The translations under genes and the position numbers were made by a program. The notes below the pieces were generated by a model, which worked only from the letters and a program-made list of their open reading frames with translations, did not search any database and was not told the origin of the DNA. Of a DNA stretch of 64,000 nucleotides, positions 1-64,000 are shown piece after piece; position 1 is the stretch's first letter, and each line of letters begins with the position of its first letter. Location: assembly GCF_000423085.1 (NCBI RefSeq), contig NZ_AUHH01000002.1, positions 62,001 to 126,000 on the forward strand, written 5' to 3'. The stretch comes from Granulicoccus phenolivorans DSM 17626 = NBRC 107789 = JCM 15570 (lineage in GTDB: Bacteria > Actinomycetota > Actinomycetes > Propionibacteriales > Propionibacteriaceae).

Positions 1-185
1 GGTACATCGAGGATCTCGACTCGGCCAACGGCACCTACGTCGCCGACGCCTCGGGGCCGCTGCCGACCGAGCCGCTGCCGCCGGCCCGGAAGTTCGAGCT
101 GGACCCCGACGATCGGATCTTTGTCGGGGCCTGGACCCGCGTCGTGCTGCGGCGAGCCACCCCGGAGGATCAGGAACTGTTCTGA
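1..185 (+). CDS. FHA-domain protein, C-terminal end only (partial)
   Basis: The gene runs off the left edge; the frame is set by the TGA at 183-185. The visible tail of about 60 residues reads YIEDLDSANGTYV, then a proline-rich loop, then RIFVGAWTRVVLRR. The D-x-x-S-x-N-G-T-(Y/F)-V signature followed by a closing beta strand is the second half of a forkhead-associated phosphothreonine-binding domain. FHA domains dock phosphorylated partners of Ser/Thr kinases. The domain ends only about 12 residues before the stop, so FHA is C-terminal in this protein. What precedes it cannot be seen, so the protein cannot be named. Confidence 0.8.
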   Translation, partial: YIEDLDSANGTYVADASGPLPTEPLPPARKFELDPDDRIFVGAWTRVVLRRATPEDQELF

Positions 186-195
186 TCGCTGCTGT

Positions 196-236
196 GCCGA
201 GCGGGGGCCACTGTTCGCCAGTGGCCCCCGCTCGGC
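196..236. terminator. Bidirectional hairpin terminator
   Basis: A perfect 18-bp inverted repeat (arms 196-213 and 219-236) around a 5-base loop TTCGC, followed by GTTT. It lies between two convergent genes, the FHA-domain gene and the flavoprotein gene, and can serve both. Confidence 0.85.
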
Positions 237-254
237 GTTTCCGGGGCCCTCGGC

Positions 255-1496
255 TCAGTGGAAGGGGCGCCGCTGGTCCAGCTTGACCGAGGCCCGGCCG
301 GCCAGTTTCCAGATCCGCGCCGCGGCGTCCCGATCGGCGTCGTCGACGAGGTTTCCCATCCAGCGCAGCGCCAGGGTCATCAGGAAGCGGGACCGCATCC
401 CCAGCGGCCCCAGCGTCGGCAGCAGTCCCGGAATGGTGACCAACTCGGCCAGCCTGCGGGCGATCGAGAATGCCTCGCCGTAGTGGGCGTACAGGATCCC
501 CTGCCAGGCGGCACCGATCCGCGCCCGCGGATGGGAGGCGGCCAACAGTTCGGCCACCAGGCGCCCGGTCTCCAGGCCGTAGTCGATGCCCTCCCCGTTG
601 AGCGGGTTCACACAGGCGGCGGCGTCGCCGATCAGCGCCCAGTTCGGGCCGGAGACCCCGCTGACCGCGCCGCCCATCGGCAACAGCGCCGAGGCTGGCT
701 GCTGCAGGTCGCCGGTGAGCCGGAAGTCGTCGCGGATCCGGTCGGCGTAGGTGTGCATCAGCGGCTTGATCGCCACGTCGGCGGGCCGCTGGGCCGTCGC
801 GAGGCTACCCGCCCCCAGATTGACCAGGCCGTTGCCGAGGGGGAAGATCCAGCCGTAGCCGGGCAGGTTCTCCCCGTCCTCGTCGTTGAGTTCGAGATGG
901 GAGGAGATCCACGGGTCGTCGCTGCGTTCGGAGGTCACGTAGCTGCGCCCGGCAACGGCGTACACGGTCTCGCGGTGCCAGGTCCGGCCGAGCAGTTTGC
1001 CGAGCGGGGAGCGTACGCCATCGGCGACCACCAACCGCTGACAGGCGACCTCGAAGCGGCCCTGCGGACCCTCGAAGCTGACCGCGGCCACCCGGCCGGC
1101 CTCGATCCGCACATCCACCGCCCGGGCGCCGTCGATCGCGGTCGCGCCGTTGCTGACCGCGAGGGTACGCAGGTGGTCGTCGAACTCGGTACGCGGGACG
1201 GCCGACCCCCAGGTCGGGAACGCGCCCTCGGGCCAGCGCAGTTCCAGCACCTGACCGAACCCATGGGCGCGCAGGCCCTGGTTCACCGTGTGCGACCGCA
1301 GCCAGTCCGACAGGCCGAGCCGGTCCAGTTCGGCGATCGCCCGGGGCGTCAGGCCGTCCCCGCAGGTCTTGTCCCGGGGGAATCGGGCCGCGTCGATCAG
1401 GAGGGTGTCCAGTCCCAGTCGGGCGGCCCAGGCCGCCGCCGCCGAGCCGGCCGGGCCGGCTCCCACCACCAGGACATCGGTCTGCAACGTGCTCAC
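255..1496 (-). CDS. Geranylgeranyl reductase family FAD-dependent oxidoreductase
   Basis: Flavoprotein of about 413 residues. The N-terminus has a Rossmann dinucleotide-binding motif, DVLVVGAGPAGSAAAAWAA, within the first 25 residues. CGDGLTPRA follows, typical of the geranylgeranyl reductase/menaquinone side-chain reductase group, and a second FAD motif, LIGDAAACVNPLNGEGIDYG, lies around residue 290. In actinobacteria such enzymes saturate isoprenoid side chains, for example of menaquinone (MenJ-like); the substrate here is not shown. I chose the GTG at 1496 because the flavin motif begins right after it. The longer open frame up to 1652 adds a low-complexity leader running into the divergent DUF3107 promoter region. 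Confidence 0.85.
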   Translation of the reverse strand: MSTLQTDVLVVGAGPAGSAAAAWAARLGLDTLLIDAARFPRDKTCGDGLTPRAIAELDRLGLSDWLRSHTVNQGLRAHGFGQVLELRWPEGAFPTWGSAVPRTEFDDHLRTLAVSNGATAIDGARAVDVRIEAGRVAAVSFEGPQGRFEVACQRLVVADGVRSPLGKLLGRTWHRETVYAVAGRSYVTSERSDDPWISSHLELNDEDGENLPGYGWIFPLGNGLVNLGAGSLATAQRPADVAIKPLMHTYADRIRDDFRLTGDLQQPASALLPMGGAVSGVSGPNWALIGDAAACVNPLNGEGIDYGLETGRLVAELLAASHPRARIGAAWQGILYAHYGEAFSIARRLAELVTIPGLLPTLGPLGMRSRFLMTLALRWMGNLVDDADRDAAARIWKLAGRASVKLDQRRPFH

Positions 1497-1632
1497 CGTC
1501 CCAGTGTCCCAGTGCGCACCCTTGCGAGTCTGGGTAGTCTCACTGTTGCGCCACAGACGTACCGACCCCGGAGCCGCTGGTTTGCTGGACCCGGCAACGG
1601 CGTCGCTCACGGCGTCACACACAGGAGGAACA

Positions 1633-1857
1633 GTGGAAGTCAAGATCGGCATTCAGCACCTCGCCCGCGAGCTCAGCATCGATACCGAGAGCAGCGCCGA
1701 AGAGGTCCAGGACCAGCTGGCCAAGGCGATGGCCGAGGACGGCCTGCTCACGCTGACCGATGCCCAGGGCGCCCGGACCATGATCCGCGCCGACAAGATC
1801 GCCTACATCGAGCTCGGCCAGGAGCACCGCCGGCGCGTGGGCTTCGGCTCGGTCTGA
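1633..1857 (+). CDS. DUF3107 family protein
   Basis: Small protein of 74 residues beginning MEVKIGIQHLARELSIDTES and ending RRVGFGSV. This matches the actinobacterial DUF3107 family, a short ATP-binding-protein-like family of unknown function. The GTG start is supported by AGGAGG at 1622-1627, five bases upstream. The motif DKIAYIELGQ near the C-terminus is characteristic. It is divergent from the flavoprotein gene and immediately followed, after 8 bases, by a small membrane-protein gene, so the two are probably co-transcribed. Confidence 0.85.
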   Translation: MEVKIGIQHLARELSIDTESSAEEVQDQLAKAMAEDGLLTLTDAQGARTMIRADKIAYIELGQEHRRRVGFGSV

Positions 1858-1865
1858 TCCGTCCG

Positions 1866-2366
1866 ATGCGCTGGTTGCGTCGCTGGGCGGCCTGCCTGAT
1901 CGTCCTCGCCATGATCGTCGGATACGTGGTGGTGGTTTTCTGGCAGGCCGGCCGCGGCACTCCCGGGGCGACGCCGGTGGGACAGGCCATGGTCTCCGCC
2001 GGGATCCTGGGGGTGTTGGCCCTGGTGCTGTCCCCGGCGTTCTTTCCGCGCGCCCGCTCCCATGCGTACGCCACCGAGCACCCCGATCAGGTGGCGGTGT
2101 ACTTCCACCCGGCCTCGGTGCTCGCGATCTGGTTGCGACTGACGCTGCGGAACCTCGCCAAACGGGCCATCTGGGTCGATGTCTGGAAGGATCCGGCCGC
2201 GCAGGCCTTTCTGCGGGAGCAGCATCAGAACATGGACATCACCCCGACCGCGGTGCACCGGGGCGAGGTCAAGGCGCTCCCGAAGACCGAGTGGGTTGCC
2301 CAGCGGTTGCTGACCCAGTCCCCGGCTCCCGGGTCGGAGTCGACTTCCTCGAAGGACTCCGAATAG
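1866..2366 (+). CDS. Hypothetical membrane protein, two predicted helices
   Basis: The 166-residue product starts MRWLRRWAACLIVLAMIVGY. A first hydrophobic segment spans about residues 8-26 and a second, AMVSAGILGVLALVLSPAFF, about residues 42-60. The basic N-terminal residues suggest the N-terminus is cytoplasmic. The remaining 100 residues are soluble, with no motif I recognise. The start lies 8 bases after the DUF3107 stop, suggesting an operon. Function unknown. Confidence 0.65.
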   Translation: MRWLRRWAACLIVLAMIVGYVVVVFWQAGRGTPGATPVGQAMVSAGILGVLALVLSPAFFPRARSHAYATEHPDQVAVYFHPASVLAIWLRLTLRNLAKRAIWVDVWKDPAAQAFLREQHQNMDITPTAVHRGEVKALPKTEWVAQRLLTQSPAPGSESTSSKDSE

Positions 2367-2387
2367 CCGCGCGAATCCAGCCTCGGG

Positions 2388-2590
2388 TCAGGCAGCTTCT
2401 GCGGTCTGCTGGGGACGGCCCGCGCCCACGATCTTCCCGGTGAGCGCCATCGACGCGGGCCAAGCGACCATCGCCAGCGCGAAAGCGATGGCCAGGCGAT
2501 GATGAACTCCTTCGGCCACGTCACCAGCCAGTGCAGTGAGGGGCCTCCGGAGACCATCATGCCCAGCAGGCGGGACATGCACATCTCGCA
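2388..2590 (-). pseudogene. Frameshifted DUF2798-like small membrane protein
   Basis: Two minus-strand frames together spell a DUF2798-type membrane protein. The upstream frame gives MSRLLGMMVSGG then WLVTWPKEFIIAWP. After a one-base shift near 2490 the second frame continues AIAFALAMVAWPASMALTGK and ends at the TGA at 2388-2390. The join at AWP...AIAF is what an intact DUF2798 protein (two helices, W-x-K-x-F-x-I-A-W-P) would look like. No good ribosome binding site precedes it. It is a decaying gene or, less likely, a sequencing error. Confidence 0.55.
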
Positions 2591-2994
2591 ATGCAGAGGG
2601 CCGGAATAACCACACCAGCCACGATCTTTCAGGCGTGGCCACCTTGACGGCGTGCCACCAAGATCGCGAAACCCCGAGTTGACTCATCCAGGATGCCCCG
2701 GGGGGTACTTCGTTGCCGCACCTCGTGTGCCCGCTGGAGAGGCGCCTGTCTGTCCAGGAGGATCGAGCTTCGGCACGGTCAGGCAGCGTCACCGTTGGGT
2801 GGGCAGCTTCGGTGCGCCGTGACGCTCGGTTACCGATGGCGACGTTGGGTGGGTTCGGTGACGCTCGATCACCCGCATCAGCCTCGGATCGTGTCCCGAT
2901 CCTGCCGCCAGAAGCCCCGCAACGGCCCTAATCGCGATAGTTCGGCGGTCTGGTGGCAGAATCCGCCCACTCGGGGCTCGGGGCCCGCGTCCAT
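2591..2994. other. Gene-free stretch with an imperfect direct repeat
   Basis: No open frame here has a ribosome binding site, recognisable protein or coherent composition. The only structure I see is a direct repeat of roughly 30 bases: CGTTGGGTGGG followed shortly by TTCGGTG and TGACGCTCG, once from about 2793 and again from about 2843. With the decayed gene next to it, this looks like degrading DNA. Confidence 0.5.
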
Positions 2995-3188
2995 TACGCG
3001 TTTGCTGAACGCGGGGTTACACTGGGGTGTTGTACGCAACCTGCGTACCCTCGGCGGCCGCCGCCGAGCCCGGTGTGTCGCCATGAGGTGACCGCCGCAG
3101 GCTTGATGCAGGCTGGCGCCGGACGCACATTGCCGGGTCCTGACGGGTCCGGGACCAAGCAAAGGCTGGAACCCTGTCCGAACACACG
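2995..3188 (+). promoter_or_regulatory. Promoter and structured 5' leader of the DEAD-box helicase gene
   Basis: A plausible sigma-70-type promoter is TTACGC at 2995-3000 with TACACT at 3018-3023, placing transcription start near 3030. The RNA would begin with two adjacent perfect hairpins: GTACGCA/TGCGTAC with a 3-base loop (3032-3048), and CTCGGCGG/CCGCCGAG with a 3-base loop (3050-3068). About 120 further untranslated bases precede the start codon. Long structured leaders are common on RNA-helicase genes and can support cold or autoregulatory control; that role is inferred. Confidence 0.45.
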
Positions 3189-4733
3189 TTGACCACCGAG
3201 CCGACTGAGCTCGACCGCACCACCCCCGACGTCACCGACACCGACGTCACCGACACCCCCGACATCACCGACACCCCGGACATCGAGGTCTCCGACGAGC
3301 GCGCTCCGCAGCAGGAGACCTTTGCCGACCTCGGGGTCGTGGCACCGATCGTCGACGCGCTGGCCGAGGCCGGCATCCACCATCCGTTCCCGATCCAGTC
3401 GATGGCCATCCCGATCGCGGTCCAGGGCACCGACATGATCGGTCAGGCCCGCACCGGCACCGGCAAGACGCTGGCCTTCGGGATCAGCCTGCTGCAGCAG
3501 ATCGTCACCGACAACGAGCCCGGCACCGCGCCCCAGGCCCTGGTGATCGCCCCGACCCGGGAGCTCGCCTCCCAGGTCTCCAAGGATCTGGCGCTGGCCG
3601 GTTCCAAGCTCGGCGCCCGCGTTCTGACCGTCTACGGCGGCGTCGGCTACGAACCGCAGTTGGACGCCCTGGCGGCCGGGGTCGATGTCGTCGTCGGCAC
3701 GCCGGGCCGACTGCTCGACCTGGTGAACCGGCGCGCCCTGGATCTGCGCCACGTCAAGGTCGCCGTGCTCGACGAGGCCGACGAGATGCTCGACCTCGGC
3801 TTCCTCCCCGACGTGGAGAAGTTGCTGGCCAAGACGCCCAAGTCCCGCCAGACCCTGCTGTTCTCGGCCACGATGCCGTCGGCGATCATGGCGCTGGCCC
3901 GGGCGAACCTGAACTCCCCGGTCAATATCCGCGCCGAGCATCACGACGAGGCGACCACGGTCCCGCAGACCACGCAGTTCGTGTACCAGTGTCACCAACT
4001 CGACAAGCCCGAACTGGTCGCCCGCATCCTCCAGGCGCGCGACCGGGACAAGGTGATGATCTTCTGCCGCACCAAGCGTGCCGCCCAGCGGCTCGCCGAT
4101 GATCTGGTCGAGCGTGGCTTCGACGCCGCCCCGATCCACGGCGACCTGCGCCAGGATGCCCGCGAACGCGCTCTGAAGAAGTTCCGCGAGGGCAGGATCA
4201 GTGTTCTGGTCGCCACCGACGTCGCCGCCCGCGGCATCGACGTCACCGGCGTCACCCACGTGATCAACTACGAGTGCCCCGAGGACTCCAAGACCTACGT
4301 GCACCGGATCGGCCGCACCGGTCGCGCCGGCGCCTCCGGGATCGCGGTCACCCTGGTCGACTGGGCCGACGTCACCCGGTGGAAGGTCATCAACAAGACC
4401 CTCGGGCTGGACTTCGCCGATCCGGTGGAGACCTACTCCACCTCGCCGCACCTGTTCGAGGACCTCGACATCCCCGAGGGCGCCAAGGGTCGGATCAGCG
4501 AGCCCGCCCCCGAGCCCGAGGATGACGCCGCCGCCGAGCGTCCCGCGCGGCCGCGGCGTACCCGCAACCGGCGCCGCACCCGCAACGGGGAGGTCGTCCG
4601 CGAGGGTGAGTCGACCGACGACGCTCCCGAATCCACGACCGACACGTCCGAGACCGCCGAGGCCGGGGAGCACAAGCCGCGTCGCCGTCGGCGCCGGCGG
4701 ACCCGTCCGGCCGGCGAAACCGCGTCCGAATAA
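3189..4733 (+). CDS. DEAD-box ATP-dependent RNA helicase
   Basis: Superfamily 2 RNA helicase of about 514 residues that remodels RNA structure using ATP. Visible motifs in order: F...PIQSMAIP Q-motif, ARTGTGKT (Walker A), PTRELA, GTPGRL, DEAD, SAT, a C-terminal RecA domain with MIFCRTK, VATDVAARGID, and HRIGRTGRAG. The last 80 residues form an acidic then strongly Arg-rich tail (RRRTRNRRRTRN and RRRRRRTRP-like runs), typical of RNA-anchoring tails in actinobacterial CsdA/RhlE-like helicases. The TTG at 3189 is the assigned start. An in-frame CTG at 3174 would give LSEHTLTTEP, so the exact start is uncertain. Confidence 0.92.
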   Translation: MTTEPTELDRTTPDVTDTDVTDTPDITDTPDIEVSDERAPQQETFADLGVVAPIVDALAEAGIHHPFPIQSMAIPIAVQGTDMIGQARTGTGKTLAFGISLLQQIVTDNEPGTAPQALVIAPTRELASQVSKDLALAGSKLGARVLTVYGGVGYEPQLDALAAGVDVVVGTPGRLLDLVNRRALDLRHVKVAVLDEADEMLDLGFLPDVEKLLAKTPKSRQTLLFSATMPSAIMALARANLNSPVNIRAEHHDEATTVPQTTQFVYQCHQLDKPELVARILQARDRDKVMIFCRTKRAAQRLADDLVERGFDAAPIHGDLRQDARERALKKFREGRISVLVATDVAARGIDVTGVTHVINYECPEDSKTYVHRIGRTGRAGASGIAVTLVDWADVTRWKVINKTLGLDFADPVETYSTSPHLFEDLDIPEGAKGRISEPAPEPEDDAAAERPARPRRTRNRRRTRNGEVVREGESTDDAPESTTDTSETAEAGEHKPRRRRRRRTRPAGETASE

Positions 4734-4772
4734 CCCGCGCTCGTCGATTGGGAGGGGGCCGCGGCGCGGGAC

Positions 4773-4778
4773 TAGAGT
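4773..4778 (+). promoter_or_regulatory. -10 box of a probably leaderless transcript
   Basis: TAGAGT ends 8 bases before the ATG of the acyl-CoA ligase gene, so transcription would start at or next to the start codon. No Shine-Dalgarno sequence is present. Confidence 0.5.
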
Positions 4779-4786
4779 CAACATTC

Positions 4787-6466
4787 ATGAACAACGCGCC
4801 AGCCCTCTCCTACGACGCCGGGCCCACCGATGTCCCCCTGCTCACCCAGACCCTGGGGGAAAGCCTGAGCGAGGCGGCCACCCGATTCGGTGACCGCGAG
4901 GCGCTGGTCGAGGTCTGGACCGGGCGACGTTGGACGTACGCCGAACTCGATGCCGAGGTCAACCGGGTCGCCCGCGCCGTGCTGGCCCTCGGGCTGGTCC
5001 CCGGCGATCGGGCCGCGGTGTGGTCGACCAACTGCGCGGAGTGGATGATCACCCAGTACGCGCTGACCAGGCTGGGCATCATCCTGGTCAACCTGAACCC
5101 CGCCTACCGCACCCACGAACTCGAGTTCGTGCTCAATCACTCCGGGGCCCGGGCACTGTTCGCCGCCCGGGATTACAAGTCGTCGAACTACGCGACCATG
5201 GTCGACCTGATCCGGACCAAGGTGCCCACACTGGAGTTCGTCGTCCACTGGGGCTCGCCGGAGGGTGATGTGTCCACCGATCCGTCCTGGCAGCAGTTCC
5301 TCGCCGGCGGGGACCGGGTCGCGCAGAGCGAGGTGGACCGGGTCGCCGACCAGGTCCATGCCGAGGATGCGGTCAACCTGCAGTACACCTCCGGGACGAC
5401 CGGCTTCCCCAAGGGTGCCACCCTCACCCATCGCAACCTGCTCAACAACGGCTACTTCGTGGGTGAGGGCATCGCCCTGACCGAGCAGGATCGGCTGGTC
5501 ATCCCGGTCCCCTACTTCCACTGCTTCGGCATGGTGATGTCGACGATCGCCTCGGTCACCCATGGCTCGACGATGATCCTGCCGCGCTCCACCTTCGAGC
5601 CGGCCAGTGTGCTGCAGGCGGTGCAGGACGAGAAGGCCACCGCGCTGCACGGCGTACCGACGATGTTCATCGCCGAACAGCATCTGCCGAACTTCGCTGA
5701 CTACGACCTGTCCACGCTGCGTACCGGCATCATGGCCGGCTCCAACTGTCCGGTCGACACGATGAGCAACTGCATCGAGCTGATGCACATGTCCGAGGTC
5801 AGCATCTGTTACGGGATGACCGAGACCTCGCCGGTGTCGACCCAGACCCGCGGGGACGACGACATGGAGCAGCGCACCGTGACCGTGGGCCGGGTGAACC
5901 CGCACATCGAGATCAAGATCGTCGATCCGCAGTCGGGTCGCACCGTTCCCCGGGGCGAGACCGGCGAGCTGTGCACCCGCGGCTATTCGGTGATGCGCGA
6001 ATACTGGGCCGCGCCCGAGCTGACCGCCGAGGCGATCGACTCCGACGGCTGGATGCACACCGGCGACCTGGCCCAGATGCGCGCCGACGGGTATGTGATG
6101 ATCGTCGGCCGGATGAAGGACATGGTGATCCGCGGCGGGGAGAACATCTACCCCCGCGAGATCGAGGAGTTCTACCTGACGCGACCCGAGATCCGCGACA
6201 TCCAGGTGGTCGGGGTCCCCGACGACACCTACGGCGAGGAATTGGTCGCGCTGATCCAGGTGGCGCCCGGACACACCGCCCCGACGCTGGAGGAGTTCCG
6301 CGGCTTCGCGGAGAACCAGCTGGCCCGGTTCAAGATTCCGCGCTACCTGCTGACCGTGGAGGAGTACCCGATGACCGTCTCGGGCAAGGTGCGCAAGATC
6401 GAACTGGTCGAGCAGGCGCTGGACCGGCTCGGGCTGCATCCCCACCCGAGCCGCCACCTGATCTGA
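4787..6466 (+). CDS. Fatty-acid-CoA ligase (AMP-binding enzyme, FadD type)
   Basis: Adenylate-forming enzyme of 559 residues that activates a carboxylic acid with ATP and loads it on CoA. Visible signatures: phosphate-binding loop [16 protein letters not shown] near residue 205, YGMTETSP around residue 345, GWMHTGDLA near residue 425, [19 protein letters not shown], and the catalytic-lysine region [11 protein letters not shown] near the C-terminus. Length and motif set fit medium/long-chain acyl-CoA synthetases; the chain length cannot be read from sequence. The ATG at 4787 starts [10 protein letters not shown]. An upstream in-frame ATG at 4748 is less likely because the -10 box lies between them. 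Confidence 0.9.
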
Positions 6467-6484
6467 GCCGCGCGGCCGGCGGGG

Positions 6485-7339
6485 TCAGCCCCGATGGTGA
6501 TGCCGCCGGCTCATCGCGTTCTCCAGCCGATGGAAGTCCGCCTCGGTGGTCAGGTTGGCCCCCAGCGGGTGATTCTTCTTCCCGGTGCCGTGATAGTCGC
6601 TGCTGCCCAGCGCGACCACCCCGAGCGAGCGGGCCAGGGCCCGCAGCTCCGCGCGGGCGGCGGCGTTGTGCTCATTGTGATCGACCTCGAAGCCGTCCAG
6701 GCCGATCTCGCGCACCAGCTGGGTCAGCACCGACTCCGGCAGCACTTCCTTCGATCCCCGCCCCCACGGGTGCGCAATGATGCTGGCTCCCCCGGCGGCA
6801 TGGATCAGGTCGATCCCGATCAGCAGTTCGGTGGCGTACCGGGGCACGTACGCCGGGCCGTCATCGGCCAGGAACCGATCGAAGGCCTCCTTGCGGTCGG
6901 CGACATGGCCGCGAGCCACCAGGGCGTCGGCGATGTGCGGGCGGCCCACCGACGGCGCGTCACCGACCTTGGCCATCACCTCGTCGGTGGTCACCGGGAC
7001 GCCGAGTTCGGCGAGCAACCCGAGCGTACGCGGCAGGCGCTGTTTGCGGCCGGCCCGAATCTTGGCCAGCTCCACCGCGAGCGGTTGGTACTCCATGTCG
7101 CAGCCGTAGCCGAGCAGGTGCACCCCCTTGCCCTGATAGTCGCAGGAGATCTCGATCCCGGGCACGAACCCGATGCCGGCTGCGGCCGCCGCCGCGGTCG
7201 CCTCGGGGATCCCGCCGAAGGTGTCGTGGTCGCACAACGCGATCACGTCCAGCCCGGCCGCCACCGCGTTGTGGATCAACTCGGTGGGCGTGTCGGTCCC
7301 GTCGGACACCGAAGTATGGGTATGCAGATCAATGCGCAC
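6485..7339 (-). CDS. PHP-domain metal-dependent phosphoesterase
   Basis: Protein of 284 residues with the polymerase-and-histidinol-phosphatase fold. It begins VRIDLHTHTSVSDGTDTP, with H-x-H and a downstream Asp as metal ligands. ALCDHDTFGGI follows, then ISCDYQGKGVHLLGYG, IAHPWGRG and ALGSSDYHG at the C-terminus. This is the arrangement of the YciV/TrpH-like group, which includes 5'-3' nucleases acting on short RNA and nucleoside bisphosphate phosphatases; the precise substrate is not evident. The GTG at 7339 is preferred because AGGAGG sits five bases upstream. It is convergent with the acyl-CoA ligase gene. Confidence 0.85.
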   Translation of the reverse strand: MRIDLHTHTSVSDGTDTPTELIHNAVAAGLDVIALCDHDTFGGIPEATAAAAAAGIGFVPGIEISCDYQGKGVHLLGYGCDMEYQPLAVELAKIRAGRKQRLPRTLGLLAELGVPVTTDEVMAKVGDAPSVGRPHIADALVARGHVADRKEAFDRFLADDGPAYVPRYATELLIGIDLIHAAGGASIIAHPWGRGSKEVLPESVLTQLVREIGLDGFEVDHNEHNAAARAELRALARSLGVVALGSSDYHGTGKKNHPLGANLTTEADFHRLENAMSRRHHHRG

Positions 7340-7441
7340 GGCAGCCTCCTGTCCGGACAAGCTACTTGCCCACGATAGGAGCCCCTTACCACCCAGTCAG
7401 TTTCGGACACTCGCCGGTGGTCAGGTCCCCCTGTCCCGGGG

Positions 7442-10400
7442 TCACAGGGACCGGATCGCCCGCAACGCCACCGACAGTCGCGCCAGATCGGGTTCGAACT
7501 CGGTCGCGGCGGCCACCACGCTCTCCACTCCGGCCAGGCCGCTCACCCGCTCCTTCCAGCGTTCCACCCGTTCGGCGGCATCGAGCCGTTCGTGCTCGTC
7601 CTCGCCCTCGGGTCCGCCGCTGCGGGAGAACACGTCCAGGGTGAGTTCGGCGTGCAGGTGCTGCAGATCGTCGCGCATCGACCCGCGCGCCAGCGAGTCC
7701 CACCGGTCCTGCCGGGGCAGCGCCGAGATCTGGTCACCGAGCTGATCCAGCCGCAGCACCTCGGCCACCTGCAGGTAGACCCGGGCCACCTCGAGCACGT
7801 CGCGTTCCATTTCCAGGGCCTGCTCGACGATGATCAGCGCCTCGAACAGGGTCGGGGCCGCGGCCACCACCGAGGCCAGCCGTTCGGGGACATCGGCGGC
7901 CATCAGCTCGGCCCGACGTTCCTCGGCCTGCGCGCCGGCGCGTCCGATCAGCAGTTGGGACAGGTTCGCCTTGATCGTGCCGACCGGCCCGGCGAACTGC
8001 TGGATCACCTCCGGGATATCGATCGGGGCCCGCCGGTTCTGCAACATCCAGCGGGTGCCGCGCTCGACCAGCCGGCGCAGTTCCACCCGGATCCGCGTCT
8101 GCACCTCCGCGCTGACGCGATGGTCCAGCCGCCGGGTCAGGGTTTCATCGGTCCCGACCGCGAAGATCGCCCGCGCGCTCAGCTGGGCCCGGATGATGTC
8201 CGGCACCGCGGCGCCGGTCTCATCGTGCAGCCGGTGCGCGACGGTGATCCCCGAGGCATTCACGAACCGGTTCACCGCCACGGTGGTGATGATCTCGCGG
8301 TGCAGTTGATGCTTGGGCATCCGGTCGGCGTACGCCTGCCGCAGCTGCTCCGGGAAGTAACTCAGCAGCCGATCGGCCAGGTAGGGATCCTCCGGCAGAT
8401 CGGAGGCCAACACCTCATCGGCGATCGCGATCTTCGTCCAGGCCAGCACGGTGCACAGTTCGGGACCGGACAGGCCCTCGCCGGCCGCGACCCGTTCCTT
8501 CATCTGGCTCTCGGTGGGCAGCCCCTCCAACTTCCGGTCGATGTACCCGCGCCGGACCAGATCATCGATCAGCCGCTGGTGCACCGCGCAGGTCGACGCC
8601 GCGTGCGCCAGCGCATTGGCCAGTGCCAGATTCTGGTCGTAGTTGTGCGCGAGCACGTGCTCGGCCACCGTGTCGGTCATCGAGGCCAGCAACTCGTTGC
8701 GTTCGGGTACGCCCAGCCGGCCCGCCTCGACCTCGGTGGCCAGCAGGATCTTGATGTTCACCTCGTGGTCGGAGGTGTCCACGCCGGCGGAGTTGTCGAT
8801 GAAGTCGGTGTTGAGCCGGCCGCCGGCGCGGGCGTACTCGACCCGGCCGGCCTGGGTCAGGCCCAGGTTGCCGCCCTCCCCGACCACCTGACAGCGCAGC
8901 TCGGCCCCGTTGATCCGCAGCGCGTCATTGGTCCGGTCGCCGACGTCCCGGTTCGTTTCCCCGGTGGCCTTCACATAGGTCCCGATCCCGCCGTTCCACA
9001 GCAGATCCACCGGGGCGGTCAGGATGGCCCGGATCAGGTCGTTCGGCGGCAGCGCGGTGACATCGGAGTCCAGCCCGAGCGCGATCTGCATCTGCGGGCT
9101 GACCGGGATCGACTTGGCCGTACGCGGCCACACTCCCCCGCCCTGACTGATCAGGTCGGTGTTGTAGTCGGCCCAACTGGAGCGCGGGAGGTCGAACAGC
9201 CGGGTCCGTTCGGCAAAGCCGGCGGCCGGGTCCGGATCGGGATCGACAAAGATGTGCAGATGGTTGAATGCGGCGACCAGCCCGATGTGCGGGGTGTAGA
9301 GCATCCCGTTGCCGAACACGTCGCCGGACATGTCGCCGATCCCCACGCAGGTGAAGTCGTCGTTGAACGGGTCGGTGCCGATCTCGCGGAAGTGCCGCTT
9401 GACCGACTCCCAGGCGCCGCGGGCGGTGATGCCCATCTCTTTGTGGTCGTATCCGGTGGCGCCGCCGGAGGCGAACGCGTCGCCGAGCCAGTAGCCGCGC
9501 TGCACCGCGATCTCGTTGGCCATGTCGGAGAAGCTGGCGGTGCCCTTGTCCGCGGCGACCACCAGATAGGGATCGGCGTCGTCGTAGCAGACCACGTCGG
9601 TGGGCCGGATGATCGGGCTGTCGCTCCCGGTCGCCCCGTCGGTGCCGGTGGCCAGGTCGTCGGTCACGTCCAGCAGCGCGTTGATGAAGATCCGGTAGCA
9701 GGCCTCTCCCTCGGCCCGCCACGCGTCACGATCGACGCTGGGATCGGGCAATCGTTTGGGATAGAAGCCGCCCTTGGCCCCGACCGGGACGATCACGGTG
9801 TTCTTCACCATCTGCGCCTTCACCAGACCGAGGATCTCGGTGCGGAAATCCTCGCGGCGATCCGACCAGCGCAACCCGCCCCGGGCCACCTTGCCGAAGC
9901 GCAGGTGGACCCCGCCCACCCGCGGAGAATCCACGAAGACTTCGTACGCCGGCCGCGGATGGGGCGCGTCGGTGAGCTGACCGGGCAGCACCTTCAGCGC
10001 GATCGCCCGATCCACCGCCGGCAGCCCGGGCAGGTCGTCGGTACGGAACGCATTGGTCCGCACGGTCGCGGCAAGCACGGACAGCATGGAGCGCAGGATC
10101 CGGTCCTGGTCCAGACTGGCGACCTGGTCCAGTTCCTCGGTCAGTTGCCCGGTGAGCGCGGTGACCCGTGCCGCGTCGTGCGCCGCCGGATCGAACTTGG
10201 CCCGGAACAGTTCCACCAGCCCGGTCGCCAGGATCGGATTGGCACGCAGCGCCTCGGCGATGTAGTTCTGCGAAAAGGGCAGGCCGAGCTGTCCGAGGTA
10301 GCGCGAGATGGCCCGCAGCCAGGACACCTCCTGCCACTCCAGCCCGGCGCGTACCACCAGTTCGTTCAACGAGTCGGCCCCGCAGCGGCCCTCGTAGGAC

Positions 10401-12286
10401 GCCGCGAAAGCATCGGTGAAGCGCTTGCGGGCGATCGGGTCCCAGTCGCCCGGCGTACCGGGCACCTGCAGCCCGAAATCGAAGATCAGGTCGCGCGCGG
10501 AACCGGGGAGTTCCAGTTCGTAGGGCCGCTCGTCGACCACCCGGACGCCGAGCAGGCTCAGGTGTGGCATGACCTCCGACAGCGAGAAGCCCGCCCCCTG
10601 CCGAAAGACCTTGAGGCGCAGATCGACGCCGGGGTGGTCCCCCTCGGGCCGATACAGCACCATGTCCATCGGGTTGTCGGGCCCGAGTTGCCGCAGCGCC
10701 GCAATGTCCATCACCGCGTGCCGCGCGTCGAAGTCCTCCCGATACCCCGGGGGGAGCGCGGTGGCCACCGACCCGAGTGCCCCGGCCTCCTCGACGCCGC
10801 GGATTTCGTCGGCGAAGTCGTCGTCCCAGTTCCGGGCCGCCGCGCGGAGTTCGGCCTCCACCGCGGCGGAGTCGACCGGGGGCAGCGTCGCGCCGGGGGC
10901 CACGCGTACGGTGAAATGCAGCCGGGCCAGCAAGGATTCGCTCATCCGCGCCTGGTAGTCGACCGATTCGCCGTCGAAGTGCTTGCGCAGGATCGCTTCC
11001 ATCTTCAGCCGGACCCGGGTGGTGTACCGGTCCCGCGGCAGGAACACCAGCACCGAGGCATAGCGGCCGTACCGGTCCCCGCGCCAGAACAGCCGGACCT
11101 GGCGACGCTCCTTGAGCCGGGAGACCTGTTCGATCGTCGGGGCGAGCTCCTCGGCGGTGCCCTGGAAGAGTTCGTCGCGCGGATAGGACTCGATCACCCC
11201 GACCACCGACTTCGCCCCGTGCGAGTCGGGTTCATAGCCGGAGTGCCGCAGAATCTGATCGGCCTTGGAGCGCAGCAGCGGAATCCGGTGGACCGATTCG
11301 GCGTACGCGGAGACGGTGAACAGGCCCAGGAACCGGCGCTCGCCCAGCACCTCACCAGCATCGTTCATCAACCGGACGCCGATGTAGTCCCGGAAGCTGG
11401 GCCGGTGCACCCGGGCCCGGCGGTTGTCCTTGGTGATCACCAGAATCTGCGAGGCCTCCCCCGGCAGCGGAAGCGCACCGAAGGCGTTGTCGACCTCGTG
11501 CTCCTCGCGCAGGATGCCCAGCCCGGACCCGGCGATCGGTTCGTAGCGGGCGTGCCCCCCGGCCGCGTCGACCAGGCGGAACTCGTGGTAGCCGAGGAAG
11601 GTGTAGTTGTCGGCAACCAGCCATTCCAGCAGATCGATCGCCTGCGCCAACTGGGCGTCGTCCCCGGCCTGGCGCTGCAGCAGCGCGATCGTCTCGTGGA
11701 CGCGTTCGACCATCGGGCGCCAGTCGGAGGTGACCAGTTCGATCCGGGCCAGCGCGGCCGCCAGCCCCTCGATCAGTGCGGCGGCGAGTTCGTCGCGGGA
11801 CTTGTCACAGGTCGGCGGCAGCAGTTCCAGATGGATCCACGACTCCCGGTGCAGCCCCGGGTCGCTGAACGCGGGGGCTTCGGACAGGATCTCCTGCAGT
11901 TCCCCGTCGGCGGTGCGGCGTACGCTGAACTGCGGATGCACCAGATCCTGGATGTTCCAGTGCTGCCGCAGTGCCTCCATGCTCATCGTGTCGACCAGGA
12001 ACGGCAGATCCTTGCTGACGATCTGGACGACCGCCGCCCCGACGTCCCACCCGTCCCCCTCGGGATCGGGCCAGTGCACCTCGATCCGGGGCCCGTCACC
12101 GCCACGGCCGGCCAGTTTGAAGTGGCGCAGCATGATCCCGCACAGCGCCTCCGGGCTGCGGGTGTCCTGGTCCTGATCGTCCACGTGGCGCAGATAGCGG
12201 CGGACCACCCGTTCGACATCGGTTCCCTCGGGCAGCAGCCCGGAGCGGCTCACTGACTCCACCAACGCTGACGGCAGTCCAGACAT
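7442..12286 (-). CDS. NAD-specific glutamate dehydrogenase, large (about 180 kDa) type
   Basis: Very long protein of 1,614 residues that oxidatively deaminates L-glutamate to 2-oxoglutarate with NAD+. The N-terminal half carries the ACT-like regulatory regions of this class (IVSKDLPFLVDTMSMEA; IVSKD-type beta strands). The catalytic core lies in the second half, with GGLRWSDRREDFRTEILGL, the lysine-bearing VPVGAKGGFYPKR, and CVGIGDMSGDVFGNGM for the dinucleotide domain. A long helical C-terminal region follows. Length matches the family norm, and the ATG has GGGAGG just upstream. The gene stands alone, divergent from the DUF2505 gene. It would feed glutamate carbon into the TCA cycle. Confidence 0.95.
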   Translation of the reverse strand: MSGLPSALVESVSRSGLLPEGTDVERVVRRYLRHVDDQDQDTRSPEALCGIMLRHFKLAGRGGDGPRIEVHWPDPEGDGWDVGAAVVQIVSKDLPFLVDTMSMEALRQHWNIQDLVHPQFSVRRTADGELQEILSEAPAFSDPGLHRESWIHLELLPPTCDKSRDELAAALIEGLAAALARIELVTSDWRPMVERVHETIALLQRQAGDDAQLAQAIDLLEWLVADNYTFLGYHEFRLVDAAGGHARYEPIAGSGLGILREEHEVDNAFGALPLPGEASQILVITKDNRRARVHRPSFRDYIGVRLMNDAGEVLGERRFLGLFTVSAYAESVHRIPLLRSKADQILRHSGYEPDSHGAKSVVGVIESYPRDELFQGTAEELAPTIEQVSRLKERRQVRLFWRGDRYGRYASVLVFLPRDRYTTRVRLKMEAILRKHFDGESVDYQARMSESLLARLHFTVRVAPGATLPPVDSAAVEAELRAAARNWDDDFADEIRGVEEAGALGSVATALPPGYREDFDARHAVMDIAALRQLGPDNPMDMVLYRPEGDHPGVDLRLKVFRQGAGFSLSEVMPHLSLLGVRVVDERPYELELPGSARDLIFDFGLQVPGTPGDWDPIARKRFTDAFAASYEGRCGADSLNELVVRAGLEWQEVSWLRAISRYLGQLGLPFSQNYIAEALRANPILATGLVELFRAKFDPAAHDAARVTALTGQLTEELDQVASLDQDRILRSMLSVLAATVRTNAFRTDDLPGLPAVDRAIALKVLPGQLTDAPHPRPAYEVFVDSPRVGGVHLRFGKVARGGLRWSDRREDFRTEILGLVKAQMVKNTVIVPVGAKGGFYPKRLPDPSVDRDAWRAEGEACYRIFINALLDVTDDLATGTDGATGSDSPIIRPTDVVCYDDADPYLVVAADKGTASFSDMANEIAVQRGYWLGDAFASGGATGYDHKEMGITARGAWESVKRHFREIGTDPFNDDFTCVGIGDMSGDVFGNGMLYTPHIGLVAAFNHLHIFVDPDPDPAAGFAERTRLFDLPRSSWADYNTDLISQGGGVWPRTAKSIPVSPQMQIALGLDSDVTALPPNDLIRAILTAPVDLLWNGGIGTYVKATGETNRDVGDRTNDALRINGAELRCQVVGEGGNLGLTQAGRVEYARAGGRLNTDFIDNSAGVDTSDHEVNIKILLATEVEAGRLGVPERNELLASMTDTVAEHVLAHNYDQNLALANALAHAASTCAVHQRLIDDLVRRGYIDRKLEGLPTESQMKERVAAGEGLSGPELCTVLAWTKIAIADEVLASDLPEDPYLADRLLSYFPEQLRQAYADRMPKHQLHREIITTVAVNRFVNASGITVAHRLHDETGAAVPDIIRAQLSARAIFAVGTDETLTRRLDHRVSAEVQTRIRVELRRLVERGTRWMLQNRRAPIDIPEVIQQFAGPVGTIKANLSQLLIGRAGAQAEERRAELMAADVPERLASVVAAAPTLFEALIIVEQALEMERDVLEVARVYLQVAEVLRLDQLGDQISALPRQDRWDSLARGSMRDDLQHLHAELTLDVFSRSGGPEGEDEHERLDAAERVERWKERVSGLAGVESVVAAATEFEPDLARLSVALRAIRSL

Positions 12287-12378
12287 GTCTTCCTCCCGGT
12301 GAGTTCCCTCACCCTATCGAGCGGCGAAACGGCATGGAACAGCACCGGGTCGCCGATCGGGTTCGGCATGATGACCCC

Positions 12379-12864
12379 ATGGAGATCAATGCTCGCGCCG
12401 ACTTCGCCGCGCCGACCGGTGCCGTGTTCACGATGTTGACCACCGAGGAGTATCTGCGGCGGGTCAGTGCCGCGGCCGAGGCGACCGAGGCCGAGGAGAG
12501 CGTGTCCGGCGCGGTCACCCGGACGCGCCGGGCCCTGCCCGCCCCCGAACCGCTGCACGCGGTGACCGGCCGCACGGTGACGGTGACCCAGGTGATCGAC
12601 TGGGGCGCCCCGGACCAGTCGGGGACGCATCGGGGCCGGATCCGGATCACCGTGGAGGGCCAGCCGGCCCGGATGGAAGGCACCGCGGATCTGGTGCCGA
12701 CCCCCTCGGGGACCACTGTCCGGATCCGCGGCGACTTCGAGGTGAAGCTGCCGCTGTTCGGCCGCAAGGTCGAGCAACTGTGCGCCCCGATGATCAGCGA
12801 CGCGATCGGGGTCGAGCAGAGTGTCGGCACCCAGTGGCTGGCCGAGCATCCCGAGGGCCGCTGA
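12379..12864 (+). CDS. DUF2505 family protein
   Basis: Protein of 161 residues starting MEINARADFAAPTGAVFTML. It resembles the actinobacterial DUF2505 family, which has a START/SRPBCC-like alpha/beta lipid-binding fold: an amphipathic N-terminal strand, AVFTMLTTEEYLRR helix, alternating beta strands, then a long C-terminal helix ending QWLAEHPEGR. Function unknown; ligand binding is inferred from the fold. CATGAT lies just upstream of the ATG, fitting a leaderless transcript. One base separates its stop from the methyltransferase start, so the two are translationally linked. Confidence 0.75.
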   Translation: MEINARADFAAPTGAVFTMLTTEEYLRRVSAAAEATEAEESVSGAVTRTRRALPAPEPLHAVTGRTVTVTQVIDWGAPDQSGTHRGRIRITVEGQPARMEGTADLVPTPSGTTVRIRGDFEVKLPLFGRKVEQLCAPMISDAIGVEQSVGTQWLAEHPEGR

Positions 12865-12865
12865 G

Positions 12866-13681
12866 TTGAGCAACCGCTACACCCACGGCCACCACGAGTC
12901 GGTGCTGCGCTCGCACCGCCGGCGCACCGCGGAGAACTCCGCGGGCTACCTGGTGCCGCACCTGTCGGGCGACCAGGACTTGCTCGACGTGGGCTGTGGC
13001 CCCGGCACGATCACGGTCGACCTGGCCGCCCGGGTGCGCCGGGTGACCGCGCTGGAGGTGTCCGAACCGGCCCTGCAGCTGGCCCGGGAGACCGCCACCG
13101 CGGCCGGCGTGGCCAATATCGACTTCGCCATCGGCGACGCGCAGCACCTGGACCTGCCCGACGCCTGCTTCGATGTGGTGCATGCCCACCAAGTGCTCCA
13201 GCATCTGGCCGACCCGGTCGCGGCGCTGCGCGAGATGATCCGGGTCACCCGGCCCGGCGGGCTGGTCGCGGTCCGGGACGCGGACTACCACGGGTTCATC
13301 TGGTATCCCGCCGTCCCCGGTCTGGACCGGTGGCTCGAGCTGTACCAGGAGGTCGCCCGGGCCAATCACGCCGAACCGGACGCCGGCCGGCACCTGTACG
13401 CCTGGGCGCTGGCCGCGGTCGGCGACGCGAGCACCGGGTCGGCCGCGGAAGTAATCCCCTCGGCATCGGCCTGGTGTTTCGCCACCGAGGCCGACCGGAG
13501 CTGGTGGAGCGAGTCCTGGGCCGCCCGGGCCACCGAGTCGGACTTCGCCGAGCAGGCCCGGGAAGCCGGCCACCCCGACACCGAACTCGCCGCGATCGCG
13601 GCCGCCTGGCGGGAATGGGGCGCCAGTCCCGGCGGGTGGCTGCTGATCCCGCACGGGGAGGTGCTGATCCGCACGCAGTGA
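12866..13681 (+). CDS. Class I SAM-dependent methyltransferase (UbiE/MenG-like)
   Basis: Product of 271 residues. Motif I LLDVGCGPGTITVDLA lies near residue 40, the acidic post-I residue follows in TALEVSEPA, DAQHLDLPDACFDVVHAHQVLQHL is motif II, and RPGGLVAVRDADY is motif III. This layout is that of small-molecule methyltransferases of the UbiE/Coq5 type. The C-terminal extension contains Trp-rich segments probably forming the substrate lid. The TTG start is taken because it follows the DUF2505 stop by one base and directly precedes a plausible N-terminus, SNRYTHGHHESVL. Substrate unknown. Confidence 0.85.
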   Translation: MSNRYTHGHHESVLRSHRRRTAENSAGYLVPHLSGDQDLLDVGCGPGTITVDLAARVRRVTALEVSEPALQLARETATAAGVANIDFAIGDAQHLDLPDACFDVVHAHQVLQHLADPVAALREMIRVTRPGGLVAVRDADYHGFIWYPAVPGLDRWLELYQEVARANHAEPDAGRHLYAWALAAVGDASTGSAAEVIPSASAWCFATEADRSWWSESWAARATESDFAEQAREAGHPDTELAAIAAAWREWGASPGGWLLIPHGEVLIRTQ

Positions 13682-13688
13682 CCCGGGC

Positions 13689-14537
13689 TCAGCCGGCCTT
13701 TTTGCGGGACTTCTTCGGGACCGATTCGGTGGCCGCCGGTTCGGGCGTACCGCCCTCGCGGCGCTTCTTCGCCGCCTCGACCGAGGCGCGCAGCGCGGCA
13801 ACCAGGTCGACCACATCGGCCTCCTTGGGGGACGCGGCGGTCTCCTCGGGCACTTCGGTCCCGGCCAGTTTGGCCTGCACGACCTCTTCGAGCGCCTCGC
13901 GGTAGTCGTCGGTGTAGTCCTCGGGGTTGAAGTCACCTTCCAGGGCCTCGATGAAGGTCTGCGCCATCGCGACCTCCGCGTCGGAAACACTGATCTCGGC
14001 CGGCGGTGCGGCGAAGGAGCCGTCGCGCAGTTCATCGGGCCACAGCATCGTGTGCATCAGCAGCAGGTCGTCCTTGACCCGGACCAGGGCCAGGTTCTCC
14101 CGCGAGCGCAGCGCGACCTTCACCACGGCTGCCTTGCCCGCGGCCTTCAGGGCGTCGCGCAGCAGCACGTACGGCTTGGCGCCGGGCCCGTCGGCCTGCA
14201 GGAAGTAGGTCTTGTTGAAGTAGGTCGGGTCGACCTCGGCCTCGTCGACGAACTCCATCACCTCCACCGCCTTGGTGGTGCTCAGCGGCAGGTTGTCGAA
14301 GTCGGACTTCTCCAGGATGGCCAGCCGCCCATCGGGGGTCTCGTAGCCCTTGGCGATCTCGTTGTACGGGATCTCCTGCTCGCAGATCTCGCAGACCCGT
14401 TTGTACTTGATCCGGCCACCGTCGGCGGGGTGCACCTGGCGGAAGGAGATGTCCTTCTCCTCGGTGGCGGAGTACAGCTTGACCGGGATCGAGACCAGCC
14501 CGAAGGAGATCGCGCCCTTCCAGATCGAACGTGGCAT
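13689..14537 (-). CDS. ku: Non-homologous end-joining protein Ku
   Basis: Bacterial Ku of about 283 residues: a homodimeric ring that binds double-strand DNA ends and recruits ligase LigD. It begins MPRSIWKGAISFGLVSIPVKLYSAT, and continues with Ku-core landmarks ISFRQVH, KRVCEICEQEIPYNEIAKGYE, TYFNKTYFLQAD and MLWPDELRD. It ends in a Lys/Arg tail (KKSRKKAG), the usual bacterial Ku C-terminal DNA-binding extension. The ATG at 14537 has AAGGAG at good spacing; another ATG nine bases upstream is too close to that site. No ligD is seen in the window. It is the last gene of a three-gene minus-strand run behind the acyltransferase. Confidence 0.95.
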   Translation of the reverse strand: MPRSIWKGAISFGLVSIPVKLYSATEEKDISFRQVHPADGGRIKYKRVCEICEQEIPYNEIAKGYETPDGRLAILEKSDFDNLPLSTTKAVEVMEFVDEAEVDPTYFNKTYFLQADGPGAKPYVLLRDALKAAGKAAVVKVALRSRENLALVRVKDDLLLMHTMLWPDELRDGSFAAPPAEISVSDAEVAMAQTFIEALEGDFNPEDYTDDYREALEEVVQAKLAGTEVPEETAASPKEADVVDLVAALRASVEAAKKRREGGTPEPAATESVPKKSRKKAG

Positions 14538-14542
14538 GGTCG

Positions 14543-15067
14543 TCATTCTCCTTGGTCCGGGGTCAGCACCCCGGTCAACTGCGCGCCGAGGTCGGCGGCC
14601 TCGCCGGGGGCGTACCACAGCAGGTCGTGGTCGCTGACGAACTGCTGCACCGCCGGATCGTCCCAGGCGGCTTCGAGCGTACGCCCGGCCCAGGCCGCAC
14701 TCAGCGCCGCGCGGTCCGCGGCGGCGGCCGGCTCATCGGCGAACCAGGCCCGGATCCGGCGCGGGTCCACCGCGGGCACCGCGACGGTCCCGTACGCGAC
14801 CGGGGCCACCGATCCGGGCAGCCGGTCCACCTCGACGGCGCAGACCAGCCGGGGCCGGTCGGCCAGCACCCCGGCCAGGGAGGCGAACACCTGGGCGGCA
14901 TAGTCGGGTTCCTCCGGGTCCCCGTCCGGGGCGTACCCGAAGGTCGCCAGCAGCGCGGGGGTGGCGGCGTACGCGGGCCCGGCCGGGGTCACCGGCCCCT
15001 GGGTCAGGGCCTGCAGGTCCGCCACCGTGCAGGCGACGAAGACCAGGGGGCGCTCACTGCTCGGCAT
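14543..15067 (-). CDS. Conserved actinobacterial protein, DUF6912-like
   Basis: Protein of 174 residues, MPSSERPLVFVACTVADLQAL to LTPDQGE. The alternating pattern PLVFVACTVADLQAL, AAQVFASLAGVLADRPRLVCAVEVD, RIRAWFADEPAA, and a C-terminal LLWYAPGEAADL resembles the short actinobacterial DUF6912 proteins, whose function is unknown; the family assignment is from memory. Its start overlaps the end of the acyltransferase gene by 14 bases and its stop is 5 bases before the Ku start, so all three are probably translated from one mRNA. No catalytic motif is visible. Confidence 0.6.
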   Translation of the reverse strand: MPSSERPLVFVACTVADLQALTQGPVTPAGPAYAATPALLATFGYAPDGDPEEPDYAAQVFASLAGVLADRPRLVCAVEVDRLPGSVAPVAYGTVAVPAVDPRRIRAWFADEPAAAADRAALSAAWAGRTLEAAWDDPAVQQFVSDHDLLWYAPGEAADLGAQLTGVLTPDQGE

Positions 15068-16490
15068 CGGCGCTCCCCAGGGCGGCCTCGAGTTCGGCCA
15101 GCGCACTGTGCAGGCACTCGGCCAGCAGGTCCAGGTCGGCGACCCCGGTGCGGTCCCCGACCAGGCCGAAGCAGACCCGGCCGGCATAGGAGGTGATGCC
15201 GATCGCGAGCTGGTGTCCGGGCTCCAGCGGCAGCACCGGGAAGCTCGCCACCAGCTCCGCGGTCCCGGCGTACAGGGTGTGCTGGGGTCCGGGCACGTTG
15301 GTGATCAGCAGGTCGTGCGGGCGACGGACCAGGTCCCCACCGACCCGTACGCCGAGCGCGTGCAGGGTGCCCGGGGCGAAGCCGGCCAGATCGGAGAGGG
15401 TGCGCGCATCGACCGCCCGGCCGCGGTCGGTGTGGGCATGGGTGCCGAAGGCGACCTGGTCGAGCCGGATCTTCGGGTTGGGTTCTCCGATCGGCAACGC
15501 CATCAGATGCCCGACCACCTTGGTGCCCGGCGCCAGCACCTCCTCGGATTCGTCGGTGACACTCATCGGCACCAGGGCCAGCAGGTCCGGGCGCTGGACG
15601 ACGCCCTCGGAGCGGGCCGCCAGCCACAGCCGCAGCGCCCCGGTGACCACCGCGAGCACCAGATCGTTGATGGTGCGGTGTGGCGCCAGCGCGTTCAGCT
15701 CCTTGAGCCGGGCGAGTTCGATGACCTCCATCGCGACCCGGCGGTGCTGGCTGATCGGCCCGGCCAGCGGCGAGTCAAGCCGGGGTCGGCTGCGCCGCAG
15801 GGCCAGCGAGGCCAGATCCCCGAAGGCACCGCCGACGCCGCCGACCGCCTCCCCGACGGCGACCATCGCGCCGAGGGCGCCGGTGACGGTACGCTGCGCC
15901 GTCCGGACCAGGGCCTCGGAATCGGCCAGCCCCTCCTGCAGCCCACTGAGCACCAGGTCCACCGGACGCGGTTCGGCGGCCGGTTCCCAGTCGGCTCCGA
16001 AGTCCTCCTCATCGGGATCGGGCTCGGTGTCCAGCAGCACCTGGGCCAGGTCGACCGCGTCGACGCCGTCGATCAGCACCGGATGGGTCTTGGAGACCAC
16101 CGCGAACCGGTTGTCGGCCAGGCCCTCGACCAGGTAGCACTCCCACAGCGGGCGGCTGCGGTCCAGCCGGCGGGATTCGACCCGGCCGGCGAACTCGCGC
16201 AGCTGCTGCCAGCTGCCCGGGCGGGGCAACGCGGCCCGGCGTACGTGATAGTTCAGATCGAAGTCCTCGTCGTCGACCCAGACCGGGGCCGCGAGGCCGC
16301 CGGGCACGTTGCGCACCCGCATCCGGTAGCGGGGCACGAACGCCAGTCGGGACCGAATGAGTTCGACGAGGCTCTGCGGGTCGAACCCGTCAGGAATGCG
16401 AAAGATGTCGATCGAGCCGACGTGCCCCGGGGTGTGCTGGGTATCGACGGCCAGCATCGACGTCTCGCGGTCGGTGAGGCGTTCTGGCAT
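15054..16490 (-). CDS. Wax ester synthase/diacylglycerol acyltransferase family protein with altered active site
   Basis: Protein of 478 residues beginning MPERLTDRETSMLAVDTQHTPGHVGS, a typical WS/DGAT N-terminus. Such enzymes esterify fatty alcohols or diacylglycerol with acyl-CoA. The family active-site motif HHxxxDG appears as HPVLIDG (about residues 132-138): the second His, usually considered catalytic, is Pro. Other landmarks are present: RPLWECYLVEGL, TINDLVLAVVTGALR, LVPMSVTDESEE, and NVPGPQHTLYAGTAEL near the C-terminus. It may be a divergent acyltransferase or a binding protein. It is the first gene of the run with DUF6912-like and ku. Confidence 0.8.
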   Translation of the reverse strand: MPERLTDRETSMLAVDTQHTPGHVGSIDIFRIPDGFDPQSLVELIRSRLAFVPRYRMRVRNVPGGLAAPVWVDDEDFDLNYHVRRAALPRPGSWQQLREFAGRVESRRLDRSRPLWECYLVEGLADNRFAVVSKTHPVLIDGVDAVDLAQVLLDTEPDPDEEDFGADWEPAAEPRPVDLVLSGLQEGLADSEALVRTAQRTVTGALGAMVAVGEAVGGVGGAFGDLASLALRRSRPRLDSPLAGPISQHRRVAMEVIELARLKELNALAPHRTINDLVLAVVTGALRLWLAARSEGVVQRPDLLALVPMSVTDESEEVLAPGTKVVGHLMALPIGEPNPKIRLDQVAFGTHAHTDRGRAVDARTLSDLAGFAPGTLHALGVRVGGDLVRRPHDLLITNVPGPQHTLYAGTAELVASFPVLPLEPGHQLAIGITSYAGRVCFGLVGDRTGVADLDLLAECLHSALAELEAALGSADAEQ

Positions 16491-16577
16491 GGCGTCTACG
16501 CTACCCGGCCCCGAGTTGTCCACAGGGTGCCGCCCCGGATGTGGCGCGCGGACCGGCCGCGGCGGCAGAGTCGAACC

Positions 16578-17066
16578 ATGAGTTGCCTGCGGATCGAACC
16601 GCTGCCCGATCACCGCCCGCCCCCGCTGCTGCGGCTGGCCCCCGAGCCCGAGACCTGGCCCACGCTGCCGTTGACCGAGGATCCCCCCGAGGTGGCCGAG
16701 GCCCCGGCGGATCCGCAGGCGCGGGCGTTCGCGGTCACCCTGGTCCGGGCGATCGTCGAGGTGTTGGGCGCCCGGCGCCCGCCGGCCCAGCTCACCCGTT
16801 GGGTCAGCGACGAACTGTTGGGTGATGTGCACCTGCTGGCCCGGCTGTACGCCCGCTCCCCCGAGCGCCCGCGGCTGTGCAGTGTGCACGTGCAGTTCCC
16901 CCGGGCCGACGCCGCCGAGGTGGCCGCCCGGCTGGAACGCGCGGGGCGCTCCTCGGCGCTCGCGTTGCGGTTGGACCGGGTCGGTGATCGGTGGCTGGGG
17001 CAGACGATCTGTTTCGGCCCGCCCGCCCTGGTGTCAGCTCCGGTTGGTGTAGGTCTTGCCGGGTGA
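16578..17066 (+). CDS. Rv3235-family protein
   Basis: Product of 162 residues, MSCLRIEPLPDHRPPPLLRL onward. After a Pro-rich head of about 45 residues comes a helix, QARAFAVTLVRAIVEVLGARR, then AQLTRWVSDELLGDVHLLARL and RLCSVHVQFPRADAAEVAARL. This is the pattern of the small actinobacterial Rv3235 family, also encoded close to secA in mycobacteria. Function unknown. Its 3' end overlaps the 3' end of the convergent deacetylase gene by 33 bases. Confidence 0.75.
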   Translation: MSCLRIEPLPDHRPPPLLRLAPEPETWPTLPLTEDPPEVAEAPADPQARAFAVTLVRAIVEVLGARRPPAQLTRWVSDELLGDVHLLARLYARSPERPRLCSVHVQFPRADAAEVAARLERAGRSSALALRLDRVGDRWLGQTICFGPPALVSAPVGVGLAG

Positions 17067-17987
17067 GGTGGAGCCGAACAGTTCGGTGACCGTCACCACC
17101 TGGTAGCCGTCGTTCTGCAGGTCGGTGACCACGTTCTCCACCGCGTCCACGGTGGTGGAGTGGATGTCGTGCATCAGGATCACCGAGCCGTTGCGGGTCT
17201 GCTGGGCGACGACCTTGCGGATCGCGGTCGGATTGCGCGACTGCCAGTCCAGGGTGTCGACATCCCACAGGATGACCGCTTCGCCGGTCTCCCCGGCGAT
17301 CTCCCGGACGGTGGAGTTGGTGGCGCCGTACGGCGGCCGGAAGACCTTCGTGGTCTTCCCGGTGGTGTCGGCGATGCGCTGCTGATTGCCGCTGATCTCC
17401 TTGCGGACGCCGGCCGCTCCGAGCTTGGTGAGATCGGGGTGGGAGATGCTGTGGTTGGCGACTTCCATGCCGGGGGTGTCGGCGACCCGTTTGGCCATCG
17501 CCGGGTCGGCCTTCACATTGACCCCCTGCATGAAGAAGGTCGCCCGGGCGCCCTTGCGGTTCAGGATGTCCAGCAGCCGGCCGGTGTCCTTGCCGGGGCC
17601 GTCGTCGAAGGTGAGCGCCACGCACTTGACCTGGCCGCAGTCGACCTGGCCGGCGGGCATCGGCTTGGCGGGGCCGGACGTCGCCGCGGGGCTCGCCGAG
17701 CCGCTCGGGGTCGCGGTGCCCTTGGGAGTGGCGGTGCCGCCCGGGGTGGCGGTGCCCCTGGGGGTCGCGGTGCCCTGCGGGGTGCCGCTCGCGCCGGGGG
17801 TCGCCGTGGCGGACGCGGCGGGGGTCGGATCGGCGGTGGGTTCCGGCGTACGGGTCGGCGTCGGGGTGCTGATCGGGGCGGGGGTCACTTCCGGGGTCGC
17901 GCTGGTGGTACTCGCGCACGCCGGGACGGCCAGCACGGCCAGTGCCAGGGGCACCGCGAGCAGCCGGGGGGAAGGCATCGGACGCAT
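17034..17987 (-). CDS. Secreted polysaccharide deacetylase (NodB homology)
   Basis: Protein of 317 residues, probably exported. A signal peptide (LLAVPLALAVLAVPAC) ends at a Cys in a non-ideal lipobox, VPAC, so it may be a lipoprotein. About 80 residues of Thr/Pro/Gly repeats (GTATPxGTATP) form a wall-spanning linker. The NodB domain follows: VALTFDDGPGKDTGRLL (metal Asp pair), NHSISHPDLTKL (metal His pair), FRPPYGATN, WDVDTLDWQ and ILMHDIHSTT. All five family motifs are present, so an active metal-dependent N- or O-deacetylase of peptidoglycan or another glycan is likely. The start at 17987 precedes the hydrophobic core. Confidence 0.88.
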   Translation of the reverse strand: MRPMPSPRLLAVPLALAVLAVPACASTTSATPEVTPAPISTPTPTRTPEPTADPTPAASATATPGASGTPQGTATPRGTATPGGTATPKGTATPSGSASPAATSGPAKPMPAGQVDCGQVKCVALTFDDGPGKDTGRLLDILNRKGARATFFMQGVNVKADPAMAKRVADTPGMEVANHSISHPDLTKLGAAGVRKEISGNQQRIADTTGKTTKVFRPPYGATNSTVREIAGETGEAVILWDVDTLDWQSRNPTAIRKVVAQQTRNGSVILMHDIHSTTVDAVENVVTDLQNDGYQVVTVTELFGSTSPGKTYTNRS

Positions 17988-18063
17988 GCGCGACACCCTA
18001 CGCGGGCCCCCGGCGCATTCCGGAATCGAACCGGGCGGTGTTACCGAAAGTTCAGCCGCCGGT

Positions 18064-21060
<2,997 letters not shown>

Positions 21061-21237
21061 TAGAGAGGACTCCTCGAAACGACTTGCAATGTGTACCGGC
21101 CCCGGGCCGCGACCGATCGGGCGCGACGGGCACTGCCCCATCGTAGGGGGTCGGACCCAATTGTCGGAGTCGGCCCGTCCGGAAAGGGCCGCTAGCATGA
21201 GCCGAGGTCGGAGGGGGAGGTCGGAGGGGGAGGCCGC

Positions 21238-21324
21238 ATGGGGATGGTTTTCGTGGCGATACTGGGCGCCAACGCGCTCAGCATGGCGGTGCTCAACTTC
21301 TTCGAGTGCCGACCTGGACAATGA
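21238..21324 (+). CDS. Small hydrophobic protein (28 residues), coupled to the next gene
   Basis: A short open frame with a strong ribosome binding site (GGAGGGGGAGG, about 5 bases before the ATG). It encodes [20 protein letters not shown] then FFECRPGQ, a single potential membrane segment. Its TGA overlaps the ATG at 21321 of the following membrane-protein frame (ATGA), the arrangement expected for translational coupling. It could be a genuine small membrane protein, a leader peptide, or a frameshifted N-terminus of the next gene. Confidence 0.45.
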
Positions 21325-22798
21325 GCTGGGTGTGGCTGGCCGGTGCGGCCGGGATGGGACTGTTGCTCCGGCTGGGGTCGGTCCGGCTGCCCCGGCTGAG
21401 GTGGCGGACCCATCTGCTGTGTTGGCTTGCCGCGCTGGTGGTGAGTGCGCCGCGCCTGCCCTATCTGCTCGAGCCGGCCCTGGGGTACGCGGTGGAGGCC
21501 GTGGCATTCGATGACCACTGGCACTTCCAGGAACTGATGTCGTTGGTGAACTCACCGGCCTTCCCACCGGTGTCGACTTTCGATCCGTCCCTGCTGCTGC
21601 CCTACTACTACGGTCCGTGGATCCCGGGCGCGGTGGTGTGGCAGATCGGCGCGGTGGTCACCATCAAGCAGGCATTCTTCGTACTCCATGTGCTGTACGC
21701 GGCCGCGCTTTTGTACGCGACGGTCTACACCGCCCGTGCGGTGTTCCGAACTCGGCTGAACCGGTCGGTGTTGTTCGTGGTGGTCCTGCTGTTCGGGGGA
21801 TTTGATGCTTTCGCAGCGCCCTTCGTGAAGGCGACCAGCGAGTGGTGGGCGATGGACCTGGGCCTCATGCTCCAGTTCTCCAGCACGATCACCCTGCTGT
21901 CGTGGGTGCCGCACCACGTGGCAGGGGCCCTGGCCGTGGTGGCTGCCGCCCGCTGGGCCGATTCACGCCGGTGGAGTGACCGGGTCACCGCGGGCGTGTT
22001 GTTGGCCTCGGCGGTGGGCGCCTCGCCCCTGGTCTGCCTGGGCGCAGTGATCTTCCTGAGCTGGTGGGTGGTGACTCGGGGGTTGTGGGTGTCCGCGGTG
22101 GTGGCCGCCGGCGTCGGCTCCTGCTCTGCGCGCCGATCGGGTGGATGTACCTGGTCCCCGGGGAACGTGGGTTCACCCCGCTGATGGTGATCGCCGACGG
22201 GCCCTTCGCCGATCGTTGGCTGCTCGGTCTGCTGGTGTACGTCCTGGTGGTCGTCCTGGAACTGGGGCCCCTGCTGCTGGCCGCGATCCTCGGCCGACAC
22301 CGGTTCTCTTTGCCGCTGACGGTGCTGAGCTGTGGCTATTTCTTGGTCCCGTTCGTGGTCGGTGGCCCCGGATACAACAACTTCGTGCTGCGCGCCAGCA
22401 TTGTGCCCATCTTCACTCTGATGGTGCTTGCCACCCCGGTGCTGTCAGATTTCGTGCGCCGGCTTCGGCGGCAGCCCGACCCGCTGCGGATCGCTGCAGC
22501 ACTGCTCCTGGTCGGCTACTTCAGCGGTGGCGTGTTGACCTGGGCCCAGCTGATGGCGCAGGCGTGGACTGTGTCGCGTTCGTCCGACGATGCCCTGCAC
22601 GCGGCGATCCTGCGGTCGAACCTGCAGCGCGGCCCGGTGGATCCCGATCTGATGGCACGCGCCGCCGAGCAGGAGTACGCCTGGTACCTGATCGAGGGCC
22701 CGACCGGGGGGCTGCATCATGAACTGCGCACCGAGGACCGGGAACTCGCCGGGGCCGACAGCCCGCTGCGGCTCACCTGGCGCCGGCTGATCGGCTGA
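21321..22798 (+). pseudogene. Polytopic membrane protein gene interrupted by a frameshift
   Basis: The first frame (ATG 21321; an in-frame GTG lies at 21306) encodes [20 protein letters not shown] and many hydrophobic segments up to SWWVVTRGLWVSAVVAAGV, then turns to nonsense and stops near 22182. A second frame picks up at about 22110 with LLLCAPIGWMYLVPGERG and continues through further membrane helices (LLGLLVYVLVVVLELGPLLL, AAALLLVGYFSGGVL) to the TGA at 22798. A single-base loss near 22105-22118 reconciles both. Together they would form a protein of about 490 residues with perhaps ten helices, like large actinobacterial envelope or glycosyltransferase-type membrane proteins; no catalytic motif is identified. 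Sequencing error is possible. Confidence 0.6.
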
Positions 22799-22826
22799 GC
22801 CTTCGGTGGCGCCGGGCTGCCGGCTG

Positions 22827-24347
22827 CTACCGCGGATTCCAGGCCCGGGTCACCCGGGCGGCATCGTCGGCCAGCGCGACCATGGTCTGGCGCAGGTCGG
22901 CGTACACCTGGGCGTCGCGCGTGGTCACCACCAGCGGCGCGTCGTCGGTGCCCTCGCCGGCGACGGTCCCGCCCATCAGGGTCAGCCCGGCCCCGACGGA
23001 GTCGGCCAGGCCCAGGGCGTACGCCGCCAGCCCGGCGGCCCCCAGCGCGGTCCCGCCGGCATCGGAGGCGACGTAGAACGGCCGGCCGATCACCGCTGCC
23101 ATCACATTGCGCCACAGCTGGGCCCGGAACGGTCCGCCGGTCGCCCGGACGGATTCGACGTGGTCGACCTCGTCCAGGATATTGACGATGGTCCCCAGTT
23201 GCAGGCAGACCCCCTCCAGCGCGGCCCGCAGGAAGTGCTGCCGCCGGTGCTTCTGGCGTACGCCGAGGAACGCCCCGGGGATATCGGGATCCCACAGCGG
23301 CGCCCGCTCGGCCATCAGGTAGGGCACCATCACCAGTCCACCGGCTCCGGCCGGCGCGGTCGCCGCGATCTCCAGGGCCTGCCCCGGGTCCTCGGCGACC
23401 ACGTCGGGAGCGAAGGTCCGCGCCGCCCAGTCGAAGGCCGAGCCACCGTTGCTGCTCGGACCACCCAGCATCCACAGCTCCGGGGTGAGCGCGTAGCAGA
23501 ACAGCCGGCCCTTGGGGTCATAGGTCGGCTCCGGTACCGCGAGCCGGACCGCACCGCTGGTGCCCAGGGACAGCCCGGCCACGCCGGACACGATCGCCCC
23601 GGTCCCGAGGTTGCCCAGCGGTCCGTCCGCGGCGCCTATCACGATCGGTACCGTAGCGTCGATCCCCCACGCCCGGGCCATCTCGGGGCGCAGTTTGTAC
23701 TGTTCGGTGGTGTTGACCAGGGGCGCCAACTGATCGGCATCGACCCCGGCGAATTCCAGGGCCACCTCGTCCCAGGCGAGATTGTGGATGTTCATCAGCC
23801 CGGTGCCCGAACCGTTGGAGATCTCCTGCACGAACTCCCCGGTCAGGTGGTGCATGACCAGTTCCTTGACCCCACCCCAGTAGCGGACCGAGGCCGCCTC
23901 CTCCGGCAACTGCCGCTGGTACCACATGAGTTTCAGCAGTGGGCTCATCGAATGCACCGGGGTCCCGGTGCGCTCCAGCAGGAGGGGGGCGTGGCCCTGT
24001 TCGCGCAGTTCCCGGGCGATGTCGGCGGCCCGGGAATCGGCCCAGGTGGCGAGTCGGGTCACCCCACGCATCCGGTCATCGAATCCGATCAACCCGTGCA
24101 TGGCGGTGGAGATCGAGATGGCGGCGATGTGGGAGTGGTTCAGCTGTTGGATGCACAGCCGCATGGCCTCATCCACCGCGCGCAGCAGGGTGGCCGGGTT
24201 GACCACCTGCCATCCGGCGCTCGGCTGCTCCATCCGGGCTTCCTTCACCGCCATCGCGCTGGCGCCACCGGACCCGCCGACCTCGAAGGCGGCCACCTTG
24301 ACCGCGGTGGTGCCGACATCGAGACCGATGATCACAGACTCGTACAC
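22827..24347 (-). CDS. gntK: Gluconokinase (FGGY carbohydrate kinase)
   Basis: FGGY-family kinase of 506 residues, expected to phosphorylate D-gluconate to 6-phosphogluconate with ATP. The N-terminus VYESVIIGLDVGTTAVKVAAF carries the phosphate-1 motif. ISTAMHGLIGFD, ATWADSRAAD, SNGSGTGLMNIHNLAWDE and GAADGPLGNLGTGA fit the gluconokinase branch rather than xylulokinase. The C-terminal ATP site includes LSLGTSGAVRL, MLGGPSSNGGSAFDW and RATGGPFRAQLWRN. GTG start, 10 bases after the stop of the mannonate-forming reductase, so it is the third gene of a minus-strand operon. Its product is the substrate of the 6-phosphogluconate dehydrogenase encoded 5.5 kb away. The kinase substrate is inferred from family branch and context. 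Confidence 0.85.
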   Translation of the reverse strand: MYESVIIGLDVGTTAVKVAAFEVGGSGGASAMAVKEARMEQPSAGWQVVNPATLLRAVDEAMRLCIQQLNHSHIAAISISTAMHGLIGFDDRMRGVTRLATWADSRAADIARELREQGHAPLLLERTGTPVHSMSPLLKLMWYQRQLPEEAASVRYWGGVKELVMHHLTGEFVQEISNGSGTGLMNIHNLAWDEVALEFAGVDADQLAPLVNTTEQYKLRPEMARAWGIDATVPIVIGAADGPLGNLGTGAIVSGVAGLSLGTSGAVRLAVPEPTYDPKGRLFCYALTPELWMLGGPSSNGGSAFDWAARTFAPDVVAEDPGQALEIAATAPAGAGGLVMVPYLMAERAPLWDPDIPGAFLGVRQKHRRQHFLRAALEGVCLQLGTIVNILDEVDHVESVRATGGPFRAQLWRNVMAAVIGRPFYVASDAGGTALGAAGLAAYALGLADSVGAGLTLMGGTVAGEGTDDAPLVVTTRDAQVYADLRQTMVALADDAARVTRAWNPR

Positions 24348-24357
24348 GTCGGCCGCC

Positions 24358-25755
24358 TCAGGAGCCCGCGACGACGGCCAACCGTCCGACCACGGCGGCG
24401 ACGAACTCGTCGTCGGCGGCCAGGTCCGCGTCCAGGGTGGCCAGGACGCCGCGTACGGCCGCGGTGTCATCGGTGGTGGCGGCGGCCTGCAGTGCCGCTT
24501 CGGCGTGCGCGTCGACGACCGGTGCCCCGGTGCCGCGCAGGTGCAGCACCCAGGCCGCCAACGTGGTGGCGCAGCCCAGCGGCAGCTTCCCCTCGGCCCG
24601 TTCGGCCTTGGCCACCGGCACGGTGCGCTGGGCCAGCTTGATGCTGCCGTCGTGGGCGATCTGGGCCAACAGGTGCCGGATGTTGGGGTTGGCAAAGCGC
24701 TCCAGCAGCGCCGACCGGTAGGCGGCGATGTCGGCCGGGGGCAGGGCCAGGTGCCGGCCGGCCTCGTCCCAGAAGGTCTCCACCCAGCCCCGGATCACCG
24801 GGTCGGCGATCGCTTCGGCGACCGTTTCCCGGCCCCGGATGGGCCCGGCGTAGGCCATCATCGAGTGCGACCCGTTGAGCAGCCACAACTTGCGGGTCTC
24901 GAAGACCTCCAACCCTTCGGTGATCACCGTCGCGCCGGAACTCTCCCAGTCGGGGCGTCCGTGCGGGAACTCGCCCTCGATCACCCACTCGATGAACGGC
25001 TCGGTCGGCACCGGCCAGGCATCGACGTAGCCGCTCTCGGCCAGTACCTGGGCCCGGTTCTCGTCGGTGGTGGCCGGGGTGATCCGGTCGACCATCGAGC
25101 TGGCGAACACGACGACCTCGTCGATCCAGGCCAACAGGTCGGGGTCGTACGCCTCGGCGAACCCGCGGATCGCGGCTCGGGCCACGCCACCGTTGTTGCT
25201 CAGGTTGTCGCACGGCAGCACGGTCAGGCCGCCGACGCCCGCGGCCCGGCGGGCCTGCAGGCCGGCAACGACCTTGCCGGCATAGGTCTCCAACGGCCCG
25301 GTGGACCCGGCGCGCAGGGTGGCGAGATCCCGGACGACGAGTTCGTCGCTCAGGTCCAGGGCGCCCTTGGCGACGGCGTACCCCTTCTCGGTCACCGTGG
25401 AGGTGAGAATCACCACCTCCGGGGAGCTGAGCAGTTCGAGCCAGCGGTCGATCTCCTCGGCCCCGCGGGCCTCGGAAATGGCTCCGATCACCTCCGGCCG
25501 GTTGCCGTCGGCCCCCTGCACGATCAGGGTGTAGAGGCCGTCCTGCGGGGCCAGCGCGTCGGCCTGGTCACGATGCCGACCGCAGAAGGAGGCGATCCCC
25601 CACTGCGCGGCGTCGGCGGCATGGCAGGTGTAGTACGCCTGGTGGGCGCGGTGGAAGTTGCCCAGGCCCACGTGAACGATCCGGACCGGTGCCGCCGGGG
25701 GCATCCCGGGCAGGCTGCGGCTCAATCGGGGGGCTTCGCTGTTCGCGGAACTCAT
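24358..25755 (-). CDS. uxuB: Fructuronate reductase / mannitol dehydrogenase family
   Basis: Long-chain polyol dehydrogenase of 465 residues. N-terminal dinucleotide site VRIVHVGLGNFHRAHQAYYT. The family active-site signature K-x5-N-x2-H is seen in KLWLLNGSHSMMAYAG, around residues 290-305. ILTSTVTEKGY and PCDNLSNNG are also typical. In this setting, directly after glucuronate isomerase, it should reduce D-fructuronate to D-mannonate with NADH (UxuB role). Tagaturonate reductase or mannitol/fructose activity cannot be excluded from sequence alone. Its ATG overlaps the uxaC stop (ATGA), so translation is coupled. Confidence 0.85.
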   Translation of the reverse strand: MSSANSEAPRLSRSLPGMPPAAPVRIVHVGLGNFHRAHQAYYTCHAADAAQWGIASFCGRHRDQADALAPQDGLYTLIVQGADGNRPEVIGAISEARGAEEIDRWLELLSSPEVVILTSTVTEKGYAVAKGALDLSDELVVRDLATLRAGSTGPLETYAGKVVAGLQARRAAGVGGLTVLPCDNLSNNGGVARAAIRGFAEAYDPDLLAWIDEVVVFASSMVDRITPATTDENRAQVLAESGYVDAWPVPTEPFIEWVIEGEFPHGRPDWESSGATVITEGLEVFETRKLWLLNGSHSMMAYAGPIRGRETVAEAIADPVIRGWVETFWDEAGRHLALPPADIAAYRSALLERFANPNIRHLLAQIAHDGSIKLAQRTVPVAKAERAEGKLPLGCATTLAAWVLHLRGTGAPVVDAHAEAALQAAATTDDTAAVRGVLATLDADLAADDEFVAAVVGRLAVVAGS

Positions 25756-27164
25756 AGCTTGAACGCCTTTCGCGGGTTGGTCGAGGTCAGGTCCACCATC
25801 GTCTCGACCGCCTCGTCCTCCTCCAACCGGTGGTCGGCCACCAGCCCGGCCAAGAAGCCGGCGTCCAGGCGGCGGGCCATGTCGTGGCGGGCCGGGATCG
25901 AGCAGAAGGCGCGGGTGTCGTCGATGAACCCGGAGGTCTTGGTGAAGCCGCAGGTATCGGTAACCGCCGAGCGGTAGCGCCGGATCGCCTCCGGGGCGTC
26001 CAGGAACCACCAGGGGGCCCCGGCGTACACGCCCTGGTAGAAGCCGGCCAGCGGCGCGATCTCCCGGGAGAACGTGGTCTCGTCGAGGGTGAACAGCACC
26101 AGCTGGAAGCCCTCGGCGGTTCCGACGCGGTTCAGCATCGGCTGCAGGGCTCGGGTGTATTCGACGCTGATCGGGATGTCGGCGCCGACGTCGGCACCGT
26201 ACTTCTCGAAGGTCGGGCCGTGGTGGTTGCGGGCCACCGCCGGGTGCAGGGTCATCACCAGGCCGTCCTCGGCGGCGAGTTCACCCATCTCGGCCAGCAT
26301 GTGCCGGCGCAGGGCGACCGCCTCGACCTCGTTGATGTGCCCGGCGCGGGCGGCGGCGAACAGCCGTTCGGCGTCGTTCTCGGTGACTCGGTCGGTGCGT
26401 GGGTCGGCATGGGAGTGGTCGGTGGAGACGCCGCCGCGTTCGATGAAGTACCGGCGCCGCTGCCGCATCGCCTCGACCCAGCCGGCGTACGTGCCGGTCT
26501 CGACCCCGCTGACCTCGGCCAGCTTGTCGGTCAGCTCGATCCAGTCCGGGCGGGCCGGTTCGAGGTACTTGTCGGGCCGGAAGGTGGGCGCGACCCGCTT
26601 CGGGAAGGTCGGGTCGGCGGCGATCTTCTCATGGGCGGCGAGATCGTCCAGCGGATCGTCGGTGGTCGCGATGAACTCGATCCCGAAGCGATCGAACAGG
26701 GCCCGCGGGGTGTACTCGGGCGAGGCGAGCTTCTCCGCGATCTGGTCGTAGATCTGGTCGGCGGTCTCCTCGCTGGGGCGCACGTCGATCCCGAAGACGT
26801 CCACGAAGGTCGACTCGAACCAGAACTTCACCGAGGTACCGCGGTAGATCGGCCAGTGCTTGCAGAGCAAGCGGAACGCGTTGCGGGACTGCTCCTCGGA
26901 GAACTCCGCCTGACCCACTCCCAGGTCGGACAGCGAGACGCCCTGGGCGTGCATCAGCCGGTTCACGTAGTGATCGGGGGTGATCAGCAACTGGGTCGGG
27001 TTCCCGAACGGAATGTTGTCGCTGAGCCACTGGGCCGGAACGTGACCGTGCGGGGAGATGATGGGCAGGTCGGCGGCCTCGGCGTACAGACGCCGGGCAA
27101 TGGCACGGACAGACGGTTCGGCGGGGAACAGTCGATCGGGATTCAACTGCAAGGAGTGCGACAT
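25752..27164 (-). CDS. uxaC: Glucuronate isomerase
   Basis: Uronate isomerase of 470 residues in the amidohydrolase-related superfamily, converting D-glucuronate to D-fructuronate (and D-galacturonate to D-tagaturonate). It begins MSHSLQLNPDRLFPAEPSVR and shows ISPHGHVPAQWL (metal-binding H-x-H), EFIATTDDPLDDL, GGVSTDHSHADPRTDR, MTLHPAVARNHH and WWFLDAPEAI, all expected for UxaC. Family length is normal. It is the first gene of the uxaC-uxuB-gntK run, divergent from the LarA-family gene, with candidate operators in the shared 154-bp gap. Confidence 0.93.
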   Translation of the reverse strand: MSHSLQLNPDRLFPAEPSVRAIARRLYAEAADLPIISPHGHVPAQWLSDNIPFGNPTQLLITPDHYVNRLMHAQGVSLSDLGVGQAEFSEEQSRNAFRLLCKHWPIYRGTSVKFWFESTFVDVFGIDVRPSEETADQIYDQIAEKLASPEYTPRALFDRFGIEFIATTDDPLDDLAAHEKIAADPTFPKRVAPTFRPDKYLEPARPDWIELTDKLAEVSGVETGTYAGWVEAMRQRRRYFIERGGVSTDHSHADPRTDRVTENDAERLFAAARAGHINEVEAVALRRHMLAEMGELAAEDGLVMTLHPAVARNHHGPTFEKYGADVGADIPISVEYTRALQPMLNRVGTAEGFQLVLFTLDETTFSREIAPLAGFYQGVYAGAPWWFLDAPEAIRRYRSAVTDTCGFTKTSGFIDDTRAFCSIPARHDMARRLDAGFLAGLVADHRLEEDEAVETMVDLTSTNPRKAFKL

Positions 27165-27201
27165 ATCCCCATCTCAACATCGGCCCCCACAACCTGCCAT
27201 C

Positions 27202-27240
27202 GGTTGCCGCATATTGCGGGTGGGGTTGCCGTTTGTTGCC
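27202..27240. promoter_or_regulatory. Pair of candidate operator sites between uxaC and the LarA-family gene
   Basis: Two copies of GGTTGCCG start at 27202 and 27224, 22 bases apart. Each is followed four (or three) bases later by TTG plus a C- or G-rich end. The first also contains the inverted repeat CCGCA-TAT-TGCGG (27207-27219). The same GTTGCCG core occurs twice, in the opposite orientation, between the LacI gene and gnd. These are candidate sites for that regulator; binding is inferred. Confidence 0.45.
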
Positions 27241-27318
27241 CGCGACTGCGGGCGGGGCACTTGTGGCGGTGCGCGGGGCGGCCGAAGATGGAGGAAAACA
27301 CCAAGGTGAGGAGTCACG

Positions 27319-28602
27319 ATGACGGTGGAGTGCCAGTCGATCGGCGGGGCCGGCTACCACATCGAGCCCGAGGAACTGGCCGGGTTCGTCCGGGACAATC
27401 TGGCGCGGTTGGAGCTGGAGGGCAAGAGCGTCTGCCTGATCATCCCCGACGACACCCGTAGTTGCCCGCTGCCGCAGCTGCTGACCGAGGTGTATCGCAA
27501 CACCGTGGACCGGGCGGCCAACCTCACCTGCATCATCGCGCTGGGTACGCACGCGTACATGGAGCCTGACGAGATCGCTCGGTGGACGACCGGGGACGCC
27601 GCGGCGGACGTGACCGCGGTCTACCCGGGGATGACGATCCTGAACCATGAGTGGCACGACGAGGACAAGCTGGTCAACGTCGGTCACATCGCCGCGGAGC
27701 GGATCAACGAGCTGTCCGGCGGCCGGCTGGCGGTCGGCTCGGACGTGTTGATCAACCGGCATGTCGTCGAGGCCGATGTGAAGATCATCATCGGCCCGAT
27801 CCTGCCGCACGAGGTGGTCGGCATCTCCGGGGGGAACAAATACTTCATTCCGGGCTGCGCCAAGGAGGACCTGATCGACCTCACCCACTGGGTCGGCGCG
27901 CTGATCACCGCCTCGGAGATCATCGGGGCCCCCGGGGTCACCCCGGTGCGGGCGATGATCAACGAGGGGGCGGCGATGATCCCCGGGGAGCACTACTGCC
28001 TCGCGTTCGTGGTCAAGGCGCACACCCTCGACCTGGAGTCGGCGTCCTTCGGGGACCCGCAGGACGCCTGGGCCGAACAGGGCAAGGTCACCGCGCAGAC
28101 CCATGTCGAGTACGTCGATGAACTGTTCGACACGGTGATCGCCGAGATCCCCGAGCGTTACCACGACATCTGGACCGCGGCCAAGGGCTTCTACAAGACC
28201 GAGCCCGCGGTACGCGACGGCGGCGAGGTGATCATCTACGCCCCGCACATCACCGAGGTCTCCGAGGCGCACCATGAGATCTACGACATCGGCTATCACT
28301 GCCGGGACTATTTCGTGAAGCAGTGGGACCGGTTCAAGGAGGTGCCCTGGGGCGTGCTCGCCCACTCCACCCATATGCGGGGGCTGGGCACCTACGATCC
28401 GCAGACCGGGATCGAGGAGGACCGGATCAACGTCACCCTGGCCACCGGGATCTCCAAGGAGATCTGCGATCAGATCAATGTCGGCTACCTCGATCCGGCC
28501 ACGATCGATCTGGCCGCGGAGGCCGGCAAGCCGAATGTAACCGTGGTCCATGACGCCGGGGAGGTGTTGTTCCGGCCTGCCGCGCAGCGGCCCCAGAATT
28601 GA
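27319..28602 (+). CDS. LarA-family (nickel-pincer cofactor) hydroxy-acid racemase/epimerase, candidate mannonate-gluconate 2-epimerase
   Basis: Product of 427 residues matching the lactate racemase LarA family (DUF2088). Expected active-site positions are visible: GTHAYMEPDE with His78, ILPHEVVGISGGNKYFIPG with His164 and Lys174, and His190 in LTHW. The Lys-His spacing of 16 equals that of the cofactor-binding pair in characterised LarA as I recall it. LarA enzymes invert C2 of 2-hydroxy acids by hydride transfer to the nickel-pincer nucleotide. It sits divergent to glucuronate isomerase and fructuronate reductase, which yield D-mannonate, beside gluconokinase. D-mannonate and D-gluconate are C2 epimers, so a 2-epimerase role is inferred. 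GAGGAG precedes the ATG. No cofactor-synthesis genes (larB, larC, larE) are in view. Confidence 0.85.
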   Translation: MTVECQSIGGAGYHIEPEELAGFVRDNLARLELEGKSVCLIIPDDTRSCPLPQLLTEVYRNTVDRAANLTCIIALGTHAYMEPDEIARWTTGDAAADVTAVYPGMTILNHEWHDEDKLVNVGHIAAERINELSGGRLAVGSDVLINRHVVEADVKIIIGPILPHEVVGISGGNKYFIPGCAKEDLIDLTHWVGALITASEIIGAPGVTPVRAMINEGAAMIPGEHYCLAFVVKAHTLDLESASFGDPQDAWAEQGKVTAQTHVEYVDELFDTVIAEIPERYHDIWTAAKGFYKTEPAVRDGGEVIIYAPHITEVSEAHHEIYDIGYHCRDYFVKQWDRFKEVPWGVLAHSTHMRGLGTYDPQTGIEEDRINVTLATGISKEICDQINVGYLDPATIDLAAEAGKPNVTVVHDAGEVLFRPAAQRPQN

Positions 28603-28712
28603 GCGGGCGCGCAGCGGCCCCGGGACTGAGCGGGCGCGCAGCGGCCCCGGGACTGAACGGGCGCAGCGGCCCCGGGACTGAACGGGCGCAGCGGCCCCGG
28701 GACTGAACGGCC
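28581..28712 (+). repeat. Tandem repeat duplicating the 3' end of the LarA-family gene
   Basis: GCAGCGGCCCC recurs at 28584, 28611, 28638, 28663 and 28688, giving periods of 27, 27, 25 and 25 bases. The first unit is the last codons plus stop of the gene (ends near CCAGAATTGA); later units read CCCGGGACTGA. It ends just before the LacI stop codon. No spacers, so it is not a CRISPR array. Confidence 0.9.
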
Positions 28713-28717
28713 GGCGG

Positions 28718-29707
28718 TCAGGGGCGACGGGCCGGGCCGGTGGATTCGCGGACGACCAACCGGGTCGGCAGCACCACCGAGGCCTGTCGCTTGCCCTCCC
28801 GGTGCACCAGGATCTGATTGATCGCGGCGACCCCGAGGCTGAACACCGGGGCGGCGATCGTGGTCAGTGCGGGCACCATCTGCAGGCTGTTCAGGGTGTT
28901 GTCGAAACCGATCACCGAGACGAAGTCCGGTACCGCCACCCCGTGGCGGCGGGCCGATTCGACGAAGCCCATGGCGATCAGGTCGTTGTAGGCGACCACC
29001 GCCGTGGTCGGCGCGGTCCGCCAGCGTTCGAAGGCCTCGGCGCCGCCGGCCAGGGTCGGTGGGAAGGGACCGATCCGGGTGGTCCGCAGGTCCAACTCCA
29101 TCCCGGCCTCGAGCAGGCCGCGCCAGCGGACCGAATCCGCCCAGGAGGTTTCCGGGCCCCCCAGATAGGCGATCTCGCGATGGCCGAAGCGACCCAGGTG
29201 CTCCGCAGCGCGCTTCATCCCGCGAACATCGTCGGAGACCAGCGACCGCACCTGACTCACGATCCGGTTGACCACGATCAGCGGGCGCTGCTTGGCGAAG
29301 CGTCGAATGGCACTGTCGGGCATCCGCGATCCGCCGAGCACGATCCCGTCGACCCGCTCGGTCATCTTGGTCAGCAGGCGCTCCTCCTGGGGGCCGGAGT
29401 CCTGGGTGTCCATGATGCTGAGCACGTAGCCGGCGTCCTGGGCGGATTGCTGCGCGCCCCGGATCAGGCCGTTGAAGGCCGGGTTGGTGATATCGGCAAC
29501 CACCAGCAGGAGCATTCCGTCGCGGCGGTCGAGTTCGCGTTGCATCGGGCGGGACCGGTAGCCGAGTTCGGCGGCCACCCGGCGGATGCGCTCGGCAGTT
29601 TCGAAGCTCACCCGGCCCGGATTCGACAGCGCTCGCGAGACGGTCGAGGGCGCAACCTCTGCCGCCTTCGCCACGTCGTAGATGGTCGGTCCGCCCGATG
29701 ACTGCAC
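28718..29707 (-). CDS. LacI-family transcriptional regulator
   Basis: Regulator of 329 residues. The N-terminal helix-turn-helix reads TIYDVAKAAEVAPSTVSRALSN with the hinge-preceding ERIRRVAAELGYR. The sugar-binding domain follows: LLLVVADITNPAFNGLIRGAQ, VDGIVLGGSRM, YLGGPETSWADSVRWRGLLEA, AVVAYNDLIAMGF and SVIGFDNTLNSLQMVPALTTI. By position it should control the uronate/gluconate genes on both sides, with a sugar acid as inducer (inferred). The start is the GTG at 29707, since the HTH begins six residues later. TATAGT lies 6 bases upstream, implying a leaderless mRNA. Divergent from gnd. Confidence 0.9.
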   Translation of the reverse strand: MQSSGGPTIYDVAKAAEVAPSTVSRALSNPGRVSFETAERIRRVAAELGYRSRPMQRELDRRDGMLLLVVADITNPAFNGLIRGAQQSAQDAGYVLSIMDTQDSGPQEERLLTKMTERVDGIVLGGSRMPDSAIRRFAKQRPLIVVNRIVSQVRSLVSDDVRGMKRAAEHLGRFGHREIAYLGGPETSWADSVRWRGLLEAGMELDLRTTRIGPFPPTLAGGAEAFERWRTAPTTAVVAYNDLIAMGFVESARRHGVAVPDFVSVIGFDNTLNSLQMVPALTTIAAPVFSLGVAAINQILVHREGKRQASVVLPTRLVVRESTGPARRP

Positions 29708-29737
29708 AGGTCGACTATAAGCGGAAGCGATGGAAAC

Positions 29738-29788
29738 TTTCGGCAACTTCGCGGACCCGAGTGGCGGGTGCGGAAAGTTTCGGCAACC
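29738..29788. promoter_or_regulatory. Two candidate operator sites between the LacI gene and gnd
   Basis: GGAAACTTTCGGCAAC and GGAAAGTTTCGGCAAC share TTTCGGCAAC (29738-29747 and 29778-29787) and are 40 bases apart. Each carries a short palindrome, GAAA-S-TTTC. Read on the minus strand both contain GTTGCCG, the core also found upstream of uxaC and the LarA-family gene. Confidence 0.5.
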
Positions 29789-29825
29789 GGTCCTGCCCGG
29801 TGCCGGGATAGGTGACGCTGGCCCC

Positions 29826-31268
29826 ATGAACTCTGCAGATCTCGCACAGGTCGGCGTCGTCGGCATGGCCGTGATGGGCTCGAACCTGGCTCGCAACTTC
29901 GCATCCAAGGGCTTTCGGGTCGCGCTCTACAACCGCACGTGGGCCAGGACGCAGGAGGTGATCGATCAGCACGGCTCCGAGGGTGACTTCCGGGCCTCGG
30001 AGAAGCTGGAGGATTTTGTCGCCAGCCTGGAGCGGCCGCGCCGGATCATCATCATGGTGAAGGCCGGCGCCGGCACCGATGCGGTGATCCAGCAGCTGAC
30101 CCCGCTGTTGGAAGAGGGCGACATCATCGTCGACGGCGGGAACGCCGACTTCCACGACACCCGGCGGCGCGAGCACGAGTTGGCCGAGCACAAGCTGCAC
30201 TTCGTCGGCGCCGGGATCTCCGGCGGCGAGGAGGGGGCGCTGAACGGACCGAGCATCATGCCCGGCGGCCCGAAGGACTTCTATCCGGTGCTGGGCCCGA
30301 TGCTGGAGAAGATCTCGGCCCACTACGAGGGCGAGCCCTGCTGTACCTATATCGGTCCCGACGGGGCCGGCCACTTCGTGAAGATGGTGCACAACGGCAT
30401 CGAGTACGCCGACATGCAGTTCATCGCCGAGGCGTACGACGTGCTCAAGGCGGCCGGGCTGAGCACCGCGGAGATCTCCGACGCGTTCCGGCAGTGGAAC
30501 ACCGGCGATCTGGACTCCTTCCTGATCGAGATCACCTCGATCGTGCTGGATCAGACCGACCCGCGCACCGGGCAGCCGCTGGTCGACATCATCGTCGACC
30601 AGGCCGAGCAGAAGGGCACCGGCCGGTGGACGGTGCAGAACGCGCTCGAGCTCGGGGTACCGGTGAACACCATTGCCGAAGCGGTGTTCGCTCGCTCCAC
30701 CTCCGGGCACGAGGCGCTGCGCAAGGCCGGGCAGGCGGCGCTGCAGGGTCCCGACCGGAGCATCGCGGTCGAGGACCGGCAACAGCTGCTCAGTGACGTC
30801 CGGGATGCGCTGTGGGCCGCCAAGGTCGTCGCGTACGCCCAGGGCCTCGATGAGATCCGCACCGGATCCGACGAGTTCGACTGGAACATCGATATCTCCG
30901 CGGTGGTGAAGATCTGGCGGGCCGGGTGCATCATTCGGGCCAAGCTGTTGGACCGCATCTCCAACGAGTATGCCGCGCAGAACCTGGCCACGCTGTTGGA
31001 GGCGCCCTCGGTGGCGGCCGATCTGGACAGTGCCCAGACCGGCTGGCGTCGGGTGATCGGGCTGGCGACCGCGGCCGGGGTGCCGGTGCCGGGCTTCTCC
31101 GCCGCGCTGGCGTACTACGACTCCGCGCGGGATCCGCGCCTGCCGGCCGCGCTGGTGCAGGGGCTGCGGGACTACTTCGGGGCGCACACCTACCGGCGGG
31201 TCGACGATGCGGGCAGCTATCACATCGAGTGGTCCGGGGATCGCTCGGAGACCCGCACCGACGCCTGA
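29826..31268 (+). CDS. gnd: 6-phosphogluconate dehydrogenase, decarboxylating
   Basis: Enzyme of 480 residues oxidising 6-phosphogluconate to ribulose 5-phosphate and CO2 with NADP+. The N-terminal Rossmann site is VGVVGMAVMGSNLARNFA. The substrate site includes IIVDGGNADFHDTRRRE, FVGAGISGGEEGALNGPSIMPGG (catalytic region) and HFVKMVHNGIEYADMQFIAE with Lys and Asn. The all-alpha domain carries DQAEQKGTGRWT and the C-terminal FRRDYFGAHTY-like stretch YFGAHTYRRVD. Length is typical of the long, decarboxylating form. Its location beside the LacI regulator and shared operator-like sites tie it to gluconate produced by the neighbouring cluster. It ends at a strong terminator shared with hpf. Confidence 0.93.
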   Translation: MNSADLAQVGVVGMAVMGSNLARNFASKGFRVALYNRTWARTQEVIDQHGSEGDFRASEKLEDFVASLERPRRIIIMVKAGAGTDAVIQQLTPLLEEGDIIVDGGNADFHDTRRREHELAEHKLHFVGAGISGGEEGALNGPSIMPGGPKDFYPVLGPMLEKISAHYEGEPCCTYIGPDGAGHFVKMVHNGIEYADMQFIAEAYDVLKAAGLSTAEISDAFRQWNTGDLDSFLIEITSIVLDQTDPRTGQPLVDIIVDQAEQKGTGRWTVQNALELGVPVNTIAEAVFARSTSGHEALRKAGQAALQGPDRSIAVEDRQQLLSDVRDALWAAKVVAYAQGLDEIRTGSDEFDWNIDISAVVKIWRAGCIIRAKLLDRISNEYAAQNLATLLEAPSVAADLDSAQTGWRRVIGLATAAGVPVPGFSAALAYYDSARDPRLPAALVQGLRDYFGAHTYRRVDDAGSYHIEWSGDRSETRTDA

Positions 31269-31342
31269 CCCGGCGGTCCCCGAGGCAACCACCTGGCGTC
31301 GGAATCGCCAGCTCGCGTCGGAACCGCCACCTCACATCGAAA

Positions 31343-31380
31343 CAGCACTGCGGCCCGCCGTTCGGCGGGCCGCAGTGCTG
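31343..31380. terminator. Bidirectional terminator between gnd and hpf
   Basis: Perfect 18-bp inverted repeat starting CAGCACTGCGGCCCGCCG and closing with its complement, with only TT between arms (effectively a TTCG tetraloop). It lies between convergent gnd and hpf. Confidence 0.9.
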
Positions 31381-31397
31381 TGGGTGGGGCGTCCGGG

Positions 31398-32027
31398 TCA
31401 GGCGGACTGCACCTCGGCCTCGTCCACATCCAGGTGGATCACGCCGTAGTTGTAGGCCTTGCGGCGGTAGACCACGCTGGGCCGGCCGCTGCTCGCGTCG
31501 ACGAACAGGTAGAAGTCATGACCGACCAGTTCCATCGCGTTGAGGGCCTGGTCGAGGGTCAGCGGCGGTGCGGAGTGGGTCTTCTCCCGCACCACCAGGG
31601 GGCCATCACCGGTCACTTCCATACCGGCGACCGTGGCAGTCGGAACGGCCTCCTCGGATTCCTTCTCGGTGGTCGGCGGAGCAGCCAACGCCTCACGCAG
31701 TGCCTGGGGATTGTGCATCCCGCGGTGCACCCGCTTGCGATCGGCCACCTTGCGCAACTGGGAACGCAGACGTTCGAGGGCGTGCTCGAAGGCCACCATC
31801 TTGTCCGAGGCCGAGGCCTCCGCGCGAATCGCCGGGCCCTTGCTGTGCAGGGTGATCTCCACCCGGGCCGACTCGTCGGGTTCGCGCTTGTTCCCGTAGG
31901 CCGAAACCTGCACATCGACGCGAATCACCCGATCCGAGATCTTCTCGATCTTGGTGATTCGATCCACGACGTGGTCGCGGAACTCGTCCGAGATGGTGAG
32001 ATGCCGACCGGTCACCGTGACGTCCAT
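31398..32027 (-). CDS. hpf: Long-form ribosome hibernation promoting factor
   Basis: Protein of 209 residues that dimerises 70S ribosomes in stationary phase or stress. The N-terminal HPF/YfiA domain (about 1-105) begins MDVTVTGRHLTISDEFRDHV and contains RVEITLHSKGPAIRAEASASD. The C-terminal dimerisation domain ends with AMELVGHDFYLFVDASSGRPSVVYRRK and YGVIHLD. Both domains mark the long form usual in actinobacteria. GGAGG precedes the ATG. In this phylum hpf normally lies between comF and secA; here both junctions have been opened by other genes. Confidence 0.95.
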   Translation of the reverse strand: MDVTVTGRHLTISDEFRDHVVDRITKIEKISDRVIRVDVQVSAYGNKREPDESARVEITLHSKGPAIRAEASASDKMVAFEHALERLRSQLRKVADRKRVHRGMHNPQALREALAAPPTTEKESEEAVPTATVAGMEVTGDGPLVVREKTHSAPPLTLDQALNAMELVGHDFYLFVDASSGRPSVVYRRKAYNYGVIHLDVDEAEVQSA

Positions 32028-32377
32028 TACCAACCTCCTCGTTGCTGCCCACAGGTGATCTGTGGGTCTGATCCCCGGGCACGTTCGGTGTGGCCGGGGA
32101 CGCAAAAGGCGCCGACCACACTGCTTCGTGGAAACCGGCCGGACCCTGGGGGTCGGTCGGTGTGCGAAGTGGTGTTCGTCGCCGCCATGCAACAACGCTA
32201 GTCCGTTCAGGGCACGTTTACCACCGATTCATGCAGTGTCGGGGCGCGATTCGCGTCACCATCGGCGCCCGGCGCGACAAGGCACGAAACCTGCCCGACA
32301 TATTGCGGGCGATCCCCTAACGCCGCCGTAACAGCGCAACAACCGGGCCGCAATCGAAGCCGGGGAGAGTTCTGGCC
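32028..32377. promoter_or_regulatory. Divergent hpf/amt intergenic region with a candidate GlnR-type site
   Basis: No gene in these 350 bases. At 32317-32343, CTAAC, GTAAC and ACAAC occur at exact 11-base intervals, 34 bases or more before the amt ATG. This resembles actinobacterial GlnR boxes (GTNAC-N6-GAAAC arrays), which activate amt-glnK-glnD under nitrogen limitation. The match is partial. The rest shows nothing I can assign. Confidence 0.4.
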
Positions 32378-33766
32378 ATGACTCCGACTGACCTCAATAC
32401 CGGCGATACCGCCTGGGTGCTGATCAGTGCAGCACTCGTTCTGATGATGACCGTGCCCGCCCTGGCTCTGTTCTACGGTGGCATGACCCGCGCCAAAGGC
32501 GTACTCAACATGATGATGATGAGCTTCATGACGATGGCCGTGGTGGGCACGTTGTGGGTCGTCATCGGTTACGGCCTGGCCTTCGGCAACTCCGCCGGCG
32601 GCGCCGGGATCATCGGCAATGCCTTCGAGTCCGGCGGCAAGCTGATCGGGCTGTCCGGCCTGATGGGTCCCGACCAGACCACCGGGACCGAAGGGCATCT
32701 GATTCCGACCCTCGCCTTCGTCGCCTTCCAGGCGGCCTTCGCGATCATCGCAGCGGCGCTGATCTCCGGTGCGGTCGCCGACCGGATGAAGTTCACCGCC
32801 TGGATCGCGTTCGTGGTGGTGTGGTCGCTGGTGGTCTACTTCCCCGTCGCGCACTGGGTCTTCGCGTTCTCCGCCGAGGACGGCTCGACCGTCGGCGGCT
32901 GGATCGCCAACCAACTCAAGGCGTTGGACTTCGCCGGTGGGACCGCCATCCACATCAATGCCGGTGCCGCCGCGCTGGCCCTGATCCTGGTCCTCGGCAA
33001 GCGCAAGGGCTTCGCCAAGGAGCCGATGCGTCCGCACAATCTGCCGCTGGTGATGACCGGGGCCGCGCTGCTGTTCGTCGGCTGGTTCGGCTTCAACGCC
33101 GGCTCCGCACTGTCGGCCAACAACACCGCCGCGGTCGCCTTCGTCAACACCGTGGCCGCCACCGCTACGGCGATGATCGGCTGGGCGATCGTGGAACGCG
33201 TCCGCGACGGCCACGCCACCTCGCTGGGTGCCGCCTCGGGCATCGTCGCCGGCCTGGTCGGGATCACCCCGGCCGCCAACTCGGTCTCCCCGATCGGTGC
33301 GTTGATCCTCGGCCTGATCGTCGGCGCGGTCTGTGCCCTGGCGGTCTCGCTGAAGTACCGCTTCGGCTACGACGACGCCCTCGACGTCGTCGGCGTCCAC
33401 ATGGTCGGTGGTCTGGTCGGCACCCTGCTGATCGGTCTGCTCGCCGATGGCAACTCCCCCGCCGGGGTCAACGGGCTGTTCTACGGCGGCGGCTTCGACC
33501 AGCTGTGGCGCCAGGCCGTGGGCGCCTTCTCGGTGATGATCTACTCCTTCGTGCTGAGCTTTGTCATCGCCAAGGTGCTGGACCTGCTGATCGGGCTGCG
33601 GATCACCCCCGATGCCGAGTCCGAGGGCATCGACCAGCGCGAGCACGCTGAGACGGCGTACGACCTGAACCCGTTCGGTGGTCGGCTCGGCCGGACCGGG
33701 CTGACCCCCTTCACGCCCGATTCCGGCGCGATCACCCCGACCGCCCCCACCAAGGAAGGTGTCTGA
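32378..33766 (+). CDS. amt: Ammonium transporter (Amt/MEP family)
   Basis: Inner-membrane ammonium channel of 462 residues with about eleven helices. It starts MTPTDLNTGDTAWVLISAAL. Family landmarks are ALFYGGMTRAKGVLNMMMMSF, the Trp-rich second helix, FAGGTAIHINAGAAALALILVLG (with the pore His), DVVGVHMVGGLVGTLLIGLLA (second pore His), and a C-terminal cytoplasmic tail starting at RITPDAESEGIDQREHAE. The tail is the contact region for PII proteins, and glnK begins 3 bases downstream of the stop. Candidate GlnR half-sites precede it. Confidence 0.95.
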   Translation: MTPTDLNTGDTAWVLISAALVLMMTVPALALFYGGMTRAKGVLNMMMMSFMTMAVVGTLWVVIGYGLAFGNSAGGAGIIGNAFESGGKLIGLSGLMGPDQTTGTEGHLIPTLAFVAFQAAFAIIAAALISGAVADRMKFTAWIAFVVVWSLVVYFPVAHWVFAFSAEDGSTVGGWIANQLKALDFAGGTAIHINAGAAALALILVLGKRKGFAKEPMRPHNLPLVMTGAALLFVGWFGFNAGSALSANNTAAVAFVNTVAATATAMIGWAIVERVRDGHATSLGAASGIVAGLVGITPAANSVSPIGALILGLIVGAVCALAVSLKYRFGYDDALDVVGVHMVGGLVGTLLIGLLADGNSPAGVNGLFYGGGFDQLWRQAVGAFSVMIYSFVLSFVIAKVLDLLIGLRITPDAESEGIDQREHAETAYDLNPFGGRLGRTGLTPFTPDSGAITPTAPTKEGV

Positions 33767-34108
<342 letters not shown>

Positions 34109-34120
34109 GGTCTGCCTGCG

Positions 34121-35863
34121 ATGTTCGACACCCCTGCAGTTCGACTTGCCGCCGCCGGCGACCGGGACTTCACCGACCCGGCCGCCGGCCCGGCCGCTCG
34201 CGCGGCCGCTGCCCAGCAGACCCTCGCCCGACTCACCGAGCACTGGCGCAGCATCGACGTGCCCAAGCGTGGCGTGGCACTGGCCTGCACCGGGTCGCTG
34301 GCCCGCCGGGAACCCGGTCCCCTCTCCGATCTGGACCTGGTGGTACTGCACGACAAGTCGCTCCGCCCTGCCGTGGTGCACGCCATCGCCGAACAACTGT
34401 GGTACCCGATCTGGGACTCCGGAGTCGCCCTGGATCACGCGGTCCGCTCGGTCGCCGAATGCCGGGAGGTCGCCAACGCCGACCTCTCGGTGGCCGGGGC
34501 CATGCTCGACCTGTCGGCGATCGTCGGCGATGAGGCCCTGGTCGCCCAGGCCGGCAAGGTCCTCGCCGAGGACTGGCGGGCCAACACCCGGCGCCGGCTG
34601 CCCGAGGTCGAGGCAGCGGTCGCCGAGCGCCATGAACGCTTCGGTGACATGGCCCAACTGCTCGAACCCGACCTGAAGGAGGCCAAGGGCGGCCTGCGCG
34701 ACATGTCGGTGCTGCGGACCCTGACCGCCTCCTGGCTCGCCGACCGACCGCACGGGGCCGTCGATGCGGCCTACCAGCAGCTGCTGGACCTGCGCGACGG
34801 GCTGCAGATCGAATCCCATCGGCCGCGGAATCTGCTCACCATGGCCGACCAGGACGGACTCGCCGAACGCTTCCACGTCGCCGACGCCGATGAACTGCTG
34901 GCCCGCACGGCGCGCATCTCCCGGATCATCGCCAGCGCCCTGGACGACACCCTGCGGCGCGCCCGACAGTCGCAACGGGCCCGCTTCCGCAACGGTCCGC
35001 GCCGACCCGACCTGCGCCTGCTGCGCACCGGGCTGTACGCCAACGACGGCGAACTGGTCCTCGGCCGGGGTGCCGAACCCGGTCCCCTGCTCCCGCTGCG
35101 GGCCGCCGCGACCGCGGCCGATCAGAATCTGCCGCTGTCGCCGACCACCGCCCGCAAGCTCGGCGAACTGCCCGCACCGCAGCGGCCGTGGACGCCGCGG
35201 GCGCGGGCGCTGTTCGTGGACATGTTGGCCGGCACCGGACTCCAGGTCGTCTGGAACGCCCTCGACCTGACCGGGGTGGTGACCGGCTGGATCCCGCAGT
35301 GGGAAGCCATCCGGGACCGGCCCCAGCGCAACGCGCTGCATCGGCACACCGTCGATCGGCACAGCATCCAGACCGTCCTGGAGACCCATCGGCTGCTGGA
35401 CACCGTGGACCGCCCGGACCTGCTGCTGGTCGCCGCCCTGCTGCACGACATCGGCAAGGCCCGGGGGCGCGGCAGCGAGCTCGACCCGGCCGCCGGGGGA
35501 CACAGCGCGATCGGCGCCGCGCTGACCGCGACCATCGCTCCCGACCTGGGTTTCGACGACGCGGACACCGAGCGTCTCGTGCTGCTCGTGCGCGAACACC
35601 TGACCCTGATGGAGTTCGCCACCGGGCGCGACATCGCCGACCCGGCGACCACCGACGAGTTGGCCCGGCGGCTGGGCCGCCGGGAGTCGAATCTCGACCT
35701 GCTCGCCGCGCTCACCGAGGCCGACGCCCGGGCTGCCGGCCCCCGGGCGTGGAGCTCCGGCCGGGCCGCCCTGATGCGGGAGTTGGTCGAACGGACGCGG
35801 GCCCAATTGCACGGCGCGGGTCACCGGCTCAGCGATGAGGATCACGCGGAGGAAGCCGGGTAG
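34121..35863 (+). CDS. glnD: PII uridylyl/adenylyltransferase GlnD, lacking ACT domains
   Basis: Protein of 580 residues. The nucleotidyltransferase site is GSLARREPGPLSDLDLV (Gly58-Ser59, Asp70, Asp72), which transfers a nucleotide to GlnK. The central region has the expected LEPDLKEAKGGLRDM. The HD phosphodiesterase domain LLVAALLHDIGKARG lies near residue 440, with a preceding NALHRHTVDRH. The protein ends at LSDEDHAEEAG soon after the HD domain. Typical GlnD proteins of 700-900 residues carry two C-terminal ACT domains for glutamine sensing; none is encoded here, and the next gene begins about 60 bases later, so this is not a frameshift. How glutamine would be sensed is unclear. Confidence 0.9.
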   Translation: MFDTPAVRLAAAGDRDFTDPAAGPAARAAAAQQTLARLTEHWRSIDVPKRGVALACTGSLARREPGPLSDLDLVVLHDKSLRPAVVHAIAEQLWYPIWDSGVALDHAVRSVAECREVANADLSVAGAMLDLSAIVGDEALVAQAGKVLAEDWRANTRRRLPEVEAAVAERHERFGDMAQLLEPDLKEAKGGLRDMSVLRTLTASWLADRPHGAVDAAYQQLLDLRDGLQIESHRPRNLLTMADQDGLAERFHVADADELLARTARISRIIASALDDTLRRARQSQRARFRNGPRRPDLRLLRTGLYANDGELVLGRGAEPGPLLPLRAAATAADQNLPLSPTTARKLGELPAPQRPWTPRARALFVDMLAGTGLQVVWNALDLTGVVTGWIPQWEAIRDRPQRNALHRHTVDRHSIQTVLETHRLLDTVDRPDLLLVAALLHDIGKARGRGSELDPAAGGHSAIGAALTATIAPDLGFDDADTERLVLLVREHLTLMEFATGRDIADPATTDELARRLGRRESNLDLLAALTEADARAAGPRAWSSGRAALMRELVERTRAQLHGAGHRLSDEDHAEEAG

Positions 35864-35923
35864 CCGACCCGTACGCCGCGGGTCGTCGGGCCCCCGCAGC
35901 AGAGGTGGGCAAGGATGACGCCC

Positions 35924-36391
35924 ATGGAGCTTCGCTATCAGCTCAGCGTCACCTGGCAGGGCAACCGCGGCCCGGGTACCACCGGCCATCGTGCCTACGA
36001 CCGCGATGTGCTTGTGCAGGCTGCCGGTAAACCGGATCTGCTCGGGTCCGCCGACCCCACCTTTCGCGGCGATGCCAGTCGGTGGAACCCGGAGGAACTG
36101 CTGCTGGCCGCGCTGGCGCAGTGTCATCTGCTCTCCTACCTGTACTCGGCGGTCCGTGCGGGGGTGGTGGTCACTGCGTATCGGGACTCTCCCGTCGGGG
36201 TCCTGGAGCAGGTCGGCCAGGGTGGCCGGTTCATCTCGGCGGTGCTGCGGCCGGAGGTGGTCGTGGCCGCGGCCAACCAGGTGGATACCGCGCTGCGCCT
36301 GCACACCGAGGCGGGGCAGAACTGTTTCATCGCGGCGTCGGTCAACTTCCCGATCACCCATCAGCCGACGGTCTCTGTCGCCACCGGGTGA
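35924..36391 (+). CDS. OsmC-like family protein
   Basis: Protein of 155 residues starting MELRYQLSVTWQGNRGPGT (an in-frame ATG lies nine bases upstream at 35915). OsmC-fold features: FRGDASRWNPEELLLAALAQCHLLSYL, with the conserved Glu and Cys of the peroxide-reducing site, and a C-terminal CFIAASVNFPITHQPTVSV carrying the second Cys. OsmC/Ohr proteins reduce organic hydroperoxides through this Cys pair. The family also includes members of uncertain substrate, and this one is closer to the general OsmC-like group. No operon link with glnD is evident. Confidence 0.8.
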   Translation: MELRYQLSVTWQGNRGPGTTGHRAYDRDVLVQAAGKPDLLGSADPTFRGDASRWNPEELLLAALAQCHLLSYLYSAVRAGVVVTAYRDSPVGVLEQVGQGGRFISAVLRPEVVVAAANQVDTALRLHTEAGQNCFIAASVNFPITHQPTVSVATG

Positions 36392-37062
36392 ACCGGTCCC
36401 GCGGGGCCCCATGCGACTCGTGCGACTCGTGCGACTCGTGCGACAGGCAGTTCGCGGGGCAGCCCGTGCGGCTCGCGGGGCGGGATGCGGGTCACGGGGC
36501 AGCGTGCGAGTCGCGGGGCAGCGTGGGCTCGCGGGACAGGATCCGGTACCCGTGGGACGCCTGTTCGCGGGGCTGGATGCGGTTTGCGGGGGCCGGATCC
36601 GGTTCGCGGTCCCTGCAGGGCCCGCGGCTGGGAACAGGCACCGCGACCCCTCACTCGCCCCCGCAAACCGGCGTCGGATCCGGTACCGGGACAGGTTGGC
36701 CGACCCGGCGTACGCCCGCGACGACACCGTTCGACCAGGCCCTTCCCGCGACGGCACCGTTCGGCCAGGCCCTTCCCGCGACGCCACCGTTCGAACAGGC
36801 CCTTCCCGCGACGGCATCATCCCGCAACGCCTTCCTGCGACGGGAGAAGTCCCTTGGCGACGACAACAGGTTCCGGACAGGTGTTGCAGCAGATGCGGGA
36901 AACAGGTCGACTCGCGGGACAACCGGAGCCGTCGCGGGGACGCACCCCGGCTCAGGTTCCTGTAGCGGAAAGGCCCCCGGCTCAGTTTCCCGTCGCAGGC
37001 TGCACCCCGGCCCAGGTTCCTGTAGCGGATGGGCCCGGCTCCCCCGACGCACTTCCCCTCCC
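36392..37062. repeat. Gene-free repeat-rich tract
   Basis: This 670-base stretch has long open frames only because of its composition. It begins with GCGACTCGT repeated about three and a half times (36413-36444). At 36721-36810 there are three contiguous 30-base units (ACCGTTCG-CAGGCCCTTCCCGCG core) plus a degenerate fourth. From about 36943 to 37045 a roughly 30-base unit containing CCCCGGCTCAGGTTCCTGTA recurs three times. No spacers separate units, so these are minisatellite-like repeats. No gene, RNA or promoter is identified. Confidence 0.7.
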
Positions 37063-37809
37063 TCATCTCCGCGAGCCACCGGTACGCCGGGTCGCAGCTA
37101 CCACCGCGGCGCCGCACACCTCGATCCCCACCCCGCGCAGGGCCCGCGCCGCCTCGGCCAGACTCGCCCCGGTGGTGGTCACGTCGTCGACGATCACCGC
37201 CGGCACCCCGGCCGGCCAGCGCCCGCTCGCCCGCAGCGCTCCGGCCAGGTTCCGTTGCCGCTCCCGTGCCGACAGACCGGCCTGATCGGCGACCCGGCGC
37301 TGCTGGCGCAGGACCGCGCGCACCCCGACCTGCCGCCCCTGGCGCCGCAGCAGCCGAGCACACCCGCGGGCCAGGTCGCCGGTGGCATCGAGCCCGCGCC
37401 GGCGTACCGCCTGCGGCGCCGACGGCATCGGCACCAGCAGAACCGGCCCGGCCCGATCCGTCAGCAACGCCGCCACCGCCCGGCTCAACGCCGCAGCCAA
37501 CGGGCCACGCGCGGTCAGCACCTGCTCCTCCTTGTACGCCGCGACCAGCCGCGCGCAGACCCCGGCATAGTCGGCAGCGGCGAAGGTCGGCGGAAAGCCG
37601 GACGGGCTGGGATCGGGGACCACCGACCGGGGCCGTTGCCCGGACAGGGCGGCGCGGCACTCGGGACACACACCCCAGCGCGGCACCGCACAGCCGGCAC
37701 AGCGGCTGCCCAGCAGCAGATCGGTCGCGGCACCGATCAGTCCGGGGGCGCGGTCGCCCGGGTCAGAACCGGTGGCTGTCGTGGTTGGCGCAGTTGTGGT
37801 GGCTGGCAT
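37063..37809 (-). CDS. comF: ComF family protein (phosphoribosyltransferase-like)
   Basis: Protein of 248 residues. An N-terminal zinc-ribbon-like pair of Cys motifs (CAGCAVP and CPECRA) is followed by a type I phosphoribosyltransferase domain ending with the PRPP-binding signature AVIVDDVTTTGASLAEAARAL. LLVPMPSAPQAVRRRG and RERQRNLAGAL are typical. In naturally competent bacteria ComF assists DNA uptake; in actinobacteria its role is unclear. It lies between lpqB and, ancestrally, hpf. The 96-base gap to lpqB shows no feature I can assign. Confidence 0.85.
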   Translation of the reverse strand: MPATTTAPTTTATGSDPGDRAPGLIGAATDLLLGSRCAGCAVPRWGVCPECRAALSGQRPRSVVPDPSPSGFPPTFAAADYAGVCARLVAAYKEEQVLTARGPLAAALSRAVAALLTDRAGPVLLVPMPSAPQAVRRRGLDATGDLARGCARLLRRQGRQVGVRAVLRQQRRVADQAGLSARERQRNLAGALRASGRWPAGVPAVIVDDVTTTGASLAEAARALRGVGIEVCGAAVVAATRRTGGSRR

Positions 37810-37905
37810 GGCCGGAGTATGGCCGTCCGAGCCCGACCCGACCCGGGTGGCGAACCCGGCTGTGGACCGCGCTCCGACCCGATCCAGCTGTGGACAACGT
37901 GCCGA

Positions 37906-39648
37906 TCAGCCGCCGGGATAGCCCACTGCGGTGATGTCGGTCGCGAGCGCCTGCCAGCGATAGTCCCCGTCGTAGCGCCAGGCCCCGGTACGGCCCACGA
38001 TCGAGGCCCGCCCGCCGAACCGATCGGGTTGACTCGCCACCGCGACGGCCTGCCAGTTGTCCGGTTGCCCGATCTCGGCCGATTCCGATCCCGATTGGTT
38101 CACCCGATAGGGCTTCACCGGGCCGTCGCCGATGGCCGCCAGGACGATCAGGTTGCTGGCATCCAGCCAGCCGACGTCGACGAACCGGACCGTGCCGCCG
38201 GCGGCGGCGTTCAGAGTCAGGGGCCGGAACTCCTCCAGCACCGGAACGGTGGCACTGCGATTGACCCGGACCATGCCCAGCACGCTCTGCCCATTGATCT
38301 CCAGCACCACCGCCATCCGGACGCTGCCCGGGGACAGCCGGAAGGCCGTGATCCGGCCCGGCAACTGCGCCTGCACGGGAGTGACCCCGTTCGGATGGAC
38401 CAGTTGGATCCCGTCATCGGAGACCGTCCACAACTCCTGCTCGGTGCTGCGTCCGAACTGGGGGCGGAGCATCCGGGCACCGTGGACGATCCGCGTGGGC
38501 GGCTGGTCGGGGTCGCCGATCAGCACGTCGTCGGTGTTGGTCACCACCGCGATCTGGTCCCCCTGCAGATTCACCGCGAGGGCGGTGAGCCCCTGCCGGG
38601 TCCCCAGCGGGCCGTTCACCGGAACCCGATCGGTGTCGCGGGCGGTTCGGTTCAGCCGCACCAGACCCGAGCCGACCAGGCCGAAGGTCTGATCCGACTT
38701 CTGCCAGGGAATCGGGTCCAACCAGGGCATTCCCGGCACCGGGAGGACGCCCTGGGCATTCTGTTCCCGCACCGCGTACGGGGCCCCGTTCACGGTGATC
38801 CGCACCCCGTTCACGCCGGGCACCTGGGACAGCGTCCAGATGATCTGGCCGGCCATCCGGGAGCGTTGGTCCTCCCCCAGGCCGCTGATCTGCTCACTGA
38901 GGGACACCTCCACGACCTGATCGGCGCTGACCGGGGCCGCGTTCACGCTGAGCCGGGTCTGCGGCGGAATTGCCGAGACCGCCCCCGGGCCCAGCCATTG
39001 ACTCGGGCCCCGCAGCAGCGCCTGGATCAGGGTGGTGGCGCCCTGATTGCCGTGCGGCAGGTAGATCGGATCGGGCACCAGCGTGGTGTAGGAGGGATCG
39101 TAGAAGTAGATGGTGACCTGTTGGTAGAACTGGCTGAACAGGTACTGCGAGATGAGCAGGCCCTTGGGTGGATTGGAGATCCGCCATTCGCCGTTCGCGT
39201 CGGTGGTGACCCGGAAGTCGTGCCGGATCTGGTCACCGGTCTGCTGGTAGGACAGGTCGCTGCCGACCCGACCCACCGAGGGGGCGCTGAGCATCACCGA
39301 TTCCGGGGTCGCGGTCACCGAGTACCCGTCGGCGTACACCTGCACCCCGTCCTCGGGACGCCAGGAATCGCGCACCTCGGGCATCAGATACTGCCGGGCC
39401 ACCTGATAGCCGGACTGGTAGTTCGCCATCGCCTGCAGGAAGCCCTCGACCACCTCGCGCGGGGATGCCCCCGGCGAGGGCGGATCCGGGGCGATCTCGA
39501 CCGAGACGCCGGTGTTGTCCGGCTGCACCGCGACCTCCTCCACCGGCCCGGTCCGCGGAATCGTGGCACACCCGCTGAGCACCAGCACCAGGGCGAGCAG
39601 CAGGGCTCCGATCCCCCGGGCGCGTCGGCGGGACTGGTCGGGCCTCAT
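37906..39648 (-). CDS. lpqB: MtrAB-associated lipoprotein LpqB
   Basis: Lipoprotein of 580 residues. The signal peptide GIGALLLALVLVLSGC ends in a good lipobox (LSGC). A GerMN-type domain follows (about residues 190-330, with YLPHGNQGATTLIQALLRGPS and VNAAPVSADQVVEVSLS). The C-terminal half is beta-propeller-like with repeated strands (VAVVTNTDDVLIGD, FVDVGWLDASNLIVLAA). LpqB is thought to modulate the sensor MtrB from outside the membrane. The ATG at 39648 overlaps the mtrB stop (ATGA), showing coupled translation in mtrA-mtrB-lpqB. Confidence 0.92.
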   Translation of the reverse strand: MRPDQSRRRARGIGALLLALVLVLSGCATIPRTGPVEEVAVQPDNTGVSVEIAPDPPSPGASPREVVEGFLQAMANYQSGYQVARQYLMPEVRDSWRPEDGVQVYADGYSVTATPESVMLSAPSVGRVGSDLSYQQTGDQIRHDFRVTTDANGEWRISNPPKGLLISQYLFSQFYQQVTIYFYDPSYTTLVPDPIYLPHGNQGATTLIQALLRGPSQWLGPGAVSAIPPQTRLSVNAAPVSADQVVEVSLSEQISGLGEDQRSRMAGQIIWTLSQVPGVNGVRITVNGAPYAVREQNAQGVLPVPGMPWLDPIPWQKSDQTFGLVGSGLVRLNRTARDTDRVPVNGPLGTRQGLTALAVNLQGDQIAVVTNTDDVLIGDPDQPPTRIVHGARMLRPQFGRSTEQELWTVSDDGIQLVHPNGVTPVQAQLPGRITAFRLSPGSVRMAVVLEINGQSVLGMVRVNRSATVPVLEEFRPLTLNAAAGGTVRFVDVGWLDASNLIVLAAIGDGPVKPYRVNQSGSESAEIGQPDNWQAVAVASQPDRFGGRASIVGRTGAWRYDGDYRWQALATDITAVGYPGG

Positions 39649-41264
39649 GCTTCGGCTCCGTTCGCCGGCAGCGCCACCGCGGCACCGGGCTGCTCGTCGT
39701 TGGGGCACGGCACCTCCTCGGTCAGGTCCCGCGGGACCACCGGCAGCGGCGACATCTCCAGCACCGACCCCGCCGTGCGCGGCAGCGTGAGCCGGAACTG
39801 CGCCCCCTGGTTCGGCCGGCCCCAGGCATTGAGCCAGCCGCCGTGCAGCCGGGCATCCTCCATCGCGATGGACAGGCCCAGGCCGGTGCCGCCCACGGTC
39901 CGGTTGCGGGCCGGATCGGCGCGCCAGAAGCGCAGAAAGACCTGCTTGACCTGGGCGGCCTCGAAGCCGACGCCGTGGTCGCGGACCGCCACGGCCACCG
40001 CCTTCTCGTCGGCGGCCAGGATCACGTCGATGGGCTTTCCCTCGCCGTGCTCGATCGCGTTCGACAACAGATTGCGGATGATCCGGGTGACCCGGCGTAC
40101 GTCCATCTCCGCGGTGCAGTCATCCTCGCCGTGCAGCCGCAACTCGACGCCGTTGCGCTCGGCGAACGGTCCCTGGGCCGCCATCTCCCGGCGCACCACG
40201 GTCCGCAGATCGGCCGGTTCCAACGACAACTGGGCCGCCCCGGCATCGAAGCGGGAGATCTCCAGCAGGTCGTTGAGCAGGGCCTCGAACCGTTCCAGTT
40301 CGTCGTGCATCAACTCCGCCGACCGGCGCTCGGTGGGCCCGAACTCCTCCCGGGAGTCGTAGAGCATCTCCGACGCCATCCGGACCGTGGTCAGCGGCGT
40401 ACGCAACTCGTGGGACACGTCGGAGACGAACCGGTGCTGCACCCGGGAGAGTTCCTCCAACTGGGTGATCTGATTGCCCAACTCCGCACCCATGTTGTTC
40501 ATCGACTCGACCAGGCTGGCCAGATCGTCCTCCCCGCGGACCGGCATCCGGTTGTCCCACTCGCCCGAGGCGATCGCCTCCGCCTGTTGTTTGGCCCGTT
40601 TGATCGGAACCACGATCTGTCGGGAGACGATCGCGGAGATCAGGCCCAGCAGCACGATCAGGAACAGCCCGGTGATCAGGGTCGCCCGGTTCATCACTTC
40701 CAGCGTCGCCTGCTCCTGCGTCAACGGGAACAGCAGGTACATCGGATACCGGGCCGATCCGGCCGCCGCCAGGCTCGCCCCGATCGCCAGGCCCGCCTCG
40801 GGCTCGCGCCCGTCGCTGTAGCGGATCTCGGTCGGCGTGATGTACAGCGTCGTGCCGGTGGCCCGGCTGACCCGATCCCGCAGGGAACTCGGCACCGACT
40901 CCGGCAGGATTCCACCGGAGCGGATATCGGCGACCTGGCCCTGGATGATCACCTGGTAGCCGCCCAGATTGCCCCGGTTGGCCACCTCGAAGGTCAGCTG
41001 GGTGAGCAGATCGTTGGTACTGGAGGTCGTGTCGGCGGCGTGCAGCCGGCGCTGGGCCAGATCGAGCGCGACCGAGGCCTCGGCCAGGGCGGACTGTCGT
41101 TTCCCGTCGAGAATTCCGGTGCTGGCCTGTTGCAGCAGGAACACCCCGCTGAGCAGCATCACCAGCGCCGAGCCCAGCACGGTGCTGCCGACCACCCGCA
41201 GGGTCAGCGAACGACGCCACAACCGCAGCGGGGCGGTGACCAGATCCTTGAGCGTCCTAGGCAA
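39645..41264 (-). CDS. mtrB: Sensor histidine kinase MtrB
   Basis: Membrane kinase of 539 residues controlling cell-wall and division genes through MtrA. Two transmembrane helices flank an extracellular sensor: VVGSTVLGSALVMLLSGVFLL near residue 30 and LITGLFLIVLLGLISAIVS near 195. HAMP follows, then the HisKA box FVSDVSHELRTPLTTVRMASEM (phosphorylated His), N-box NLLSNAIEHGEGKP, DHGVGFEAAQ and GGTGLGLSIAMEDARLHGG. All catalytic elements are intact. It overlaps the mtrA 3' end by 8 bases. Confidence 0.95.
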   Translation of the reverse strand: MPRTLKDLVTAPLRLWRRSLTLRVVGSTVLGSALVMLLSGVFLLQQASTGILDGKRQSALAEASVALDLAQRRLHAADTTSSTNDLLTQLTFEVANRGNLGGYQVIIQGQVADIRSGGILPESVPSSLRDRVSRATGTTLYITPTEIRYSDGREPEAGLAIGASLAAAGSARYPMYLLFPLTQEQATLEVMNRATLITGLFLIVLLGLISAIVSRQIVVPIKRAKQQAEAIASGEWDNRMPVRGEDDLASLVESMNNMGAELGNQITQLEELSRVQHRFVSDVSHELRTPLTTVRMASEMLYDSREEFGPTERRSAELMHDELERFEALLNDLLEISRFDAGAAQLSLEPADLRTVVRREMAAQGPFAERNGVELRLHGEDDCTAEMDVRRVTRIIRNLLSNAIEHGEGKPIDVILAADEKAVAVAVRDHGVGFEAAQVKQVFLRFWRADPARNRTVGGTGLGLSIAMEDARLHGGWLNAWGRPNQGAQFRLTLPRTAGSVLEMSPLPVVPRDLTEEVPCPNDEQPGAAVALPANGAEA

Positions 41265-41958
41265 TATCCCCGGCCTTGTAGCCGATGCCGCGGACGGTCA
41301 CCACGATCCGCGGATGCTCCGGGTCCTCCTCGATCTTGGACCGCAGGCGCTGCACATGGACATTGACCAGCCGGGTGTCGGCCGCATGCCGGTAGCCCCA
41401 GACCTCCTGCAGCAGCTTCTCCCGGCTGAAGACCTGCTTCGGCTGCTTGGCCAGGGCCAGCAGCAGATCGAACTCGAGCGGAGTGAGCGAGATCTGCTGG
41501 CTGCCGCGGCGTACCGAATGCCCGGAGACCGAGATCTCCAGGTCCCCGATCCGCAGCACATCCTGATCCTCCTCGACCGGCAGCCGGCGCAGCCGGGTAC
41601 GGATCCGGGCGACGAGTTCCTTCGGCTTGAACGGCTTGGCCACGTAGTCGTCGGCGCCGGCCTCCAGCCCGGCCACCACGTCACTGGTGTCCGACTTCGC
41701 GGTGAGCATGACGATCGGTACGCCGGACTCGGCCCGGATCTCCCGACAGATCTGGACGCCGTCCTTGCCCGGGAGCATCAGGTCCAGCAGGACCAGATCC
41801 GGCCGGGTCCGGTGGAAGGCATCGACGGCTTCATCCCCGTGACCGCACCAGTCGGTCGCGTAGCCCTCCTGCTGCAACACCAACTGCAGCATCTCGGCCA
41901 AACTTGAATCGTCATCGACAACCAGGACCCGCGGTTGCTTGCCTTCGGACACCCTCAC
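41257..41958 (-). CDS. mtrA: Response regulator MtrA
   Basis: OmpR/PhoB-type regulator of 233 residues. Receiver domain: RVLVVDDDSSLAEMLQLVL, phosphoacceptor Asp in DLVLLDLMLPGKDGVQ, switch Thr in VPIVMLTAKSD and Lys in YVAKPFKPKELVARI. The winged-helix domain has LTPLEFDLLLALAKQPKQVFSREKLLQEVWGY and the near-invariant VNVHVQRLRSKIE. GTG start with GGAGAGG upstream. It is the first gene of mtrA-mtrB-lpqB. Confidence 0.96.
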   Translation of the reverse strand: MRVSEGKQPRVLVVDDDSSLAEMLQLVLQQEGYATDWCGHGDEAVDAFHRTRPDLVLLDLMLPGKDGVQICREIRAESGVPIVMLTAKSDTSDVVAGLEAGADDYVAKPFKPKELVARIRTRLRRLPVEEDQDVLRIGDLEISVSGHSVRRGSQQISLTPLEFDLLLALAKQPKQVFSREKLLQEVWGYRHAADTRLVNVHVQRLRSKIEEDPEHPRIVVTVRGIGYKAGDIA

Positions 41959-42033
41959 ACCTCTCCGGACGAACTTCGCGCAGTCTAACCCGGATCCCGG
42001 GTCGCACCGTGGTGCCGCGGGTCTCGGGGCGGG

Positions 42034-43188
42034 TCAATCCTTGATCGTGCCGATCGACGGGGCGGAGTAGGTCGTACCGGGGGCCGTGGGCGGCGGGGTG
42101 GCCGCGGGCGGGGTCGTGGTGGCGGGGTTCTGCGGCGCGGTCAGGGTCGGGTTCATCCCGCCCGGCATCGCGGCGCTGGGCTCCATGTCGGAGATGTCGG
42201 CGATCGTGGGCCAGGCGCCGCCGTGACTGCGGAACGGCGTGTCCTGCTCCAGTGCGTCGGTGGCCTGCCCCTGGGCGTCCTCGATGGTGCCACCCCACTC
42301 GGCCACGCTCTGGGACAGGTCCTGCTGCAGATAGCGCAGGGCGTACTTCACCGAGGTCAGCGCGGTCCGCATCCGGGGACCGATGTCCTCCCGGCCGGCG
42401 GCGCAGTTCTGGATGTCCAGCTCGATCTTGTCGAAGGTCTGGATCACCGCCAGATACAGCGACTCCAGCCCGTTCCCGCCGGTGGCCAGGATGCTGTTCA
42501 CCTGGCCCACCAGCGTGACGATCTGCCCGATCGCCTCCCCCTGGGGCTGGATCCCCTTGCTGTACGCCTCGGCCCCCGGCCCCGACCACAGCGTGGGGAC
42601 CTGCATCTGGCTGACATGATCGTGCAGCGGCTGGAGTTCGACGGAGTTGATCGTGCCCCAGTCCTCGGCGGCGTCGCCAAGGGTCTGCGGGGCCCGGGCG
42701 CGATCGTCGTCGAGGTACTCCGTGCTCGCCCAGGTCTTCAGCCCCGGCCCGGAGATCGTCAGTTGGTCCCGGCCCACATCGGCGGTGCCGTAGCTGCCGA
42801 GGAAGAGGTCGCGGACGCCGTCGCCGAACCCGCCACCGTCCAGCGACTGGGTGCCGATCTGGATCGCGGCGGCCGGATTGGTCTCCCACTTGGCGTACAT
42901 CAGCACCTTGAGGTTCTCCAGGTACGCCTGGTAGCCCGCCACATGCTGGTCGGTGTCGACACCGCCCATCATCGCGAACCAGGGCTCGTCGGCGATCACC
43001 ACCGGCACCTCGACGGTGTGCCCGAAGTCACCACTGATCTGGTCGGACACCCCGTCCCAGAATCCCTCCTGATCCTTCTTCCAGCTCGAGTTGGTGAAGT
43101 CGGACAGGTCGAGGTTGTAGGCATTCTGCAACGCGGTGGTGACGTTGCCGATCGCGGTGGTGAGCTGGGTGTGCAGGTCGCGCGCCAT
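42034..43188 (-). CDS. WXG100-like type VII secretion-associated protein
   Basis: Protein of 384 residues that I cannot assign to a named family. Residues about 195-320 are helical and contain a W-x-G turn (TLWSGPGAEAYSKG) followed by helices AIGQIVTLVGQVNSILATGG and ALRYLQQDLSQSVAEWG, reminiscent of WXG100/LXG-type secreted proteins. The N-terminal 190 residues (MARDLHTQLTTAIGNVTTAL) resemble no motif I know. The C-terminal 60 residues are Pro/Thr/Ala-rich and disordered. AAGGAG lies 9 bases before the ATG. It is the last gene of a three-gene run with a YxxxE-bearing partner just upstream. Confidence 0.6.
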   Translation of the reverse strand: MARDLHTQLTTAIGNVTTALQNAYNLDLSDFTNSSWKKDQEGFWDGVSDQISGDFGHTVEVPVVIADEPWFAMMGGVDTDQHVAGYQAYLENLKVLMYAKWETNPAAAIQIGTQSLDGGGFGDGVRDLFLGSYGTADVGRDQLTISGPGLKTWASTEYLDDDRARAPQTLGDAAEDWGTINSVELQPLHDHVSQMQVPTLWSGPGAEAYSKGIQPQGEAIGQIVTLVGQVNSILATGGNGLESLYLAVIQTFDKIELDIQNCAAGREDIGPRMRTALTSVKYALRYLQQDLSQSVAEWGGTIEDAQGQATDALEQDTPFRSHGGAWPTIADISDMEPSAAMPGGMNPTLTAPQNPATTTPPAATPPPTAPGTTYSAPSIGTIKD

Positions 43189-43212
43189 CGTGCGGTTCTC
43201 CTTCCGGCCGTC

Positions 43213-44424
43213 TCAGGCCTGAATGCCGGGGCCGGTTCCCGTGGCCATCGCGGTGTTGTCGGATTCGGTGTCGGCGTACTTGGCGGCGGTCTTGCGCAGT
43301 CGGTCGGCGATGCTGCGGAACTCGGTCTCCCCCTGGCCGACCCAGGTGCTGATCCGGGTCTGGAGGTTGCTGTAGCCGTCGTGGATGCCGGCGGCCTTAC
43401 CGAACTGGGTCCGGGTCAGCCTCAGCCCCGCCAGGTCGCTGCCGGCCTGCCGGTACGCGTCGGCCAACTCGTCCCAGCGGCGGGCATCCTCCCGCAGCGC
43501 CCCCACGCTGACTTTGGCGTCGATCTGGCCGGTCCCACCGGGCATGCCCCCGGGCCCGGTGCCGGTAGGCATCGAGGGTGCGCCGCCGGGCGACGGCAGC
43601 GCCGGTCCGCTGCCGTTCAGGTTCGGATTCGAGCCGTTGAGGTTCGGATCCGTCCCGTTGAGGTTCGGGTTCGTCCCGTTCAGGTTCGGGTTCGAGCCGT
43701 TGAGGTTCGGGTTCGAGCCGTTGAGGTTCGGATTCGAGCCGTTCAGGTTCGGATTCGACCCGCTCGCGTACGGGTCAGCGCCGTGCAGGCCCGGGTTCGA
43801 ACCGGGGAGGTTCGGCGCACCGGGGCCGCTGGCGGAGCTGGCCGACCAGTCCGGTCGGCCGCCGTTCGGTCCGGACGGCCCCCGGCCGGCGTACCCCGAA
43901 CCGGACAGGCCCTCGAGTCCGGCGCCACCCGGGCCGAGCCCGGAGCCGGGACCGTCGCCCACTCCGGCGGCCGAGGTGCCCGGCCCTCCGACCGAGCCTG
44001 GTCGCAGACCGTTCCCGAATCCGCTGCCCGGTCCGGCTCCGGCGGCACCCGGCCCGCTCCCGAGGCCGGCCCCGCTGGGGCTGGTGCCCAGTGCGGTCCC
44101 GGGACCACCGCCGGCGGTGCCCACGGCCCCGACACCCGATCCGTTGATCGCGCCGGGCGCCACCCGACCGGCCCCCAGCCCACCGGCGGAGGCCGCCCCG
44201 GCGCCGCCGTTGCCACTGCCCATGCCGCCCATCATCGGCGGCATCATCATCGGGCTGCCGCCGCCCTTGTTGTTCTTCGAGCCGGCGGCCCCGTTCGGGT
44301 CGATCATCGCCTCGTAGATGTCGAGGTCCTCGTCCAGGTCGTAGAACCGGTCGCTGATGGAGGTGAATCCCGCGCGCGTGGCGTTGAAGGTGTCGGGGCC
44401 CGGGGTGGGGCTGTCGGGGCTCAT
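43213..44424 (-). CDS. Putative type VII secretion substrate with heptapeptide repeats
   Basis: Protein of 403 residues. A short N-terminal region (FNATRAGFTSISDRFYDLDEDLDIYEAM) is followed by about 200 Gly/Pro/Ser/Asn-rich residues, including seven copies of a heptad GSNPNLN. The last 115 residues form a helical hairpin: LREDARRWDELADAYRQAGSDL, then a turn, GQGETEFRSIADRLRKTAAKY, ending YADTE. Two helices with a following Y-x-x-x-(D/E) is the export signal of type VII (ESX) substrates. AAGGAG supports the ATG. Lies 24 bases upstream of the WXG-like gene, suggesting a secreted pair. No ESX machinery genes are in view. Confidence 0.6.
   Translation of the reverse strand: MSPDSPTPGPDTFNATRAGFTSISDRFYDLDEDLDIYEAMIDPNGAAGSKNNKGGGSPMMMPPMMGGMGSGNGGAGAASAGGLGAGRVAPGAINGSGVGAVGTAGGGPGTALGTSPSGAGLGSGPGAAGAGPGSGFGNGLRPGSVGGPGTSAAGVGDGPGSGLGPGGAGLEGLSGSGYAGRGPSGPNGGRPDWSASSASGPGAPNLPGSNPGLHGADPYASGSNPNLNGSNPNLNGSNPNLNGSNPNLNGTNPNLNGTDPNLNGSNPNLNGSGPALPSPGGAPSMPTGTGPGGMPGGTGQIDAKVSVGALREDARRWDELADAYRQAGSDLAGLRLTRTQFGKAAGIHDGYSNLQTRISTWVGQGETEFRSIADRLRKTAAKYADTESDNTAMATGTGPGIQA
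43613..43759 (-). repeat. Seven in-frame 21-base repeats
   Basis: Seven tandem 21-base units (CCGTTSAGGTTCGGNTTCG core) starting at 43613, 43634, 43655, 43676, 43697, 43718 and 43739, with a degenerate eighth after 43760. They encode the GSNPNLN heptads of the putative type VII substrate; Ser/Thr and Asn/Asp vary. Confidence 0.9.
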
Positions 44425-44471
44425 GCCTGCTCCTTGTCCTGCCTGGGGCGGTGCCCGCCGGTCGGCGGGTC

Positions 44472-45242
44472 CTACCTGTCGGTCGCGATCTCACCCGGTG
44501 GACCGAGGACCACCGCGAGTGTCTGCCGATGCAGGTCACCGAGTTCGGCGGCCAGTTGGTCGCGTTCCCCCGGGATCACCCGCGGCGGCTGCCACCCGGC
44601 GTACGCCCGGGCCAGCGCCTCCTCGATCGAGGAGACCAGCCGTTGGGCCTGGACGCCGCGTGCCCACTCCGGATCAATGCTGACCTGTGCGGGCCGCATC
44701 CGGGCGTTCAGAGAAACCGAAACCTTCCGGTTCGAGCTCTGGCCGCGAGCCGGCTCATGCTCGATCCGGGTGGCGACGACATCGGTACGCCGGTTCAGTG
44801 CCTGCGCGGCCTCCCGGATCTCCCCGGTCCGCTCGGCCAGCTCGGCCACGGTCTCGGGACGGATCGGGTGGGCCAGCAGGTCGGCCAGATCGCGCCGGGC
44901 GGTGGGGGCCCCGGGCGACGCGAACGACCCGCCCGCACCGGCGGCGAAGGCCAGCGTCGCGGTGGCCTGCCGACAGGCGTACGCCACCCGCGCCCCGATC
45001 GGTGGCAACGCGGCGTCGCGCCAGGCCCCCCGGACGCGGACCCGGACCACCCGCAGGTCGGCATCGGTCCAGACCACGACCGTCCCGGTCGGATCGCTGG
45101 TGCCGCCCTCGGCGGACACCTCCGGCTCGCCCGCGCCGGCGCCGTCGTCCGACTCGACGGAGCCGGCCCCGATTCGGGCGGGCCGGCCGAACGGCTCGTC
45201 GCCGGGGTCCTCGGCGGCGAGTTCGCTCCAGTAGTCGCTCAT
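44472..45242 (-). CDS. YbaB/EbfC-like protein linked to the type VII-like module
   Basis: Protein of 256 residues. The N-terminal half has an acidic head (MSDYWSELAAEDPGDEPFG) and a beta-rich domain (TVVVWTDADLRVVRVRVRGAWRD). The second half, REAAQALNRRTDVV followed by KVSVSLNARMRPAQVSIDPEWARGVQAQRLVSSIEEALARA, has the strand-strand-helix pattern of YbaB/EbfC nucleoid-associated proteins. Such proteins are frequently found beside ESX-type substrates in actinobacteria. Start at 45242, 43 bases after yqgE; the next gene follows after 47 bases. DNA binding is inferred only. Confidence 0.6.
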   Translation of the reverse strand: MSDYWSELAAEDPGDEPFGRPARIGAGSVESDDGAGAGEPEVSAEGGTSDPTGTVVVWTDADLRVVRVRVRGAWRDAALPPIGARVAYACRQATATLAFAAGAGGSFASPGAPTARRDLADLLAHPIRPETVAELAERTGEIREAAQALNRRTDVVATRIEHEPARGQSSNRKVSVSLNARMRPAQVSIDPEWARGVQAQRLVSSIEEALARAYAGWQPPRVIPGERDQLAAELGDLHRQTLAVVLGPPGEIATDR

Positions 45243-45285
45243 CGCACTGCTCCCCTCAACGGCGGCAGTTTTGCAGCGCTCCGGT

Positions 45286-45858
45286 TCAGTTCTGTTCCGG
45301 CGTCGGCGTCCAGGTCGCGTAGTGGGCAGCCGGCGGCGCCAGCCGGTGCAGCACCCGACGCCACAGGTCGAGCGGATGCTCCCCGAACACATCGGCATAT
45401 TCCCCGTCGACGACGAACCAGTCCCCGCGGGCGATCTCGGACTCCAACTGCCCCGGCGCCCAGCCGGCATACCCGGCGAAGATCCGGATGTCGTCGAAGG
45501 CGCCCTCGACCAGTCCGGTCGGCGTGTCCAGGTGCAGCAGTCCGATCGGCCCGACCACGCGGTTCCAGCCGGGCGGGGCCTCGGCGGCGGTCGTCCCGGC
45601 CAGACAGATCGCCCCATCGGTGGACACTGGGCCGCCGTTGAAAACCCGATTCGGCTGCGAGACCAGATCCGCCCACTCCGGCAGCACCTCGACCAGGGTG
45701 TACTCGGCGTACTTGTTCAGGATCACCCCGGCGGTCCCGGCCGGATCGTGTTCGAGGAGCCAGACCACGCTGCGGTCGAAGATTCCGTCGGCGATGGAGG
45801 TGGCGGCCACCAGCAGGCGGCCCGCAGCGGGGGTCAGGTGTCCCGTTTGCCGCTCCAC
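45286..45858 (-). CDS. YqgE/AlgH family protein
   Basis: Protein of 190 residues, DUF179. Family landmarks: GRLLVAATSIADGIFDRSVVWLLEHD at the N-terminus, GVILNKYAEYTL, VFNGGPVSTDGAICL, RIFAGYAGWAPGQLESEI and WFVVDGEYADVFG. The biochemical function of the family is unsettled; links to transcription and redox control exist in some bacteria. The preceding intergenic region toward the dioxygenase contains the operator-like palindromes, but these are closer to the dioxygenase gene. Confidence 0.9.
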   Translation of the reverse strand: MERQTGHLTPAAGRLLVAATSIADGIFDRSVVWLLEHDPAGTAGVILNKYAEYTLVEVLPEWADLVSQPNRVFNGGPVSTDGAICLAGTTAAEAPPGWNRVVGPIGLLHLDTPTGLVEGAFDDIRIFAGYAGWAPGQLESEIARGDWFVVDGEYADVFGEHPLDLWRRVLHRLAPPAAHYATWTPTPEQN

Positions 45859-45957
45859 GCCGTCCTCCTTCCGCCGGCGGGGGTCAGCCGCCTAGGCTTG
45901 GCGTACCCGCCCAGTCTTGCACCTGTGGAGCATCGTCCGACGCCACAACACTTGTCT

Positions 45958-45999
45958 TTGAACATTCAACCATTTACCCTCTTTGTTGAACCGTCAACA
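45958..45999. promoter_or_regulatory. Twin palindromic operators (TTGA-N4-TCAA) upstream of the dioxygenase gene
   Basis: TTGAACATTCAA (45958-45969) and TGTTGAACCGTCAACA (45984-45999) both contain TTGA-N4-TCAA, with centres 28 bases apart. The pair lies 22-64 bases before the dioxygenase ATG in an AT-richer patch. The pattern is typical of MarR-family repressor sites; no such regulator is encoded nearby. Confidence 0.6.
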
Positions 46000-46021
46000 T
46001 GTGACTGATGGAGGACTCTCG

Positions 46022-46804
46022 ATGACCACCCAACCTGTGCTGTTCCTCAGCCACGGCGCCCCGCCGTTGGCCGACGATGCCCTGTGGACCCGGCAACTGG
46101 CGGATTGGTCGGCCACGCTGCCGAAACCGACGAACATTCTGATGATCTCGGCCCACTGGGAGGCCCGCCCGCTGACCGTCTCCCCCAGCCAGCACAAGGT
46201 TCCGCTGACCTACGACTTCTGGGGCTTCCCGGACAAGTACTACACCGTGACCTACGACGCGCCCCTGGCTCCGGAGCTGGCTGCCTCCGTCGACGCGCTG
46301 GTCGCCGAGGCGGGCCACGGCGTACGCCGGGACGAGGAGCGCGGGCTGGACCACGGGGCGTACGTCCCGCTGGTGGAGATGTACCCCGACGCCGACGTGC
46401 CGGTACTGCAACTGTCGATGCCGACGCTGGATCCCCGGACGCTGTTCGAGCTCGGCAAGAAGCTGAGTGCGCTGCGCGATGAGGGCACGCTGATCATCGG
46501 ATCGGGGTTCACCACGCACAACCTGCGGATGGCCCCGATGTGGGACTTCACCGCGCCGGCGCCGACCTGGTCGGCCGAGTTCGACCAGTGGGCCGCGGAG
46601 GCGATGGCCGCCCAGGATCTCGATGCCCTGCTCAACTTCGACACCGTGGCGCCCGCGGCGAAGCTGGCCCACCCGCGGACCGAGCACTGGGCCCCGCTGT
46701 ACGTGGCCCTGGGTGCGGCCGCCGGGAAGGACTCCCTGGCGAACACCTCGGTGATCGACGGCTTCTGGGTCGGCCTGAGCAAGCGGTCCTGGCAGTTCGC
46801 CTGA
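46022..46804 (+). CDS. LigB/DODA-type extradiol ring-cleavage dioxygenase
   Basis: Protein of 260 residues in the class III extradiol dioxygenase superfamily, like DOPA 4,5-dioxygenase and E. coli YgiD. It has LFLSHGAPPL (first metal His), MISAHWEARPLTVS (second His), ERGLDHGAYVPLVEMYPDADVPVLQLSM (third His region), IIGSGFTTHNL and a C-terminal HWAPLYVALGAA. The enzyme opens aromatic diols using non-heme iron or zinc. The physiological substrate is unknown. GGAGGA precedes the ATG. The twin palindromes upstream suggest induction by a phenolic or quinone ligand (inferred). Confidence 0.9.
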   Translation: MTTQPVLFLSHGAPPLADDALWTRQLADWSATLPKPTNILMISAHWEARPLTVSPSQHKVPLTYDFWGFPDKYYTVTYDAPLAPELAASVDALVAEAGHGVRRDEERGLDHGAYVPLVEMYPDADVPVLQLSMPTLDPRTLFELGKKLSALRDEGTLIIGSGFTTHNLRMAPMWDFTAPAPTWSAEFDQWAAEAMAAQDLDALLNFDTVAPAAKLAHPRTEHWAPLYVALGAAAGKDSLANTSVIDGFWVGLSKRSWQFA

Positions 46805-46844
46805 GCCCGGCCCCGGGCCCGCGGACCGCCGGGCGGGCTCGGGG

Positions 46845-46850
46845 TAGACT
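46845..46850 (+). promoter_or_regulatory. -10 box of a leaderless lat transcript
   Basis: TAGACT ends 6 bases before the ATG of the lysine aminotransferase gene; no ribosome binding site is seen, so the mRNA probably starts at the AUG. Confidence 0.55.
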
Positions 46851-46856
46851 CAGCAG

Positions 46857-48194
46857 ATGGCGGACGTCGATTCCGAGGTCGACCAGCCGGTGCCGCCCGG
46901 TCGGGTGCTGGACACCCTGCGGGAGCACGTGCTCGTCGATGGGCTCCCCCTGGTGCTGGATCTCGAGCGGTCCCGCGGCACCTGCCTGGTGGACCAGGTC
47001 ACCGGCACCCGGTACCTGGACATGTTCACCTTCTACGCCTCGAACGCCCTGGGGATGAATCATCCGGGCCTGTCCGAGCCGGAGTTCACCGCCGACCTGC
47101 TGGCCGCCGCCCGCACCAAGCCGAGCAATCCCGATGTCGCCACCGTGGCGTACGCCCGGTTCGTGGCGACCTTCGAACGGGTGGTGGGTGACCCCGCGCT
47201 CCCCCACTACTTCTTCATCGAGGGCGGTGCCCTGGCGGTGGAGAACGCGCTCAAGGTGGCCTTCGACTGGAAATCCCGCTGGAACCAGGCGCACGGCATC
47301 CCCCCCGACCTGGGGACCCGGGTGCTGCACCTGACCGATGCCTTCCACGGGCGCTCCGGGTACACCCTGTCGCTGACCAACACCGACCCGATCAAGGTGG
47401 CGCGCTTCCCGAAGTTCGACTGGCCCCGGATCCCCGCCCCCTATCTGGCCGAGGGCCGCGACGTCGCGGCGCTGGAACGCGACACGCTCGACCGGGCCCG
47501 GGCGGCGTTCGCGGCCCACCCGCACGACATCGCCTGCTTCCTGATGGAACCGATCCAGGGCGAGGGTGGCGACCATCATTTCCGGCCCCGGTTCCTCTCC
47601 GCGATGCGGGACCTGTGTCACGCCCACGATGCTCTGTTCGTGCTGGACGAGGTGCAGACCGGCGGCGGCAGCACCGGTACGCCCTGGGCGTACCAGCAAC
47701 TGGGCGTGACGCCGGACGTGGTGGCCTTCGGCAAGAAGCTACAGGTGTGCGGGGTGATGGCCGGCGGGCGGGTGGACGAGGTCGCCGACAACGTCTTTCG
47801 GGTCGGCTCCCGGATCAACTCCACCTGGGGCGGCAACCTCACCGACATGGTCCGGGCCCGCCGCATCCTCGAAGTGATCGAGGCCGAGGACCTGTTCGCC
47901 AACGCCGCCGCCCGTGGCGCGGAACTGCTCACCGGGCTGCGGCGACTGCGGGAGCGGCACCGGCTGGTGGACAATCCGCGCGGACGCGGGCTGCTGGCCG
48001 CGGTGTCCCTGCCCGACGGCGCCACCCGGGACGCCCTGATCCGGCGGCTGTACGAGTCCGAGCGTGTCATCGTGCTGGGGTGTGGGCGGCGCACGCTGCG
48101 GCTGCGCCCGCCGCTGACGGTCGGCAGCGACGACATCGCCGCCGCGGTGGACGCCCTGGACCGGGCGCTGAGCTGGCTGGAAGCGAGGCAATGA
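46857..48194 (+). CDS. lat: L-lysine 6-transaminase
   Basis: Class III PLP-dependent aminotransferase of 445 residues that moves the epsilon-amino group of L-lysine to 2-oxoglutarate, forming the semialdehyde/piperideine-6-carboxylate. Family-specific motifs are present: MFTFYASNALGMNHPGL, KPSNPDVATVAYARFVATF, YFFIEGGALAVENALKVAFDWK, DAFHGRSGYTLSLTNTDP, MEPIQGEGGDHHFRPRF, LDEVQTGGGSTGTPWAY and FGKKLQVCG, with the PLP lysine in the last. RINSTWGGNLTDMVR is typical of LAT. Its stop overlaps the aldehyde dehydrogenase start (ATGA), so the two act consecutively in lysine catabolism to 2-aminoadipate. Confidence 0.95.
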   Translation: MADVDSEVDQPVPPGRVLDTLREHVLVDGLPLVLDLERSRGTCLVDQVTGTRYLDMFTFYASNALGMNHPGLSEPEFTADLLAAARTKPSNPDVATVAYARFVATFERVVGDPALPHYFFIEGGALAVENALKVAFDWKSRWNQAHGIPPDLGTRVLHLTDAFHGRSGYTLSLTNTDPIKVARFPKFDWPRIPAPYLAEGRDVAALERDTLDRARAAFAAHPHDIACFLMEPIQGEGGDHHFRPRFLSAMRDLCHAHDALFVLDEVQTGGGSTGTPWAYQQLGVTPDVVAFGKKLQVCGVMAGGRVDEVADNVFRVGSRINSTWGGNLTDMVRARRILEVIEAEDLFANAAARGAELLTGLRRLRERHRLVDNPRGRGLLAAVSLPDGATRDALIRRLYESERVIVLGCGRRTLRLRPPLTVGSDDIAAAVDALDRALSWLEARQ

Positions 48195-49720
48195 TGAAGA
48201 CGCAGGCCGATCTGATTGCCCGGGCCCGGGGCGCGCTGGCGGCCCTGGGGGTGTCCCCGGATCGGTTCACCCCGCCCGGTGCCGGCACGCTGGACGCCCG
48301 GTCACCGCTGACCGGCGCCGCGCTGTTCGGCGTACGCGGGCACCCTCGCGAACAGGTGGAGGCGGAGATCGCGCAGGCGCAGGAGGCCTTCCGACAGTGG
48401 CGGATGACGCCGGCCCCGGTTCGCGGCCGGCTGGTGAAACGTCTGGGCGAACTGATCGCCGAACACAAGCAGCACCTGGCCGACCTGATCACCATCGAGG
48501 TCGGCAAGATCACCTCCGAGGCGCTCGGGGAGGTGCAGGAGATGAGCGACGTCTGCGATCTCGCCGTTGGGCTCTCTCGGCAGTTGTTCGGCCGCACCAT
48601 GCCCTCGGAGCGGGTGGGGCACCGGCTGCAGGAGGTGTGGCACCCGCTCGGGGTGGTGGGGGTGATCTCGGCGTTCAACTTCCCGGTGGCGGTGTGGTCC
48701 TGGAACACCGCGATCGCGCTGGTGTGCGGGGACGCCGTGGTGTGGAAGCCCTCGGAGCTGACGCCGCTGTGCGCGCTGGGCTGTACTGCCCTGCTGGAGC
48801 GGGCCGTGGTCGAGACCGGGGCGCCGGCCGGGGTGCATCGGGTCCTGCTCGGCGGCCCCGAGGTCGGCGAGCAACTGGTCGACTCGCCGATGGTGCCGCT
48901 GATCAGCGCGACCGGGTCCACCCGGATGGGCCGGCGCGTCGGCCCCCGGGTCGCCGCCCGGCTGGGCCGCTCGCTGCTGGAACTCGGCGGGAACAATGCG
49001 GTGGTCCTCACCCCGTCGGCCGATCTGGGGCAGGCGATCGACGCGATCGTCTTCGCCGCCGCCGGAACCGCAGGCCAGCGGTGCACGTCGCTGCGCCGGC
49101 TGATCGTGCACGAATCGATCGTCGAGGAGGTGGTGGCCCGGGTGTCCGCGGCGTTCGACCGGCTGCCGGCCGGCGACCCGTTCGACCGGGCAACCCTGCT
49201 GGGCCCACTGATCCACGAGCGGGCGCACACCGCCATGCAGGCGGCGCTGAGCGCAGCCCGGGCGCAGGGTGGGCAGGTGCTCTGCGGCGGCGACCGGATC
49301 GAGACCGGGATGCCCGGGGTGTGGGTACGCCCCGCGCTGGTCCGGGTCCCCGAGCAGACCGGGATCGTGCTCGAGGAGACGTTCGCCCCGATCCTCTATG
49401 TCCTCAGCTATCGCGACTTCGAGCAGGCGCTGGCGCTGCACAATGGGGTCACTCAGGGCCTGTCGGCCGGGATTTTCACCCGCGATCTGGCCGAGGCAGA
49501 ACGCTTCCTCGGCCCCGACGGCGCCGATACCGGGATCGCGAATGTCAATGTGGCGACCTCCGGGGCGGAGATCGGCGGCGCCTTCGGTGGTGAGAAGGAC
49601 ACCGGCGGGGGTCGGGAGGCCGGCTCGGACGCCTGGCGGGCGTACCTGCGGCGCTCGACGGCGACCATCAACCACTCCGGTGCGGTGCAGTTGGCCCAGG
49701 GGGTGCACTTCTCCGGGTGA
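48191..49720 (+). CDS. Aminoadipate-semialdehyde (piperideine-6-carboxylate) dehydrogenase, ALDH7-like
   Basis: NAD-dependent aldehyde dehydrogenase of 509 residues. Landmarks: VVGVISAFNFPVAVWSWNTAIAL, VWKPSELTPL, SATGSTRMGRRVG, LELGGNNAVV (general base Glu), AAGTAGQRCTSLRR (catalytic Cys), EETFAPILYVL and SGAEIGGAFGGEKDTGGGREAGSD, close to ALDH7/AmaB enzymes. It should oxidise the semialdehyde formed by the lysine aminotransferase. The last codons (GVHFSG, stop at 49720) lie inside the left direct repeat of the downstream island, so the final residues may have been supplied by the inserted DNA. Confidence 0.93.
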   Translation: MMKTQADLIARARGALAALGVSPDRFTPPGAGTLDARSPLTGAALFGVRGHPREQVEAEIAQAQEAFRQWRMTPAPVRGRLVKRLGELIAEHKQHLADLITIEVGKITSEALGEVQEMSDVCDLAVGLSRQLFGRTMPSERVGHRLQEVWHPLGVVGVISAFNFPVAVWSWNTAIALVCGDAVVWKPSELTPLCALGCTALLERAVVETGAPAGVHRVLLGGPEVGEQLVDSPMVPLISATGSTRMGRRVGPRVAARLGRSLLELGGNNAVVLTPSADLGQAIDAIVFAAAGTAGQRCTSLRRLIVHESIVEEVVARVSAAFDRLPAGDPFDRATLLGPLIHERAHTAMQAALSAARAQGGQVLCGGDRIETGMPGVWVRPALVRVPEQTGIVLEETFAPILYVLSYRDFEQALALHNGVTQGLSAGIFTRDLAEAERFLGPDGADTGIANVNVATSGAEIGGAFGGEKDTGGGREAGSDAWRAYLRRSTATINHSGAVQLAQGVHFSG

Positions 49721-49750
49721 GGGCCCAAAACCTGAGGCGCGCAGAAAACG
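49701..49750 (+). repeat. Left end repeat of the inserted island
   Basis: GGGTGCACTTCTCC at 49701-49714, then a two-base difference, then GTGAGG and, further on, GCGCGCAGAA. The same pattern recurs at 57444-57490. The left copy includes the aldehyde dehydrogenase stop codon. A partial third copy (CACTTCTCCCGTGAG) lies at 49820-49834. Confidence 0.65.
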
Positions 49751-50052
49751 TAAAGGCCTTGCCTAGCAGCGGGCTAGGAACACTCCCATCCAGTTCGACC
49801 CGTGGCGCCGGGTGACTGACACTTCTCCCGTGAGAGCCAGCCCGTACAGCGGACGGCCGTCGGTAGCGCCAGGCCGGTTCAGCACGTAGTAGGGGTGCCG
49901 TGTGGGCTGCGAACTGGGCGTCCCGTCCGGTCGACGCCGTGAATCGTGGCGATCGGCCGCCGAAGAGCGTTGATCGAGGTGACGATCGCGGCCATGGCAC
50001 CATCCTGAAAGTGGGGGGAGGCAGTCTCACCTCGACCACCGCCCCGACCACG

Positions 50053-51108
50053 TCAGCTTCCCAGAATGGAGCGAGCGACCTGGTTCGCTCCTGAGATCGG
50101 GTTGGTGGCGCTGATGTTCGCGGGCAGGCTGATCCGGAACGTGACCGACTGCGTCTCGACATGGTGGTGGGTGGCGACGTCGTCGCGTCGGAGCACCTCG
50201 ATCGCAGGATCGGTCATGTCGTACCCCCTGAAGAACGCAACCGTCAAGTTGAACGTGAACGGGGCGTCGTGCCGCATTGAGGCGTGGTCGTAGCCGAACC
50301 CGGACTCGGACCCGTAGCGCCCCACGCGAGTGAGGAACTCTGGGACCTGGCTAACATTGCCCGTGGCGTCGAGCCTGTCAACGATTCGCTGCACCAAGGT
50401 CGGGATCGAGATTGTGTTCACCCCGGCATCAGCGCGCTGGAGCCCGACGCTGACCAGTAGGAGGCGATCCTCGGTCAAGGTGCCGTTTTCGCCCTCTGAG
50501 GGCTCGATCTGGTGGACGCCCTGGACCATGTGGCTCGACGTAGAGCGCATGGTGGTCTTCAGTTCGACGCCAGTCCCGTCCCAGTGGAAGTCGCGTGCTG
50601 AGCGGCGCCAGCCATCCCAACACTGGACGACCGGCCCGACCTGACTGGTATCTGCCTGGCTACACAGGGAATTGAGCAGCAGGAGTTCTCCCGCGAGCCC
50701 CACCAACGCCGACTCGGAGAGGATGAGTCGCTCGATAGCGAGTTCTACGATCGGTTCGGTAACGCGGAACGCCTCCTCAAGGTCCTGGTCAGCGCCGTTG
50801 CGCAGCAGTTCAGTGCAGATGAATGCGGCGACCGGGTCGAAGTGCCCCAGGGCTGGCATCAACAAGCGGTTCGCCAGGAGCGGGCCACCGGCCTTGCGGT
50901 GCCACGTGTGATACTCCAGCGACTCACGGACCGTGGCGGAGGCAGCTTCCAACTCCACACCGGCGAGAAATACTTCAAGGCGACCAGCATGGTCTCGGGC
51001 GACGCCGACCACCTCGGCGAGTGTCGTCCACTTGATGTCGCGGACCCCGCCTGCAACTGAACTGGGAACTATAGCGATGTCTTTGAGGATGTCCTCGTAA
51101 CTCGGCAC
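50053..51108 (-). CDS. PD-(D/E)XK motif protein (DUF4420-like), putative restriction nuclease
   Basis: Protein of 351 residues starting MPSYEDILKDIAIVPSS. The nuclease core is recognisable: GLAGELLLLNSL with Glu141 in the first core helix, then ARDFHWDGTGVELKTTM with Asp173 and the Glu182-Leu-Lys184 of the E-x-K strand. This is the layout of DUF4420/PD-(D/E)XK proteins that accompany Z1-domain proteins. The C-terminal half (DRLLLVSVGLQRADAGVNTI; VTFRISLPANI) is beta-rich. It is the last gene of the operon, starting 13 bases after the Z1 gene stop. It is expected to be the DNA-cutting component; target unknown. Confidence 0.8.
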   Translation of the reverse strand: MPSYEDILKDIAIVPSSVAGGVRDIKWTTLAEVVGVARDHAGRLEVFLAGVELEAASATVRESLEYHTWHRKAGGPLLANRLLMPALGHFDPVAAFICTELLRNGADQDLEEAFRVTEPIVELAIERLILSESALVGLAGELLLLNSLCSQADTSQVGPVVQCWDGWRRSARDFHWDGTGVELKTTMRSTSSHMVQGVHQIEPSEGENGTLTEDRLLLVSVGLQRADAGVNTISIPTLVQRIVDRLDATGNVSQVPEFLTRVGRYGSESGFGYDHASMRHDAPFTFNLTVAFFRGYDMTDPAIEVLRRDDVATHHHVETQSVTFRISLPANISATNPISGANQVARSILGS

Positions 51109-51121
51109 TTGTTCGCCTTCC

Positions 51122-53923
51122 TCATATCCTCACGGCGCCGGCCCGGGTTGCAGCGAACTGCTCCGGGCCGCCGGCTGGCAGGGAGACACCTACGGCGACA
51201 GCCGGGTGGACCTGGCCAGGCCTCTGGTTCACGTAGAATAGGATCAGTCCATCGGAGCCGATGGGACGCCATCCGGAGTCGCCGGCCCGGGTGGGCACTG
51301 TTGCGCCGCGGTGGTAGTAGTCGAAGAACTCGTCGCCACGGTACTGGCCCGGACCTGCACTGGGGTCATTGGAGCCCCAGGCAGTGGTGATTTCACCAGC
51401 CTCCACACTCTTGGTGGTGGCCAGGACAGTGAACGGAAGTCCGGACAGAACTCCAGTACTCACCGCTGCCCCGCCGCCGTACCGAATGCCAATCCAGAAA
51501 CGGGGCTGGTCCTGCTGCTTCAGAGCGAGGTCCGACATGGACCACAAGTCAGCCGGACGACCGGTCACGAAGAGGCCACGAACGGGCCTGGTAAGACAGG
51601 CATCCCAAAGGCGGAGGTACGCCGCGATCGAGTAAGGGCAGACCGGGCGAACATCGGACGGAGTGCTTGGAGGGAGGGGCGCGCGATAGAGGCCAGGCGA
51701 AGCCAACGGCTGGATCGCAGCCAACCTCGCCTCCACTTGTGCCCACTGCTCTGCGAGCTGGTGGTCGCGGCCAGGCCTGTAGCCTGCGAAGTCGAGCGAG
51801 TCGAGGAGTTGGGCTGCCTCGACGAGGTTCAACGGGGTGCTACGAATGCGCCCTCGGGTGTGGCCGACGACGAGGTCAGACGACGGCTGCTGGTGGAAGA
51901 GTTCGGCCAGCTTCTGCACGTTCGGGTCGGGCTGAGCACCGTTGTTGATCAGCCGAACGAACGGCCGGGATCCGGGGCTCAGTGGCCGCTGACCGAGGTT
52001 GGCAATCTTGCCAGTGGCCAGGAAGCTCATGCCTTGGAGCACCACCGGGTCGGGGGCGTCCCCAACCATCTTCTCGGTGATGGCGACACGGACGGCCTCG
52101 TCCATGTCATGGTAGGCACGGAAGAGGTCGAGTTGGTCGGGATCGGCGAAGACCCGGCACAGTTCGATGTAGGCACCTCGGTAGCCGAACCAGCGCTGCA
52201 TCTGCATCTGGGTGTCGGCGAGAGGGTTGGCCGAGGACCTCTGGAACAATGCAGTGGTCATGCCCTCCAATGTCAGGCCACGCGCCATGACGTTGCCGGA
52301 TACGAAGATCGTCGACAGGTCTCGGGCGGGACGCCACTTACCAGTCTCTGGGTCCAGGGTCGGCTTATAGAGCGGGCGGTCGTCGGCTGCAGGGTCGCTG
52401 TTGACGACCGAAACTCGGGTGCCGGGGATGACCTCATCGACAAGCAGTGCCTCGATCGTCGCCCAGTCGGGGAATGGCGTCGGGTTCAACAGGTTGAACT
52501 CGGTCTCGATCTCCCGCGCCGAGTGACGATAGTGATCCAACCACAGTGCCCACTTTCCGGGGTCAGCGATCAGCGACGCGATCAACGAGTCCGGGAGCCG
52601 CGCGTCACCAGTCTCCAGCATGGCTCGGGCTGTCGACCGGTCAGGAACCCCGGCCCAGAGTAGGACATCCTCGGCTCCCTGGAAGTGGTCGGTGATCGTT
52701 GCCGACGGGTGGAAGAGCATTGAGTGCGGGGGGGCGACGCCGCTCACCGCTTCCTGCTCACTGTCGAAGGAGAGACCTGCCGCAGCGCACGGTCCGGATT
52801 TTCCTGACCGGTGCAGCCGGATAGCGCCGGCTACGAGGAACGCGCGCACGGCTTCAGCAAGGTCTTGATCCTGAATGCCTGTGATCGGCTGGCAGAGCGC
52901 GGCTTGAGCTCCCCTGCGGTAGAACACCTCGCCCCCGGTGTAGAAGGCGTGGGAGCCCGCTGGCTCGGGGTATGTCGAGGAGCGCGGCGCATCGAGGTCG
53001 CCGGGGTTGGTCGGATCGACCGGGTGGCCCACGTCGAGAGGCGTGCGCAGGGAAATGATGAAGTCGCGCGGAGCGAGCGGGTTATGGTCTTCCTGCAGCA
53101 GGTTCGCCTGCGGCGTGGCGGTGTAGCCGATGTAGGTCGTGAACAGGTTGGACGGCGCAGGCTGCGGAGGGTCCCATAAGTTAGCAATAGCACGCGGGAC
53201 CTGCTTCAGGTTACCGAAGACCGGGTGCTGGCCAGCCTCGACGCGGGCGTCAAGGATCGAGCCATCGTCAGCCTCATCGTCGAGCACCAGCATGTGCACG
53301 GGGCGGTCGAGTTCGTTCATCGCGTCAAACACGCTAGTCTTGAGTGCCCGTCCGAGGGTGTGGAGGTGGTCGGTGTGCTTCATCGCCACGACGATGATTG
53401 GATTGTTATCCTCAAACCGGCGTCGGACCGCTGCGGACGCCATCTGGTAGGTGCTGGCCAGAGGCAAAGGCTCCTCGGCCAGGACCACGTCAGGGGTCGG
53501 GACTAGCAGTCGTCGAGAAACCTTCTGGGCATTGAACTCGCCCCCGTCCAGTTGGGTCGCTAAGCGCTCGAAGGTCTGACGCCACAGCGACAGCCGGGTC
53601 CCGGCGAGGACAACCAGGACATCGACACCTGCGTCGAGGGCCAAGGCGCTTACGCCGAGCATCGACGCGGTCTTGCCCGACTGAACCGACCCCATCACCA
53701 AGCCGGTGCGCACGCGGCTGATCGGCCAGGTGTGCTCGTCGGGCTCCCCATCCCCCAATATGCCTCGTTGGAGTATGTACCTGGAGTCTGCTTCGAGCGC
53801 TGCCCGCGCAGTCGGAGAGAGCCACATCAGGGCCTTCGAGTATCGCGCCCACCAGCCCTCCACCAGCCGCTCAGAAGGTGGCGGATCGAAGTAGACGCGT
53901 TCGGTTCCGGGAGTTGCCTGCAT
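51122..53923 (-). CDS. Z1-domain P-loop ATPase/helicase-like protein
   Basis: Protein of 933 residues. Near the N-terminus MGSVQSGKT (78-85) is a Walker A motif and MLVLDDEADDGS (215-219 DDEAD) a Walker B, as in superfamily 2 enzymes. The central Z1 region has GNVMARGLTLEGMTT and QMQMQRWFGYR, the family's equivalent of helicase motifs V and VI. The C-terminal 250 residues include RFWIGIRYGGGAAVSTG and a late WGSNDPSAGPGQYRGDEFFDYY. Z1 proteins are known from restriction-like systems alongside MutL-type ATPases. The start follows the DUF262 stop by 10 bases. It probably translocates on or opens DNA to license cleavage by the neighbour (inferred). Confidence 0.85.
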   Translation of the reverse strand: MQATPGTERVYFDPPPSERLVEGWWARYSKALMWLSPTARAALEADSRYILQRGILGDGEPDEHTWPISRVRTGLVMGSVQSGKTASMLGVSALALDAGVDVLVVLAGTRLSLWRQTFERLATQLDGGEFNAQKVSRRLLVPTPDVVLAEEPLPLASTYQMASAAVRRRFEDNNPIIVVAMKHTDHLHTLGRALKTSVFDAMNELDRPVHMLVLDDEADDGSILDARVEAGQHPVFGNLKQVPRAIANLWDPPQPAPSNLFTTYIGYTATPQANLLQEDHNPLAPRDFIISLRTPLDVGHPVDPTNPGDLDAPRSSTYPEPAGSHAFYTGGEVFYRRGAQAALCQPITGIQDQDLAEAVRAFLVAGAIRLHRSGKSGPCAAAGLSFDSEQEAVSGVAPPHSMLFHPSATITDHFQGAEDVLLWAGVPDRSTARAMLETGDARLPDSLIASLIADPGKWALWLDHYRHSAREIETEFNLLNPTPFPDWATIEALLVDEVIPGTRVSVVNSDPAADDRPLYKPTLDPETGKWRPARDLSTIFVSGNVMARGLTLEGMTTALFQRSSANPLADTQMQMQRWFGYRGAYIELCRVFADPDQLDLFRAYHDMDEAVRVAITEKMVGDAPDPVVLQGMSFLATGKIANLGQRPLSPGSRPFVRLINNGAQPDPNVQKLAELFHQQPSSDLVVGHTRGRIRSTPLNLVEAAQLLDSLDFAGYRPGRDHQLAEQWAQVEARLAAIQPLASPGLYRAPLPPSTPSDVRPVCPYSIAAYLRLWDACLTRPVRGLFVTGRPADLWSMSDLALKQQDQPRFWIGIRYGGGAAVSTGVLSGLPFTVLATTKSVEAGEITTAWGSNDPSAGPGQYRGDEFFDYYHRGATVPTRAGDSGWRPIGSDGLILFYVNQRPGQVHPAVAVGVSLPAGGPEQFAATRAGAVRI

Positions 53924-53933
53924 GATCTTTCCG

Positions 53934-55835
53934 TTAGTCGTTGGAACCGGGAGGGATGATCATGGACCGGAGCGACTCAAACCCCGAGGAACCGAACTGG
54001 CTCCGAACAGCGGCCGAGGCCACGGCGGGGTCGATCCCGAGGAAGCCGACGAGTTCGGTGGCGATGCGGGCGATGTAGTCCCACTGCGTCTTAGTTTGGG
54101 TTTTCGCGATGCGCTTCCATTGGGTCTTGCTCGCGTTGAAGATCGCGTCCGCGTTCGCCTCGATCCGATCCTCAATGTCTGCCGGGGACGCCGCCATGGC
54201 GAACGACAGGCCGACCAAGGACCCGACCAACTGCAGTTCCTGCCACTTAACGCCCCTATCACCATCCTTGAACGCCGGAGCCCAGAGTTCGTCATGACGC
54301 ATGTGCATCTCGACGACGTCTGAGATCCACTTGAACAGCGTCGCCAAGGTCGAGTTGTGCCGGAGCGGATGGTTCGGGTCTTTGTCCGCGCCACCGACCT
54401 CTTCCAGAAGTTGGTCGATGTGTTTGGCGGTGGATGTCAACGGCTTTCCTTTGGTGTCACGCAGGAGCACCGCCAGGATCCACGAGAGCACTTTTGTACG
54501 CTTGTAACGCAAGTCGCCGAACCCGTAGTCCTTCAAGGTCTTGCCGAGCTTTTCGAGGCCTGCGACGCCCACGAGCGCCCCGTTCGCGATCTGGTCGGCC
54601 CGAGTCCCGGGGGCGGCGTCACCGGCCGCGAACAGCGTCGCAGGCATCAAGGTCACCTCGTGGTACACCGCATTGCGGATCTCCTCCGCATTCAGATGTA
54701 CGCCCTGCTTGTTGTAAAGCTTGAACACCTCGTGGATCTGACGCTGGGTGGCTTCGAGATACTCGATCACAGGGATCTGGTAGTCGGGGGCGCCTTCGAA
54801 CAGTTCCTCGACGTCGATCACTTGACCCGACACCCTGATCCGCTTATCGCGGATTTGGGTGTAGTACTTCCCTTGGAGCGATTCGAGGTACTCCCCGGCC
54901 AGCCCGCCCTCGGCGTTGTTGCGCAGCTTGAACGGGAAATAGTACTCGTCTTCGAGCTTGGTGGTGAGCGTCTCCTTCTCAAGGACCTTCCACGCTCGCT
55001 TGAAGGCCGGGTAATCCCGGGTGAACAGGGTGGACAGATGCTTGTCCTTGTGGCGGTTGTCTGCTTCCTTGACCTTCTCCAACGCGCGTGGATGCATCCC
55101 CACGAAGCGAAGGATCGCTGTGAGGCGCTGCTTCCCGTCGACAACCTCGTGCGTCGTCGCGCCCTCGGTGCGCAGCAGGATCAGAGACGGCAGTGGGATG
55201 CCTCGTAAGATCGACTCGATGAGCGCCTGCCGGTCACCGGTTCGCCACACGTCCCCTCGTTGGTAGGAGGGCGTCAGGTTCAGCTTCTTCTTGGTGAGTT
55301 GAAGTATGTACCACACAGCAGCCTTGGCCGACACGGGCTTCAGGCTGTCGGTCTCGGCGACCGCGTCCTCCTCCTCCGCCCAGGCCTCGGACCAAGAGTT
55401 GGTCGCGTCAGCCCGGCTGAGTCCGGTGGTGTCGATGTCCTCGACGAACTTCTGCTGGAGGCGCACCGCCGTCTCAACCCGGTGGTGGAGCTTCTCAACT
55501 GACCGGGGCGAGAGCTGTTTTGTGCCGCTGCCGACCTCGAAAGCATCGGCCGTCTCAACCCCGAGCTCGTCGGCCAGAGCTTCGATGAAGTCGCCGTAGG
55601 ACTCGGAGGGCAGATCCCCGTCGAACGCAAGCCAGCCCTGCACGTCGCTGAGACGGTGAGTCCACCCGTCGGTGGTGAAGTCCACGTCATCACGACTGAA
55701 CATGGAAGCGGTCACGGAGACCCCCTCTGGGACATGTGGTGACTCCGATAGCGTCATGAGCCCATCCCCGATGCTCTCCCACATCTGGGACCTGGTGTCT
55801 TCCTCGAAGTCGAGGTCTTCGATGTCGAGATTCAT
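53934..55835 (-). CDS. DUF262 (ParB/Srx-fold) protein with a novel N-terminal region
   Basis: Protein of 633 residues. The DUF262 core starts near residue 165: LTPSYQRGDVWRTGDRQALIESILRGIPLPSLILL with YQRGDVW at 191-197, then HEVVDGKQRLTAILRF with DGKQRLT at 233-239. This motif binds nucleotide in the ParB/sulfiredoxin-like fold and is shared with GmrS, BrxU and other defence nucleases. The C-terminal half is helical (LYNKQGVHLNAEEIRNAV; HPLRHNSTLATLFKWISDVVEMHMRHDELW). No HNH (DUF1524) motif is apparent. Residues 1-165 match no family I recognise. It overlaps the methyltransferase stop by four bases. It occupies the slot held by MutL/AIPR genes in related systems. Confidence 0.8.
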   Translation of the reverse strand: MNLDIEDLDFEEDTRSQMWESIGDGLMTLSESPHVPEGVSVTASMFSRDDVDFTTDGWTHRLSDVQGWLAFDGDLPSESYGDFIEALADELGVETADAFEVGSGTKQLSPRSVEKLHHRVETAVRLQQKFVEDIDTTGLSRADATNSWSEAWAEEEDAVAETDSLKPVSAKAAVWYILQLTKKKLNLTPSYQRGDVWRTGDRQALIESILRGIPLPSLILLRTEGATTHEVVDGKQRLTAILRFVGMHPRALEKVKEADNRHKDKHLSTLFTRDYPAFKRAWKVLEKETLTTKLEDEYYFPFKLRNNAEGGLAGEYLESLQGKYYTQIRDKRIRVSGQVIDVEELFEGAPDYQIPVIEYLEATQRQIHEVFKLYNKQGVHLNAEEIRNAVYHEVTLMPATLFAAGDAAPGTRADQIANGALVGVAGLEKLGKTLKDYGFGDLRYKRTKVLSWILAVLLRDTKGKPLTSTAKHIDQLLEEVGGADKDPNHPLRHNSTLATLFKWISDVVEMHMRHDELWAPAFKDGDRGVKWQELQLVGSLVGLSFAMAASPADIEDRIEANADAIFNASKTQWKRIAKTQTKTQWDYIARIATELVGFLGIDPAVASAAVRSQFGSSGFESLRSMIIPPGSND

Positions 55836-57235
55836 GTGATGGCTCCAAGCGGTTCACGGGTCGGGTTGATCTTCGACGTACGGAAGGTTGTCACCGGTCC
55901 GGGGAGGCCCGTCAACAAGGGTTTGGCGATCGCTTCCACAACCCTGGCGTTGACGGCGTTGCCGAGGGCCTTGTAGGCGTCAAGGTCACTCCCAGGCAGT
56001 TCGATGTCGCCGAGGCTCTGGAGTTCGGCACACTCACGCGGAGTCATGTACCGGCGCAGGCCGGCGAGCTTGGCCCCCAAGATTGGCACCTGAGTCTGGG
56101 TGAACGCGATAAGGCTGGGCGCCGTCGTCGGACGTTTGATGCGTAGCCCCGAGGCGCGCACCTGAAGCACGAAGTTGTCAATGTCGCGCACCTCGCCCTG
56201 CGCATTCCACTCCATCTTCTGGAAGCTCGACGGGAAGGTCCACGGCTGCCACTCGTTCAGCCACGGGGTAATCCAAGAGGCGTTGTCCCGGAAGAACTCG
56301 CGGTTCTGTCGGATGAAGGTCTGCTTCCAGCGCGGGAACTGGAAGTCCCCTTCGCGACGTGCGTGGCTCGGGATCAACTCGTATTGCTCGGGGATCCTCA
56401 GGCCGTCAAGAGCGAAGCCGAAGCTGCCCTTGAAGCGCATCCCGCTCAGCCCGTACCTGCTACGGCGTGCCCAAACACCCGGGGGCGTCTCCTCCTCATA
56501 TGGGTACGTGGCATCGAACTCCATAGACCAGATCGGGAACGACGGCATCTTCAGCGACGCGGGGGAGCGCTTGAGAAAGTCACCCCACATGTCGATGGCC
56601 TTGAGAGTCAACTCCGGGATGGGACGAGTAGTCGGCACGTCCCGGCGCACCACCGACGTGATGTCCGTGCCCTCCTTGTGCTTCTTGGGCCAGGTGAAGG
56701 TGTCGAGGCCGTCCAGGGAGCCCACGAAGTAGGCGCGGTCACGCACCTGGGGGATGCCAAACTCATGTGGCGAGAAATGTCTGATGTCCACGTCATAGCC
56801 GAGCGCACGCAACTCGGCGACAATCGTTTCGACGGTTCGTCCACCGTCGTGCTTGAGGATGTTGGGAACGTTCTCCAGTATCAATCGACCAGGCCGTTTC
56901 ACCTTGAGGATCTGGAGGACCTTGAAGAACAGATTCCCCTGGGTAGTGTCGGCGAAGCCCAACTGGTCTCCGGCCTTGGAGAACGGTTGACACGGAAATC
57001 CGGCAGCAAGGACCGCGTGGTCGGGCACCTCCCGGCGGATGTCGTCGTCGGTCTCGAGCCCGTTGATGTCAGTCCAAGCGGGCAGTCCGTAGTTCGCCGT
57101 GTAGAGCTTGTTCAGCGTGGGTTCCCACTCTGCAGCGAAGACAGCTTCGCCTCCCAGATTCTCCAACGCCACGTGAAATCCGCCGAGCCCCGCGAAGAGG
57201 TCGACGAAACCGAAGGTCGGTGACTTCATCCCCAC
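55832..57235 (-). CDS. dcm: DNA (cytosine-5-)-methyltransferase
   Basis: C5-cytosine methyltransferase of 467 residues. Motif I VDLFAGLGGF (11-20) binds SAM; motif IV GFPCQPFSKAGDQLGF holds the catalytic Cys82; motif VI ENVPNIL (121-127); motif VIII IPQVRDRAYFVG (161-172); motif X GNAVNARVVEAI near the C-terminus. The target-recognition region between VIII and IX is about 190 residues, long enough for sequence-specific recognition; the target is unknown. It is the first gene of the island operon and should protect host DNA from the co-encoded nuclease. Upstream promoter not confidently identified. Confidence 0.93.
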   Translation of the reverse strand: MGMKSPTFGFVDLFAGLGGFHVALENLGGEAVFAAEWEPTLNKLYTANYGLPAWTDINGLETDDDIRREVPDHAVLAAGFPCQPFSKAGDQLGFADTTQGNLFFKVLQILKVKRPGRLILENVPNILKHDGGRTVETIVAELRALGYDVDIRHFSPHEFGIPQVRDRAYFVGSLDGLDTFTWPKKHKEGTDITSVVRRDVPTTRPIPELTLKAIDMWGDFLKRSPASLKMPSFPIWSMEFDATYPYEEETPPGVWARRSRYGLSGMRFKGSFGFALDGLRIPEQYELIPSHARREGDFQFPRWKQTFIRQNREFFRDNASWITPWLNEWQPWTFPSSFQKMEWNAQGEVRDIDNFVLQVRASGLRIKRPTTAPSLIAFTQTQVPILGAKLAGLRRYMTPRECAELQSLGDIELPGSDLDAYKALGNAVNARVVEAIAKPLLTGLPGPVTTFRTSKINPTREPLGAIT

Positions 57236-57443
57236 ACCCTCGCCCCCTAGTCCATCCGCACTCCCTGCTGCGCACTCAGCAGGCCGAGCGATCCATTCTC
57301 GCCTTGATCCTCAGTCTGCCAACTCCCACTGACAATATTGAACGCAACATGGCCTCTTGGTTCCCCGATTCGCTTTCACGGTGCGATGGAGCAGGTGCCG
57401 GCAGGTATCGATTCTGGGAGGTTCTGACTTTGGTTCTTCGTCA

Positions 57444-57490
57444 GGGTGCACTTCTCCCCGTGAGGCCCACAGCCGACGACGCGCAGAACG
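57444..57490 (+). repeat. Right end repeat of the inserted island
   Basis: GGGTGCACTTCTCC at 57444-57457, then CC, GTGAGG-CCCA and GCGCAGAACG, aligning with 49701-49750. In one frame it still reads VHFSP and stop, the expected end of the aldehyde dehydrogenase, suggesting this copy preserves the pre-insertion 3' end of that gene. Confidence 0.65.
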
Positions 57491-57522
57491 CAGAAATGCC
57501 CCGCCGGAGCGGGGCATTTCTG
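57491..57522. terminator. Terminator of ssrA
   Basis: A perfect 14-bp inverted repeat (CAGAAATGCCCCGC and its complement) around CGGA, directly after the tmRNA 3' end on the minus strand. It can also stop plus-strand transcription coming from the aldehyde dehydrogenase side. Confidence 0.85.
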
Positions 57523-57527
57523 CACGG

Positions 57528-57895
57528 GGGTGGAGGTGCGGGGAATCGAACCCCGGTCCTCGAAGGGTGACGCAGGACTTCTCCGGGTGCAGCCGACTAG
57601 ACGGTTTTCTCGGCTCCTGCACTCACGTCAGCATGTTGCAGCCAAGCCCAGCTCAGGAAAAGTCCCTCACTGACCTCCGAGCACGGTCAGTGAAGCAAGC
57701 CTTCTGAATGAGGCCAGGAACCGGACGGAAGGCACATCCGGGCTGACCCTTCGATCACTGCTCAGGCAGCGAGAGCGAAGTCAGTGCGCTTAGAGTTGGC
57801 ACTTATTGGTTTCCACAGAGCGTTTACGAGATAACTGTGGGTCCTCGACCCGCTTCCCCTGGGACTACCGCCCCAAGTCGAAACCGATCACCCCC
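57528..57895 (-). ncRNA. ssrA: tmRNA (ssrA)
   Basis: One-piece tmRNA of about 367 nt. The 5' end GGGGGTGATCGGTTTCGAC (from 57895) pairs as a 7-bp acceptor stem (GGGGGUG/CACCUCC) with the 3' end, and the T-arm reads GGGGTTCGATTCCCC. The tag frame is at 57762-57800 and encodes ANSKRTDFALAA then TGA, ending in the usual protease-recognised ALAA. The terminal CCA appears not to be fully encoded (ACCC follows the acceptor stem). It rescues stalled ribosomes together with SmpB, whose gene lies 1.4 kb away on the same strand. Confidence 0.97.
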
Positions 57896-57948
57896 TGTTG
57901 CGTTGTCACCCGTTCCGTCGGTCACCTGAGCCGACGAGCCGGGAACAG

Positions 57949-57976
57949 CTGCCCAGGTTCCGGGGAACCCGGGCAG
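57949..57976 (-). terminator. Hairpin downstream of the DUF1707/DUF4870 gene
   Basis: CTGCCC-A-GGTTCC / GGAACC-C-GGGCAG with a GG loop: thirteen-base arms with one mismatch, about 45 bases after the DUF1707 gene stop and 50 bases before the tmRNA 5' end. It separates the two minus-strand units. Confidence 0.6.
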
Positions 57977-58021
57977 ATATCCATACTACACCGCGACTGC
58001 GACGAATATTCCCACGCGGGC

Positions 58022-58735
58022 TCAGCCGCGCAGCGGCTTCCAGTTGATCCGCTTGGTGACCGGGTTCTCCCAGCGCTCGCCCTGGAAGGCCTTCACCGCG
58101 CTGATCACGGTCAGGATGAACCAGGCCAGGCCGACGATGCCGGCCAGCGGGAGGTCGACGATGCCCCCGATGATCGCCATCGCGATGGTGGCGAAGACGC
58201 CGAACAGCTGGAAGTTGAACGCCTGGGCCGCCTCGGCCCGCAGCACCGAGCCGCGATCGCTGGTGAAGTACACGATCGCCGGGACGACCGGTCCGGCCGC
58301 GAGCCCGGACAGGTGGGTGAGCCCGGCACCGGTCCGCTCCGACTGCGACAGCTGCCCGTAGGGTGCCAGGTGCTGCCCGGTCGGGGCGTACCCGCTGGGA
58401 TCGGTGGCCCGGTAGGCCGGGTATCCGGGCTGGTAGCCGGCGTACGGGTCGGCCTGCGGGTAGCCGGCGGCATAGGTGTCGCGGTAGGGATCGACCAGAC
58501 CGTAGAGAGCCTGGTTCAGTTCCGGACGGGTCTGGGCCGTCATCACCTGATTGAGGCGGGCGTCCAGTTCGGTCTCGTTGAGGCGTCCCTCGGCGTAGGC
58601 CTGGGAGATCATGTCCACGGCGCGATCCCGCTCGGCAGTGCTGATCGGCGTGGTCTGCTGGCCGTAGTCGGCGTACTGCGGGAACGAGGACTGCGGATCA
58701 GTGCTGTGAGGGTTGGCGTAATCGTGCGTGCTCAT
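58022..58735 (-). CDS. DUF1707 and DUF4870 domain membrane protein
   Basis: Protein of 237 residues. After a disordered Tyr/Gln/Ser head, the DUF1707 domain reads ISTAERDRAVDMISQAYAEGRLNETELDARLNQVMTAQT (about residues 31-69), an actinobacterial domain often placed at protein N-termini. A Pro/Tyr/Gly-rich linker with repeated GYxPGYP-like units follows. The C-terminal DUF4870 membrane domain has LTHLSGLAAGPVVPAIVYF, AAQAFNFQLFGVFATIAMAI and LAGIVGLAWFILTVISAVKAF, about three to four helices. Function unknown. Start at the ATG 58735. Confidence 0.85.
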   Translation of the reverse strand: MSTHDYANPHSTDPQSSFPQYADYGQQTTPISTAERDRAVDMISQAYAEGRLNETELDARLNQVMTAQTRPELNQALYGLVDPYRDTYAAGYPQADPYAGYQPGYPAYRATDPSGYAPTGQHLAPYGQLSQSERTGAGLTHLSGLAAGPVVPAIVYFTSDRGSVLRAEAAQAFNFQLFGVFATIAMAIIGGIVDLPLAGIVGLAWFILTVISAVKAFQGERWENPVTKRINWKPLRG

Positions 58736-58862
58736 GCTTCTACTGTGCCTTGCCGGACCCAACCGGACATCAGGGCTTATCCCCTGCCCTCCCCTGAACC
58801 TCGCCCTCGACCGGACCCCCGCCGCCCCCGGAACACCGGCCGCCCCGGGCGGCACGCCCCAC

Positions 58863-58868
58863 TAGGCT
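58863..58868 (+). promoter_or_regulatory. -10 box of a probably leaderless FKBP transcript
   Basis: TAGGCT ends 7 bases before the ATG of the FKBP gene, with no ribosome binding site between them. Confidence 0.5.
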
Positions 58869-58875
58869 GGCGCCC

Positions 58876-59262
58876 ATGAGCAATCAGAACATGGGCGAGA
58901 AGCCCGAAGTCGACTTCCCCGAGGGCCCGGCCCCGACCGAGCTGCAGATCACCGATCTGGTCGAGGGCGACGGTCCCGAGGCCGCCGCCGGTCAGGTCGT
59001 CCACGTCCACTACGTCGGGGTGTCCTACTCCAGCGGCGAGCAGTTCGACGCGTCCTGGGACCGGGGCGCCCCGCTGGCGTTCCCGCTGGGCGCCGGTCGG
59101 GTCATCGCCGGTTGGGACCAGGGGGTCCAGGGCATGAAGGTGGGCGGCCGGCGCAAGCTGGTCATTCCGCCGCAGCTGGCCTACGGCGACCGGGGCGCGG
59201 GCGGCGTGATCGCGCCCGGGGAGACCCTGATCTTCATCTGCGACCTGGTCGCGGTGCAGTGA
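58876..59262 (+). CDS. FKBP-type peptidyl-prolyl cis-trans isomerase
   Basis: Protein of 128 residues, cytoplasmic (no signal peptide). The FKBP domain fills residues 20-128: VVHVHYVGVSYSSGEQFDASWDRG, FPLGAGRVIAGWDQGVQGMKVGGRRKLVIPPQLAYGDRGAGGVIAPGETLIFICDLVAV. Active-site residues (Tyr, Phe, Asp of FDASWDRG, Ile/Trp of VIAGWD, Tyr of AYGDR) are in place. It assists folding by isomerising X-Pro bonds. A leaderless promoter precedes it. It sits convergent with smpB. Confidence 0.95.
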   Translation: MSNQNMGEKPEVDFPEGPAPTELQITDLVEGDGPEAAAGQVVHVHYVGVSYSSGEQFDASWDRGAPLAFPLGAGRVIAGWDQGVQGMKVGGRRKLVIPPQLAYGDRGAGGVIAPGETLIFICDLVAVQ

Positions 59263-59295
59263 CACCGAGCGTACGCTGAGCGCGCCGGGCCGGGG

Positions 59296-59775
59296 TCAGC
59301 CCCGCTCGCCCCGGCTCCGGGCCGCCAGCGCGCGTTCCTTTTCGCGATTGTCGTCGCGCTTGCGGATGGTCTCCCGCTTGTCGAACTCGCGCTTACCGGT
59401 CGCCACGGCGATCTCGACCTTGGCGTACCCGTCGTTGAAGTAGATCGACAGCGGGATCAGCGTCGTCCCGCCCTTGGTCAGCTCGCGCTCGATCTTGGTG
59501 ATCTCCCGGCGGTTCAGCAGCAGTTTGCGGGTACGCCGCGCGGAGTGGTTGGTCCAGGTGCCGTGGCTGTACTCGGGGATGTTCGCGTTGCGCAGCCATA
59601 CCTCGGAGTCGTCCACCGTGGCGAAGGCGTCGACCAGGCTGGCTCGCCCCTGGCGCAGCGATTTGACCTCGGTCCCGGTCAGCACCATGCCCGCTTCGAA
59701 AGTGTCACCGATGTGATAGTCGTGGCGCGCCTTCTTGTTCTGGGCGATCAGCTTGCGCCCCTTCTCCTTGACCAT
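59296..59775 (-). CDS. smpB: SsrA-binding protein SmpB
   Basis: Protein of 159 residues required for tmRNA entry into stalled ribosomes. It begins [29 protein letters not shown] and contains [31 protein letters not shown] and [12 protein letters not shown]. The basic C-terminal tail ([24 protein letters not shown]) mimics mRNA in the decoding centre. GGAGG lies six bases before the ATG. In the same block as ssrA, ftsE, ftsX and prfB, the common actinobacterial arrangement. Confidence 0.97.
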
Positions 59776-59930
59776 CGGTCCTCCTTCCCGGGTTTTGGCC
59801 CCGTGCATGAACGGTTCAGTCTAGCCACTGCGGGCCGTTGTCCCGGCCAATATCCGACGGCGCAGACCGCCGCCGCGCGACCGCCGTGGCACAACCGCCG
59901 TAGCCCAACCGCCATAGCCCAACAGAACGG

Positions 59931-59958
59931 GCCCCGGCCCTCCGTGGAGGGCCGGGGC
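59931..59958 (-). terminator. Terminator after the M23 peptidase gene
   Basis: GCCCCGGCCCTCC and its complement form a perfect 13-bp stem with loop GT, 23 bases after the peptidase stop on the minus strand. Beside it, CAACCGCCNTAGCC is repeated in tandem at about 59891-59925. Confidence 0.85.
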
Positions 59959-59981
59959 CACCGGCGTCGAATCGGACCCGA

Positions 59982-61949
59982 TCAGCTGGTGTACCAGGTC
60001 TGCGGGTTCACCATCGTGCCGTCCAACCACACCATCAGGTGCAGGTGGCAGCCGGTGGAGTAGCCGGTGCTGCCGACGTACCCGATGACCTGTCCCTTCT
60101 TGACCGTGTCGCCCACGTTGACGGTGTAGCTGGTCGCGTGGTTCATCGAGGTGGTGACATAGCGCCCGTCCACCTTGCCGTGATCGATGAACAGGCGATT
60201 GCCGTAGCCGCCGTTGTAATACTTCTCGGTCACCTTGCCGTCGTAGGGCGCCTTGATCGGGGTACCACAGCCGACCCCGAAGTCGGTGCCGTCATGCAGC
60301 TTGTAGACCCCGGTCACCGGGTGCACGCGCATGCCGTACGGGGAGGTGATCGGACCGGCGACCGGGTAGGCGAAGCCGTGGTTGGCCGAATCGGCCGCCA
60401 GCTTCTTGGCCTCCTCGTCCGCCTTCTTCTTCGCGGCGGCCTCGGCGGCAGCCTTCTCGTCAGCGGCCCGCTTGGCGGCGGCCTCTTTCTGCGCCGCTGC
60501 GGCCTGGGCGGCGGACTTCTCCGCGGCGGCCTTGTCGGCAGCAGCCTTCTCGGCCGCGGCCTTCTCGGCGGCCCGCTTCTGCATGGCCTCCTGCTCCGCG
60601 GCGGCCTTCTTGCTCGCGTCGGGGTCGCTGCTGGCCTGGTTGTTCGCCGAGGCGGTCGGGGCCTTGCCGGCGGTCGACCCGGTGGGTTCGGCCGACGGGG
60701 TGGCGCTGGCCGACGGCGTACCGCTGGCCGACGGCGTACCACTGGCCGAAGGGGTACCACTGGCCGACGGCGTACCACTGGCCGAGGGGGTACCACTGGC
60801 CGACGGCGTACCACTGGCCGAGGGGGTACCGCTCGCCGACGGCGTACCACTGGCCGACGGCGTACCACTGGCCGAGGGGGTGGCCGAGGTCTCCGGCCGG
60901 GCCGTGGCCGAGGGCGTCGCCGGTGCGGTGCTGCTCGGGCTCGCGGTGGCGCTCGGCGTACCGCTGGGGCTCGGGGTCGTGCTCGGGGCAGCGGACTGGG
61001 CATCGCGCTCGGCGGCCGCCTTCTCCCGGGCTTCGCGAGCAGCCTTGGCCGAGGCGACCTCTGCCCCCTGCTGCTCGGCGATCCGGTCCTTGATCCGCTG
61101 GTCGACGCCGTCGCGTTCCTCGTTCAGCCCGGCGAGCTGCTTCTGGTCGGCCTCGTACTGGCTGCGCGCGGCGGCCTCGGCCAGCTTGTTCTGCTCCACC
61201 AGGGCGGTGACTTCCTTGGCCTGCTGATCGGCCGCGGTCTTGAGCGCCTGGGTGCGTTCCAGGTTCTTCGCTGCCGTCTCCCGGTCGGTCGACGCCTGCT
61301 GCTCGATGGCTGCCTGCGCTTCCCGCGCCGCGGTCAGCTTCGTCTGCTCCTGCTTGAGTGCGGAGAGCTCGGAATCGGTGCTGAGGTACGCATTGCGGGC
61401 CCACTGGATCCGGTTGCTGATGTCTGCGGAGGATTTGCCGTTGGCCAGCATCCCGTAGCTGACCAGGGTGGTCTGCTGCTGTTGCTGCTGACGGGCCACC
61501 TCGCCGAGCTTCTGCTGCTTGGCGTCCACGTTCTTCTGCCCCTCGGCCACCGCGGCGCGGGCCACCTCGAGGTCTTCGCGGGCCTTGGCCAGGGTCAGGG
61601 CCATCGCCTGGTCCTGCTGCTGGGCCGCGTCGAGATCCTTGCGGGTCTGGTCGAGTTTGTTCTGGGCGGTGGCCAGCGCCTTCTCGGCGTCGCGCACCTT
61701 GGCGGTGGCGGCATCGAGTTCGTTGCTGGACTCATACACCTTGGACTTGGTCGAACTGATCTGCTGATCAACCTTGTCGCGCTGGTCGCTGAGGGGGTCG
61801 GCGTTCGCCGCCGAGAGCCCGCCGAACGTCACGGCGATCGTCAATGCACTGACCACCGTCGCCCGAACAACATGGGTCGCGAGGCGTCGGAAAGGCGCTT
61901 CGCTGTTGCGCGGGACGCCCGGCGGGGCGTAGGGAAGGTCCCGTTTCAC
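59982..61949 (-). CDS. Secreted M23-family peptidoglycan endopeptidase with coiled coil, EnvC-like
   Basis: Protein of 655 residues. The signal peptide VVRATVVSALTIAVTFGGLSAANA is followed by a long coiled coil (about 45-310; DQRDKVDQQISSTKSKVYESSN and onward). Then come nine PSASGT hexad repeats, an Ala/Lys-rich second helix, and an M23 domain with GTDFGVGCGTPIKAPYDGKV and TGCHLHLMVWLDG. Of the metal motifs H-x(n)-D and H-x-H, the HDGTDFG and HLHL parts are intact, so cleavage of cell-wall peptide is likely. Encoded directly downstream of ftsEX, it is the probable hydrolase activated by FtsEX, as with EnvC/RipC in other species. Start GTG at 61949 has GGAG six bases upstream. Confidence 0.9.
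   Translation of the reverse strand: MKRDLPYAPPGVPRNSEAPFRRLATHVVRATVVSALTIAVTFGGLSAANADPLSDQRDKVDQQISSTKSKVYESSNELDAATAKVRDAEKALATAQNKLDQTRKDLDAAQQQDQAMALTLAKAREDLEVARAAVAEGQKNVDAKQQKLGEVARQQQQQQTTLVSYGMLANGKSSADISNRIQWARNAYLSTDSELSALKQEQTKLTAAREAQAAIEQQASTDRETAAKNLERTQALKTAADQQAKEVTALVEQNKLAEAAARSQYEADQKQLAGLNEERDGVDQRIKDRIAEQQGAEVASAKAAREAREKAAAERDAQSAAPSTTPSPSGTPSATASPSSTAPATPSATARPETSATPSASGTPSASGTPSASGTPSASGTPSASGTPSASGTPSASGTPSASGTPSASGTPSASATPSAEPTGSTAGKAPTASANNQASSDPDASKKAAAEQEAMQKRAAEKAAAEKAAADKAAAEKSAAQAAAAQKEAAAKRAADEKAAAEAAAKKKADEEAKKLAADSANHGFAYPVAGPITSPYGMRVHPVTGVYKLHDGTDFGVGCGTPIKAPYDGKVTEKYYNGGYGNRLFIDHGKVDGRYVTTSMNHATSYTVNVGDTVKKGQVIGYVGSTGYSTGCHLHLMVWLDGTMVNPQTWYTS
60718..60879 (-). 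repeat. Nine in-frame 18-base repeats
   Basis: Unit GTACC(A/G)CTGGCCGA(C/A/G)GG-type, nine tandem copies starting at 60718 and spaced by 18 bases. They encode the PSASGT hexads joining coiled coil and catalytic domain in the M23 peptidase. Confidence 0.9.
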
Positions 61950-61990
61950 AGCTGTCTCCAAAAGTCTGTTGAGGAAGGCTCCTCAGGTGT

Positions 61991-62893
61991 TCAGACCCTC
62001 AGATACCTTCGCGTGGCTATCAGCGTTGGAATGATAGAAAGCAGGACACCGACGACCGCAACCCCCAACATGGCGATACCTACGTGGGACCAGCCAATCC
62101 AAGGTGAACCTTGAATCAAGACTTGAGCCTTTTGGACGATAAGGAAGTAGTGTCCTGCGGCCAGTGTGACACATGTTAAAACGATTGAGATGACAGCTGC
62201 GAAGAGTGTCTCCAGAAGAAATGGCGCCAGGATGTACCAGTTGCTGGCGCCGACCATCCGCATGATGCCGATCTCCCGGCGCCGGGCGAAGGCCGCCATC
62301 CGGATCGTGTTCGCGATCTGCAGCGCCGCCGCGAGCAGCAGCAGTGCGGCGGCGATGATCGTCCCCCACTGCGCCAGGTTCATCCACTCGAACAGCCCGT
62401 CCAGGATGCCGCGCAGATCCTGCACGTTCTGTACACCCTTCAGCCCCTGCACGGAACTGACGACCCCTTGATACTCCTCAGGGTTCTTCAGTCGCACCGA
62501 GTAGGACTCCTGCATCTGATCCACCGTCAGGTAGTCCGCGGTCGGGGTGTTCGCGTACGCGGCGCGGAACTCCGCGAAGGCCTGTTCCTTGGACTGATAG
62601 GTCACCTCGGCGACCTCGGGGTTCGACCGCAACGTCTGTTCGATCTGGGCCTTCTGCTCCTGGGTCACCTCCTGACCCGCGTCGCAGTTGTCGCCCGGGG
62701 TCGTGGCGTTGCACAGGAAGACCCGGACCTCGATCTTGTCGTACCAGTCGGCCTTCATCAGATTGACCTGCTGGTTGACCATCAGGCCGGCACCGAACAG
62801 GGTCAGCGACACCCACATCGTGACGATGACAGCGATGGTCATCGACCCGTTGCGGCGAATGCCGGACCACGTTTCAGAGAAGGTATGTCGCAT
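61991..62893 (-). CDS. ftsX: Cell division protein FtsX
   Basis: Permease-like subunit of the FtsEX complex, 300 residues. It starts MRHTFSETWSGIRRNGSMTIAVIVTMWVSL (first helix). An extracellular domain (about 55-165, with two Cys in FLCNATTPGDNCDAG) follows, then three helices: GTIIAAALLLLAAALQIANTI, PFLLETLFAAVISIVLTCVTLAAGHYF and VGIAMLGVAVVGVLLSIIPTLIA. AARRREIGIMRMVGAS is the cytoplasmic loop signature. GGAGG precedes the ATG. The last 75 codons or so (61991 to about 62220) are markedly AT-richer than the rest (123 G+C of 240 bases at 61981-62220), suggesting a mosaic gene. Confidence 0.95.
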   Translation of the reverse strand: MRHTFSETWSGIRRNGSMTIAVIVTMWVSLTLFGAGLMVNQQVNLMKADWYDKIEVRVFLCNATTPGDNCDAGQEVTQEQKAQIEQTLRSNPEVAEVTYQSKEQAFAEFRAAYANTPTADYLTVDQMQESYSVRLKNPEEYQGVVSSVQGLKGVQNVQDLRGILDGLFEWMNLAQWGTIIAAALLLLAAALQIANTIRMAAFARRREIGIMRMVGASNWYILAPFLLETLFAAVISIVLTCVTLAAGHYFLIVQKAQVLIQGSPWIGWSHVGIAMLGVAVVGVLLSIIPTLIATRRYLRV

Positions 62894-62914
62894 CAGTTTC
62901 CTCCGGTCCACGGC

Positions 62915-63601
62915 TCACTGGTAGCCGTAGACGCCCTTGCTTTGGTCTCGGACGACGTCCCCGTCGACCAGCTCGATCACGCGCTTGCGCATCTGGTCCA
63001 CGATCGTGGAGTCGTGGGTGGCCATCACCACGGTGGTGTCGGCGCGGTTGATGCGGTCGAGCAGCTTCATGATGCCGACACTGGTGGCCGGGTCCAGGTT
63101 TCCGGTCGGCTCGTCGGCAATGAGGATCTGCGGCCGGTTCACGAACGCGCGGGCGATCGCCACCCGCTGCTGCTCACCACCGGACAACTCCTCGGGCAGC
63201 CGGTCGCCCTTGTTCGCCAGGCCGACCAACTCCAGGGTCTCCGGTACCGCCTTGCGGATCTCGGAGTTCTTCTTCCCGATCACCTGCAGGGCGAACCCGA
63301 CATTCTCGGAGACGGTCTTGCCCGGCAGCAGCCGGAAGTCCTGGAAGACGGTGCCGATCTGGCGCCGCAGGCCCGGGATCTTCCACCCGGGAAGCTTGTT
63401 GATGTCCTTGCCGGCGACGTAGATCCGACCGGTGGTGGGTCGGTACTCGCGCAGGATCAGACGCATGAAGGTCGACTTGCCGGACCCCGATGCCCCGACC
63501 AGGAAGACGAATTCGCCTTTCTCGATCTCGACATCGACATCCTTCAATGCGGCCCGATGCTGTCCCTCGTAGGTCTTGGAGACATTCTCAAAACGGATCA
63601 C
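62915..63601 (-). CDS. ftsE: Cell division ATP-binding protein FtsE
   Basis: ABC ATPase of 228 residues. Walker [19 protein letters not shown] (about 34-50), Q-loop TVFQDFRLL, signature [15 protein letters not shown], Walker [15 protein letters not shown]-loop [10 protein letters not shown]. It drives FtsX to activate a periplasmic or wall hydrolase during division. GTG start at 63601 gives [13 protein letters not shown]. The 21-base gap to ftsX indicates an operon: ftsE-ftsX-M23 peptidase. Confidence 0.96.
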
Positions 63602-63740
63602 AGGCGTGGGCGGCCGGGATCGATTACATGCGGCGCCGAGGCGTACGCATGCCCCGGCACAAGCAGGGGACGGCCTTCAGTGAGTGTAGGCGGGTGACCC
63701 CAAGCCGCCGGGGATTTGCCCCCGGCGAGCCCGGCGGGGA

Positions 63741-64000
63741 TCAGGCGTCGGCGGTCTCTTCCTGCTTGCGCCAGCGGATGCCGGCATCGATGAAGCCGTC
63801 GATGTCGCCGTCGAAGACCGCGTCCGGGTTGCCGGTTTCGTAGGAGGTACGCAGGTCCTTGACCATCTGGTAGGGATGCAGCACGTAGGAGCGCATCTGC
63901 GAACCCCAGGAGTTGCCGTCGGACTTCAGCGCGTTCATCTCGGCCTCCTTGTCCTTGCGGGCCTTCTCCAGCAGGCGGGACTGCAGGACGCGCAGCGCGG
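63741..64000 (-). CDS. prfB: Peptide chain release factor 2, C-terminal part (partial)
   Basis: The gene runs off the right edge; 85 or so residues are visible. [19 protein letters not shown], then [25 protein letters not shown] and [18 protein letters not shown] match the C-terminus of RF2, which terminates at UGA and UAA. The GGQ and SPF motifs lie beyond the window. It is upstream of ftsE on the same strand, the standard actinobacterial order; the 139-base gap between them has no gene. Confidence 0.9.

Follow-up and report, generated by a model that had tools for sequence, protein, structure and literature searches.

Described routes from hexuronates to 6-phosphogluconate

The epimerization of mannonate to gluconate, followed by gluconokinase and 6-phosphogluconate dehydrogenase, was proposed for Thermotoga maritima by Rodionova et al. 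in 2012 (as described in PMC6978723), and D-mannonate/D-gluconate 2-epimerase activity was shown in vitro in 2020 for GntE2 of T. maritima and GntE1 of Corynebacterium glutamicum (PMC7583248). The route idea is, therefore, already in print and the epimerase has already been shown for relatives, so that the suggestion of an earlier note on this DNA, that a LarA epimerase was undescribed as the joint of such a pathway, does not stand. According to PMC6978723, in vivo proof of the epimerase route was lacking as of 2020. The GntE1 group was reported to occur in a uronic-acid gene context, and, because the Km of GntE1 for D-mannonate is 120 mM, its authors suspected another substrate and left the native one open (PMC7583248).

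The T. maritima gntE-gntK-gnd locus resembles the window (the whole 64,000-nucleotide stretch analysed here) in leading from a hexuronate through mannonate to gluconate by a LarA-family epimerase and onward by gluconokinase and 6-phosphogluconate dehydrogenase (PMC6978723, PMC7583248, PMC3750489). Unlike the window genome, that of T. maritima carries a kdgA-kdgK-uxuB-uxuA operon in addition, and its gntE locus is associated with pectin/galacturonate and the GntR-family regulator UxaR, whereas the window cluster holds a LacI-family regulator (PMC3750489). C. glutamicum GntE1 (LarAH19) comes, like the window protein, from an actinomycete and has uronic-acid genes as its context (PMC7583248); the two LarA homologues are likened here by gene context and genome pattern. 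The galacturonate pathway of L. suebicus also connects mannonate through 6-phosphogluconate to pentose phosphate metabolism, but, as described in PMC6978723, phosphorylation there precedes epimerization and a phosphoketolase follows, and two key steps were seen as extract activities with no genes assigned.

Gene content of the cluster and its genome

All six genes listed by the earlier note (UxaC, UxuB, a LarA-family protein, FGGY gluconokinase, LacI and Gnd) are present with open reading frames (Table 1). The genes uxaC, uxuB and gntK form one minus-strand run, in which the start of uxuB (ATG) and the end of uxaC share 4 bp and uxuB is spaced 10 bp from the kinase gene, while gntE is divergent from uxaC. 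No transporter gene was seen in the window cluster.

Table 1. Genes and intergenic gaps of the uronate cluster, with positions in the window.
Feature	Positions	Strand	Remarks
FGGY carbohydrate kinase, probable gluconokinase (gntK)	22827..24347	-	GTG start; Pfam FGGY_N/FGGY_C
UxuB-type dehydrogenase, probable fructuronate reductase	24358..25755	-	ATG start; Pfam Mannitol_dh + Mannitol_dh_C
UxaC glucuronate/uronate isomerase	25752..27164	-	NCBIfam equivalog
uxaC/gntE divergent gap	27165..27318	no strand	GTTGCC half-sites at 27203, 27225, 27235; candidate LacI operators
LarA homologue, probable D-mannonate/D-gluconate 2-epimerase (GntE)	27319..28602	+	Pfam Lar_N; nearest structure 4NAR
LacI-family regulator	28718..29707	-	Pfam LacI + Peripla_BP_3; probable GTG start at 29707
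lacI/gnd divergent gap	29708..29825	no strand	GGAAASTTTCGGCAAC x2 (GGCAAC at 29742, 29782); candidate LacI operators
Gnd, NADP-dependent 6-phosphogluconate dehydrogenase	29826..31268	+	ATG start; NCBIfam 695 vs 413 bits

UxaC scored 541.8 against the NCBIfam glucuronate isomerase model (cut-off 387) and matched the uronate isomerase 2Q01 in the PDB (E 9.2e-124); it is the sole UxaC match in the whole genome. For UxuB, the top NCBIfam model is fructuronate reductase (269.5 bits, under the cut-off of 603), followed by D-arabinitol 4-dehydrogenase (233.5 bits), and the PDB match is the mannitol dehydrogenase 1LJ8 (3.4e-74). The FGGY kinase is placed first with gntK_FGGY (TIGR01314; 346 bits, under the curated cut-off of 648.55). 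Since both scores lie under curated cut-offs, the names of UxuB and the kinase rest on family and context.

The canonical UxaC-UxuB-UxuA-KdgK-Eda pathway has its first two steps in common with the window, whereas its later enzymes, which the earlier note had found missing from the cluster, were not recognised at genome scale either. Neither UxuA nor KDPG aldolase (Eda) was matched in the whole genome (98.46% complete), while the same searches were positive in 29 and 101 of 117 family genomes, respectively. No enolase-superfamily mannonate dehydratase was found, the two superfamily matches of the genome being MenC and enolase, and no KDG-kinase equivalog was recognised; the PfkB-family genes that pass the Pfam cut-off encode one ribokinase-like protein, one fructokinase-like protein and one pyridoxal kinase. 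The C. glutamicum control genome gave LarC and UxaC matches and no UxuA or Eda match. The genes for the nickel-pincer nucleotide (NPN), named beforehand as a test, are located elsewhere in the genome: LarC (contig C45, 13031-14254) with LarB beside it (C45, 12364-12984), and LarE (contig C1, 124381-125157), all over curated cut-offs. With LarB, LarC and LarE all encoded, the organism is predicted to be able to make NPN. Of the three refuting conditions named in the earlier note, two could be checked by computation, a lack of NPN genes and a uxuA-kdgK-eda set elsewhere in the genome, and both results favour the proposed mechanism.

A LacI-controlled route from glucuronate through mannonate and gluconate to 6-phosphogluconate probably explains this cluster, which would then be a single D-glucuronate catabolic unit. 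UxaC would convert glucuronate, most likely the pathway input here, to fructuronate, and UxuB would reduce the latter to D-mannonate. The LarA homologue would then invert C2 to give D-gluconate by proton-coupled hydride transfer on NPN, after which the FGGY kinase would form 6-phosphogluconate and Gnd would decarboxylate it to ribulose 5-phosphate. As UxuA and Eda were undetected, the proposed route would be the only mannonate outlet of the organism. We infer that the epimerase uses D-mannonate in this organism, that it acts before the kinase and that the organism grows on glucuronate.

The LarA homologue and the order of steps

The LarA homologue carries a Lar_N domain (Pfam 84.4 vs cut-off 23.3), and its profile matches 4NAR, the structure of T. 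maritima GntE2, with an E of 7e-83, whereas the second-best PDB sequence reaches 1.6e-14. The fold predicted by AF2 (pLDDT 89.6) has 4NAR as top match in both Foldseek and VIA (Z 44.4, with 30.8 for the runner-up), and the 12 entries with Z >20 among the matches listed are all LarA-family structures. Among characterised relatives with a structure, GntE2 is the closest to the LarA homologue by sequence and fold, at 28% identity over 400 aligned residues. Against NCBIfam NF052594 (NPN_18_hexonate), the protein scored 147.9 bits, under the curated cut-off of 500.

The catalytic and NPN-binding residues D44, R47, H78, H164, K174, H190 and K289 correspond to D72, R75, H108, H174, K184, H200 and K298 of LarA, as mapped by 4NAR alignments and the residue list given in PMC7583248; the four that the earlier note had named (His78, His164, Lys174 and His190) are thus kept, and so are the other three. 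Across the window and 80 related loci, Asp44, Arg47 and His78 are invariant (81/81), while His164, Lys174, His190 and Lys289 are found in 80/81, the one missing reading being that of locus L103, whose sequence read ends early. The GntE signature comprises a Glu-Val/Ser loop after the catalytic His and a helix-11 Trp, seen here as E165-V166 and W285 (identical in 80/81), as well as a helix-14 Ala/Val, to which V346 and L347 correspond by our own mapping, with position 346 variable among the 81. By its sequence and fold, the protein is a probable D-mannonate/D-gluconate 2-epimerase (GntE).

The order of the two middle steps might also be reversed, with the FGGY kinase making 6-phosphomannonate and the LarA homologue converting it to 6-phosphogluconate, which Gnd would use at once. 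Both of these activities were reported in extracts of galacturonate-grown Lactobacillus suebicus, and extracts without ATP gave no gluconate from mannonate; the candidate epimerase gene in L. suebicus is, however, described as a homologue of T. maritima TM0042 (PMC6978723), and its similarity to aldose 1-epimerases means that it need not encode a LarA protein. The high Km of GntE1 for free D-mannonate would also be compatible with a native substrate that carries a phosphate, but the free acid is a substrate of GntE2, the nearest relative of known structure, with a Km of 17 mM (PMC7583248). In a minority subclade (14/81), residue 344, which our own mapping places close to the substrate helix, is Lys in place of Trp, whereas the window protein has Trp there. 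Among solved structures, the one nearest to the kinase, 3GBT, is labelled gluconate kinase (E 8e-85, the next being xylulose kinase at 2.8e-46), and phosphorylation before epimerization is on balance unlikely. If it were true of this actinomycete clade, LarA enzymes would gain phosphate esters as a new class of substrate, a gene family would be provided for an activity so far known only from L. suebicus extracts, and the high Km of the C. glutamicum enzyme on free mannonate would be explained.

Conservation and putative regulation among actinomycetes

Related loci were confirmed in 105 cases, from which 80 were kept (C. glutamicum GntE1 lies outside the 80). The earlier note had proposed a survey for co-occurrence of this LarA clade with uxaC-uxuB-gntK without uxuA; UxaC is encoded at 55/80 loci, UxuB at 55/80, the FGGY kinase at 16/80 and UxuA at 0/80 (by one tblastn query). 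Kinase genes of the tested types turned up at only 28/80 loci, and a motif search for P-loop gluconokinase gave 0/80. LacI is encoded at 52 and Gnd at 42 of the loci, and NPN genes also occur there (LarE 34, LarB 31, LarC 27). In addition, beta-glucuronidase is present at 17/80 and a GPH symporter at 15/80; an exemplar GusA scored 912.8 vs the cut-off of 544, while an exemplar symporter was over the GPH cut-off and under that of the glucuronide transporter equivalog (498.4 vs 528).

Among 117 family genomes, UxaC is also present in 51 of the 52 that are GntE-positive. The 70 UxaC-positive genomes divide into GntE only (41), UxuA only (13), both (10) and neither (6), a split with a Fisher p of 3e-4, uncorrected for phylogeny. 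Mutual exclusion of GntE and UxuA was not supported over all 117 genomes, where 11 carry both (p 0.52), nor over 394 class genomes, where an overlap of 0 compares with about 1 expected by chance, and the claim made here is limited to the split among UxaC-positive genomes. A LarC match was absent in 12/52 GntE-positive genomes, of which five belong to one genus and two of those are 97-98% complete.

The palindrome GGCAAC-NN-GTTGCC (GGCAACNNGTTGCC), counted over the 300 bp preceding gntE and lacI at the 80 loci kept, occurs 67 times vs 5.25 expected (12.8-fold) and at 43/80 loci, an enrichment that is partly circular because the motif was derived from upstream regions of the same loci; the next best of 89 other half-site permutations reached 3.4-fold. 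One motif links mannonate-making and 6-phosphogluconate-using genes across many actinomycetes, and the LacI protein presumably binds a motif of this type. In the window's two gaps, no full operator palindrome with up to 2 mismatches was found, and half-sites are present in both: 5 of the 50 in the window lie within 242 bp of the gaps (0.19 expected; binomial p 1.4e-6), where the lacI/gnd gap was taken as 29738-29825 and the count followed sight of the repeated half-sites. GAAASTTTC was tried as an operator and rejected, as it has 2 window sites vs 0.11 expected but is unconserved in relatives, with 2 matches, both at one locus, across the 1.29 Mb that those 80 loci cover.

The same coupling bears on whether the LarA homologue acts on some other uronate-related 2-hydroxy acid, such as an aldarate or another hexonate, with mannonate being used otherwise. 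The high D-mannonate Km of GntE1 and the doubt of its authors point that way for the C. glutamicum group (PMC7583248), but the conserved partners UxaC and UxuB make mannonate, Gnd needs 6-phosphogluconate and the shared motif couples both ends. Moreover, with no UxuA or enolase-superfamily mannonate dehydratase detected in the genome, mannonate would become a dead end, and such a substrate appears improbable. That the cluster serves ordinary UxuA-KdgK-Eda glucuronate degradation with the LarA homologue as a bystander is scarcely credible, since, although UxuA stands alongside GntE in 10/70 UxaC-positive family genomes, UxuA and Eda are both unfound here, which contradicts it unless both lie in the roughly 1.5% unassembled.

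The actinobacterial gene set is an unusually clean case of the proposed glucuronate-to-gluconate route, and it adds a regulon-level case for mannonate and gluconate as the physiological pair in actinomycetes, which was left open in PMC7583248. If the mannonate-to-gluconate route is true, these organisms would require nickel for growth on glucuronate and would convert it to pentose phosphate and NADPH, not pyruvate. A plasmid search returned two Embleya records at 53.5% identity, one of which has no gene annotation.

Gene cluster and its probable epimerase

The six-gene cluster described in the earlier note is confirmed, as all six ORFs are open, real and in the order it gave. On the minus strand, uxaC, uxuB and gntK make up a tight operon: the start codon of uxuB (ATG) overlaps the stop codon of uxaC, and 10 bp separate uxuB from the gntK start. 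The LarA homologue starts 154 bp off on the opposite strand and is followed by lacI and the divergent gnd. UxaC and Gnd passed curated cut-offs and are firmly assigned; UxuB and GntK had the right best family matches with scores under curated cut-offs, and the closest solved relative of the FGGY kinase (GntK) bears the name gluconate kinase. Beside the cluster, two overlapping ORFs in different frames, both with many hydrophobic segments and neither matched by Pfam, resemble a single membrane protein broken by a frameshift.

Coordinates of the features discussed
Feature	Sequence	Position	Strand
Hydrophobic ORF 1	window	21306-22184	+
Hydrophobic ORF 2	window	22064-22798	+
gntK	window	22827-24347	-
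uxuB	window	24358-25755	-
uxaC	window	25752-27164	-
uxaC/gntE gap	window	27165-27318	
LarA homologue (gntE)	window	27319-28602	+
lacI	window	28718-29707	-
lacI/gnd gap	window	29708-29825	
16-bp copies	window	29730-29790	
gnd	window	29826-31268	+
PfkB kinase	L113	5685-6761	
PfkB kinase	L128	about 8712-9785	

The top PDB match of the LarA homologue in a single-sequence search was 4NAR (E 6.6e-48), identified as T. maritima GntE2 in PMC7583248, and a 28-sequence profile matched 4NAR at E 7e-83 and the next PDB sequence at 1.6e-14. Its AlphaFold2 model (pLDDT 89.6, pTM 0.87) also had 4NAR as the best Foldseek match (TM 0.86), and VIA-align superposed the two with Z 44.4 over 400 residues at 2.1 A, the next entry having Z 30.8. 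The seven catalytic and nickel-pincer nucleotide (NPN) residues and the GntE-type Glu-Val loop are identical in the 80 readable sequences from the window and 80 related loci, the reading of locus L103 ending early and so being readable only in part. Among these 81 sequences, 64, including the window protein, have Trp344 (window numbering), mostly with Phe291, while 14 have Lys344 and Cys291; outside both subclades, two have Thr344/Cys291 and one is unreadable. This represents a possible split in substrate specificity.

Judged from the genes, uronates are quite probably degraded here through a LarA-type 2-epimerase, from mannonate to gluconate and 6-phosphogluconate. Sequence alone leaves room for the kinase acting first and the epimerase second, as in L. 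suebicus, for which PMC6978723 places the kinase step before the epimerase step in mannonate conversion.

Cofactor genes, classical route and known enzymes

The earlier note had called for a genome search for nickel-pincer biosynthesis genes and for uxuA and eda. The gene larB adjoins larC and larE lies apart, all above curated cut-offs, and neither UxuA nor Eda had a match in this assembly, which is 98.46% complete. Two enolase-superfamily matches were found, MenC and enolase, and the PfkB genes above the Pfam cut-off encode ribokinase-like, fructokinase-like and pyridoxal kinase proteins, with one further, weaker match under it. The fructokinase-like protein, which scores 51.5 bits vs. a cut-off of 440 in the nearest KDG kinase model, is the main loose end on KDG kinase.

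Among 117 genomes of the same family, counted regardless of shared ancestry, GntE is present in 52, UxaC in 70, LarC in 50, UxuA in 29 and Eda in 101, one match each of the last two being under the cut-off. UxaC occurs in 51 of the 52 GntE-positive genomes, divergent within 500 bp in 30 and within 10 kb in 40. The 70 UxaC-positive genomes carry GntE only (41), UxuA only (13), both (10) or neither (6), and an Eda match is missing too in 6/41 genomes with GntE and without UxuA, the window's genome among them. A LarC match is missing in 12/52 GntE-positive genomes. In genus g7 of the family sample, this concerns five of six GntE-positive genomes (G006, G029, G047, G063 and G077 vs. G099), with a completeness of 97-98% in two of the five; the genus has either a divergent LarC or another source of the cofactor.

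The same searches covered 14 named control genomes, including Corynebacterium glutamicum, in which LarC and UxaC were matched and UxuA and Eda were not; therefore, the source of GntE1, an enzyme proven in vitro, has the same presence/absence pattern as the window's genome. PMC6978723 credits Rodionova et al. (2012) with a route from mannonate via gluconate, gluconokinase and 6-phosphogluconate dehydrogenase. PMC7583248 demonstrated D-mannonate/D-gluconate 2-epimerisation by GntE2 and C. glutamicum GntE1, noted a uronic-acid gene context for the GntE1 group, and doubted the native substrate of GntE1 because of its Km of 120 mM; PMC11770544 contributed an oomycete GntE. Both enzyme class and pathway are therefore already known. 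In the literature searched, which covered openly available papers by title and opening of the abstract, no account was found of the actinomycete gene set without UxuA and Eda, nor of the operator motif described below. The cluster would be a clean actinomycete example of a known pathway type.

Related loci

Scanning named genomes gave 105 confirmed relatives. The 80 best were retained; 79 of these have actinobacterial names and one is titled Acidobacteria. Since many loci are short, neighbour counts are lower bounds: UxaC 55, UxuB 55, LacI 52, Gnd 42, LarE 34, LarB 31, LarC 27 and FGGY kinase 16, with UxuA in 0/80. Among the 44 loci that extend 5 kb or more to both sides, UxaC and UxuB occur together in 29 and one or more of LarB/C/E in 26. 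Beta-glucuronidase (17/80) and a GPH symporter (15/80) also lie near GntE, pointing to glucuronides as a likely substrate source; the exemplar glucuronidase is above its cut-off, and the exemplar symporter is above the GPH cut-off and narrowly under that for glucuronide transporters.

Only 28/80 loci have a kinase of the types tested near GntE. A PfkB-family kinase instead of FGGY lies in or near the kinase slot in L113, L128, L074, L075, L091, L095, L114, L125, L131, L132 and L134, either past uxuB, as in L113, or, in L128, L131, L132 and L134, as part of a gnd-pfkB-gntE series. As the loci concerned have no UxuA match, this kinase may be a non-orthologous gluconokinase. The slot kinases share 32-38% identity with the KDG-kinase-like protein of L070. 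The gntE set of L069 and L070 is close to genes for a KDG-kinase-like protein and Eda, and in L070 also to a second uxaC and a uxuB-like gene, perhaps a separate galacturonate branch.

Candidate LacI operators

Within the 300 bp upstream of gntE and of lacI in the relatives, the palindrome GGCAAC-NN-GTTGCC, with two mismatches allowed, had 67 matches vs. 5.25 expected (12.8-fold, in 43/80 loci; best of 89 other permutations, 3.4-fold), the motif having been derived from the same 80 loci. The two window gaps contain no such palindrome at up to two mismatches and have five half-sites in 242 bp vs. 0.19 expected. The simplest reading would be that one LacI-type regulator governs the uronate, epimerase and gnd genes jointly. 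The lacI/gnd gap also holds two near-identical 16-bp copies of GGAAASTTTCGGCAAC, whose GAAASTTTC half is confined to this gap within the window and occurs in 1/80 related loci, while the GGCAAC half is common to relatives.

Follow-up and report, generated by a model that had tools for sequence, protein, structure and literature searches.

A DUF262-containing branch of the Z1 restriction-like systems, exemplified by a four-gene locus of Granulicoccus phenolivorans

Four adjacent genes of Granulicoccus phenolivorans encode a C5-cytosine DNA methyltransferase (MTase), a DUF262 protein, a Z1 protein, and a DUF4420 PD-(D/E)XK protein, and judged from their sequences they are a horizontally moving, DNA-defence-like system. 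Related loci are spread over at least five bacterial phyla, their Z1 proteins form a clade of their own, and the GHKL ATPase of other Z1 systems is nearly absent from them. The best explanation, to which we assign a probability of roughly 0.68, is that the four genes together specify a single ATP-dependent restriction-modification-like immune system, which would be gated by the DUF262 NTPase.

The locus lies in a 64,000-nt stretch of contig NZ_AUHH01000002.1 (positions 62,001 to 126,000), which was analysed as a whole and is called the window here. All four open reading frames are located on the minus strand (Table 1), and the tight packing described in the first-pass annotation is exact according to their coordinates, with a 4-nt overlap followed by gaps of 10 and 13 nt. 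The four family labels given there all correspond to Pfam matches above the curated cut-offs, and the residues that had been singled out (Cys82 of the MTase, Lys84 of Z1, Lys184 of the nuclease, and the DGKQR motif of the DUF262 protein) are found at the right positions and are conserved. Both GHKL and AIPR genes are absent from the locus, as had been noted, and the search of the remaining genome revealed no AIPR, no GHKL-type HATPase_c_3 match above the cut-off, and no second Z1. PADLOC delivered nothing beyond isolated matches to single genes (generic methylase, DUF262, and Z1 models of other systems), so that annotation would miss or split such systems.

Table 1. Features of the locus, with coordinates in the window
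Feature	Coordinates	Strand	Basis
DUF4420 PD-(D/E)XK nuclease (predicted), 351 aa	50053..51108	-	PF14390, E 8e-17
Z1 SF2-type DNA translocase/ATPase (predicted), 933 aa	51122..53923	-	PF10593, E 8e-25
DUF262 (GmrSD_N, ParB/Srx-fold NTPase) protein, 633 aa	53934..55835	-	PF03235, E 1e-25
C5-cytosine DNA methyltransferase, 467 aa	55832..57235	-	PF00145, E 7e-58; Cys82 in PCQPFS
tmRNA gene ssrA	57529..57895	-	ARAGORN
Imperfect direct repeat, left copy (end of aldehyde dehydrogenase gene and downstream region)	49701..49773		local alignment
Imperfect direct repeat, right copy (adjoins end of ssrA)	57444..57513		local alignment

The catalytic motifs of the MTase, the Z1 protein, and the nuclease are intact. 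Cys82 of the MTase is part of the motif GFPCQPFS, the best PADLOC model is a DruM-type MTase (E 3e-72), and the matches in the PDB include the HhaI and HaeIII MTases. The Z1 protein carries the SF2 helicase Z1 motif DThhQXuRhFG (ADTQMQMQRWFG) and, along its chain, a Walker A motif (GSVQSGKT, residues 78-85), LDDEADD (214-220), TATPQ (268-272), RGLTLEG (548-554), and QMQMQRWFG (572-580). Its Walker A (Lys84 included), DDE-DD, TATPQ, and RG-T/QRWFG motifs are invariant in 66 sequences. A Z1 profile had no match among PDB sequences. For the AF2 model of Z1 (pLDDT 88, pTM 0.85), the best Foldseek match is HsdR of EcoR124I (E 5e-6), with the Type ISP enzyme LlaBIII also below E 0.001, while VIA aligned it with Mfd (Z 15.7), RIG-I, and FANCM at Z values of ~14-16 over ~350 residues (~3.8-4.1 Å). 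According to this model, Z1 is an SF2 motor whose nearest Foldseek neighbours are restriction subunits of Type I and ISP. By motif and Pfam match, the DUF4420 protein looks like an RE-fold nuclease of the E-D-ExK type, whose catalytic set (E141, D173, and E182-x-K184, the ExK) is invariant in 67 sequences.

The DUF262 protein, for which PF03235 is the sole Pfam match, consists of a helical N-terminal domain (residues 1-165), the DUF262 domain (~170-390), and an all-helical C-terminal domain. Its motifs YQR (191-193), DGKQR (233-237, which stands for DGQQR), and FxxxN (371-375) are conserved among relatives, with D233, G234, Q236, and R237 being invariant. A DUF1524/HNH domain was not detected by Pfam, and the C-terminal domain, all helical in the model, shows no invariant His/Asn set. 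When the DUF262 profile was compared with PDB sequences, the matches were weak, with BrxU ranking first. With Foldseek alone, the AF2 model (pLDDT 90, pTM 0.70) matched nothing under E 0.001. In VIA it was aligned with SspE (Z 8.5, 174 residues, 4.7 Å), BrxU (Z 8.2, 304 residues, 14.8 Å, a fit which implies that the domain arrangement differs), ParB proteins (Z ~6), and DndI (Z 5.3, 298 residues, 5.6 Å). These Z values are modest, yet the top rows are the families expected from sequence.

Scanning one genome for each species yielded 78 loci, of which 76 Z1 loci with DUF262 were left after the removal of duplicates. Judged by record title, they are distributed over Actinomycetota, Alpha-, Beta-, and Gammaproteobacteria, Myxococcota, Planctomycetota, and Chloroflexota (at least five phyla). 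The gene order DUF262, Z1, and RE on one strand is kept in 76/76 loci (two contigs end before the nuclease gene), and the DUF4420 nuclease lies directly 3' of Z1 in 74/76, the other two being contig ends. A C5-MTase gene is present within 6 kb in 73 of the 76 loci, either upstream on the same strand (53), downstream on the opposite strand (11), upstream on the opposite strand (6), or downstream on the same strand (3), leaving three with none. Vsr endonuclease, which commonly accompanies m5C MTases, is encoded in 25/76. The Neorhizobium (Alphaproteobacteria) plasmid NZ_CP147997 has the same Dcm-DUF262-Z1-PD(D/E)XK order at 39-49% identity; in this copy (L031 7651-13596) the MTase and Z1 frames are each split in two, for which decay or sequencing errors are possible causes. 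Two pattern scans of viral contigs found no relatives, a result that says little given the few patterns used. A ParB-like protein (PADLOC PD-Lambda-5_A-like) together with a ~310-aa protein without assigned function was observed near the system in five loci (L031 14826-16867, L071, L075, L089, and L116); this pair is probably a separate defence unit.

For comparison, 139 Z1 neighbourhoods were assembled from the 76 loci with DUF262 and 63 others, most of the latter being retrieved by searching 395 genomes of the window's class with Pfam Z1, and the rest stemming from some family members and plasmids. A GHKL gene is found in 1/76 DUF262 loci vs 32/63 other Z1 loci (Fisher 7e-13), and an AIPR gene in 0/76 vs 14/63 (Fisher 6e-6), values that are descriptive because common descent links the loci and most were selected by Z1 subtype, which makes the p-values overstate independence. 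The mutual exclusion of DUF262 and MutL/AIPR, which had been proposed as a test, is thus supported. Among the DUF262-type loci, L107 (3149-5954) alone has GHKL within 6 kb, in a gene that overlaps the end of a divergent C5-MTase gene. Annotated MZA-like operons follow the order GHKL-Z1-RE-AIPR, and the earlier suggestion that DUF262 holds the place of GHKL agrees with its location directly upstream of Z1. In a 140-tip tree, the DUF262-type Z1 proteins (two contig-end loci included) form one exact split with a support of 1.0 and a branch of 1.27; the support refers to the unrooted split, and a value of 0.215 stems from re-rooting. The idea of a distinct subtype is supported.

Two further classes were observed among the Z1 neighbourhoods. 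One of them (L181, L196-L206, L216, and L218-L220), which is devoid of GHKL, AIPR, and DUF262, combines Z1 and PD-(D/E)XK with ~630-aa and ~300-aa proteins that lack a Pfam match; the larger of these has a PADLOC PDC-M33A match, and Vsr and an MTase are often present. The other (L033 1595-10538; L209, L210, L213, and L221-L223) consists of a GHKL ATPase, PD-(D/E)XK, and Z1 with the nuclease gene before the motor gene, and several of its members start with a ~1100-aa sacsin/TmtA-like protein.

The unit, with a GC content of ~0.62-0.65 vs ~0.70 in the flanks, sits between an aldehyde dehydrogenase gene and ssrA, just past the 3' end of the latter. An imperfect direct repeat of ~74 bp occurs at both ends of the unit, with a local alignment score of 69 compared to a shuffled maximum of 48, and the first 25 nt of its left copy were also picked up in a separate repeat search; target duplication or a recombination scar are candidates for its origin. 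No integrase gene was found between the two repeats, and it is therefore composition, repeats, and position that support the term island used in the first-pass annotation. That claim stands in part, as no clean empty site emerged from ten family members: an empty site at ssrA was sought there and the pre-insertion state was not recovered, while the smpB-FKBP-DUF4870-ssrA neighbourhood is kept in these ten and an aldehyde dehydrogenase gene beside ssrA occurs in 0/10. The nearest relative found, in Serinicoccus (L045, Z1 83% identical), adjoins a ribonucleotide reductase gene in a locus without tmRNA, and its presence at another site indicates that the system has moved between sites.

A natural exchange within the system provides a clue to how its parts may interact. 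Three loci (L054, L056, and L058, from Pusillimonas, Acidovorax, and a marine gammaproteobacterium) were compared with L050, L052 (Curvibacter), L053, and L060. Between the two groups, identity is ~82-92% for the MTase, the nuclease, and the part of Z1 after residue ~240, whereas it is 53-57% for DUF262 and ~63% for Z1 residues 1-200. In the trees of DUF262 and Z1 1-200, the three loci branch as a clade of their own outside the remaining proteobacterial systems (support 1.0), whereas in those of the MTase, Z1 240-933, and the nuclease they fall inside the proteobacterial systems. The exchanged DNA block extends from the MTase/DUF262 junction to around Z1 codons 205-260. The simplest reading of this new finding is recombination, by which the DUF262 gene and the first ~200-260 Z1 codons would have been swapped as one cassette. 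Since DUF262 is kept with the RecA1 part of its motor, the two are likely co-adapted and probably touching, with the first RecA-like domain of Z1 as the probable docking site of DUF262. In CglI, the DEAD domain of the motor likewise serves as a docking surface, there for the nuclease (PMC4267653). MTase genes have also been exchanged apart from the core (L098/L122 and L059/L061). No sequence-recognition domain was identified in the restriction proteins, and the search for a segment of these proteins that tracks the target-recognition region of the MTase gave weak and inconsistent partial correlations (≤0.44 overall, ≤0.22 for close pairs), for which reason no segment is claimed as specificity determinant.

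In the mechanism that we favour, the C5-MTase would mark self DNA with m5C, Z1 would translocate double-stranded DNA as an SF2 motor, and cutting by the DUF4420 protein would follow once the motor is activated. The ParB-fold NTPase DUF262 would bind Z1 at its first RecA-like domain and decide between engagement of the motor-nuclease assembly with DNA and its release, in the place occupied by GHKL (MORC/MutL-type) ATPases in sister systems. This explanation draws on the gene order (76/76), the linkage to MTase (73/76) and Vsr (25/76), the invariant catalytic residues, the matches of the Z1 and DUF262 models, the GHKL/AIPR exclusion, the monophyletic Z1, the cassette exchange, and the CglI literature. 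Counted against it are that no recognition domain was identified, that no segment tracks the MTase target region, that the DUF262 model has no Foldseek match under E 0.001, and that L107 has a GHKL gene; the independent exchange of MTases sits awkwardly with any need for a common target sequence. In the modification-gated NTPases SspE and DndI, the self mark raises DUF262 hydrolysis and frees the protein from self DNA (PMC9646914, PMC11662687), and by analogy a similar self-mark role may be imagined here. In this more specific form, DUF262 would have replaced the GHKL ATPase, would read the m5C self mark much as SspE and DndI do with phosphorothioate marks, and would license the Z1 translocase-nuclease, a possibility that we put forward tentatively and regard as doubtful. 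If true, it would describe a methylation-gated system in which the sensor and the first RecA domain of the motor form an exchangeable cassette.

A rather unlikely alternative is plain ATP-dependent restriction of the CglI/NgoAVII kind, in which the complex recognises an unmethylated site, translocates, and cuts, with DUF262 having a structural or housekeeping role and sensing nothing. CglI manages with a C5-MTase, a nuclease, and a Z1 motor and needs neither DUF262 nor GHKL (PMC4267653), and the Z1 and nuclease motifs are intact here; yet the invariant NTPase motifs of DUF262, its position directly before Z1 throughout the DUF262 clade wherever upstream sequence is covered, and the modification-gated behaviour of SspE and DndI all speak against this reading. 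Another alternative is a modification-dependent (Type IV-like) system, in which modified cytosines of foreign DNA would be detected by DUF262 and trigger the motor-nuclease, the MTase doing no more than marking these sites or competing for them. GmrSD and BrxU, which have the same DUF262 fold, cut modified-cytosine DNA (PMC10952713), BrxU acts on m5C DNA too (PMC12707154), and the DUF262 model matches BrxU. However, an m5C-dependent nuclease should be toxic to a cell that has a C5-MTase of its own, the system is persistently accompanied by MTase and Vsr, and a DUF1524 nuclease domain was not found, which makes this reading improbable.

We give even less weight to an abortive-infection sensor, whose DUF262 would detect a phage product and whose nuclease would destroy host and phage DNA: the exchange of the DUF262 cassette with an unchanged MTase is what would be expected for a module under phage pressure, but the tight C5-MTase/Vsr linkage points to DNA marking and not to protein sensing. 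That unrelated defence genes came together by chance, for which the low-GC island beside ssrA could speak, has a negligible probability. The same order recurs on the Neorhizobium plasmid, and its conservation in 76/76 loci across five phyla indicates that the neighbourhood is not due to chance, so that the survey contradicts the outcome that would have undone the first-pass proposal. Among all of these readings, the immune system gated by DUF262 is thus the one we prefer.

Under the preferred reading, the Z1 restriction family, previously GHKL-driven, would be widened to include DUF262-driven systems. Two unrelated NTPase folds in one slot allow the role of this slot to be tested directly, and the natural cassette exchange, in which MTase and nuclease are unchanged, points to an interface and offers ready-made chimeras.

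The broad class of systems with a Z1 SF2 helicase, an RE-fold nuclease, Dcm/Vsr, and an interchangeable GHKL ATPase was described by Iyer, Abhiman, and Aravind in 2008 (PMC2292703). As a correction to the comparison with Mza-type systems made in the first-pass annotation, the general class itself dates to that work. The DUF262 version was absent from PADLOC, NCBIfam, and the literature searched (with subscription papers and REBASE outside the scope, which leaves priority uncertain), and experimental work on any DUF262-type Z1 system was not found in this literature. The third type of MORC/paraMORC restriction operons likewise features a Z1 motor, an E-D-ExK partner, a C5-MTase, and Vsr, and the MZA-like members of the 2008 class carry their regulatory ATPase gene directly upstream of Z1, as is the case for DUF262 here. 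In contrast to those operons, GHKL is absent in 75/76 of the present loci, a ParB-fold DUF262 protein is found instead, and the Z1 proteins form a separate clade. The predicted system thus belongs to the 2008 class by motor, nuclease, MTase, and Vsr, and not by its ATPase. With MZA it shares the homologous pair of MzaC (Z1) and MzaD (PD-(D/E)XK); an assignment to MZA was rejected, as the scores against the PADLOC and NCBIfam models reach 115 of 1500 bits for MzaC and 21 of 420 for MzaD (cut-offs), and neither MutL/GHKL nor AIPR is present at the window locus.

An experimentally studied Z1 relative is CglI/NgoAVII (PMC4267653, PMC5737866), which shares the C5-MTase, a separate nuclease, and an SF2 motor with a Z1 domain. 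In CglI, the DEAD domain contacts the nuclease, and triplex displacement supports translocation (PMC4267653, PMC5737866). It was rejected as the system type because its published nuclease is PLD + B3 and its three genes include no DUF262, whereas four genes with a DUF4420 PD-(D/E)XK nuclease are present here. The DUF262-DUF1524 proteins GmrSD, BrxU, SspE, and DndI share the QR, DG(K/Q)QR, and FxxxN motifs and a helical region after the DUF262 fold; GmrSD was rejected since here no HNH/DUF1524 was found, an extra N-terminal helical domain is present, and a motor and a separate nuclease lie alongside. Finally, the SF2 motor fold is shared with the Type I enzymes, of which EcoR124I HsdR is the nearest Foldseek match, whereas in the predicted system the nuclease resides on a separate chain and a C5 MTase takes the place of HsdM, without an HsdS.
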